A model generated the notes under the pieces. The model made no database searches. It had not been told where the DNA came from and saw nothing but the letters and a program-made list of their open reading frames with translations. From Veillonellales bacterium (GTDB taxonomy: Bacteria; Bacillota; Negativicutes; JAAYSF01): DNA of 38,662 bases. Position numbers and translations under genes: made by a program. Positions within the stretch are counted from its first letter, which is position 1, and each line of letters starts with the position of its first letter. The stretch spans positions 1 to 38,662 of the forward strand of contig JBDKTO010000070.1 of assembly GCA_039680175.1 (NCBI GenBank), in the 5' to 3' direction. Shown here piece after piece: positions 1 through 38,662 of this stretch.

Positions 1-924
1 TTAAAAAATGAGATACAAGAAATCGCCGCTAAAGGTGAATTTATTGATTTGCTGGTCTTAACGCATACGGACGAAGATCATATCGGCGGGATATTGAAAA
101 TTTTTAAGGATTCCGATATTGACAAGAGTATAATAAAAGAAATGTGGTTTAATTCCGGTAAAGCAATAGAACAATATTTGCCGGGAGCAACTTTGCCGGC
201 TAAAATTTCTTCTATCAAAATTGATTATTCCGGACAGCTTAGCGCGGGACAGGGGATTGAATTAGAAAGCTTGATGGATCAATACGGCGTAAGGTGGGCG
301 GGGGTCGTAGCCGGCCAAAACAAGAGGATAAACGGGGCCAATATTTATTTACTGTCCCCCGCGAGAAACGGATTAGAAAAATTTTATAAAAAATGGGAAT
401 ATGAGAAAAGGACAGAGACACAATCAGCTTATCACACCGATTATCATTTGACGGTAAAAGAACTGTATGGGAAAAACAGTTTTACAGAAGATAATTCGAT
501 ACCTAATTTAAGCAGCATTGCCTTTCTTTTTGAATATCAGGGGAAACGAGCACTGTTTTTGGGGGATGCTTATCCGTCGGTAGTTGCAGAATCCTTGCGG
601 CAGTATCATAAGGTATCTGCAGACGCCAAGCTTCCTGTAGATGTTGTAAAAGTATCCCATCATGGCAGCAAGGGGAATACGAATGAAGCATTGCTGAGGC
701 AGATGAGCTGCCGCCGGTTTATTATTAGTACGGACGGAACTCAGGGTTTGCCGAATAAAGAATGTTTAGCTAGAATTATACGCTTGGCAAAACCAAAGGC
801 CGAGCTCTATTTCAATGATGCCGACGTTGCCGGTAAAATTTTTCTGGCAGAAGACATTCAGAACTATAATTTTTCATATATAGATTTAAGCCGACCCGAA
901 TGTAATTATATTCTGGAGGTATAA
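1..924 (+). CDS. Metallo-beta-lactamase-fold hydrolase (5' end outside window)
   Basis: The reading frame is open from base 1, so the gene starts upstream and 307 residues are visible. The metal-binding motif THTDEDHIGG (H-x-D-x-D-H form) lies at the left edge. A later LFLGDA segment (metal-ligand Asp) and VSHHGSKGN (a His ligand of the ComEC/RNase J-like branch) complete the set expected of a metallo-beta-lactamase-fold hydrolase. No membrane segment is visible, so it looks cytosolic. It ends 2 nt before the GTG start of a protease-NACHT protein, which implies co-translation and a shared job. By analogy with type I AVAST defence loci, where an MBL-fold protein accompanies a protease-STAND protein, it may be the effector or a partner of the sensor. 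That role is inference; the substrate is unknown. A stand-alone ComEC-like nuclease or other hydrolase is possible. Confidence 0.85.
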   Translation, partial: LKNEIQEIAAKGEFIDLLVLTHTDEDHIGGILKIFKDSDIDKSIIKEMWFNSGKAIEQYLPGATLPAKISSIKIDYSGQLSAGQGIELESLMDQYGVRWAGVVAGQNKRINGANIYLLSPARNGLEKFYKKWEYEKRTETQSAYHTDYHLTVKELYGKNSFTEDNSIPNLSSIAFLFEYQGKRALFLGDAYPSVVAESLRQYHKVSADAKLPVDVVKVSHHGSKGNTNEALLRQMSCRRFIISTDGTQGLPNKECLARIIRLAKPKAELYFNDADVAGKIFLAEDIQNYNFSYIDLSRPECNYILEV

Positions 925-926
925 AC

Positions 927-3900
927 GTGAGTGCCTTATATGAATTATATGAAAGAGTTGGGGTGAAAATTGAAGGCGAAGGCAGCTCGGGAAGCGGCTG
1001 CCTCTTTCAGCCTAAAACGGGAGACTTTACGTATGTATTTACGGCAAAACATTGTCTGCCGATAGATTTATTACAGCCTCCCAGCAGCTGGAAAAGTAAA
1101 ATTTCTATTACAAACAAATTTTTAAATGAAGTTCAGGTAGCAGATGCTTTTTTTCATGATACGGAGGATATGGCGCTTATTTTATTAAAGCGAATTGACG
1201 ATATTCCCCGGATTGAAGCAGCTCAAATCGTGGCGCAGCAAGGGGTAACCAGTTATGGCTTCCCTAAGAGGCTGGAATTGAAAGACAGACCGGCCCAGCG
1301 TATTGAATTTAATGTAAATTTTATTTCGGAAAAAGAAATTGAACTTATCTCTGCGGTTTCTCAGATGACTTATTGTCATGAACCGAAGACCAATATAGAG
1401 GGAATGTCGGGTTCGGGGATTTTTGTCGAAACAGATGATCAGCTAATTCTGGTGGGGATATTTACCGATTTACGCGAGGCTACAGGTGCCTATCAAAGTT
1501 TTTGCGGTCTGCGGATTCACCTTATAAACGAATTATTGTCAGAGGCGGGCTGTGAAAGTGTTGAAATAAAGAAAAGTCCATTTTCTCATTGCTATCCAAG
1601 GCCTGAACCGTATTTTTCCCGGAAAGTGTATCCCGTGCCGTCTTATGATCCGGCGGCTGATCCGGCTGACGGCATGGATGCTGTGGAAATTTTGCAGGAG
1701 CAAAAGAAAATGGTTCTGCTGGGGGCGGCCGGCTCGGGAAAAACGACGGAGCTGCACCGCATTGCCAGCTTTTTTTCTTCACCAGCAGAAGCGTTATGTC
1801 CTAATTTAGTTCCGCTTAATAGTTACACAGATGAAGAGGTTGCGGCATTTTTGCAAGAAGACTGGCGACAGGTTAAAGGCAAGTTATTGGTTATTCTTGA
1901 TGGGCTGGATGAGGTGAACAGTCAAACTTTCGATAAATTGACCCGGAAAATTCTCAAATTCGTTAATACAAACCCTGGGGTGTATGTGATTGTATCATGC
2001 CGCGCCAATTTTTATCGGACAGGCGACAAAATGGTTGATGATAAAAAAGACCATAGTCAAGGTACGCTGAGAAATTTTATTGCATATCAAATTGCCAATC
2101 TTGATGAACGGCAAATTATGGATTTTGTTTCCCGGAAACTCGGCAAGGACAATGATTTCCTGAAAAAAGCGCGGGAAAATAAGATCAATGATTTGCTGGG
2201 AGTGCCCTTTTACTTAACCCAATTAGTTGAACTTTATCAAGAAAACCACTTTCCCCCAGGCCGGATGGCACTATTTGACGAACTTTTACAAAAAGCCTTT
2301 GCCTGGGATGCAGATCATTTTGGCGATTCCATAGCGGCGGCTAAAAGCAATATCATCAGGATGTCGGAGAAACTGGCCTTGACGATGGAGGCTATGCAGA
2401 AATCCCGCATCAGCGAGGATGAATTTGGCCGGGTTATTCCGGATGAAGAATTGCGATCACTTATCAAGCATTTTTCATGGTTTGAAAAGAAAAATAATAG
2501 CTGGAGCTTCCAGCATAGAAATTTTCAGGAATTTCTGGCGGCAAAAGTATTGGCGCGTCAAACGCTGGCTTCGCTGAAGAAGTTTGTTACATTTGGCAGG
2601 GAGCTTGAAATGATTCCTCCCCTTTGGGCGAATACCGTTGCATTTTTAATTCCGATGATAAAGGACCCGGATATTCTTAAATGGATCATTAGAACAAACC
2701 CGCAGATGCTTTTATTAAGTGAAGCGGAGCGGCTCGGCGCGGCAGACAGAACGGCAGTATGCAAGGAGATATTTGACAATTATAAAGCGAAGCAGATCTT
2801 TATTAATCACGATAAGTATGATTATAGAATACTGGCGCAATTCGCTCAAAGTCGCGACAGCTTACTTTATTTATTGGACGAACTGCAGGCGGCACAGCAT
2901 TTTACGGTAAAGTACAATGCCATATTGCTGTTAAGTGCCATGCGCGTACCAAGGGAGCTTGCTGAAAGAGCACGCAGGGAATTAATTGCCTGCGGAATTA
3001 GCGACGGGGATAGGGGCGTGGTGTCGAGAGCATTGCTCGCGTTAGGCAGGCTCAAATTATGCGACGAGTTTTCAGCAAAGCAAATTGTGACCCGATTTGC
3101 CGAATCCCAGGATGATGGAATTCGCTATGGGCTATATTCCTTTATAACGGAAGGCGGCTTTTCGGACCGGTTTATTGATGTATTTATAGAAGGTATTCCC
3201 CTGGTAAGATGTGATTTGAATTCTGAGATGTCCAGACTGTTGAATGAAAAATGGAAATTGACCGCTGGATTGTTGACTGTGCAATCGATCAGTTCCATAG
3301 AAAAAATAGTGAGGTATTTTATTGATAGTCCAACAGACTTTCACGAATTGGATATGGATCATCAGCAACAGCTTGATAAGTTTACCAAACAATTAGTGGC
3401 GCTGAATAATGCTGGTCAGTCAAAATTAGCGATAATCATTCAATTATTGGTGGCATTGGAAGGGGAGTATCCGGGTGATGGAGTTAAAGTAATTGGTCAA
3501 TTTATTGAAGCGACGGGAACGCGTATAGCTATTTTTTCTCATTTGCTGAAGCATAGCGAAAAAAATTATGCTGTCCTGGGTGCAATGGCCGGTATAGCTG
3601 ATGAAGAATGCGTGAATTTATTTATTTCGGCTTATCAGCGGGATTCTATTTCAAGTTATGATGTCGGCGAGTTTCGGCGGCAGCTATCTAATAATAACAA
3701 ACCTTTGGTTAAGCATTGCGACAGGTTGATTGATCAGCTGCCAAAAGAAAAAAATATTTTTCAAGCGGAGAAACAGCGAACTAAAATTGAAGATAATTTT
3801 CAAAAACATTTTGCTATGCTGTTTGATAAGAAAACGTTTATTAACGAATTGAGCCATATTCTTACGCATATCGATTCGGAAATGGTGGATTTTCATGCTG

Positions 3901-5123
3901 TATGTAATTTACCCGCTAATATCACATCTGAACTGGTAAACAGATTATTAAACAATTTAGTTTTCAATACGCCTATGACTAAAGAAGCAATCATTTCTAA
4001 CTTTGAAACGAAGGATTGGGATTGGTTTTGCGTGAACAGGGTTTACCAATATTTAAGCCTTAAAGAAGTAAACTCTCTCAGTCAGGAGCAGACTCGATGG
4101 ATTACTGAGTGGTGTGACAGGAATCAGAGTCGAGTCGATTTTCGCAAGGCATTAGAAAAAAGAACGGATGGTGGAATTTCATCAAGCAAAATTGCAATTT
4201 ATCTTTGGTATTTCATGTGGAAGCTGAAGATACGGTATCCCCAAGAAAAATTACGGGAGATGCTGTCTTTTGCATGGTATGAGGCAGGTGCTGCCGAGGG
4301 GTTTGAATATATTGCAACTTTGTTAACGCCCCAGGATATGACGCGGCAGGTGCTGGAAAACTTAGAAGCGGGAATTGAGTATGATTGTGTACTGGAAAAC
4401 CATTTAAATTATTGCAAAGAACAGCATATCGTTGCTGGTCTAAAATATGCGTTGGCTGCCATGGAAGAAACTGAACGCAGCATTGTCACCCGAAGGGCTG
4501 CAATGGATGCTGCGGCTGCATTGTCCGAGACGTTAAGTCCGCTGGAAGCGGCGATTTACCAAGTACCGGAAGATATGAAGTGGGAATTGATTGATTTGCT
4601 GCTGGAGTCCGGAAGTTCCTTTGATTTTCATTCTTATTTTGTAAAGCTGCTGGACGATTCGGATGAAAAAATTCGATTTAAGGCGGCTGATTATTTAATA
4701 AAACGTAATAAAATCGAGGGGCTGCGTTTTTATGAGCAGTGGCTGCGAAACAATCAGAAAATGCCGGATTTCCGGTATAATGTGGAAGGTATAGCGAATC
4801 TGGAAACGATTGCTGCAGTGCCAGTTCTGTTTGAAATGTTGGAGTTAAGCTATCAGCCGAATTTTGTGCAGCAGGACCGGTTTGAAAGTCTTACGTCTAT
4901 CGTAATGCGGGCGTTTATGTCCATTGCTGCCAAATCGCCGGAAGGATATGCTCCCATTGTAGAGGGAACGAAGTTATTCATTAAAAATAATCTAGGAAAA
5001 TATCCCAACGTCAATTTTCTTTATTCATTTCTGGAAAGATTGGAACATCATTATGTTACTACGAATACAACAGCGCCCAGTATGGAGGAATTATTGACAC
5101 GACTAAGCGGACTTACGTTCTGA
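927..5123 (+). CDS. Trypsin-like protease - NACHT/STAND NTPase - helical repeat protein (probable anti-phage defence)
   Basis: A 1,398-residue multidomain protein starting at GTG (GGAGG 10 nt upstream). Residues about 1-200 form a trypsin-like serine protease: TAKHC (His42), TEDMAL (Asp81) and GMSGSG (Ser161) give a full catalytic triad. A NACHT-type STAND NTPase follows, with Walker A GAAGSGKT at 266-273, Walker B LVILDGLDE at 321-329, a VSCRANF sensor strand near 359, and the FQHRNFQEFLAA winged-helix signature of NACHT proteins at 528-539. From about 560 to the end the sequence is alpha-helical and HEAT/TPR-like, the usual ligand-sensing part. STAND proteins oligomerise on ligand binding and switch on an N-terminal effector, here a protease. 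The adjacent MBL-fold gene makes the pair resemble type I AVAST. Codon use looks more AT-rich than in the housekeeping genes, suggesting acquisition. The triggering ligand and the cleaved substrate cannot be read from sequence. Confidence 0.88.
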   Translation: MSALYELYERVGVKIEGEGSSGSGCLFQPKTGDFTYVFTAKHCLPIDLLQPPSSWKSKISITNKFLNEVQVADAFFHDTEDMALILLKRIDDIPRIEAAQIVAQQGVTSYGFPKRLELKDRPAQRIEFNVNFISEKEIELISAVSQMTYCHEPKTNIEGMSGSGIFVETDDQLILVGIFTDLREATGAYQSFCGLRIHLINELLSEAGCESVEIKKSPFSHCYPRPEPYFSRKVYPVPSYDPAADPADGMDAVEILQEQKKMVLLGAAGSGKTTELHRIASFFSSPAEALCPNLVPLNSYTDEEVAAFLQEDWRQVKGKLLVILDGLDEVNSQTFDKLTRKILKFVNTNPGVYVIVSCRANFYRTGDKMVDDKKDHSQGTLRNFIAYQIANLDERQIMDFVSRKLGKDNDFLKKARENKINDLLGVPFYLTQLVELYQENHFPPGRMALFDELLQKAFAWDADHFGDSIAAAKSNIIRMSEKLALTMEAMQKSRISEDEFGRVIPDEELRSLIKHFSWFEKKNNSWSFQHRNFQEFLAAKVLARQTLASLKKFVTFGRELEMIPPLWANTVAFLIPMIKDPDILKWIIRTNPQMLLLSEAERLGAADRTAVCKEIFDNYKAKQIFINHDKYDYRILAQFAQSRDSLLYLLDELQAAQHFTVKYNAILLLSAMRVPRELAERARRELIACGISDGDRGVVSRALLALGRLKLCDEFSAKQIVTRFAESQDDGIRYGLYSFITEGGFSDRFIDVFIEGIPLVRCDLNSEMSRLLNEKWKLTAGLLTVQSISSIEKIVRYFIDSPTDFHELDMDHQQQLDKFTKQLVALNNAGQSKLAIIIQLLVALEGEYPGDGVKVIGQFIEATGTRIAIFSHLLKHSEKNYAVLGAMAGIADEECVNLFISAYQRDSISSYDVGEFRRQLSNNNKPLVKHCDRLIDQLPKEKNIFQAEKQRTKIEDNFQKHFAMLFDKKTFINELSHILTHIDSEMVDFHAVCNLPANITSELVNRLLNNLVFNTPMTKEAIISNFETKDWDWFCVNRVYQYLSLKEVNSLSQEQTRWITEWCDRNQSRVDFRKALEKRTDGGISSSKIAIYLWYFMWKLKIRYPQEKLREMLSFAWYEAGAAEGFEYIATLLTPQDMTRQVLENLEAGIEYDCVLENHLNYCKEQHIVAGLKYALAAMEETERSIVTRRAAMDAAAALSETLSPLEAAIYQVPEDMKWELIDLLLESGSSFDFHSYFVKLLDDSDEKIRFKAADYLIKRNKIEGLRFYEQWLRNNQKMPDFRYNVEGIANLETIAAVPVLFEMLELSYQPNFVQQDRFESLTSIVMRAFMSIAAKSPEGYAPIVEGTKLFIKNNLGKYPNVNFLYSFLERLEHHYVTTNTTAPSMEELLTRLSGLTF

Positions 5124-5208
5124 TTCGCACAGCAGAATTATGGTGCCAGGCTTGAGTTATTAAAATTTCAGTTCCAGTAAATTACAAATAAAGGAGGAGC
5201 GTACCGAA

Positions 5209-5469
5209 ATGACGAAAGAAGCAATCAAGTTTGAAATCATCCGCCGCATCGGCGTGTTGTCTGTTGGCTCCCGGGGCTGGCAGAAGGAAGTGAATCTGAT
5301 CAGATGGAACGGGCGTCCGGCGAAAATCGATATCCGTGACTGGGACGAGAATCACGAGAAAATGGGCAAGGGCACCACCCTAAGTGAGGAAGAAGTTTCC
5401 AAGCTTACTGAGGTGCTGCACAATTTGGCTCATCCCTTCGCTGGCTCCGGCGGTGATGCGAAAAAATGA
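5209..5469 (+). CDS. PC4/YdbC family ssDNA-binding protein
   Basis: An 86-residue protein resembling the bacterial YdbC branch of the PC4 (transcriptional coactivator p15) family. The strand-rich pattern IRRIGVLSVGSRGWQKEVNL, then WNGRPAKIDIRDWDENHEKMGKG and a C-terminal helix (LSEEEVSKL) fits the family core. YdbC-like proteins bind single-stranded DNA or RNA as dimers; the cellular role is poorly known. The start is well supported by AAAGGAGGAG 8-15 nt upstream. It sits 85 nt after the NACHT gene, and its stop codon overlaps a short ORF by ATGA, suggesting translational coupling downstream. Whether it belongs to the defence locus is unknown. Confidence 0.8.
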   Translation: MTKEAIKFEIIRRIGVLSVGSRGWQKEVNLIRWNGRPAKIDIRDWDENHEKMGKGTTLSEEEVSKLTEVLHNLAHPFAGSGGDAKK

Positions 5470-5555
5470 TGGACCGATGGGAACAAGAAAAGCAAGGACG
5501 CTCTTTGAAGTGCCCCGTGCACGGAAAAAGTTTATACGAGGGAGAAATCGTATGA
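5466..5555 (+). CDS. Possible 29-residue small protein, coupled on both sides
   Basis: A short ORF (MMDRWEQEKQGRS..., ending CPVHGKSLYEGEIV) starts at an ATG overlapping the stop of the PC4-like gene (ATGA, 5466-5469) and ends at a TGA overlapping the ATG of the following kinase (5552-5555). Such a double overlap is typical of translationally coupled genes. The CPVHG segment could be half of a metal-binding site. There is no good independent ribosome site, so it would rely on coupling. It could be a real small protein, a remnant of a longer gene, or chance. Function unknown. Confidence 0.4.
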   Translation: MMDRWEQEKQGRSLKCPVHGKSLYEGEIV

Positions 5556-5842
5556 AAAAATTGATTATCGTAAATGGTACGATGGGCGTTGGCAAAAGCA
5601 CAGTATGCCAATTACTGCTTGATAAGCTGAAACCCGGAGTTTATCTTGACGGCGACTGGTGCTGGAATATGAATCCGTTCATTGTTTCAGATGAAAATAA
5701 GGCAATGGTGTTAGATAACATTGTTCATCTATTGAAAAATTACCTCAGCAACTCCGGCTATGAAGCAAGGGGACGTTCAACTTGCTTCTTCTCCAGAATC
5801 GACGAGGGTGTGGCTCATAGAATGAGTTGCTCGCAAAAGTGA
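5552..5842 (+). pseudogene. Truncated P-loop kinase (AAA_33/nucleoside-kinase-like), C-terminal half missing
   Basis: The start at 5552 has GAGGGAGA about 7 nt upstream. The first ~70 residues look like a small-molecule kinase: MKKLIIVNGTMGVGKSTVCQ is the P-loop strand and GxxGxGKS/T Walker A, and VYLDGDWCW is the acidic second strand expected of chloramphenicol-phosphotransferase-like or gluconate/shikimate-kinase-like enzymes. After about residue 71 (...NYLSNSGYE, near base 5764) the frame continues 25 residues with a composition unlike such kinases and then stops, giving 96 residues against about 170-190 in the family. The lid and C-terminal helices are absent, so it is most likely a broken gene whose end was replaced by other DNA next to the pst operon. 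Confidence 0.65.
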
Positions 5843-5922
5843 GTGAACTCACTCCTGATATGCCGCTCTCGTTTTCTTGTCTGTAGAATTGACTGGGATT
5901 GCTCACTGCCAGCAGCTGAAAC

Positions 5923-5976
5923 TTAACAAAAAAATAACATCGGATTAACAATGCCGGATCCTGCTTCACGTATAAT
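5923..5976 (+). promoter_or_regulatory. Pho-box-like direct repeats and promoter of pstC
   Basis: Three hexamers, TTAACA (5923-5928), ATAACA (5934-5939) and TTAACA (5945-5950), are spaced exactly 11 bp apart, the arrangement of PhoP boxes (TT(A/T/C)ACA repeats) in Firmicutes. A perfect -10 TATAAT follows at 5971-5976, with no good -35 hexamer, so the last repeat overlaps the -35 position as expected of an activator-dependent promoter. This predicts phosphate-starvation control of pstCA. The match was made by eye only. Confidence 0.65.
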
Positions 5977-6007
5977 GAGGGTATAAATGAGACAGGGATG
6001 TGAACAT

Positions 6008-6901
6008 ATGGACGTAACGGTAAATCCAAGAGAACATAAATTAAATTTAGTATATGACAGATATGTTCGTTATCTGTTTGTAGCCAGTGCTTTTCTTATG
6101 ACGGTCATCATTTTATCCATCATTATTTTCGTTGGTCAGCAGGGATTGCTGACCTTTACCGAGGTCAGTCCGGCTGAGTTCTTCTTGTCGACAAAGTGGG
6201 ATCCCACGGAGATGAAGTATGGGGCTTTAAGTTTTATTACCGGATCTGTGGCCGTTACTTTTCTGGCAATCTTTTTGGGGGCGCCGCTGGGACTGGCAGG
6301 AGCTGTATTTATGGCTAAGATGGCGCCGGACTGGCTGCGGAATATTATGCGACCGGCAACTGATTTGTATGTGGCTATTCCGTCCGTTGTTTATGGTTTT
6401 GTCGGTCTGACTATTTTGGTTCCTTTTATTCGAAGTTATTTCCATGTGAATACGGGGTTCGGTTTGCTGGCGGCGGCCATTATTTTAGCGATTATGATTC
6501 TGCCGACAATTATCAGTATTTCTGAGGATGCGCTGCGGGCGGTCCCAAAAAATTTGGAGGAAGCCAGTCTGGCCCTTGGAGCGACAAGATGGCAGACGAT
6601 TTGGCGGGTGCTGCTGCCGGCGGCTTTGCCGGGAATTTTAACCTCGATTATTTTGGCTATGGCCCGGGCGGTAGGTGAGACGATGGCGGTGCAAATGGTT
6701 ATCGGCAACACGCCCCAGCTGGCCCGCTCCTTGTTTATGCCTACCTCAACTCTTCCCAGTGAGATTGTGGTTGAAATGGGGAATACCCCGTTCGGTTCCG
6801 CCTGGGGGAATTCTTTGTTTCTGATGGCTTTGGTGCTGCTGCTTATGTCGCTGGCGATGATTCTTATTATCCGCCGTATTGCCCAAAGGAGGTTTGCCTA
6901 A
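6008..6901 (+). CDS. pstC: Phosphate ABC transporter permease PstC
   Basis: A 297-residue inner-membrane permease of the high-affinity phosphate importer PstSCAB. About six hydrophobic segments are visible. The EAA-type cytoplasmic loop (EEASLALGATRWQTIWRVLL), followed by LPGILTSIILAMARAVGETM, contacts the ATPase PstB and is typical of PstC. An ATG at 5987 would lie only about 4 nt after the predicted transcription start, so 6008 (AGGGATGTG upstream) is preferred. The stop overlaps the pstA start (TAATG). pstS, pstB and phoU are absent beside it, so those subunits must be encoded elsewhere or be lost. Confidence 0.92.
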   Translation: MDVTVNPREHKLNLVYDRYVRYLFVASAFLMTVIILSIIIFVGQQGLLTFTEVSPAEFFLSTKWDPTEMKYGALSFITGSVAVTFLAIFLGAPLGLAGAVFMAKMAPDWLRNIMRPATDLYVAIPSVVYGFVGLTILVPFIRSYFHVNTGFGLLAAAIILAIMILPTIISISEDALRAVPKNLEEASLALGATRWQTIWRVLLPAALPGILTSIILAMARAVGETMAVQMVIGNTPQLARSLFMPTSTLPSEIVVEMGNTPFGSAWGNSLFLMALVLLLMSLAMILIIRRIAQRRFA

Positions 6902-7761
6902 TGTCTGCCAAAATTACGGATAAGCTGGCCACAGCCATTATGTGGCTGGCCGGAATGATCATACTGGGTGTTCTGGTCTTGTTTTTGTTCTATATTCTTT
7001 ATAAAGGGATTCCGGCGCTGTCCTGGAATTTTATTACCGGCCTGCCCAGCGATATGAAAGCCGGAGGTGGTGTCGGTCCCCAGTTGTTCAATTCCTTTTA
7101 TATTTTATTTTTGTCGATGCTTTTTTCCATTCCGGTAGCAATCGGTGCCGGAATTTATCTGGCGGAATACGCCGGCAATAACCGGCTAACGGACATGATT
7201 CGTCTCAGTACCGAAAGTTTGGCGACCGTTCCTTCTATTGTTCTGGGATTGTTCGGTATGATTATTTTTGTTAATTTACTGGGTATGGGATTTAGTATTA
7301 TCGGCGGATCTTTGACTTTAATGCTGTTGAATTTGCCAGTTTTAGTGCGGGTTACCGAAGAATCCATCCGGACGGTTCCGGCTCACTATCGGGAAGCCAG
7401 CCTGGCTCTTGGGGCAACGAAGTGGCAGACGATTTGGCGGGTGGTGCTGCCGACTGCTTTGCCGGGGATTATTACCGGGATTACTTTGACCGCAGGCCGG
7501 GCTCTGGGGGAGACTGCTATTTTGATTTTCACGGCCGGAACGACGGTTTCCCGGCAGGTGCCTGATTTTGATATTACTGCCGCCGGAGAAACGCTGGCAG
7601 TGCATATGTGGTATGTTATGGCGGTGGGATTGGTTCCTGACCGGCTGGAAATTGCCAACGGCATCGGCGCTCTGCTGATTATTACCATCCTGTTGTTCAA
7701 TCTGCTGTTTACTATACCGGGCAGGCTGCTTCAAAAAAAACTGGGAACGTCAAATCATTGA
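6901..7761 (+). CDS. pstA: Phosphate ABC transporter permease PstA
   Basis: A 286-residue second membrane subunit of the Pst phosphate importer. It has six hydrophobic segments and the EAA loop (REASLALGATKWQTIWRVVL) followed by LPGIITGITLTAGRALGETA. The 1-nt overlap with pstC (TAATG) shows translational coupling and a shared Pho-box promoter. PstC and PstA form the pore; ATP hydrolysis is by PstB, which is not in this window. The operon appears to end at the hairpin 21 nt downstream, before a chemoreceptor gene, rather than continuing into pstB-phoU as usual. Confidence 0.93.
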   Translation: MSAKITDKLATAIMWLAGMIILGVLVLFLFYILYKGIPALSWNFITGLPSDMKAGGGVGPQLFNSFYILFLSMLFSIPVAIGAGIYLAEYAGNNRLTDMIRLSTESLATVPSIVLGLFGMIIFVNLLGMGFSIIGGSLTLMLLNLPVLVRVTEESIRTVPAHYREASLALGATKWQTIWRVVLPTALPGIITGITLTAGRALGETAILIFTAGTTVSRQVPDFDITAAGETLAVHMWYVMAVGLVPDRLEIANGIGALLIITILLFNLLFTIPGRLLQKKLGTSNH

Positions 7762-7782
7762 AAATTTTAAGAAATTCACATT

Positions 7783-7820
7783 ACAGAGACAGAGATTCAG
7801 ACTGTCTCTGTAGTTTTATC
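7783..7820 (+). terminator. Hairpin terminator after pstA
   Basis: A perfect 10-bp stem, ACAGAGACAG (7783-7792) with CTGTCTCTGT (7802-7811), and a 9-nt loop is followed by AGTTTTATC. The T tract is short, so termination may be partial. Confidence 0.6.
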
Positions 7821-7829
7821 TTATGAATA

Positions 7830-7849
7830 TATTACGAACTATTACGAAC
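7830..7849 (+). repeat. Tandem 10-bp repeat upstream of the chemoreceptor gene
   Basis: TATTACGAAC occurs twice head to tail (7830-7839 and 7840-7849), 30 nt before the chemoreceptor start. One helical turn of spacing would suit a dimeric activator, but no regulator is recognised. Confidence 0.5.
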
Positions 7850-7878
7850 AAAATGAATCATGATGGAGGTTCATCGGG

Positions 7879-9933
7879 ATGATGGGGAAAGCAGTACCGG
7901 GGGAAAAAAGCAAAAAGTTTACTTTATTGCAGCTCCCGAAGCGGCTGTGGAACTTTCGGCACGGCATAAATCTTTCTTCGGTGGCGGCTCGGGCGGCACT
8001 GTTTATCGCATTGACATGTATCGTGCCGCTAAGTATCGTTGGATGGTATTTTACCAATCAAACCATGGAAAGTTTAACTAACTCGGCCATGGAGAAAAAC
8101 AACAAGGTTTCGGAGCGGTTAGCCGGCGATATTGGTACGTATATACAAACCAAGAAAAATTTTTTGTTGGCTACTACCGCAAAAGAAGAAGTGCGGGTTA
8201 TGCAGAGTGATGTGACTAAAAAATTTTTGCAGCAGGTGCAGCCTTATTATGGCAGTAATGAACCGTTTTTTATTGCCCAGGCCGATGGCCGGCAGATTTT
8301 TCGTACCGACAGTACCGCACCGGTCAGTATTAGCGATAGAGAATACTTTATTACCGCCATGCAGGGAACCGCTAATTTTTCCAATCCTATTTTCAGTAAA
8401 GTTACCAAGCAGCTTTCCATTCTGGGAGCGGCTCCTATCTATGGCGGGGATAACAAGGTTGTGGGGGTGCTGGGGGTCACTTTGTCGATTGCGAATCTCC
8501 AGATGATGATTGAAAATATTATGGTCCAGAATCCCGGATATATCGTGACGGTAATGGATAAAAACCGAGTACCGCTGTTTTATCCGATTGATTCTTCTGT
8601 TGTAACTGAACAGAAGCCGCTGGATAATGATGTTTTTAAAGAAGCGGTTGATAAGCAGAATGGTCAAACGGCGGCCTTGCTGCGGGATCAGGCGTATTTG
8701 ATTTCTTATCGTTCCATTCCCAATACCGATTGGATCGTTGTCGCTGCGTATCCTCAGCAGGTAGCACTCCAGCCGGCTTATGATATGATTGAACACAGTA
8801 TTGCGGTCACACTCCTGCTGATCGTAATTTTTGTGGCGATCGGCTTGCTGGTGACCCGAAAAGTTTTGGCGCCGCTTAAAGCATTGGTCGCAGGAGTGGA
8901 ACTCGTTTCCCAGGGCGACTTGACCTATCAACTGGTCAATGAAAAACAGGATGAATTCGGTTATGTTGCAACCGCTTTTAATCGCATGACAGGCAGTTTG
9001 AGGCAGATTGTTGGTTCAGTGAAAGAGTCGTCGGCGATGGTGCTGGAAACAGCGGAACATGTGGCTGCTGCTTCGGAACAGTCCCGCAGCGGCAGTGCTC
9101 AAGTGGCTCAGTCGGTTTCCGGTATGGCGGAACAAATTGCCGCTCAGGGGAAAGATACGAAAAAGGCCGGGCAGCAGCTGCAGCTGCTGGTTGCAGTTAG
9201 CGATAGGATTTCCGGCAGCATTGCTCAGGTGGCGGAGACGACGGATGAATGTTCGGCAACTGCCGGGCAGGGGCGAATGGTGATTGACAATACCGTTGCG
9301 AAAATGCAGTATATCAAGACATTAGTTGCTCAAACGGTCGGTAAGGTAGAGAACTTGGAGCAGGGTACGCAGGAAATCGGTCAAATAACCGGTATGATTA
9401 CGACTATTGCCAAACAAACCAATCTTCTGGCGCTAAACGCCGCGATTGAGGCGGCCCGGGCGGGAGAAGCGGGGCGCGGTTTTGCCGTTGTTGCCGATGA
9501 AGTCCGGCAGCTGGCGGAGCAGTCGGCGGAATCTGCCCATAGTATTTCGCTGCTCATCGAAAAAATCCAACAGGAGACAGACGGCGCTGTTGCGGTGATG
9601 CGGCAGAGCTTTGCGCAGGTGGAAGAGGGAGTGAAGATCGCCCAAACCAGCGGGGAGGCATTTGCCAGAATTGTAACCGCCATTCAGCGAGTGAAGGATC
9701 AGGTTGGGACGATTACTGGTGAAACTGAAATGCAGGCGCAATTGTGTGACACAGCTATGCAGCCCATTGACAACATTAATAGTCTGGCAATACAAAATAC
9801 GCAACATGCCCGGGAAATTGCCGCCGTATGCCAGCAGCAGTCGGCATCGGCTCATGATATCAATCATTCTATTGAAAAACTGCAAGCGATGGCGAATGAA
9901 CTGGAAGGTATGGTGGATACTTTTAAAGCATAA
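7879..9933 (+). CDS. Methyl-accepting chemotaxis protein with Cache-type sensor
   Basis: A 684-residue membrane chemoreceptor. TM1 lies near residues 38-58, a double-Cache-like extracytoplasmic domain spans about 60-300 (containing [18 protein letters not shown], a common dCache segment), TM2 is near 308-328, a HAMP domain follows to about 380, and the rest is the coiled-coil signalling domain. The highly conserved kinase-contact hairpin is visible ([20 protein letters not shown]). It transmits ligand binding to CheA/CheW. The start ATG at 7879 has GGAGG 10 nt upstream. Cache domains usually bind small organic molecules; the position after pstCA hints at, but does not show, a link to phosphate or anion taxis. 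It is separated from pstA by a terminator-like hairpin and may have its own promoter. Confidence 0.93.
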
Positions 9934-10009
9934 TTTTAGTTATCCATTTTTAACCACGCATGTGATGGAAAACCTTCTGCCATACTAAACTATGGAAGGA
10001 GGTATAAAA

Positions 10010-10987
10010 ATGAAAACAAGACATAAAAAATGGTATTTATTTGCAGTCACTATTTTGGCGATTGGGATGGTTGTAAGCGGCTGTTCCCTGTTTCAGTCGC
10101 CGCAGAAGAAACCGGAAACCGCGCCGCCGGTGCCTCAGCAAAATACGATTCAGGGGGCTGAACCGGATATCACGGTGTACATGCACCAAACCGGCGAAAA
10201 GAAGACCATGAAGATGGAAGAGTACATTGCCGGAGTGGTGGCCGGCGAGATGAAATCGGACTGGCCGGTGGCAGCATTAGCCGCCCAGGCGATTCTGGCC
10301 CGTACTTTTACTATTCAGGCCATTGAAGAAAAAGGCGGCGTGCCGGCTCGTGGTACACAGGCTTCTACCGATATCAAGGAATTCCAGGCCTATAGTGCTC
10401 AGGACGTCAATGAAAATGTTCGTAAAGCGGTGGAAATGACCCGGGGCATGGTGATTACCTATCAGGGAAAGCCGATCCATGCCTGGTTCCATGCCAGTGC
10501 CGGCGGCATTACGGCAACTGCCAAAGAGGGATTGGATTTTAAAGAAGCGGAACCTCCCTATATTGAATCGGTGATGTCGCCGGATGATGCCGCACCGGCT
10601 GATGTGCAAAACTGGACGGCTTCTTTCAGCAAAAAAGAAGTAATGGATGTTTTAGCGAAGCAGGGTCACGCCTTGTCGGCCATTGACAGCGTGGAAATTG
10701 GCTCGAAGGGACCATCGGGGCGGGCTGTCACATTAGTCTTTAATAAGAATACGCAAGTCTCCGGTCCGGAACTGCGGGTCGGCTTGGGCGGCAGCAAGCT
10801 GAAATCTATGCTGTTGGATAAAGTCGAGGTAGCGGGAGATCAGGTGGCCTTTACGGGAAAAGGATACGGTCATGGCGTAGGTATGTCTCAGTGGGGTGCC
10901 AATAAAATGGCCGCTATGGGGAAAACACCGGAAGAGATTATTGGCAACTATTTCAGAAATATAGTGATTGAAAAACGCTGGCAGTAA
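10010..10987 (+). CDS. SpoIID/LytB-domain lipoprotein
   Basis: A 325-residue exported protein of the SpoIID family, lytic transglycosylases that cut stem-peptide-free glycan strands of peptidoglycan during engulfment or cortex remodelling. A signal peptide ends in a lipobox (VVSGC, Cys25), so it is predicted to be lipid-anchored. Conserved blocks are EYIAGVVAGEMKSDWP, whose Glu is the likely catalytic residue, HAWFHASAGG, and the C-terminal GYGHGVGMSQWGA. The start at 10010 is fixed by AAGGAGGT 7-14 nt upstream; an upstream GTG/ATG would include the ribosome site. The leader can fold CCTT/CCAT (9973-9983) against ATGGAAGG (9992-9999), covering part of the ribosome site. It precedes the yabP sporulation block, from which a terminator separates it. 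It could be SpoIID itself or a paralogue. Confidence 0.87.
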   Translation: MKTRHKKWYLFAVTILAIGMVVSGCSLFQSPQKKPETAPPVPQQNTIQGAEPDITVYMHQTGEKKTMKMEEYIAGVVAGEMKSDWPVAALAAQAILARTFTIQAIEEKGGVPARGTQASTDIKEFQAYSAQDVNENVRKAVEMTRGMVITYQGKPIHAWFHASAGGITATAKEGLDFKEAEPPYIESVMSPDDAAPADVQNWTASFSKKEVMDVLAKQGHALSAIDSVEIGSKGPSGRAVTLVFNKNTQVSGPELRVGLGGSKLKSMLLDKVEVAGDQVAFTGKGYGHGVGMSQWGANKMAAMGKTPEEIIGNYFRNIVIEKRWQ

Positions 10988-11004
10988 AATGCGGGAAAAA
11001 TAAA

Positions 11005-11035
11005 AACAGCCGATCATCGGCTGCTTTTATTTTTA
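11005..11035 (+). terminator. Rho-independent terminator after the SpoIID-domain gene
   Basis: AACAGCCGAT/ATCGGCTG hairpin (CAGCCGATCATCGGCTG) followed by CTTTTATTTTT. Confidence 0.8.
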
Positions 11036-11040
11036 ATACT

Positions 11041-11067
11041 ATATTGCCAATGCCTGGCATATACATC
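11041..11067 (+). promoter_or_regulatory. Candidate sigma-E promoter for yabP
   Basis: ATATT (11041-11045), then 14 nt, then TATACATC (11060-11067) resembles the sporulation sigma-E pattern (ATATT, N14, CATACANT). B. subtilis yabP is known to be a mother-cell gene. The match is partial and judged by eye. Confidence 0.45.
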
Positions 11068-11097
11068 AATGAGTAAATGTGTGGGAGGGGTACTGCT

Positions 11098-11379
11098 ATG
11101 ACGATAGATGAAAGAACAACCAGCTGGCGGCATCAACTTACTCTGGTAGACCGGGAGGAATTAACCATTGATGGTGTGGTGAATCTGGGCAGCTACGATG
11201 AAAAAGAAATCATAATGGAAACGGAGCAGGGGTTGTTAACGGTAAGAGGCGAGGATCTTAATATTAAACAGTTAAATCTGGATAAAGGAAGTATTATCAT
11301 TGACGGTACGGTAAAAGGAATTAGTTATGATGACGGGAATCACAGCAAGAAGGGGTTATTGGACAGACTGCTTAAATAA
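11098..11379 (+). CDS. yabP: Sporulation protein YabP
   Basis: A 93-residue YabP-family protein. The family pattern is visible: LTLVDREELTIDGVVNLGSY, then a beta-rich segment around LLTVRGEDLNIKQLNLDKG and IIDGTVKGISYDD. YabP acts with YabQ in the mother cell during spore cortex/coat formation; the mechanism is not well defined. The start is the ATG at 11098 with GGGAGGGG 8-14 nt upstream. It begins an apparent sporulation operon: a lytic transglycosylase gene follows 15 nt later and yabQ after that. A sigma-E-like promoter sits in front. Confidence 0.9.
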   Translation: MTIDERTTSWRHQLTLVDREELTIDGVVNLGSYDEKEIIMETEQGLLTVRGEDLNIKQLNLDKGSIIIDGTVKGISYDDGNHSKKGLLDRLLK

Positions 11380-11394
11380 GGAAGGAGTGCTGCC

Positions 11395-12132
11395 TTGCGG
11401 CGCAAATTGTTTACAATTTGGTATGCTTTGCTGCTGACGCTGGTCCTGGAAGTACTGGCTTATTGGCTGACAGGATTTGTCGCAAATTCCTATCGGAAGA
11501 TGGTCTGGGCTCAGTTTAACAACGGGGTAAAAGAATGGAAAGAGGCCGACAGTCATTTGCCGTATGCGCCGCTGATTAATCGTTTTGCCGGCTGCAACGG
11601 TCTGAATGGAGAAGTGGTGGCTGCTGTCATTCAGGCGGAAAGTTCATTTCAGCCTCATGCCGTATCCCGTACAGGTGCCTATGGATTAATGCAGGTGATG
11701 CCGGCTACCTGGCAGCAGGTCAACCGCGATCTGAAAATTTGCACCGGACGGCATAAGGGGGATTGTACCAGCGAATGCTATATCAATCCGGAGCTTAATA
11801 TTCAAATCGGCACGGCTTACCTAGGCCAACTGCTGCGGCGCTATAACGGCGATATGATACTGGCGCTGGCGGCCTATAATGCCGGCCCGGGAGCTGTCGA
11901 TCAGTATGGCGGCATACCACCATACAGCGAAACGATTCGTTATGTGGATCAAATTATTGATTATTGGTATAAAGAAGAAAACCGGACAGTCCCTTTATAC
12001 CGGCTGAAGGCCGGACACTGGGAGGAAGTCCGGTCTGGCTTAGGCAGGGGAATACTTTTAACCCTGCTGCTTATTGCCGGAGCAGCCTGGAAATTGACGA
12101 AACGAAATCGGTCGTGGCGCTGGCGCTATTAA
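11395..12132 (+). CDS. Membrane-anchored SLT-type lytic transglycosylase
   Basis: A 245-residue protein with an N-terminal membrane segment (residues about 8-28), a soluble-lytic-transglycosylase domain and a second C-terminal hydrophobic segment (about 213-232). The catalytic Glu is in VIQAESSFQPHAVS (Glu82), followed by the GAYGLMQVMPATW block and the ALAAYNAGPGAV block typical of the Slt70/MltE-like fold. It cleaves the MurNAc-GlcNAc bond to give anhydro-muropeptides. The start is TTG at 11395, supported by GGAAGGAGT about 7 nt upstream. It lies between yabP and yabQ, which are adjacent in Bacillus, so a role in cortex or engulfment peptidoglycan remodelling is plausible. Transcription with yabP is inferred from the 15-nt gap. 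Confidence 0.9.
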   Translation: MRRKLFTIWYALLLTLVLEVLAYWLTGFVANSYRKMVWAQFNNGVKEWKEADSHLPYAPLINRFAGCNGLNGEVVAAVIQAESSFQPHAVSRTGAYGLMQVMPATWQQVNRDLKICTGRHKGDCTSECYINPELNIQIGTAYLGQLLRRYNGDMILALAAYNAGPGAVDQYGGIPPYSETIRYVDQIIDYWYKEENRTVPLYRLKAGHWEEVRSGLGRGILLTLLLIAGAAWKLTKRNRSWRWRY

Positions 12133-12220
12133 GTGATAAGAATAAAGACGTGACAGAAATCATTCTCCGTAAGACAACGGTGCAGGGAAAAGGAGCATAA
12201 GGAAATTACGAGGTGAGAAA

Positions 12221-12685
12221 ATGGACTTTGCCAGTCAGACGGTAACTTTTTTCATAACAATAATTACCGGGCTGCTGCTGGGGGTGCTGTTTGATTTTTA
12301 CCGGACACTGCGCAATCAAATCAAGCTGCCGCTGCTCCTTGGTTCTCTTGCCGATTTGGGTTATTGGGCGGCTGCGACCGTTGTGGTGCTTGCGGGATTG
12401 CTGTTGGGCAACTGGGGAGAATTGCGGTTCTACGTGTTTATCGGCCTGGTTGGCGGTGTGTTCCTCTATTACCGGCTGTTGAGCCGCTGGACACTGCGAC
12501 TGATTGCTCTGGCTTTTCGGGGTATTGCCACTGTTTCTCAAGGGTTGCGGCTGGCCGTGCTGTATGGTTTGGCGAAACCCATTGGCTATTGTCTGACACT
12601 GCTGTTTTTCCCTTTTACTGCCTTAGGTCGAATCAGTCGACGCTGGTATCGGCACTGTTACCGTCCCAAACCGCCGGGACAATAA
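12221..12685 (+). CDS. yabQ: Spore cortex biosynthesis protein YabQ
   Basis: A 154-residue membrane protein matching YabQ: the opening SQTVTFFITIITGLLLGVLF and then DFYRTLRNQIKLP are family hallmarks, followed by two or three further hydrophobic segments and a basic C-terminus. YabQ is needed for spore cortex formation and sits in the forespore outer membrane in Bacillus. The start ATG has GAGGTGAG 5-12 nt upstream. It lies 88 nt after the transglycosylase gene, and the gap holds no other gene. Confidence 0.88.
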   Translation: MDFASQTVTFFITIITGLLLGVLFDFYRTLRNQIKLPLLLGSLADLGYWAAATVVVLAGLLLGNWGELRFYVFIGLVGGVFLYYRLLSRWTLRLIALAFRGIATVSQGLRLAVLYGLAKPIGYCLTLLFFPFTALGRISRRWYRHCYRPKPPGQ

Positions 12686-12730
12686 GAAGCAGAAGGTTTC
12701 AGCCACAATAGAGGACGAAGTCGGAGAACG

Positions 12731-12870
12731 TTAACCGCAGAGAACACGGAGAACACAGGGAAAGATTGGCTGATATAATAAAAACCGAAGCCCCTCTCAG
12801 CGCTTTCTGCGGTTCAAAAATTTCGTATTTCTTCGTCCCCTTCGCGTCTTCGCGGTTCAAAAATTACCAT
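12731..12870 (+). repeat. Intergenic repeat element with direct and inverted repeats
   Basis: This lies in the 303-nt gap between yabQ and divIC, which has no gene. GCGGTTCAAAAATT occurs at 12809-12822 and 12852-12865 (14/14). AACCGCAGA (12733-12741) is the inverse of TCTGCGGTT (12806-12814). The neighbouring text (GAACACGGAGAACACAGG; TTCGCGTCTTCGCGGTT) resembles the CGCGAAGACGCGAAG-type dispersed intergenic repeats seen in many bacterial genomes. It is probably a REP-like or decayed mobile sequence; the copy number elsewhere is unknown. Confidence 0.55.
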
Positions 12871-12988
12871 ACTTCCACAGTGAAGCCGAATTTTATAATC
12901 CTATGATTTTTTTTTACCAGAAAGAGGAATGCGTTGTAGACTGGCGAATAAATGTATTACATAATATAATAAGTGTGGTGCATTCGTT

Positions 12989-13276
12989 ATGTCCCGTCAT
13001 CGTAAACTGCGCATTCGGTGGTTTCGGCTGACACTGTTGGCTCTGGTTGTCTATTTTATATTTCTCTGCGTCGGTCAGCAAAGCAGGCTTAGTGCTATTA
13101 ATAGTGAGACCAGGGCGACCCGTCAGCAGCTGGAGCAATTGCAGCAGATAAATGATTCGTTAGCTGAGGAACGAGAGCAGTTGAATAATCCGGCTTATAT
13201 TGAAAAATTGGCCAGGGAAGAATTAGGGTTAGTGAAACCGGGTGAGACGCCATATATTCCGGCAAAAAGAAATTAA
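12989..13276 (+). CDS. divIC: Septum formation initiator DivIC/FtsB family
   Basis: A 95-residue bitopic protein with a short basic N-terminus, one membrane segment (residues about 13-31), a coiled coil (LSAINSETRATRQQLEQLQQ onwards) and the conserved end YIEKLAREELGLVKPGE of DivIC/FtsB proteins. It joins the FtsL/FtsQ (DivIB) complex that activates septal peptidoglycan synthesis. The position between yabQ and an S1-domain gene matches B. subtilis divIC. A -10-like TATAAT at 12965-12970 precedes it, without a convincing -35. The ribosome site is weak (GTGGTG), and no better start is present. Confidence 0.9.
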   Translation: MSRHRKLRIRWFRLTLLALVVYFIFLCVGQQSRLSAINSETRATRQQLEQLQQINDSLAEEREQLNNPAYIEKLAREELGLVKPGETPYIPAKRN

Positions 13277-13292
13277 ATTATGGCAGCATTTC

Positions 13293-13322
13293 TTGACACG
13301 TTTTACGGGCCAAGAGTATAAT
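13293..13322 (+). promoter_or_regulatory. Sigma-A promoter of the S1-domain gene
   Basis: TTGACA (13293-13298), an 18-nt spacer and TATAAT (13317-13322): both hexamers are perfect. The transcription start would be near 13329, which rules out a translation start at 13327. Confidence 0.8.
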
Positions 13323-13365
13323 ATGGTTGCAAAACATAGTTTTTAAGGGAGGAAATTTGATTAGT

Positions 13366-13788
13366 ATGTCCATTGAAGTTGGCAGTGTGGTAGAGGGAGT
13401 TGTGACCGGGATCACAAACTTCGGTGCATTCGTTGAACTGCCTGGAGGAAAAGTTGGTCTAATTCATATTTCGGAAGTTGCCGATGTTTATGTCCGCGAC
13501 GTGAAAGATTTTTTAAAAGAGCAGGATAAGGTCAAGGTAAAAGTATTGTCTGTTGATGAGCGCGGGAAAATTGGGTTGTCCATTAAGCAGCTCCAAGCTC
13601 CCAGTGCCAATCCGAGTCCCAGAAAGCCACACGCCAATGATAATCGGCGTCCCAGTAGATTTAATGCTCTGTCTTTTGAGGATAAATTAAGTAAGTTTCT
13701 GAAAGACAGTGATGAGCGTCTTACGGATTTAAAACGGAATACCGAATCCAAGCGGGGCGGTCGCGGTGCTGCCCGTAAAGCTGAGTAA
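13366..13788 (+). CDS. S1 RNA-binding domain protein (YabR-like)
   Basis: A 140-residue protein with one S1 OB-fold at residues about 1-70 (GSVVEGVVTGITNFGAFVEL, then KVGLIHISEVAD and KVKVLSVDERGKIGLSIKQL), followed by a basic, low-complexity tail (SPRKPHANDNRRPSR; RNTESKRGGRGAARK). S1 domains bind RNA; B. subtilis YabR sits at the same place, between divIC and spoIIE, with a poorly defined role. Start choice: ATG at 13366 leaves a long gap to GGGAGGA (13347-13353), and a TTG at 13357 leaves 3 nt, so the N-terminus may differ by three residues. It has its own strong promoter and a terminator, so it is probably monocistronic. Confidence 0.9.
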   Translation: MSIEVGSVVEGVVTGITNFGAFVELPGGKVGLIHISEVADVYVRDVKDFLKEQDKVKVKVLSVDERGKIGLSIKQLQAPSANPSPRKPHANDNRRPSRFNALSFEDKLSKFLKDSDERLTDLKRNTESKRGGRGAARKAE

Positions 13789-13793
13789 TAATA

Positions 13794-13825
13794 AAAGAGC
13801 ATTCCTTTAGGAATGCTCTTTTTGC
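13794..13825 (+). terminator. Rho-independent terminator after the S1-domain gene
   Basis: AAGAGCATTCC/GGAATGCTCTT stem with a TTTA loop and a T tract. Confidence 0.93.
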
Positions 13826-13863
13826 AGGTCTTTTTTCAAAAAATTTTATTTTCAATTTCAATG

Positions 13864-13944
13864 ATCGACAAAATCAGAGATGGCAACAGGGCAAGCAAAG
13901 ACGTTATCGCTATTTTCATGAATTTTTGCACTGCTTTTGTCGCA
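13864..13944 (+). promoter_or_regulatory. Two candidate Spo0A boxes upstream of spoIIE
   Basis: ATCGACAAA (13864-13872) is the reverse complement of TTTGTCGAT, and TTTGTCGCA lies at 13936-13944. Each differs by one base from TTTGTCGAA. Spo0A is the known activator of spoIIE in Bacillus, which makes the position meaningful, but the sites are short and were matched by eye. Confidence 0.4.
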
Positions 13945-13974
13945 TTTTTTTATGAATCCACCGACTTGTTCAGA

Positions 13975-14011
13975 CATATAATATTTTACAATTTATGTAA
14001 AATATTATATG
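13975..14011. promoter_or_regulatory. 16-bp perfect inverted repeat over the spoIIE promoter region
   Basis: CATATAATATTTTACA (13975-13990) and TGTAAAATATTATATG (13996-14011) are exact inverse copies around ATTTA. A -10-like TATAAT (13977-13982) lies in the left arm. The spoIIE ribosome site follows 13 nt later. It could be an operator or an mRNA 5' hairpin; no T tract follows, so it does not look like a terminator. Confidence 0.6.
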
Positions 14012-14036
14012 GACACACTATACAGAGGTGGATGAT

Positions 14037-16478
14037 ATGCCGAAAGTTACTGTTGTTACCCTGCCGGAAGAAGTGCTGCGGGAATCGGGGATAAAATCAT
14101 CTTCGCCAGGACGTCGGTTTACCTGGCGGGCCACAGGGGAAAAGCTTCGCGATATGGTGATTAATTTTATGTATCGTGATAATTTGCCTTTGAACTTGTT
14201 GGCGTTTTTATTGGGCCGTGTGGCTCTTATGGGAGAAGTGTCTCCTTTTGGTTTAGCCTTTTTTGCTGCGGTGGCTCAGGTCGCCGGGAAACGGGCGGCT
14301 TCAGTCGGGTTTTGGGCCATTGCCGGAGTCGCTTCTGCGGGACATTATCTGGAGGCGGGAGTCTATTTTTTTGCTATTTTATTATACTTTCACTGGGCGG
14401 ACAAGCTTACCCGGATGCATCGCAAACTATTAGCGGTACCGCTGCTGATTTCCTGTGCGGCAGCCGGCTGCGGTCTGGTTTTGGGCTTTCTGGTTCAGGC
14501 AACCTTGTATAACATGATGCTGGTATTGTTTGGCGCGGCTATGTGTATGGTATTGGCCTGCATTTTTATGTATGGTGTTCCGGTGCTTTTAAACCGTCCG
14601 GCTGCGGCGGTCGGGGTGTGGCAGTCTCCGGGCGACAGCATGATTTGTTTGGTAGTGCTGCTGGCGATTGCTGTTGCCGGTTTGGGCAATATCTGTTTTT
14701 GGGAGTATAGTTTGCGGAATATAGCGGCTTCTTTGCTGATTATGGCTTTAGCCTTCAGCGGCGGCGCCGGTTTAGGCGCTTCGGTGGGTGTTGCCGCCGG
14801 TTTGGTGGCCGGTTTGACGGCCGGCAATGTTCCGGCAGCCATATCCTTATATGCCCTGGCCGGATTATTAGGTGGCGTTTTTCGGAACTTAGGCAAGTTT
14901 GCGGTAATCCTGGGGTTTTTGTCAGGCGGTGTAATCACTCTGTTTTGTTTTGGCCAGGAGTGGGAACCGGCGACTGTTTTGGGAGAATTTGCCGTTGCGG
15001 CCGCCGTATTCCTGGTGGTACCGGCAGGGAAAATGACGGTTTGGAAGGAGCAAATTTCCCGAACCGGACAGGATGTTCAGCCGGTGAGTCGGGGCTTGCT
15101 GAATGAAGCTCGGGCTAAATTAAACAATATTGCCGATATGTTCAGTGATTTAGCGAAGACATTCGCTTTGATGGCAGCACAATCCAAGGAAAAGATCCGG
15201 GAGGATGAGGTAACCCGGGCGCTGGCGGCTGCCGGGGAACAGGTCTGCGGCACCTGCACTCGGCGCAGCGATTGTTGGGAAAAGGAGTTTTACCGCACTT
15301 ATCAGGCGATGCTGGATATGCTGGAACAAGGTGAGAGCAGAATGGTTACCACCGGTAATATGCCTGAGCTGTTTAAGGTGAATTGTTTAAAGCGGCCGGA
15401 GCTGGTCGATAGGATCAATGCTGTATTGGAGCATAATCGATCAATGTCTTTTTGGCAAAGAAAATTGGCTGATCATCGTCAGATGGTGACCGAGCAACTC
15501 AAAGCAACCGGAAATATTATCAGTAATTTATCCCAGGAGATTGCAAAAGAGCCTTGTTCCGACAAGAAGCTGGCGCTTTTATTGCGGGAAAAAGCGGCTT
15601 TGGTAGATTGTCCGCTGGACGGAGTTCGCGTTACCGGTGTCCGGGGGTCCGGAATGATTGAGTTGTGCAAGCAGCCCTGCGGCGGAACCAGGGAATGTAT
15701 CAATACAGTATTACCGCTGGCCGCAAGTATCATGCAGGAAAAATTGACGCTGCAGGCCGAGTGCGGCAGCAAATCCCGGCAGAAAAAATGCAAATTAACT
15801 CTGCAGGTTGCCAGCCGGTTTAGTGTAGTGACCGGAGTGGCCAGCGCTGCTAAGGAACGGGAGAAAATTTGCGGCGATACGTGTGCGGTGGTGCCGCTGA
15901 ATAAGGGAAAGATGGCTTTGATATTAAGCGACGGCATGGGAACCGGCAACCAGGCAGCCGGTGAAAGCACTATGGCGGTGGGATTTTTGGAAAAATTGCT
16001 GACGGTGGGGTTCGATGTGGATGTGGCAGTAAAGACCGTCAATTCTTTATTGCTGCTTCGGACTCCGGATGAAACTTTTGCTACGGTAGATATGGCGATT
16101 ATCGATACATATTCCGGGGAAACGGAGTTTTTAAAAATCGGTGCTGCTCCCAGCTATGTCAAGAGAGTCCGGGAAGTGACTGTCATACAGTCTTCCTCGC
16201 TGCCAATCGGTATACTGCATCAAATCGAAATTGAACCGGTTAAGTCGGTCGTTGTTGCCGGTGATGTTGTAGTAATGGTCAGTGATGGTATTGCCGATGT
16301 GCCCCACCGCGGTCCGGACAAGGGGAATTGGGTGGCGAATCTGCTGCGCCGCACCGCCACCAATCAACCCCAGGAATTGGCAGATAAGATACTTGGGCAG
16401 GCAATGCAGTTATCCGGCAATCCGCCAAGGGATGATATGACAGTATTGGTTGCCAAAGTGGTGGAACGGCCGCAGTGA
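14037..16478 (+). CDS. spoIIE: Stage II sporulation protein E (serine phosphatase)
   Basis: An 813-residue protein. The N-terminal third to half is very hydrophobic (about ten membrane segments), then comes a cytoplasmic linker with a Cys cluster (CGTCTRRSDCWEKEF), and last a PP2C phosphatase domain with LILSDGMGTG, VVMVSDGIADV and NPPRDDMTVLVAKV, supplying the metal-binding Asp residues. SpoIIE dephosphorylates the anti-anti-sigma factor SpoIIAA, releasing sigma-F in the forespore, and also acts with FtsZ at the polar septum. The ATG at 14037 is chosen because AGAGGTGG (14024-14031) is correctly spaced; the GTG at 14028 lies inside that site. Candidate Spo0A boxes and an inverted repeat precede it, and a terminator follows. 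Confidence 0.95.
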   Translation: MPKVTVVTLPEEVLRESGIKSSSPGRRFTWRATGEKLRDMVINFMYRDNLPLNLLAFLLGRVALMGEVSPFGLAFFAAVAQVAGKRAASVGFWAIAGVASAGHYLEAGVYFFAILLYFHWADKLTRMHRKLLAVPLLISCAAAGCGLVLGFLVQATLYNMMLVLFGAAMCMVLACIFMYGVPVLLNRPAAAVGVWQSPGDSMICLVVLLAIAVAGLGNICFWEYSLRNIAASLLIMALAFSGGAGLGASVGVAAGLVAGLTAGNVPAAISLYALAGLLGGVFRNLGKFAVILGFLSGGVITLFCFGQEWEPATVLGEFAVAAAVFLVVPAGKMTVWKEQISRTGQDVQPVSRGLLNEARAKLNNIADMFSDLAKTFALMAAQSKEKIREDEVTRALAAAGEQVCGTCTRRSDCWEKEFYRTYQAMLDMLEQGESRMVTTGNMPELFKVNCLKRPELVDRINAVLEHNRSMSFWQRKLADHRQMVTEQLKATGNIISNLSQEIAKEPCSDKKLALLLREKAALVDCPLDGVRVTGVRGSGMIELCKQPCGGTRECINTVLPLAASIMQEKLTLQAECGSKSRQKKCKLTLQVASRFSVVTGVASAAKEREKICGDTCAVVPLNKGKMALILSDGMGTGNQAAGESTMAVGFLEKLLTVGFDVDVAVKTVNSLLLLRTPDETFATVDMAIIDTYSGETEFLKIGAAPSYVKRVREVTVIQSSSLPIGILHQIEIEPVKSVVVAGDVVVMVSDGIADVPHRGPDKGNWVANLLRRTATNQPQELADKILGQAMQLSGNPPRDDMTVLVAKVVERPQ

Positions 16479-16518
16479 TCTCGGTAAAAAGTATTAAATT
16501 GGAATCTGCGCAATTATT

Positions 16519-16546
16519 GCCGGGAGAATCCCGGCTGTTTTATTTT
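16519..16546 (+). terminator. Rho-independent terminator after spoIIE
   Basis: GCCGGGA (16519-16525), GAA loop, TCCCGGC (16529-16535), then TGTTTTATTTT. Confidence 0.85.
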
Positions 16547-16677
16547 GGGGCAGTGGCAAGGAAGAATATGATTTTGCTGACAAAAAGTTTAGAGAAAAGA
16601 CGATCCTCTTGCTATAATCATGCAGGAAAGTAGTGGATGGCAAGAGAAATAAGCGAAGAGCGCAGGGAGGGTGAAGT

Positions 16678-17436
16678 ATGGTTTCGTTGGAGCAAATGGT
16701 GGAATTGGCAGGTTTAGCCGGCGAGATTATGCTGAAAAATGGGGCTGAAACCTATCGGGTTGAGGAAACTATGGAACATATGGCGAAAGCCTGTGGTGCT
16801 ATGAAGGTAGAAAGTTTTGTTACTCCTACCGGTGCTTTTTTGACAGTAACGGACTCATCCGGCCGATTTATTACCGCTATGCGCCGGGTAAGAAATCGTA
16901 CCAGTAATTTAGATAGAATTTCCAAGGTTAATGAATTATCCCGCCGGCTGGTTGATGGGCGTATTGGCTATGGGGACGCCTTCGGCATTTTAGCACGAAT
17001 CGCCCGGGAGCGAACTGGATTTTCCTGGGCTCCATCCATGCTGGCATCCGGTGTGGTAGGGGGCGGAACGGCGGTTTTGCAGAATGGCGGGACGGTTGAA
17101 ATTCTGGCATCTTTTGGCGCCGCGGCTGCCGTGCGTTATGTTGCCCATATTATTTCCCGGCTGCATGGTGTGCAGTTTACCTTTGAATTTTTGGGGGGTA
17201 TCACTGCTGCTTTGGCAGGAACGGTACTTCATGAAATATGGCCGCAGCTTGGCCGGGATATCGTTATTATCGGCGGCATTATGCCGCTGGTGCCGGGAGT
17301 GGCAATTACCAATGCGATCCGGGATGTGATGGCCGGTGATTTGTTAAGCGGCCTATCCCGGGGAATGGAAGCGGCGCTGACCTCGGTAGCAATTACTATG
17401 GGAGTGGTTATCGTTTTAGCCATACATCTTGTGTGA
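16678..17436 (+). CDS. ThrE-type threonine/serine exporter, N-terminal subunit (DUF1212/YjjP-like)
   Basis: A 252-residue membrane protein. The N-terminal cytosolic part has the family blocks MLKNGAETYRVEETM and FVTPTGAFLTV, followed by about five hydrophobic segments including GGIMPLVPGVAITNAIRD, the signature shared with ThrE. In actinobacteria ThrE is a single ~490-residue exporter; here, as in many Firmicutes, it is split in two. The substrate is inferred from the family only. AGGGAGGTG lies upstream of the ATG. The partner subunit starts 11 nt after the stop. The pair sits between spoIIE and tilS, where Bacillus has other genes. Confidence 0.85.
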   Translation: MVSLEQMVELAGLAGEIMLKNGAETYRVEETMEHMAKACGAMKVESFVTPTGAFLTVTDSSGRFITAMRRVRNRTSNLDRISKVNELSRRLVDGRIGYGDAFGILARIARERTGFSWAPSMLASGVVGGGTAVLQNGGTVEILASFGAAAAVRYVAHIISRLHGVQFTFEFLGGITAALAGTVLHEIWPQLGRDIVIIGGIMPLVPGVAITNAIRDVMAGDLLSGLSRGMEAALTSVAITMGVVIVLAIHLV

Positions 17437-17446
17437 GGTGAGGGGA

Positions 17447-17905
17447 ATGCTGGCAATGAAAGTTGCGGCGGTATTCTTAATGTCGGCGGCAATCGGGATT
17501 TTATATCGTATACCGCGCAGTTTATTACTATATGGCGCTCTGGTGGGAGTGTTCGCTTGGCTGATTATGTATAGTACTGTCCAGGCCGGGGGAAATATTA
17601 TACTGGCGGATTTTTTCGGTAGCGTTGCCGTGGGAGTGCTGGCTGAGCTTTTAGCCAGATTGCTCAAGAAGCCGGCGACTATTTTTATTATTCCCGGATT
17701 TATTCCTCTGGTTCCTGGCGGTGAAGCCTATACTACGATATTGTATATGGTGGAAGGACGTTATTTGGATGGGGTTTCTATGGGAATGCGGACGGTGTTG
17801 ACCGGCGGGGCAATTGCTTTTGGAATTTTTGTCAGTTCTACCTTGTATCGGTTGATGATAAACTATAAAGTGGAGAAGCGTACTTGCGATGCTGGAAAGA
17901 GTTAA
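17447..17905 (+). CDS. ThrE-type exporter, C-terminal subunit (DUF3815/YjjB-like)
   Basis: A 152-residue protein of four or five membrane segments carrying IIPGFIPLVPGGEAYTTILY, the counterpart of the LVPG block in the upstream subunit. It is expected to form the membrane complex together with that protein. The ATG at 17447 is preceded by GAGGTGAGGGG; an in-frame TTG at 17429 overlaps the upstream gene's end and is less likely. Its 3' end overlaps the tilS start by 17 nt, so exporter and tilS are probably one transcript. Confidence 0.85.
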   Translation: MLAMKVAAVFLMSAAIGILYRIPRSLLLYGALVGVFAWLIMYSTVQAGGNIILADFFGSVAVGVLAELLARLLKKPATIFIIPGFIPLVPGGEAYTTILYMVEGRYLDGVSMGMRTVLTGGAIAFGIFVSSTLYRLMINYKVEKRTCDAGKS

Positions 17906-19298
17906 AGAATGGATTCATTGTCACGGATTAATAAACCGGGAGGAAAAAGTGCTTGCCGCCTGTTCAGGCGGGCCTGACTCGCTGGCATTAGTACATATCC
18001 TTCGCCGGCTGCGTTCAGAATATAATATAAGTTTGGCCGTAGCTCATGTAAATCATATGCTGCGCGGCACGGAGTCAGATGAAGATGCCCGGTTTGTAGC
18101 GGAATACTGCCAAAGTGCCGGTTTGGACTGTTATCAGACGGCGATTCCCGTAGCCCGGCTGGCAGCTGCCAGCGGGCGGTCGGTGGAAGATGCGGGGCGG
18201 ATTGCCCGGTATCAATTTTTGCGTCAGGTGGCGGCGGACTTAGGCGGTGCTGTGATTGCCACCGGACATCACCGGGATGATCAGGCGGAAACAGTGCTGA
18301 TTCATTTGCTGCGAGGTGCCGGCAGTGCCGGTATCCGGGGAATGCTGCCGAAGAACAATGGAATTATTCGGCCGCTACTGCCTATAAGCAGGGCGGAGAT
18401 TGCTGCATACTGCCGAGAACAGGGATTGGAGCCCCGTGTTGACAGTTCTAATGAGCATACCGATTATTTACGGAATCGTATTCGAATTCAGCTGCTACCG
18501 GAACTGGCAGAGCAATATAATCCTGCCGTTAAGGAGAGTTTGTGCCGAACGGCGGCTATTGTTGGCGATGAGCATGATTATATTCGTGCACAGGCGGAAA
18601 AAGTGTGGCCTTTGCTGGCCAGCCGCCAGGATGGCGGCTGGCTGATTGATGGTCAGCAGGTGAATGAGCTGCATATCGCGCTGCAGCGGGAAATTTTTCG
18701 GCTGGCAATTGAAAAAAAACAAGGCTGTTTGACAGGAATTAGCTTTTACCATGTGGAAAGACTGATAGAAATGGTTCGGCATGCTTTCGTAGGCAGCCGT
18801 TTGGAATTACCGGGCGGTTTGATTGCCCGCAAGGATTATTCGGGGTTGTGGCTGGGAACGCCGCTCCCCCCAGGACCTTGGGCAGGTATTCGACCGCCGG
18901 GAATTCCCTTAGTGATACCGGGATATACCGATATTCCTCAAATCGGTTGTCAGGTTAAGGCGAAAATCTGCACTGAAAAAGCAGAAGAAAAAGGACGGCA
19001 GGTCGCGGTGTTCGATTGGCAGGCATTGGCGCCGCCACTGTATGTGCGAACACGGCTGCCGGGGGATCGTTTTTCTCCCCTGGGACTGGGGGGGAGTAAA
19101 AAGGTAAAAGATTTTTTAATTGATGCAAAAGTACCGCGGAAAATTCGTGACCGGGTTCCCATTATTTGTGACGGGCGGGGAATTTTGTGGCTTGGCGGAT
19201 ACCGGCAGGATGAACGGGGAAAAATTTCCGATCAAACTACTGATTATTTGCAATTAATGATTAACAGGGTAATAGTGAAGGAGCAAGAGGATGATTAA
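17889..19298 (+). CDS. tilS: tRNA(Ile)-lysidine synthetase TilS
   Basis: A 469-residue enzyme that attaches lysine to C34 of the CAU-anticodon tRNA(Ile), so that it reads AUA as isoleucine. The N-type ATP pyrophosphatase P-loop SGGPDS is at residues 26-31, and [20 protein letters not shown] is the second family block. The C-terminal domain ([31 protein letters not shown]) matches the TilS tRNA-binding end. The length is normal. It overlaps the exporter gene by 17 nt and hpt by 8 nt; tilS-hpt-ftsH is a conserved order in Firmicutes. Confidence 0.95.
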
Positions 19299-19827
19299 CG
19301 ATATTGAAAAAGTTTTAATTAGTGAAGAAGATTTGGCGGCACGCATTAAGGCAATGGGGAAAGAAATTACTGCCGATTACGCCGGCAAAGAAATTTTGAT
19401 GGTTGGAGTTCTGCGAGGAGCAGTTATTTTTATGTCCGATTTGGCCAGAGCTATTAAAGTCCCAGTGGCTATTGATTTTATGGCAGTTTCCAGCTACGGA
19501 GTCTCTACCTCATCCAGTGGTGTAGTGCGGATTCTTAAGGATCTCGATGAAGAACTGGAAGGAAAACATTTATTGATTGTGGAGGATATCATTGATTCCG
19601 GGCTTACCCTTAAATATTTATTCGAAAATTTAAAGTCGCGCCATCCGGCAAGTGTCAAGATATGCACCTTGCTAAATAAGCCGGAACGCCGTCAGGCCGA
19701 CGTAACGATTGATTATAACGGTTTTATCGTACCGGATGAATTTGTCGTTGGCTATGGGCTGGATTATGCTGAGAAGTATCGCAATTTGCCTTTTATCGGG
19801 ATTCTAAAACCGGAAGTATATGAATAG
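19291..19827 (+). CDS. hpt: Hypoxanthine phosphoribosyltransferase
   Basis: A 178-residue purine salvage enzyme that joins hypoxanthine or guanine to PRPP. The PRPP-binding motif [17 protein letters not shown] is visible, with [16 protein letters not shown] (pyrophosphate loop) and [15 protein letters not shown] (base-binding C-terminal loop). The ATG overlaps the end of tilS by 8 nt, with AAGGAGC just before. TilS-HPT-FtsH neighbourhood is conserved in Bacillus, where TilS and HprT can interact; that interaction is only known there. Confidence 0.95.
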
Positions 19828-19891
19828 TCAACGGATTGGAGTGCCGGTATGGCAAGTAAATATAGGTATTTCGTTTAAAAGTGTGATTTCG

Positions 19892-19920
19892 TTGTTAAAA
19901 ATGAAATTGGGTGGTATAAT
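19892..19920 (+). promoter_or_regulatory. Promoter of ftsH
   Basis: TTGTTA (19892-19897), a 17-nt spacer and TATAAT (19915-19920). Confidence 0.65.
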
Positions 19921-19982
19921 ATTTTTCTATGGAGGCTAAAATTTGGATGCTGTTTGTGTTCCAGTGAGAGGAGGGCTACTTG

Positions 19983-21899
19983 TTGAATAAATTCTTTCGA
20001 AATGTAAGTTTTTACTTGTTGATTATTATTATTGCAATTTCCATCATTGACTATTATTCTTCACGTACGACTACAAAGCAGGAGATCAGCTATACGCAAT
20101 TTTTGCAGCAAATTGAAGAGCAGAAGGTCGAGAAGGTAACTATCGTGGAAAATACCATCCGCGGTAAACTAAAAGATGGAACCGAGTTTACTACCATTAC
20201 CCCGAATGACCCGACTCTGATCAATACACTGCGGGAAAAGAACGTAGAGATAAAAGCAGAACAACCGCCTCAACCGCCGTGGTGGACGACGATTTTCTCT
20301 TCCGTGCTGCCGATGTTGCTTTTGATCGGTGTATGGTTTTTCATTATGCAGCAGACTCAGGGCGGCGGCAACAGGGTCATGTCTTTCGGCAAAAGCCGGG
20401 CGAAGCTCCACAGTGAAGATAAGACGAAAGTCACTTTTAGGGATGTGGCCGGTGCCGATGAGGCGAAGCAGGAATTAGAAGAAGTTGTTGAATTCCTGAA
20501 ACATCCGAAAAAATTTAATGATTTAGGGGCACGGATTCCCAAGGGGGTGCTGCTGTTTGGACCTCCCGGTACAGGCAAGACTTTGCTGGCCCGGGCAATA
20601 GCCGGGGAAGCGGGAGTGCCGTTTTTCAGTATCAGCGGTTCGGATTTTGTGGAAATGTTCGTCGGCGTGGGTGCATCCCGGGTGCGGGATTTGTTCGAGC
20701 AGGCGAAGAAGAGTGCTCCTTGTATCGTATTTATCGACGAAATTGATGCGGTTGGCCGCCAGCGGGGTGCTGGCTTGGGCGGCGGGCATGATGAACGGGA
20801 GCAGACGCTCAACCAGTTGCTCGTCGAGATGGACGGTTTTGGTGTAAATGAAGGTATTATTATCATTGCAGCCACTAATCGTCCCGATATTCTTGATCCG
20901 GCTCTGTTGCGCCCCGGTCGGTTTGATCGGCAAATCGTAGTCGATAAACCGGATGTAAGAGGACGCTTTGAAATACTGAAAGTTCATGCTAAAGGGAAAC
21001 CCATCTCCAAGGATGCAAATCTGGAAGTGCTGGCCCGCCGGACGCCGGGCTTCACCGGTGCAGATTTAAGCAATCTGGTAAACGAAGCGGCTTTGCTGGC
21101 AGCCAGACGGAATAAGCGGCGGATTGACATGCCGGAACTGGAAGAGTCGGTGGAGCGGGTGGTTGCCGGGCCGGAACGAAAAAGCAGGGTAATCAGCGAC
21201 AAGGAAAAACGGCTTACCGCCTATCATGAAGCCGGGCATGCCTTGGTCGGTATGCTGTTGACTCATACCGATCCGGTGCATAAGGTTTCCATTCTTCCCC
21301 GCGGCCGGGCAGGCGGCTACACCTTGATGCTGCCGAAAGAGGATCGTTATTATGCAACCCGGTCGGAGCTGCTGGATCAATTAAAGACCTTTTTAGGCGG
21401 CCGGGTGGCTGAGGCGGTGGTACTGGGAGAAATCAGTACCGGTGCACAAAACGACTTGGAGCGGGCTACCGAAGTGGTGCGAAAAATGATCTGTGAATAT
21501 GGCATGAGTGAAGTGCTGGGACCGATTACTTTTGGTCATCGACAGGAACAGGTGTTTTTGGGCCGGGATATATCCCGTGACCGGAATTATAGTGAAGAAG
21601 TGGCCTATTCCATTGATAAAGAAGTGCGGCGCCTAATTGAAGATGCTTACGAAAAAGTGGAGCAGATACTCAAGGAGAATTTGGAAAAGCTTCATGTGAT
21701 TGCTCAGGCTTTGATTGAGCGGGAGACGTTGGAAGCTGATGAATTGGAACAATTGCTAAATAAAGGCGTAATTACCGATAAAGCTCCGGCTTCGGAGGAA
21801 GCCAGCCCGGAAGCGCCGGCACCGGCTGCGGCCGATGTTCCTTCTGAATCGCAAGACGAATCCGTGCCCAAAATCGTTTATATTTCCCGGCGGGAGTAA
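19983..21899 (+). CDS. ftsH: ATP-dependent zinc metalloprotease FtsH
   Basis: A 638-residue membrane AAA+ protease that degrades misfolded membrane and regulatory proteins. Two membrane segments flank an extracytoplasmic domain (residues about 8-25 and 105-124). The AAA module has Walker A GPPGTGKT near 193-200, Walker [13 protein letters not shown] and the second region of homology ([19 protein letters not shown]). The zinc protease motif HEAGH lies in [12 protein letters not shown]. The tail is Ala/Pro/Glu-rich, as is common. Of two adjacent TTG codons, 19983 is better spaced from GGAGGG (19970-19975) and gives an N-terminus MNKFFRNV typical of the family. It has its own promoter. Confidence 0.95.
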
Positions 21900-21918
21900 A
21901 CCCGATTGAGGTGATAGC

Positions 21919-22425
21919 ATGTCGTCCAGAAGGTGGATTCCCAATCTTTTTACAGTTATTAACCTATTTGCCGGTTCCGTTGCCATCTTATTGGCGTTTA
22001 CCGAGCAGTGGCTGCTGGCTGCCGTTCTGATTTTTGCCGCAGCATTGTTTGACAGTGTGGATGGCCGGGTGGCCAGACGGATGAATGTGACCAGTGAATT
22101 TGGCAAGCAATTGGATTCCTTGGCTGATTTGGTCTCCTTTGGCATTGCTCCGGCAACGATTGCTTTTTTGCTGCAATTTTTTCGTCTCGGCTGGAGTGGT
22201 TACTTATTGACCGCTGTGTTTCCCGTTTGCGGGGCATTGCGGCTGGCACGGTTTTCAATAGGACACAGCCGGACTTATTACTTGGGACTGCCCATCACCA
22301 TCGCCGGTCCCTTGCTGGTCATTGCTGCCTTGCTTGGGCAGGACTGGCCGCTGGAGCTTCAGGAGATTATTTTGCTTGTGATGTCCGGCCTGATGATTTC
22401 TACGATTAAAGTGCCTAAAATATAG
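21919..22425 (+). CDS. pssA: CDP-diacylglycerol-serine O-phosphatidyltransferase
   Basis: A 168-residue integral membrane enzyme that makes phosphatidylserine from CDP-diacylglycerol and L-serine, the first step to phosphatidylethanolamine. The CDP-alcohol phosphotransferase signature is complete: FDSVDGRVARRM, then GKQLDSLADLVSFG, supplying the four catalytic Asp residues. Several hydrophobic segments follow. The start is supported by GAGGTGAT upstream, 19 nt after ftsH. No decarboxylase (psd) gene lies alongside. A strong terminator ends the unit. Confidence 0.93.
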   Translation: MSSRRWIPNLFTVINLFAGSVAILLAFTEQWLLAAVLIFAAALFDSVDGRVARRMNVTSEFGKQLDSLADLVSFGIAPATIAFLLQFFRLGWSGYLLTAVFPVCGALRLARFSIGHSRTYYLGLPITIAGPLLVIAALLGQDWPLELQEIILLVMSGLMISTIKVPKI

Positions 22426-22427
22426 GG

Positions 22428-22456
22428 AAAGACTTGGCCTGTGCCAAGTCTTTTTA
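22428..22456 (+). terminator. Rho-independent terminator after pssA
   Basis: AAAGACTTGGC/GCCAAGTCTTT perfect 11-bp stem with a CTGT loop and T tract. Confidence 0.93.
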
Positions 22457-22495
22457 CCAAATGAGACTATGTAAAACCATGGGGGTGTTTATTGG

Positions 22496-23491
22496 ATGAG
22501 CGAAATTTTATTGCATTATACCCGCGGCGGTAAAGTGGAAAGCATTCATCGCGGCGATGTGGCGGTAGTAGATGTAACGGGAAAAATTATTGATCAGATC
22601 GGCGATCCAAAGCGGCCGATGTTTTGGCGGTCGGCGGCAAAACCATTTCAATTGCTTCCTTTTGTGGAACGGGGAGGTATTGAAAAGTTTCATATGACCG
22701 ATGAAGAGGTTGCCTTGATGGCTTCTTCCCACAGCGGCGAAGCGGAGCATGTTGAACTGGTGCAGCAGGCTCTGGCCAAAGTCGGACTGACAACCGATTG
22801 CTTGGATTGCGGTCCGGCAAGGCCGATGAACAGCCGGGCGGCCAAAGCGCTCATGCTGCAAAAGCAGCCCTATCAGCCGGTGCACAATCCCTGTTCCGGC
22901 AAGCACACGGGGATGCTTGCGCTGGCTACTATGCTGGCGGTTCCTATTGAGGGTTACACCGATCCCAAACATCCAGTACAGAAAATGATGCTGGCAGCAG
23001 TAGCCGAAAGTGCCGGACTGCAGCCTTCTGATGTGGAAATCGGTATTGACGGCTGCGGCGTGCCTGTATTTTATCTGCCCCTCAACCATATGGCGCTGGC
23101 CTACGCCCGCCTTGCCAAACCGGAGGAAGGTAATTGGGGTGAGCGGGAAGCTGCGGTGCGTACGATTCGCGATGCAATGCTGAGCCATCCTAGCGTTGTA
23201 GCTGGAACTGGGAGAATCGATACGGTGTTGATGAAGCTGACAAAAGGCCGGATTTTGGCTAAAATTGGTGCCGAGGCAGTCTATTGCCTGGCATCCGTAC
23301 CGGATGGGATCGGTATTACTTTTAAGGTGGAGGACGGCAGCTACCGAGCGATTAATCCGGTCGTGATCGGTGTGCTGAACCGGCTGGGGCTTTTGTCAAA
23401 ACCGGAGCATGAAGCCTTGCTGGAGCAATTCCCGCCAATCCTAAAGAATCATCGCGGCGATATTATCGGCACAGTGGAAACCATGTTTTAA
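22496..23491 (+). CDS. L-asparaginase II family protein (PF06089 type)
   Basis: A 331-residue protein of the AnsA/L-asparaginase II family first described in rhizobia, distinct from E. coli AnsB. Recognisable blocks are RSAAKPFQLLPFVERGG, MASSHSGEAEHV, NPCSGKHTGMLA and IGIDGCGVPVFYLPL. The reaction would be asparagine to aspartate plus ammonia, in the cytosol (no signal peptide). The SGKHTG segment resembles the nucleophile-bearing loop of serine-dependent amidohydrolases. The start has GGGGGTG 9-15 nt upstream. It lies alone between two terminators. Confidence 0.85.
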   Translation: MSEILLHYTRGGKVESIHRGDVAVVDVTGKIIDQIGDPKRPMFWRSAAKPFQLLPFVERGGIEKFHMTDEEVALMASSHSGEAEHVELVQQALAKVGLTTDCLDCGPARPMNSRAAKALMLQKQPYQPVHNPCSGKHTGMLALATMLAVPIEGYTDPKHPVQKMMLAAVAESAGLQPSDVEIGIDGCGVPVFYLPLNHMALAYARLAKPEEGNWGEREAAVRTIRDAMLSHPSVVAGTGRIDTVLMKLTKGRILAKIGAEAVYCLASVPDGIGITFKVEDGSYRAINPVVIGVLNRLGLLSKPEHEALLEQFPPILKNHRGDIIGTVETMF

Positions 23492-23499
23492 AAGCAAAT

Positions 23500-23556
23500 A
23501 AAAAGAGGTTGTTGCGTAGCGAAAAAAATCGTTGGCAACAGCCCCTTTTTATTTAT
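23500..23556. terminator. Probable bidirectional terminator between convergent genes
   Basis: AAAAGAGGTTGTTGC pairs with GGCAACAGCCCCTTTT across a loop, with A and T tracts on either side, so it could serve both the asparaginase gene and the minus-strand gene. Confidence 0.7.
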
Positions 23557-24239
23557 TTGTCATCAGGGTGCGGCATGTGGAAGTGTCCTCCCCAATGATG
23601 GGGAAAAGCCGGCCGTACATCCTGTAAATCTTGTTTAAAAGTGTCGGAGTCAACTCCCAGATTGTCGGCCACATCCCGCCAGGTATTGTTGATCTTTTTC
23701 TCATTAAGGACATCGTTGATTGAACTTCCTGTATTTTGCGCCAATTCATTGGCCATGGCAATATCCCGGGGATGATAGCCCTGCTGCAGCAGGTCAAGGA
23801 CAGCTTCTTTGTCCATGCCCAGCTTGGTGTTAAGGCGGGCAGCGGCGATGTTTTGTCTGGCAGCTTTTATTTGTTCTTTGGTAATGCCCAATTTTTCGGC
23901 TACATCCCGCCAAGTGTTGTCGGTTGTTTTATAACTGATTACTTCATCCATGGATTTGCCGCTGGCATTGGCTAGAAAGGCAGCCCGGCTGATATCGCGG
24001 AAATTCATGCCTTTAGCCTGATACTGCAGGATAGAATCCTGACTAACGCTCAGGTCTTCCGACAGGCGCTGGGCCATCTGCTCCGGCGTAGGCTTCTGAT
24101 GCTGGCATTGCCGGTAGGCCGGACGGCTATCACGGTCGTTATTTTCGGCAGCGTTGACCAAGAATGGGGCTGATGCTCCGGCCAGAATGAATGTTCCGGC
24201 CAAAATTCCGGCAAGAGTTTTTTTAGATAGTATTTTCAT
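23553..24239 (-). CDS. Secreted protein with two ~60-residue repeats and a His-rich tail
   Basis: A 228-residue protein not assigned to a named family. A signal peptide (about 1-30, ...GASAPFLVNA/AENN) indicates export. Two homologous helical repeats lie at about 63-123 and 140-200; each has an RDI segment (NFRDISRAAFLANASG; HPRDIAMANELAQNTG) and ends in NTWRDVA..LG (NTWRDVAEKLGIT; NTWRDVADNLGVD). The last 16 residues are rich in His, Pro and Gly (PHHWGGHFHMPHPDD), a possible metal-binding tail. GGAGGGATT lies 5-13 nt upstream. It follows a response regulator/kinase pair on the same strand and has a promoter with an 11-bp direct repeat, suggesting control by that pair. An envelope-stress or metal accessory role, like CpxP or ZraP beside their two-component systems, is only an analogy. 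Confidence 0.8.
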   Translation of the reverse strand: MKILSKKTLAGILAGTFILAGASAPFLVNAAENNDRDSRPAYRQCQHQKPTPEQMAQRLSEDLSVSQDSILQYQAKGMNFRDISRAAFLANASGKSMDEVISYKTTDNTWRDVAEKLGITKEQIKAARQNIAAARLNTKLGMDKEAVLDLLQQGYHPRDIAMANELAQNTGSSINDVLNEKKINNTWRDVADNLGVDSDTFKQDLQDVRPAFPHHWGGHFHMPHPDDK

Positions 24240-24290
24240 TTGAATCCCTCCGTTTATTTTTAGTCAACCAGCTTCTTTGCTGATGAGCTT

Positions 24291-24323
24291 AGTATAATGG
24301 AGAGATATGACAAATTTATGACA
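24291..24323 (-). promoter_or_regulatory. Direct-repeat operator and -10 for the secreted repeat protein
   Basis: Read on the minus strand, TGTCATA occurs at 24323-24317 and 24312-24306, exactly 11 bp apart, followed 9 nt later by TATACT (24296-24291). There is no -35 hexamer; the nearer repeat covers that place. OmpR-family regulators bind such 11-bp tandem half-sites, and the adjacent regulator is of that family. Confidence 0.6.
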
Positions 24324-24333
24324 TAAGGGAATT

Positions 24334-25749
24334 TTATTCAGCCAGGACAACGGGCAGGGTAAAGGTAAAGGTGGTTTCTTCCTCCGGAATGCTTTTGACG
24401 CTGATATCGCCGCCCATGGCGACAACAAGTTTTTTCGTAATGGCCAGCCCCAGGCCGGTGCCGCCGTCCTTGCGTGAGCGGGATTTTTCCACCCGGTAAA
24501 ATCGATCCCAGATATAAGGCAGATCGGCGGCGGGAATGCCGTGGCCCCGGTTGCTTACAGTGATGGCAATCATGCTGCTGCCGTCAGGGTGAATGCTGAT
24601 GCCAATGGAAGTGTTAGCCGGGGCGTAGCGAATCGCGTTGCTGAGCAGATTCAGCAGCACTTGGGCAAGACGGTCCGGGTCAGCCCAGACAGCAGGTAAA
24701 AAGGAAGGAAGCTTTGTGTCCAAAAATAGATTTTTTTCTGCCAGGAGAGGGGTTTGCTTTTCCAATTCAGCAGGCAGAAAAAGGGCCAGATTAATCTTCT
24801 CTTTTACAATCCCCAGCTCACCGGCTTCTAGTTGGGCCATATCCAGCAGATCACGGATTAACCGGTCGATACGGTGGGTTTCGCTGACAATGGAATTCAG
24901 GTAACGCTGCTGCTGCTCCGGAGTGGTAACCAGACCGTCCTGGATGGCTTCGGTCAGGGCCTGAATAGAGGCTACCGGCGTTTTGAGTTCGTGGGATACA
25001 TTGGCCAGAAAGTCCCGCCGGTTTTGCTCCGTATGAGCAAGGGAAGCAGCCATGTTGTTAAACGTATTTCCTAAGCTGCCGATTTCATCATCGTTGGTGA
25101 TATGGATGCGGCTTTCGTAGTTGCCCTTGGCGAAGTTATGGGCGGCCCGGCTGATGGCGGCAATGGGTTTGGTCAGGCCGCGGGACATAAATAAGCCGAC
25201 GGCGGCAGCAATGGCAATTCCCAGCAGCAAGGCATAAAAAAGTAATTGTTCCAAGGCATCGATGGTTTTATTGACGCCGGTAATCGGCGCATATAGAAAT
25301 AATGCGGTTGGTGTTTGCATTCCCGGGACAGGCAGGGCAATAACAATGGAAGGATCGGCTTGATGATGGGAAGTGCGTACCCAGGACTGAGGTGTGCCGG
25401 CAAACAGTTCATTGCTTTTCGCTGCCACATCCGGGGGGGCTCCTTTTTTCAGCCACCTTTCGGGCGGCTTTCCTGCCAGAATCGTTTCGTCCCGGTCACT
25501 GAGCCACATCATGGAGCCGACTAAATCACCTAAAATTTTCAGTGTGGCGTCAGAGGGCATTCGGCCTTCTCCTAAGGCGGGGGACATCAGGGCAATGGCG
25601 AAGCTGCCTTTTTGCATCAGGTCATCCCGCTTATTTTCCACCACATGCTGTCGTATTAGAAAGGTCATTAACATCCCCAGAGTGATGGTGCTAATCAGGA
25701 TTACGGCAATATGGGACAATAGCAGCTTACTAAATATAGAACGGCTCAT
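24334..25749 (-). CDS. Membrane sensor histidine kinase
   Basis: A 471-residue two-component kinase. TM1 is near residues 8-31, a sensor region of about 130 residues lies outside the membrane, TM2 is near 168-188, and a HAMP domain follows (to about 240). The H-box is FLANVSHELKTPVASIQ with phospho-acceptor His253; the N-box LLNLLSNAIRYAP and G-boxes (HGIPAADLPYIWDRFYRVE; GGTGLGLAITKKLV) complete the ATPase. It autophosphorylates and passes phosphate to the regulator encoded just upstream, with which it overlaps by ATGA. The sensor region has no family I recognise, so the stimulus is unknown. No PAS domain is visible, which argues against PhoR. Confidence 0.94.
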   Translation of the reverse strand: MSRSIFSKLLLSHIAVILISTITLGMLMTFLIRQHVVENKRDDLMQKGSFAIALMSPALGEGRMPSDATLKILGDLVGSMMWLSDRDETILAGKPPERWLKKGAPPDVAAKSNELFAGTPQSWVRTSHHQADPSIVIALPVPGMQTPTALFLYAPITGVNKTIDALEQLLFYALLLGIAIAAAVGLFMSRGLTKPIAAISRAAHNFAKGNYESRIHITNDDEIGSLGNTFNNMAASLAHTEQNRRDFLANVSHELKTPVASIQALTEAIQDGLVTTPEQQQRYLNSIVSETHRIDRLIRDLLDMAQLEAGELGIVKEKINLALFLPAELEKQTPLLAEKNLFLDTKLPSFLPAVWADPDRLAQVLLNLLSNAIRYAPANTSIGISIHPDGSSMIAITVSNRGHGIPAADLPYIWDRFYRVEKSRSRKDGGTGLGLAITKKLVVAMGGDISVKSIPEEETTFTFTLPVVLAE

Positions 25750-26423
25750 TTGGCAACCGCCTCGAACTTATAGCCTATGCCCCAGACAGTGTGAATATAG
25801 GTAAAACGCTCGCTGTTAATTTTCTGCCGCAGACGCTTAATGGTAGCATCCACAGTGCGGTCGTCACCGCCAAAATCGTAACCCCACACATTGGTCAACA
25901 GCTGTTCCCGGGAAAAAGAAATACGGGGATGCCGTAGCAAAAACAGCAGCAGATCGAATTCCTTTGGTGACAGGGTGATGGGACGACCATCCTGCATGAC
26001 CGACTGCCGGGCCGGATTTACAGCCAGTCCGGAATCTTTGAGACTAAAACCCGTATCCTCAAGCAGCCCGCTGCGCCGCAGTACGGCTTTGATCCGGGCT
26101 ACCAGTTCCCGGGGACTGAACGGCTTGGTAACATAGTCGTCAGCGCCAAGGGAAAATCCGGTCATTTTATCCAGCTCGGCACTTTTCGCTGTGAGGAAAA
26201 TGACCGGGACGGGACGTTTGATAGAGCGGCAGATATCCCAGCCGGATAATTTTGGCAGCATGACATCCAGCAGCAGCAGATCAGGCCGATGCTGTGTTTC
26301 GATATCCAGAGCCTGGTCGCCGTCGCCGGCTGTAAAGACGATAAACCCCTCCTTTTCCAGATAGAGCTGTACAACTTCACAGATATTCGGCTCATCATCG
26401 GCAATTAAAATTTTTATACTCAT
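25746..26423 (-). CDS. OmpR/PhoB-family response regulator
   Basis: A 225-residue regulator. The receiver domain (1-120) has acidic pocket DDE at 9-11, phospho-acceptor Asp53 (LLLLDVMLPKLSG), Thr78 (VIFLTAK) and Lys100 (DDYVTKPFSP). The C-terminal winged helix carries LSPKEFDLLLFLLRHP and RTVDATIKRLRQKI, the recognition helix region. It is transcribed divergently from the panC side, and its stop overlaps the kinase start (ATGA). Its likely target is the 11-bp direct repeat before the secreted-protein gene at the end of the same strand cluster. TAGCAGGAGGTT gives a strong ribosome site. Confidence 0.95.
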   Translation of the reverse strand: MSIKILIADDEPNICEVVQLYLEKEGFIVFTAGDGDQALDIETQHRPDLLLLDVMLPKLSGWDICRSIKRPVPVIFLTAKSAELDKMTGFSLGADDYVTKPFSPRELVARIKAVLRRSGLLEDTGFSLKDSGLAVNPARQSVMQDGRPITLSPKEFDLLLFLLRHPRISFSREQLLTNVWGYDFGGDDRTVDATIKRLRQKINSERFTYIHTVWGIGYKFEAVAK

Positions 26424-26439
26424 AATAACCTCCTGCTAC

Positions 26440-26468
26440 TTGTCCGTTGTTCGGGAAAATGGTATCAT
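26440..26468 (+). promoter_or_regulatory. Promoter of the structured RNA upstream of panC
   Basis: TTGTCC (26440-26445), 17-nt spacer and TATCAT (26463-26468). The start of transcription would fall near 26475, just before the structured segment. Confidence 0.5.
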
Positions 26469-26474
26469 AGACAG

Positions 26475-26701
26475 AGAAATAAACCAAGGGCGGCACCGGA
26501 ATGGGCCGTACCCAGTAAGGCAAGTTTTCATAATTTCATATTCTATCAACCGCTTAGATCCCGTGGGACTGAGACGGAATGTAAAAGGATCATTTTGTTG
26601 GTTACTCGGGTTGTCTTGTGTTGCTCTGCTTTGCCAAGGCTGCCCCATAACGGATGATGGTTCCCTGCCTTCCTGTTGATGTGAAACGGGAGGGTATTTT
26701 T
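26475..26701 (+). ncRNA. Candidate structured RNA, 6S-like rod, ending in a terminator before panC
   Basis: This ~300-nt gap between the regulator and panC has no gene but folds into one long rod. Visible pairings are GGC/GG/ACC (26489-26497) with GGT/CC/GCC (26659-26669), ATGGGC (26501-26506) with GCCCCAT (26642-26648), GGCAAG (26519-26524) with CTTTGCC (26629-26635), CAACC (26547-26551) with GGTTG (26609-26613), and GATCC (26557-26561) with GGATC (26587-26591). Between the third and fourth helices is a large unpaired bubble (26525-26546 opposite 26614-26628). A closing stem, a central bubble, an apical stem and ~180 nt are the hallmarks of 6S RNA, which binds sigma-70/sigma-A RNA polymerase. 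It has its own promoter and a terminator. A panC leader element is the alternative. Folding was done by eye. Confidence 0.5.
26668..26701 (+). terminator. Terminator between the structured RNA and panC
   Basis: CCTTCC-T-GTT (26668-26677) pairs with AACGGGAGG (26685-26693), one bulged T, followed by GTATTTTTA. It either ends an independent small RNA or attenuates panC. Confidence 0.65.
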
Positions 26702-26723
26702 AGTTTACAGGGAGGGACATACA

Positions 26724-27578
26724 TTGAAAGTGATCAGTCAGGTAGCAGAGCTTCGGATGCTGTTGAAAAATGCCAGGCAGGCGAACCAAACGGTAGGCCT
26801 GGTGCCGACTATGGGATACCTGCATGAGGGACATCTCACCCTTATGCGGCAGGCAAAGCGGGAACAGGATGTTGTTGTCGCCAGTATTTTTGTGAATCCC
26901 CTGCAATTTGGGCCGAATGAAGATTACGCTGTTTATCCCCGGAATTTGGAACGGGACGGTGAACTGGCAGCCGGTGCAGGGGTGGATATTTTATTTACTC
27001 CCCGGGTAGAGGATATGTATCCTCAGGGTTACGAAAATGTGCTGTCCTTTGTGGAAGTTACCGGCATTACGAAAAAGCTTTGCGGGGCTTCCCGGCCGGG
27101 ACACTTTCGGGGTGTCACTACGGTAGTTGCCAAACTGTTTAACATTGCCCGGCCGGATGCCGCTTATTTTGGTCAAAAGGACGCCCAGCAGGTTGCGGTT
27201 ATCAAGCGTATGGTTGCCGATTTAAACATGGATATTCGCATTGTCGCCGTACCTATCGTACGGGAAGCAGACGGACTGGCCTTATCTTCCCGCAACGTAT
27301 TTTTAAATCCGGCGGAACGGCAGGCGGCTTTGGTCCTGCACCGCTCCCTGGAACTTGCCGGTGATCTTCTTGCCGCCGGACAACGGGATGCGGCAGGTAT
27401 CAAGGCCGCTATGGCCGGTTTGATAAACAAAGAGCCTTTGGCTGCTATTGAGTATATTTCGCTATGCGATTTAAAATTCCTGGAAGAGTTGGCTGAAATC
27501 GAATCGGCTGCATTGATAGCAATTGCTGTTAAAATTGGTAAAACAAGGCTGATTGATAACCGGATATGGAGGGGATAA
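26724..27578 (+). CDS. panC: Pantothenate synthetase PanC
   Basis: A 284-residue cytosolic enzyme joining pantoate and beta-alanine with ATP to make pantothenate, the CoA precursor. Signature blocks are [14 protein letters not shown] (HxGH nucleotidyl-transferase motif), [37 protein letters not shown] and the KMSKS-like [12 protein letters not shown]. The start is TTG with CAGGGAGGG upstream. panD follows 1 nt after its stop; panB (pantoate supply) is missing from this cluster. A terminator-like hairpin lies between its promoter region and the start, so either a second promoter or antitermination is needed. Confidence 0.96.
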
Positions 27579-27579
27579 C

Positions 27580-27963
27580 ATGTTTCGGACCATCATGAAA
27601 TCGAAACTGCATCGGGCTACGGTAACCGAAGCCTGTTTGAATTATGTAGGCAGTATTACCATCGACGAAGATCTGATGGATTCGGCCAATATTTTTACCA
27701 ATGAAAAGGTACAGATTGTAAATAATAATAATGGCGCAAGGCTGGAGACGTATGTGATTCCCGGGGAGCGGGGGTCGGGAGTGATTTGTCTGAATGGCGC
27801 CGCCGCTCGTTTAGTACAGCCCGGTGATACGGTGATTATTATTACTTATGCCGTAATGGAGGAACGGGAAGCTAAGATTTTTCAGCCAACAGTGGTATTT
27901 TTGAATGAGAAAAATCAGATTTCCGGCAGGAAGACAGTTGAAAACCATGGAGAAATCGGCTGA
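27580..27963 (+). CDS. panD: Aspartate 1-decarboxylase PanD
   Basis: A 127-residue pyruvoyl enzyme making beta-alanine from aspartate. The self-cleavage site is visible in [10 protein letters not shown] (Gly-Ser, about residues 24-25), where the Ser becomes the pyruvoyl group. Other conserved parts are [10 protein letters not shown] and [17 protein letters not shown]. The ATG at 27580 (TGGAGGGG 5-12 nt upstream) is one base after the panC stop, so the two are co-transcribed and their products feed the same reaction. Confidence 0.96.
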
Positions 27964-27965
27964 AT

Positions 27966-27994
27966 TTGACAGAATGTTAACGGTAATATATGAT
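27966..27994 (+). promoter_or_regulatory. Promoter of birA
   Basis: TTGACA (27966-27971), a 17-nt spacer and TATGAT (27989-27994). A small hairpin (TCAAGAC/GTCTTGA, 28040-28060) lies in the leader just before the birA ribosome site. Confidence 0.65.
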
Positions 27995-28069
27995 TGAAGA
28001 TGACAATTTGATGCGCAGCGCCGGTCTATGGCCTGTGCATCAAGACTTTCAGGGTCTTGACCAGGGGGG

Positions 28070-29056
28070 ATGGAATTGCGTACTCGCATACTGCAGATTT
28101 TGCGCCAGCGTTTTGGTGAATACATATCAGGGGAAGAATTAAGTCAGCAATTTGGCGTATCCCGGACGGCGATTTGGAAGCATATCCGGGAATTAAAGCA
28201 GGCAGGTTATGATATTGAAGCTCATTCCCGCCGGGGATACTGTCTGCGGCAGGCTCCCGATCTGCTGCTTCCGGCCGAAATACGAGCCGGCTTGCAAACG
28301 ACAGTTTTTGGCCGGGAGACTCATTATTTTTCTGTTACTGAATCAACGAACATCGCTGCGAAAAGATTGGCGGCGGAAGGTTGTCCGGAAGGTACGATTG
28401 TGGTAGCGGAATCTCAGCAGAGCGGCAGGGGAAGATTATCCCGGGGGTGGTTTTCTCCTTTTGGCAAGGGAATATGGCTGTCGATAGTCCTTAGACCTCC
28501 CTTTAGTCCGCAGGATGCCCCTAAGTGTACTTTACTGGCAGCGGTCGCCCTTAACCGGGCTATCCGCAAGGTAGGCCGGATAACGTGCGGGATCAAGTGG
28601 CCGAATGATATTTTGTATCAAGGGAAAAAATTGGTCGGAATATTGACGGAGATGAGTGCCGAAATGGATGCGATTAACTATGTCGTTATTGGCGCGGGAA
28701 TTAATGTCAATGTGGCTCAGAATGATTTTCCGGCGGATTTATCCCCCATTGCGACCTCGGTGTCGGCAGCCGCCGGTCAGCCGGTAGACCGGGTGATTTT
28801 ACTGTGCGAAATTCTTCATCAGCTGGAGCTGAGTTATCAAACAGCCCTACAGCAGGGTTTTGAACAAATCCTTGCTGATTGGCGGGAACAATCCATTACC
28901 CTGGGACAAACTGTCGATGTATTTGGCCTCAATCATAACTTTAGCGGGATTGCTCAGGATATTGACGGAGAGGGAGCTTTGCTGGTTAAAACAGCCGACG
29001 GCATCGTGCGGGTTCTGGCCGGTGATGTTTCCATCAGGCCGCGGCCGGCGGACTAA
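28070..29056 (+). CDS. birA: Bifunctional biotin-protein ligase / biotin operon repressor BirA
   Basis: A 328-residue protein with an N-terminal winged helix (SGEELSQQFGVSRTAIWKHI) and a ligase domain with the biotinyl-5'-AMP loop QQSGRGRLSRGW, the core strand IKWPNDILYQGKKLVGIL and a C-terminal SH3-like domain (GIAQDIDGEGALLV). It attaches biotin to carboxylases and, with the DNA-binding domain, represses biotin genes. The next gene, bioY, is a biotin transporter and a likely target. The ATG at 28070 touches the G-rich ribosome site, so the in-frame TTG at 28076 could be the true start (two residues shorter). Confidence 0.94.
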   Translation: MELRTRILQILRQRFGEYISGEELSQQFGVSRTAIWKHIRELKQAGYDIEAHSRRGYCLRQAPDLLLPAEIRAGLQTTVFGRETHYFSVTESTNIAAKRLAAEGCPEGTIVVAESQQSGRGRLSRGWFSPFGKGIWLSIVLRPPFSPQDAPKCTLLAAVALNRAIRKVGRITCGIKWPNDILYQGKKLVGILTEMSAEMDAINYVVIGAGINVNVAQNDFPADLSPIATSVSAAAGQPVDRVILLCEILHQLELSYQTALQQGFEQILADWREQSITLGQTVDVFGLNHNFSGIAQDIDGEGALLVKTADGIVRVLAGDVSIRPRPAD

Positions 29057-29099
29057 TAGAATAGCAGCAATCGGGAACAGGAAAGGAGGCGAAGAAAGC

Positions 29100-29660
29100 G
29101 TGGCAGTAAGAAATATGGCATTATGCGGTCTATTCGCAGCGCTATTGGCTTTAAGTTCACAGGTCGTGATTCCCTTAGGCCCGGTTCCCCATACGCTGCA
29201 AATCTTTTTTGTACTTCTGGCCGGTATGATTTTGGGCAGCCGGTTTGGCGCCATCAGCGTTTTGGTCTGGGTGGCTTTGGGTATTTTTGGATTGCCTGTT
29301 TTTGCTCAGGGGAAAGCCGGTTTGTCGGTAGTGGCCGGGCCTACCGGTGGCTTTTTGCTCGGGTTTGTCTGCTGTGCTTTTGTAGTGGGGTGGCTGACGG
29401 AACGGACAGAAGGTTCCTATGGCCGGACGGCGGCAGTTATGCTGCTGGGCTTGGCGATTGCTTATGGAATTGGTTTAATCGGATTTATGTTCAGTTTTAA
29501 ATATTTTTTGGCAAAGCCCATGAACTGGTATACGGCAGCTACTTTGGCTGTTATTCCGTTCTTGCCCTTTGATTTAATAAAAACATTGATGGCCGCCTAT
29601 ATTGGAGTGCGGATTCGTCGGGCGCTGATTCATTCCGGACTGGTCGGTACCCATAAATGA
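29100..29660 (+). CDS. bioY: Biotin transporter substrate-binding component BioY
   Basis: A 186-residue protein with about six membrane segments, the S-component of a biotin ECF transporter. Recognisable blocks are NMALCGLFAALLALSSQ, IPLGPVPHTLQIFFVLLAG and VVAGPTGGFLLGFV, the last being the BioY signature. The energising EcfA/EcfT proteins are not in this window, so it would use shared modules or work alone. The GTG at 29100 has AAGGAGG 10 nt upstream; a far longer frame reading back into birA is rejected because that part overlaps birA. Gene order birA-bioY supports biotin-responsive control. Confidence 0.94.
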   Translation: MAVRNMALCGLFAALLALSSQVVIPLGPVPHTLQIFFVLLAGMILGSRFGAISVLVWVALGIFGLPVFAQGKAGLSVVAGPTGGFLLGFVCCAFVVGWLTERTEGSYGRTAAVMLLGLAIAYGIGLIGFMFSFKYFLAKPMNWYTAATLAVIPFLPFDLIKTLMAAYIGVRIRRALIHSGLVGTHK

Positions 29661-29729
29661 TTATTTTCTTTTTATCCGGGGAATATAACGTATACAATGG
29701 GGATAAACGTGCGTGGGAGGACTTTATCG

Positions 29730-30494
29730 ATGCTTTTAGTGTTTGATATCGGCAATAGTAATATTGTGCTGGGAATGTACGATGATCATCAATTGCTGCA
29801 GCATTGGCGGATTTCTACCGACAGGTTGAAGACCGGCGATGAGTATGGGATGTTGTTGAATAATTTGTTCAACTATGCGGGGATGACGATACAAGATGTG
29901 ACAGCAGTTATTATTTCTTCCGTTGTGCCGCCGCTGGTGGTACCAATTTCAAAAATGTGCCAGCGCTATTTTGGTGTGGATCCATTAGTGGTGGGACCGG
30001 GTATCAAAACCGGAATTTGTATTAAATATGAAAATCCCCGGGAGGTGGGTGCCGACCGGATTGTGAATGCAGTGGCGGCTTATGATAAATTTGGCGGGCC
30101 GCTGATTATTATCGACTTCGGTACGGCGACAACCTTCTGTGTCGTCGCAAAAAACGGCGATTATCTAGGCGGCGCTATTGCACCGGGAATCGGAATTTCC
30201 ACCGAGGCATTGTTCCAGCGGGCGGCGAAGCTGCCCCGGATTGAACTGGTCACACCGAAAACCGTGATTTGCCGCAATACGGTAGCCAGTATGCAGTCCG
30301 GCATTATCTACGGATTCGCCGGACAGGTGGATGAAATTGTCCGCCGCATGAAAAAAGAGCTGGGCAGTGATGCTTATGTAGTGGCAACCGGTGGCCTGGC
30401 AAATATGATCGCCCATGAATCGTCGACGATTAATGTGGTGGAACATTTCTTAACACTGGAAGGCCTGCGAATTTTATACGAGCGGAATTCGTGA
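29730..30494 (+). CDS. coaX: Type III pantothenate kinase CoaX
   Basis: A 254-residue ASKHA-fold kinase for the first committed step from pantothenate to CoA. The phosphate loop is [32 protein letters not shown] and [20 protein letters not shown] (substrate and metal sites) are typical. Type III enzymes use a monovalent cation and are not inhibited by CoA. ATG 29730 is chosen because GGGAGG is 8-13 nt upstream; the frame extends back to 29697 without a ribosome site. Lying after panC-panD-birA-bioY, it belongs to a CoA/biotin cofactor neighbourhood. Confidence 0.95.
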
Positions 30495-30514
30495 ATAGTA
30501 AAGTACAACTTTGG

Positions 30515-30554
30515 CACTTGGAAGCCGGTTTCGGCTGGCCTCCAGGTGTTTTAT
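30515..30554 (+). terminator. Rho-independent terminator after coaX
   Basis: CACTTGGA/TCCAGGTG outer stem and AGCCG/CGGCT inner stem with a GTTT loop, followed by TTTTAT. Confidence 0.8.
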
Positions 30555-30579
30555 CTTAAAATGGACAAGGAGCGATTGC

Positions 30580-31533
30580 ATGCAAATTGGCGCGATTCCT
30601 TTAGCTCATCAAGTCATACTGGCGCCAATGGCAGGTGTTACCGACCTGCCTTTCCGTTTACTGGCCAAAGAGATGGGCTGTGCTTTGGTATATTCGGAAA
30701 TGGTCAGTGATAAAGGCCTGCTATACCAAAATTGCCATACGATGCATATGCTGCAAAGTAATCCCGGAGAACGACCGGCGGCGGTGCAGATTTTTGGCTC
30801 CGAACCGGAGAATATGGCAGCAGCGGCCCAAATTGTTGAGCAGTCAGGTGCCGATATTATCGATATTAACATGGGTTGTCCCACGCCGAAGATTGTTAAA
30901 AACGGGGAGGGAGCGGCGTTAATGCGTCAGCCTATGCTAGCGCAGAAGATTATCGCCGGTGTTGTAGCAGCGGTAAAGGTGCCGGTGACAGTAAAGATTC
31001 GCAAAGGCTGGGACGATGCTTCCGTAAATGCTGTCGAAATTGCCAAATTAGCGGAAGCTGCGGGAGCGGCGGCAATTGCCGTTCATGGCCGCACCAGGGA
31101 GCAGTTTTATACCGGTGCGGCCGATTGGCAGATCATCGCGGCGGTGAAACAGGCGGTAGGAATTCCTGTAATCGGCAACGGCGATATCCGGACGCCTTTG
31201 GATGCTCGGCGAATATTGACGGAAACCGGCTGTGATGGCATAATGATAGGGCGAGCTTCTCAGGGGAATCCCTGGATATTCCGTCAGATGATTCACTTTC
31301 TTAACACAGGAGAGCGGTTGCCGCCGCCGACACTTGGCGAGAGAATGACAATTATTTTGCGGCATTTGGAGATGCTGGTGGATTTTAAGGGAGAACATAT
31401 TGGGATTCGAGAAATGCGCCGGCATGCGGCGTGGTATACGAAAGGACTGCCTCATTCCGCCGAGCTTCGTCTGCGGTTTAACCAGGCGGTTTGCAAGCAG
31501 GATTTTATTGACGTACTGGAAACATTGCAATAA
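30580..31533 (+). CDS. dusB: tRNA-dihydrouridine synthase (DusB type)
   Basis: A 317-residue FMN-dependent TIM-barrel enzyme that reduces uridine to dihydrouridine in tRNA. The catalytic Cys is in DINMGCPTPKIVKNGEGAAL; VILAPMAGVTDLPFR (FMN binding), VTVKIRKGWDD and IAVHGRTREQFYTG follow the family pattern. The ATG at 30580 (AAGGAGCG 6-13 nt upstream) is used instead of a longer frame that would run through the coaX terminator. In B. subtilis a dus gene also precedes lysS and an rRNA operon; here four further genes and greA lie between. Confidence 0.93.
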   Translation: MQIGAIPLAHQVILAPMAGVTDLPFRLLAKEMGCALVYSEMVSDKGLLYQNCHTMHMLQSNPGERPAAVQIFGSEPENMAAAAQIVEQSGADIIDINMGCPTPKIVKNGEGAALMRQPMLAQKIIAGVVAAVKVPVTVKIRKGWDDASVNAVEIAKLAEAAGAAAIAVHGRTREQFYTGAADWQIIAAVKQAVGIPVIGNGDIRTPLDARRILTETGCDGIMIGRASQGNPWIFRQMIHFLNTGERLPPPTLGERMTIILRHLEMLVDFKGEHIGIREMRRHAAWYTKGLPHSAELRLRFNQAVCKQDFIDVLETLQ

Positions 31534-31567
31534 GCAATGACAGTGGATTTTCGGGTAGGTGTGGCTT

Positions 31568-32533
31568 ATGGAGCAGATGCTGATAATGCCGGTGGCCAAC
31601 GGGGTTCTGCCCCGTCCTCATGGCGGAAAAATTACCGGGATGTTTATTATGGAACACGGCGGCAAGATTTTGTCCGATGTAGGCGCGGGACATGATATTT
31701 TTGTCTGTTCCTGGAGTGTGGATAAGGAAGAACTGTATCCGGTTGGGGTTACAGCCCGAATTATGGAGCTCTCACCGGAAAGGGCGGCTGATGAAACCGG
31801 ACAGGAAATACCTGTGCTGATGGCGGTATTGGAGGGGCGGGAGCATGCCCGCTGGCATACTCTTCGTACAGCCGGGTCTTATTTATTTTCAACTGATGTC
31901 GAAATTATGAATTTAGCTAAAATTCACCAGGAATACCCCAGTATTTCTGGTGCGGGATGGATGCCGGCAGGCGGTTATACCGAGTTTCGGGGTAAAACTG
32001 ATATACCGGTGACGATTTATGGCTCTGATCTGGAAAATGGCGAGGAAGTCAGCGTCAAAGCCAATCTGGGCGGCCTGGTAAAGCAGGAGCAGGCACATAC
32101 GATTGAGCATGCCGTCATCCGGGCTTTGCGGACTTGCGGTTTGTGTACGGCACGTACCTTATTGGAATCTGTCAGAAAAGAAACAGAAGAACTAAAGCAA
32201 TCGGTAGAAACCAGCATCCGTTATCGGCTGCCGGAGGTCTTGGGACGAACAGCTACCGGCGCTTGTGGAAATGCTATGACTAACCTGGCTCAGTTTTATT
32301 TGACTAAGGGGTTTATTGACAATGTTCAGGCCGGCAAGTCTTTAAACGAATCACTGGATAAGGCTCGCCGCCATACGATGTCACAGTTAACTCAGGACTT
32401 GGGGTTGACGATGCAGCCGGGACTGCGGGTTTTGCAAGGACTGAAGAAGGGTATGAGCCATGACGATACACCCTTGAAGCTGGAGACTTGTAAAAAAGTA
32501 ATCAGGCGTTTCCCTTTTGATCCCTGGGAATAG
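31568..32533 (+). CDS. Unknown conserved-looking protein with an HxxEH motif
   Basis: A 321-residue soluble protein that I do not recognise as a named family. A likely metal site is HTIEH at residues 177-181 (the HxxEH pattern of LuxS, HTLEH, and of M16 peptidases), followed by CGLC at 190-193 and TGACGNAMTNL near 230-240. The N-terminal part (LPRPHGGKITGMFIMEHGG; DVGAGHDIFVCSW) has further His and Cys residues. No signal peptide or membrane segment is seen. ATG 31568 has GGTAGGTG 6 nt upstream, 34 nt after dusB, so the two may be co-transcribed. A strong terminator follows. A metallohydrolase or metal-binding role is inference. Confidence 0.75.
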   Translation: MEQMLIMPVANGVLPRPHGGKITGMFIMEHGGKILSDVGAGHDIFVCSWSVDKEELYPVGVTARIMELSPERAADETGQEIPVLMAVLEGREHARWHTLRTAGSYLFSTDVEIMNLAKIHQEYPSISGAGWMPAGGYTEFRGKTDIPVTIYGSDLENGEEVSVKANLGGLVKQEQAHTIEHAVIRALRTCGLCTARTLLESVRKETEELKQSVETSIRYRLPEVLGRTATGACGNAMTNLAQFYLTKGFIDNVQAGKSLNESLDKARRHTMSQLTQDLGLTMQPGLRVLQGLKKGMSHDDTPLKLETCKKVIRRFPFDPWE

Positions 32534-32570
32534 TCAGAGGTTTCTCCGGGTATTACAACTGCAGACTAGT

Positions 32571-32602
32571 AAAGCTGCCGGGGAAATAAACGGCAGCTTT
32601 TT
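32571..32602 (+). terminator. Rho-independent terminator after the HxxEH-motif gene
   Basis: AAAGCTGCCG/CGGCAGCTTT perfect 10-bp stem, 10-nt loop and T tract. Confidence 0.9.
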
Positions 32603-32605
32603 ACG

Positions 32606-32660
32606 TTGAGAAAATTATTTAAAAGTGCTAAAATATGCATGTGCACAATATTGTGTACAT
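32606..32660 (+). promoter_or_regulatory. Promoter with overlapping palindromic operator for the HTH gene
   Basis: TTGAGA (32606-32611), a 17-nt spacer and TAAAAT (32629-32634) place the transcription start near 32641. A 22-bp palindrome, ATGTGCACAATATTGTGTACAT at 32639-32660 with one mismatched pair, covers that start: an operator placed to block initiation. The HTH gene 89 nt downstream is the natural candidate repressor. Confidence 0.6.
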
Positions 32661-32748
32661 ATACTAAACTTAGACAGTCAAACAGGTCTGGTTCATTTTC
32701 CGGGAAACTTGCAGCTGTTTGAGCCGTCATAATGGGAGATGGTGGCGT

Positions 32749-33270
32749 ATGCTGCTGCGAATTGGAGAAAAAATTATTAACCGGCATAAAATTCATCAAA
32801 CTGTAGATGTCATGCTGGAAATGAGGAGCAAAGGTTTTTCGCAGCAGGAGGTAGCCAAACGGATTGGCATCGATCGCACCGTTATTTCAAAGCTGGAAAC
32901 ATTAGGGGAAGTCCGCAAGGGCGGGCTGGTGGCTTTAATTGGCTTTCCCATAAAAAACTGTGAAGCGATTGAGGCGATGGCCCGGCAGGAAGGTATCGAT
33001 TTTTCCTTGCTATTGTCGGAAAAAGAACGGTGGGAGTTTATTGAAAATAAAACCGGACTGGAACTGTTCAACACAACTATGAAAATTATTTCCGATCTCC
33101 ACAAATATGATATTGTCATCATTCTGGCCTCCAATATGCGAATTAAGTTGGTGGAAACATTGCTGGACAAAGAGATTATTGGAATCGCAATTGGCGCTTC
33201 GCCAATTGCGGATGATAAATATGTCGATCCGGAAATGGTGCGGGACATTATTCATCAGCTGCGGTTTTAA
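32749..33270 (+). CDS. HTH transcriptional regulator with C-terminal domain of unknown function
   Basis: A 173-residue protein. A helix-turn-helix of the lambda-repressor/XRE kind lies near residues 15-50 (MRSKGFSQQEVAKRIGI, then DRTVISKLETLGEV). The remaining ~120 residues form an alpha/beta domain (GGLVALIGFPIKNC; KYDIVIILASNMRIKL; GIAIGASPIADD) that may bind a ligand. Start 32749 has GGGAGATGGTGG upstream. It heads a cluster with the 300-residue gene and the COG5322-like reductase, and a palindrome overlaps its promoter, suggesting autoregulation. The effector is unknown. Confidence 0.8.
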   Translation: MLLRIGEKIINRHKIHQTVDVMLEMRSKGFSQQEVAKRIGIDRTVISKLETLGEVRKGGLVALIGFPIKNCEAIEAMARQEGIDFSLLLSEKERWEFIENKTGLELFNTTMKIISDLHKYDIVIILASNMRIKLVETLLDKEIIGIAIGASPIADDKYVDPEMVRDIIHQLRF

Positions 33271-33362
33271 TGGGAAATGTTCCGGCGATAACCCCTTAGA
33301 AAACTGTTGGGAGTCCATGGTACAGGGGAGCAATTGCAGTTTTACGGGAGGCATAGATACAT

Positions 33363-34265
33363 ATGAAACGAGTAGTCAGCGTCAGTCTGGGTTCATCCAG
33401 ACGCAATCATCAGGCAACGGCGGAATTTGGCGGTGAAATGTTTTCGATTGAACGTATCGGTACCGACGGGGATAAGCAGAAAGCCATTGATATGATTCGG
33501 GAGCTGGATGGAACGGTAGACGCATTCGGCCTTGGCGGCACAGATTTATATATCTTTGCCGGCGACAAACGGTATACTTTCCGGGAATCGGTGGAGATTG
33601 CCGCAGCAGCAAAAAAGACGCCGATCGTTGATGGCAGCGGTCTTAAAAATACTCTGGAACGGCGGGTGGTACAGTATTTGCAAAACCAGGCCGGCATCTG
33701 TTTTCAGGATAAACCGGTGTTGGTCGTATGTGCCGTAGACCGGTTCGGATTGGCGGAAGCTTTGGTAAAAGCCGGTAGCAAGGCAGTATTCGGCGATTTG
33801 CTGTTTGGGCTGGGCTTGCCAATACCAATTCGTAGTTTGGCCGGTTTGGCCCGGCTGGCGCAGGTCATCGCGCCGGTGGTTACGAAATTGCCGATTCGTA
33901 TGTTTTATCCTACCGGCAAGAAGCAGACGGAGAATAAACCGTTGTTTAGCAGTTATTTTCATCAGGCGGAAATTGTCGCCGGTGATTTTCACTTTATACG
34001 CCGTTATATGCCAGCTGATATGAAAGGGAAATGGATCATTACCAATACAGTTACGGCTGAGGATGAGCAGTTTCTCGCCGGGCGGGGAGTTTCTACCTTG
34101 GTCACAACCACACCGGACTTGGGGGGGCGTTCTTTTGGAACGAACGTGCTGGAGGGAGTTTTGGTAACTCTTGCCGGTAAACCGCCCCAAAAACTTACGG
34201 TGGATGATTACGAGAAAATTTTAGATGATATCGGGCTTGTGCCGAGAATCAAGCAACTAGCGTAG
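33363..34265 (+). CDS. Conserved protein of unknown function next to a reductase
   Basis: A 300-residue soluble alpha/beta protein. From memory, relatives in anaerobic Firmicutes are often labelled quinate 5-dehydrogenase, but I see no clear dinucleotide-binding Gly motif, so I do not adopt that name. Visible features are VSVSLGSSRRNHQA at the start, DAFGLGGTDLYIFAG, KTPIVDGSGLKNTLERR, and near the end VSTLVTTTPDLGGRSFGTN. The start follows ACGGGAGGC by about 12 nt. It lies 92 nt after the HTH gene and 113 nt before the reductase gene; the three probably work together. Confidence 0.7.
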   Translation: MKRVVSVSLGSSRRNHQATAEFGGEMFSIERIGTDGDKQKAIDMIRELDGTVDAFGLGGTDLYIFAGDKRYTFRESVEIAAAAKKTPIVDGSGLKNTLERRVVQYLQNQAGICFQDKPVLVVCAVDRFGLAEALVKAGSKAVFGDLLFGLGLPIPIRSLAGLARLAQVIAPVVTKLPIRMFYPTGKKQTENKPLFSSYFHQAEIVAGDFHFIRRYMPADMKGKWIITNTVTAEDEQFLAGRGVSTLVTTTPDLGGRSFGTNVLEGVLVTLAGKPPQKLTVDDYEKILDDIGLVPRIKQLA

Positions 34266-34323
34266 CAATGAATCGATTGCGCTGCGCTTCTCGTAAGATA
34301 GGGGAAATTTAGGCGTGCTGATT

Positions 34324-34357
34324 AGAATCAGAAAGCTTCATGTTTCTTTCTGGTTCT
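34324..34357 (+). other. Leader hairpin before the COG5322-like reductase gene
   Basis: AGAATCAGAAAG (34324-34335) pairs over 12 bp with CTTTCTGGTTCT (34346-34357), one G-T pair, 10-nt loop. No T tract follows. The ribosome site AAAGGAG starts 5 nt later. Possibly an mRNA processing or stability element. Confidence 0.4.
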
Positions 34358-34378
34358 GAATGAAAGGAGCGTGTTTGT

Positions 34379-35473
34379 TTGGAAAAATTCGCTTTTATTG
34401 TACATCCGTTTACGGCAAAAGATTTTGGACGTAAATTTTCTATTGCTAATCATTGGTCGGATGGTTTTATTGAAGGATTAATAAAATATATACCACCGTT
34501 TAAAGTTTCTCATATTACGGGGATTGAGTCGCCCTTTTCTCGGGCTGAGGGGTGGCTTATCGGTTGTCCTCTGACATCACGACAAATGGTGGAAATGCCG
34601 GAGGACTATGTTATCCGGAAGATTATTAAGGCGGGGAAAGTGGCCGAAAAGCTAGGGGCGAAAGTGGTTGGTCTGGGATCGTTTACTTCCGTCGTCGGCG
34701 ATGCCGGCATTACCATCGCCAAGAACCTGAATATCGCCGTAACGACCGGAAACAGCTACACTGTGGCAACAGCCCTGGAAGGAACGCGGGAAGCGGCTAA
34801 AATAATGGGGCATAACCTGGCTAAGGCCAATGTTCTGGTATTAGGGGCAACAGGATCTATCGGTGCCGCCTGTGCCCAAATTTTAGCCCGAGAAGTTCGC
34901 TACTTGACTTTAGCAGCAAGGAACGAAGGAAAATTGGAAAAACTTGCCGAGCAAATTTTGCGTTCCACAGGATTAGCCGTGCGAGTTACGGCGAATACTA
35001 AGTCTGCTTTAAAGGCAGCTGATATTATTATTGCGGTTACCAGTGCGGTTGACAGCATTATTGAACCGGAGGATTTAAAGCCGGGTGCGATTGTTTGTGA
35101 TGTGGCTCGTCCGCGAAATGTTTCCCGGCGGGTAGCTGAGGTCCGCAATGATATTTTAGTCATTGAAGGCGGTGTGGTTGAGGTCCCGGGGCAGGTTGAT
35201 TTTGGCATTAATTTTGGCTTTCCTCCGGGAATGGCCTATGCCTGTATGGCGGAGACCATGACTCTTGCTTTAGAACAGCGGTATGAAAACTTTACGTTAG
35301 GCCGGACATTGACGGTAAAACAGGTGGAAACTATTTCTCACTTGGCAAAAAAACATGGTTTTAAATTATCGGGGTTTCGAAGCTTTGAGCGAGCGATTAC
35401 GCCGGCAGAGATTGCAGCCATTAAGGCCAACGCCGCTGCCAGCAATACAAGTCAAAGGAGGGAAATTATCTAG
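34379..35473 (+). CDS. COG5322-type dehydrogenase resembling acyl-ACP (thioester) reductase
   Basis: A 364-residue soluble protein. The Rossmann motif VLVLGATGSIGAACAQIL (Gly-x-x-Gly-x-x-Gly at 156-162) shows NAD(P) binding. The block EVPGQVDFGINFGFPPG, followed by MAYACMAETMTLALEQRYEN with Cys289, matches the layout of cyanobacterial acyl-ACP reductase, in which a Cys near 294 carries the acyl thioester before reduction to aldehyde. By homology it would reduce an acyl thioester; the natural substrate in this bacterium is unknown. Alternatives are an amino-acid or shikimate-type dehydrogenase, as COG5322 is often labelled. The start is TTG with AAAGGAG about 9 nt upstream; no better start fits. 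It is the last gene of the HTH cluster. Confidence 0.8.
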   Translation: MEKFAFIVHPFTAKDFGRKFSIANHWSDGFIEGLIKYIPPFKVSHITGIESPFSRAEGWLIGCPLTSRQMVEMPEDYVIRKIIKAGKVAEKLGAKVVGLGSFTSVVGDAGITIAKNLNIAVTTGNSYTVATALEGTREAAKIMGHNLAKANVLVLGATGSIGAACAQILAREVRYLTLAARNEGKLEKLAEQILRSTGLAVRVTANTKSALKAADIIIAVTSAVDSIIEPEDLKPGAIVCDVARPRNVSRRVAEVRNDILVIEGGVVEVPGQVDFGINFGFPPGMAYACMAETMTLALEQRYENFTLGRTLTVKQVETISHLAKKHGFKLSGFRSFERAITPAEIAAIKANAAASNTSQRREII

Positions 35474-35479
35474 AAAATA

Positions 35480-35508
35480 TTGACAAACAGAAACATTATG
35501 CCTATAAT
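35480..35508 (+). promoter_or_regulatory. Perfect-consensus sigma-A promoter upstream of greA
   Basis: TTGACA (35480-35485), exactly 17 nt, TATAAT (35503-35508). The predicted start is near 35515, leaving a ~170-nt greA leader. Confidence 0.85.
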
Positions 35509-35546
35509 TATTCCATAAGAGTGGGAAAGCGAGCTTATACATCTAA

Positions 35547-35580
35547 AGTGTCAAGTTATTCACTTGACACTATTTATATT
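35547..35580 (+). other. Hairpin in the greA leader (possible attenuator)
   Basis: AGTGTCAAG (35547-35555), TTATTCA loop, CTTGACACT (35563-35571), followed by ATTTATATT. The A/T tail is broken by A residues, so termination would be partial. It lies about 30 nt after the predicted transcription start. A -10-like TACAAT at 35632-35637 might be a second promoter. Confidence 0.5.
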
Positions 35581-35685
35581 GTCTGTATTGGAAGTCTTTG
35601 TTTCCTACTAACAAAAAGTTAACGGTTAGAATACAATAGAGAAAAATGGTTTATGGTGAATTTATTTTTAAAGGAGAGCAAAAAT

Positions 35686-36162
35686 ATGGCGGAAAAACAG
35701 ACGATTCTTACAGCAGAAGGATTGAAGAAGATTGAAGAAAAGCTTGAACATTTGAAAGCTGTCCGTCGCCGTGAAGTCGCCGAAAGAATCAAGCAAGCTA
35801 TCGAATTCGGTGATATCAGTGAAAATTCAGAATACGAAGATGCGAAGAATGAACAGGCATTTATCGAAGGAGAAATACTGACCTTAGAAAAGATGCTGCG
35901 AAATGCCAAATTAATTGAAAAAGGCGACACCGATGTTGTAACCGTAGGCTCTACTGTTGTTTTAAAAGATTTGGAGTTTGGCGATGAATTGGAGTACACG
36001 ATTGTAGGTTCGGCAGAAGCAGATCCAACGGAAGCAAGGATCTCCAACGAATCTCCGGTTGGTGCGGCGATCCTTGGCCAAAAAGTCGGTAATATCGTTG
36101 AAGTAAATGTTCCTGCTGGAATTTTGAAATATGAAATTATAGCATTAAACGGCACTCATTAA
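35686..36162 (+). CDS. greA: Transcription elongation factor GreA
   Basis: A 158-residue protein that enters the RNA polymerase secondary channel and stimulates cleavage of backtracked transcripts. The N-terminal coiled coil carries the acidic tip [18 protein letters not shown], and the C-terminal FKBP-like domain ends in [18 protein letters not shown]. The ATG at 35686 is set by AAAGGAGAG 8-16 nt upstream; the frame extends back to 35653 without a ribosome site. It precedes lysS by 33 nt and likely shares its transcript. Confidence 0.96.
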
Positions 36163-37689
<1,527 letters not shown>

Positions 37690-37703
37690 TGACCGGAAAG
37701 AAA

Positions 37704-37747
37704 CCGCACAGGCGGGCGTAAGCGGTTGCCTGTGCGGCTTTTTTTTG
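37704..37747 (+). terminator. Rho-independent terminator after lysS
   Basis: CCGCACAGGC/GCCTGTGCGG perfect 10-bp stem, 14-nt loop, then CTTTTTTTT. Confidence 0.95.
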
Positions 37748-37753
37748 CATAAG

Positions 37754-37937
37754 TTGACAAATAATAGCCGGTATGATAACATAATTTATGCATTGACAAA
37801 TAAATGCAAGTTAGTTACATTAGTGAATGATATTGACATGACATATTGATTGTGTTAATATTACTAAGTTGTCGCTTATTGGCGGCAAAAGGTACCAAAA
37901 AAATATGTTGACATAACCGAAATGGTTGTGGTAATAT
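37754..37937 (+). promoter_or_regulatory. Tandem rRNA promoters
   Basis: Four exact TTGACA hexamers lie at 37754, 37793, 37833 and 37908. Best -10 partners are TAACAT (37777), TACATT (37816), TAATAT (37856-37861) and TAATAT (37932-37937), with spacers of 17, 17, 17 and 18 nt. The last two are the strongest. The first two share TTGACAAATAA, about 39 bp apart. Multiple promoters are usual for rRNA operons. Confidence 0.7.
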
Positions 37938-37956
37938 ATAAAAGTTGTCTCGGGTA

Positions 37957-38177
37957 AGCGTGCCGTCCATGGCACACCCTCGACACTAGCGCATCCATGC
38001 GCGTCGTCGCAAACGGCAGCAGGCTGAGAACAGCCGAGTGTTCCTTGAAAACTAAACAATGTAAGTAAGGAAAAAAGCCAGATGTGCGGGAACGCTCGTC
38101 ACGGAAGTGACGAAGTTCCGAAACAATAAATTCTAATGATACATTATAAGAGCCATCAAAGCTCTGTAAAATACACT
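37957..38177 (+). other. rRNA leader with antitermination-like sequence and hairpins
   Basis: After the last promoter the leader holds GTTCCTTGAAAACTAAACAA (38038-38057), close to the boxA-like text found before Firmicute 16S genes. Hairpins are GCGCATCCATGCGC (about 37990-38003), GGAAC..CGTCAC/GTGACG..GTTCC (38089-38119) and AGAGC/GCTCT (38149-38165). Part of this region pairs with sequence after 16S for RNase III processing. No gene is seen here. Confidence 0.65.

Positions 38178-38662
<485 letters not shown>

Follow-up and report, generated by a model that had tools for sequence, protein, structure and literature searches.

Identification of a pan leader RNA upstream of panC

The leader that precedes panC in this Veillonellales bacterium is a typical, well-formed member of the known pan family of leader RNAs, which is already in Rfam. 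The gap in which it lies is probably a pantothenate operon's 5' leader that contains this element and has the build of a transcription attenuator. The DNA analyzed (hereafter the window) is the full 38,662-nt stretch of contig JBDKTO010000070.1, assembly GCA_039680175.1. Immediately before panC, approximately 300 nt (26424-26723) contain no convincing gene, in agreement with an earlier note on this DNA that had placed a geneless gap at this position. Upstream, the gap is bordered by a gene in divergent orientation (25746-26423, minus strand) for a response regulator of the OmpR type, and downstream the gene order is panC-panD-birA-bioY-coaX:

26710-26715, plus strand: Shine-Dalgarno GGGAGG, 8 nt ahead of the start codon (sequence)
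26724-27578, plus strand: panC, pantoate--beta-alanine ligase, TTG start (TIGR00018, 3e-108)
27580-27963, plus strand: panD, aspartate 1-decarboxylase (TIGR00223, 1.4e-54)
28070-29056, plus strand: birA, biotin ligase/repressor (TIGR00121, 2.3e-63)
28860-29660, plus strand: bioY, biotin ECF S component (PF02632, 3.7e-41)
29697-30494, plus strand: coaX, type III pantothenate kinase (NF009847, 2.2e-127)

The 5' part of the listed bioY frame overlaps birA, and its true start is located further downstream. Elsewhere in the window, beside a two-component system, positions 23553-24239 (minus strand) encode an exported-looking 228-aa protein with the internal repeat TWRDVAEKLGI / TWRDVADNLGV, for which no confident Pfam or NCBIfam family was found.

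When the whole window was scanned against all of Rfam, two matches reached gathering level. One, at 38178-38662, is the initial part of a 16S rRNA gene, which is cut off by the window end. The other is the pan motif (RF01749) at 26487-26581 on the plus strand, which scores 55.6 bits against a gathering threshold of 36.2, with an E value of 3.3e-7, and covers model positions 1-92 of 92. In addition to this score, the element has the tandem hairpins with two conserved bulged adenines each, the panC and panD genes downstream and the covariation that characterize the family. It does not differ from other pan elements in the motif itself; what sets the locus apart is a genome seemingly without panB and a gene row that extends to birA-bioY-coaX. 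The earlier note had proposed either a 6S RNA or an unrecognised riboregulator of pantothenate synthesis, and had named pan among the models to be checked. The role as a leader of pantothenate genes stands, whereas the element is not unrecognised, being RF01749 (PMC2864571). A second site in the genome (C117:64341) reaches 17.8 bits, below the cut-off, and precedes rmlA/rmlC-like genes; it was not retained.

A 6S RNA would be a free RNA of ~180 nt, an open-promoter mimic bound by RNA polymerase, and the likeness to 6S RNA/SsrS (RF00013) lies in a structured, geneless stretch of ~200 nt flanked by a promoter and a terminator. The difference is that here the stretch is a leader, with a Shine-Dalgarno sequence and start codon right behind it. 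The Rfam search gave no 6S match in the window, and none in the gap even at E values up to 10. Two 6S RNA genes were found on other contigs of the same genome (C45:72457-72629 and C4:23398-23571, at 105.5 and 81.2 bits, respectively). Given the absence of a match in the gap and the location of both 6S genes elsewhere, we exclude 6S RNA, to which we assign next to no probability.

Promoter, folding and terminator of the leader

The promoter and terminator described in the earlier note are both found, and between them the leader can be divided as follows:

26440-26468, plus strand: probable sigma-70 promoter, -35-like TTGTCC, 17-nt spacer, extended -10 TGgTATCAT at 26460-26468 (9/12 match, TG before the -10)
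26487-26581, plus strand: pan motif, full length 1-92 (RF01749 covariance model; covariation)
26488-26512, plus strand: pan hairpin P1, 26488-26494 and 26496-26497 paired with 26503-26509 and 26511-26512 (Rfam alignment)
26513-26522, plus strand: P1-P2 spacer CAGTAAGGCA, candidate for the antiterminator strand of this locus (can form 9 pairs with 26666-26675, the 5' arm of the terminator)
26550-26577, plus strand: pan hairpin P2, 26550-26557 and 26559-26561 paired with 26566-26573 and 26575-26577 (Rfam alignment)
26578-26581, plus strand: pan 3' tail, AATG here and AaGG in the consensus, possible output strand (class-level complementarity)
26587-26663, plus strand: linker hairpin between pan and terminator (folding)
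26666-26701, plus strand: intrinsic terminator, stem 26666-26677 with 26685-26696 (12 pairs), 7-nt loop 26678-26684, T run 26697-26701 (pattern match, folding)

The bulged adenines are A26495 and A26510 in P1, and A26558 and A26574 in P2. From the position of the promoter, we infer that transcription starts near 26475. The long linker hairpin matches no Rfam family, and the distance from pan to the terminator is 84 nt here, compared with ~15-50 nt in most relatives.

Folding of 26440-26701 gives a long rod of -80.4 kcal/mol, but this is no more stable than expected (z -1.07): among 200 shuffled sequences, 27 reach the same stability. Moreover, the rod of ~180 nt with a central bubble, on which the 6S proposal had been based, appears only if promoter DNA (26440-26474) that would not be transcribed is folded too. 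When folding begins at the probable start, 26475, the minimum-energy structure is not a long rod but the separate hairpins P1 and P2, the linker hairpin and the terminator (z -1.17). Since shuffled sequences fold about as stably, stability of the whole RNA is no evidence for function; the features that greatly exceed chance are the pan motif within the leader and its covariation. The earlier note had looked to covariance support among relatives and to a discrete transcript as the observations that would decide its case. Strong covariation was found, yet covariation cannot by itself separate 6S RNA from a leader, and neither can a discrete transcript, because an attenuator would also give a discrete, prematurely ended RNA of ~225 nt.

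Conservation of the pan hairpins

To assess covariation, 36 diverse pan sequences from the host's class were aligned and 18 pairs were counted. Standard pairs account for 99.1% of the cells in these pairs. Two-sided, compensatory changes occur at 12 pairs and in 120 cells, a level reached by 0 of 500 shuffles and not approached by any slid register. All 8 counted pairs of P1 show compensatory change, with 99.7% of cells paired; in P2, 98.6% of cells are paired, 4 pairs show compensatory change and 3 pairs are invariant. The columns of all four bulged adenines are invariant in the 36 sequences, and the loops and spacer vary freely. At this locus, the pair that flanks the P1 bulge, usually U-A, is C-G.

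Survey of pan leaders in the host's class

A pan match at E <= 0.001 is present in 197 of 380 genomes of the class. We examined 134 pan leaders, of which 133 were counted for promoters and 128 for strand pairing. An extended -10 element (at least a 6/8 match) lies no more than 60 nt upstream in 93% of the 133 leaders compared with 34% of shuffles. Downstream, 93% of the 134 have a terminator within 150 nt, counted as a hairpin of at least -9 kcal/mol stability with a U run, compared with 3% of shuffles.

First downstream genes were grouped by blastp clustering, after which cluster representatives were named. The commonest first gene, at 51 loci (including L009, L017, L020, L021 and L024), encodes a PanS-like transporter of the BASS type, the representative of which matches the PanS model at 1.8e-87, below the equivalog cut-off. 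These are followed by 33 loci with Rossmann-type DUF2520 proteins, which we take to be PanG-like, 26 with PanC and 8 with PanB. Rarer first genes encode ECF S components (4 loci), PanF-type proteins (3 loci, the representative being over the cut-off of TIGR02119), PanD (2 loci) and BirA (2 loci). One of the DUF2520 genes precedes panB (locus L005). The two birA loci are L173 and L206, where birA is the first clear gene after pan although BirA belongs to biotin metabolism; the call at L173 is uncertain, as a PanC start is also visible near the terminator. In the window, too, birA and bioY lie within the row of genes from panC to coaX.

The only pan targets named by Weinberg et al. in 2010 were panB, panC and the aspartate decarboxylase gene (PMC2864571), and RNA-seq papers on Bacillus and Paenibacillus have since located the motif in the 5' UTRs of their pan operons (PMC4634765, PMC4342826, PMC5670726). 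In the papers that could be searched, we found no report of PanS-like, PanF, ECF S component, PanG-like or birA genes as pan targets, and the survey adds these to the list.

Candidate antiterminator strands

The succession of promoter, pan motif, terminator, Shine-Dalgarno sequence and gene is that of a transcription attenuator, and if the leader works as one, the terminator should have a competing strand. Across 128 loci, the terminator 5' arm finds its best partner in the P2 3' strand plus tail at 86 (mean z -1.10), and a pairing z below -1.64 is seen for this segment at 30% of loci, as opposed to 2-6% for P1, the spacer, the P2 5' strand and the linker. Native combinations of tail and arm fit better than exchanged ones (0 of 5000 permutations for the 128 loci and 72 of 5000 for 42 nonredundant loci, with relatedness only partly corrected). 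Pairing between tail and arm is strong where the terminator is of the GCCTTTC type (mean -9.8 kcal/mol). At the 27 loci with GCGCA-type terminators, own pairing is weak (-6.5) and improves with the arms of the other class (-8.1), so the tail-arm covariation resides mostly within the GCCTTTC class.

At the window locus, the tail pairs with the arm at -7.2 kcal/mol, no better than shuffled sequences (z -0.6), and a tail-arm antiterminator is thus unsupported here. Instead, the spacer CAGUAAGGCA (26513-26522) is predicted to pair with 26666-26675 at a probability of 0.97-1.0 while the RNA ends at 26676-26680, giving way to the terminator once the RNA reaches 26701. The z score of this pairing is -2.4, the spacer having been picked out of five segments tested. 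As a general antiterminator of pan leaders the spacer fails, with a mean z of 0.04, and it stays a candidate for the window locus alone. In the full leader, thermodynamics alone favor the terminator, so that an antiterminator would have to work through kinetics or with assistance.

The weak complement between tail and arm, together with the apparent loss of panB, would suit a pan element that has become a relic here, with the terminator serving as a constitutive attenuator or as part of an unrelated transcript. We regard this as improbable: the two hairpins are intact, as are the four bulged adenines and the compensatory C-G pair in P1, and promoter, terminator and Shine-Dalgarno sequence are well formed.

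In five loci with no nearby terminator (L176, L204, L213, L197 and L205), the tail reads GGAGG and is placed as a Shine-Dalgarno sequence for an ECF S component gene or a small gene before panF. Judging from this placement, these loci may represent a translational form of pan control.

Pantoate supply in the genome

Profile searches of the 121-contig draft genome gave no match to TIGR00222 for panB, only a sub-threshold hit to PF02548 (24.4 bits), and in the same draft neither a panE scoring above cut-off nor any relative of the L005 PanG-like protein was found. Both genomes of the same family carry panB. The genome does have panC, panD and coaX, and it encodes three transporters that are PanS-like (39-43% identity). 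In the work of Rodionov et al., which makes no mention of pan, operons of the panD-panC-panS kind are assigned to pantoate salvage, and the present gene set fits their salvage type with PanD and PanC but no PanB. The apparent lack of panB and panE suggests either pantoate salvage or a missing contig; the latter may apply, since the assembly is a draft of 121 contigs and, in genome G001, a pan-PanG-panB operon lies on a contig of just 3.2 kb.

Proposed mechanism and nature of the sensor

Most likely, the pan leader lowers the expression of pantothenate genes under ample supply of the vitamin or of CoA. In the model that we propose, RNA polymerase would start near 26475 and make the bulged-adenine hairpins P1 and P2, and a factor reporting pantothenate or CoA sufficiency would bind the pair. 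With the factor bound, the terminator at 26666-26701 would form and transcription would end as an RNA of ~225 nt; in its absence, an upstream strand would catch the 5' arm of the terminator and permit read-through into panC-panD-birA-bioY-coaX. The catching strand may be the P2 3' strand and tail in many relatives, and is more likely the P1-P2 spacer (26513-26522) at the window locus. That the bound state would be the off state follows from the overlap of the tail with the P2 3' strand, since a closed P2 would free the terminator. Use of the tail as a Shine-Dalgarno sequence would agree with this sign. Of the model, family membership, the conservation of the hairpins, the order from promoter through pan to terminator and the target genes are shown by the sequences, whereas the start site, the antiterminator, the sign of regulation and the kind of factor are inferred.

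Attenuators under protein control, such as the PyrR binding site, resemble pan in being operon leaders with protein-sized hairpins and a terminator before the first gene; the difference is that pan has two tandem hairpins with bulged adenines. The TPP, FMN and SAM riboswitches share with pan a conserved leader domain, a terminator and targets in vitamin pathways that include transporters, but pan has no large conserved junction or pocket.

The factor is most likely a small dimeric protein that would hold both hairpins, and it may possibly be a metabolite acting directly. The discoverers of pan likewise took its architecture to suggest a dimeric protein site (PMC2864571), and in the papers that could be searched we found no pan ligand or binding protein reported after 2010. 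A tentative alternative is that pan is a true riboswitch, in which the tandem hairpins themselves would bind a metabolite, be it pantothenate, CoA or a phospho-intermediate, and so act on the same terminator. The targets combine biosynthesis with several kinds of uptake gene, as a metabolite read-out would predict, and no CoA riboswitch is known, the classes still missing being perhaps hidden among orphan motifs (Breaker 2022, PMC9971707). Against this stand the very simple architecture of two similar small hairpins with no large conserved pocket, the free variation of loops and spacer, and the reading of the discoverers. Pan could also be the site at which an enzyme of the pathway binds its own mRNA, as every pan element precedes pathway genes and symmetric hairpins suit a dimer. 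We consider such autogenous control unlikely, because pan also precedes transporter genes, which better fits a common trans factor, and because the lack of detectable PanB in a genome with a well-conserved pan makes PanB itself an unlikely factor here.

A broader proposal, which we put forward with some reserve, is that pan may be the missing RNA that senses CoA or pantothenate (or the site of a CoA-sensing RNA-binding protein), that the P2 tail would act mostly as an antiterminator and as a Shine-Dalgarno sequence in transporter leaders, and that the regulon would include PanS, PanF and an ECF transporter beyond panBCD.

Significance

For annotation of this genome, a known regulatory element replaces a possible 6S call, and the control region of the operon is fixed. 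The output-strand model for pan is concrete and testable. Beyond this locus, pan is a conserved leader of a vitamin pathway, and its interest lies mainly in the sensor of the family, be it a protein or a metabolite.
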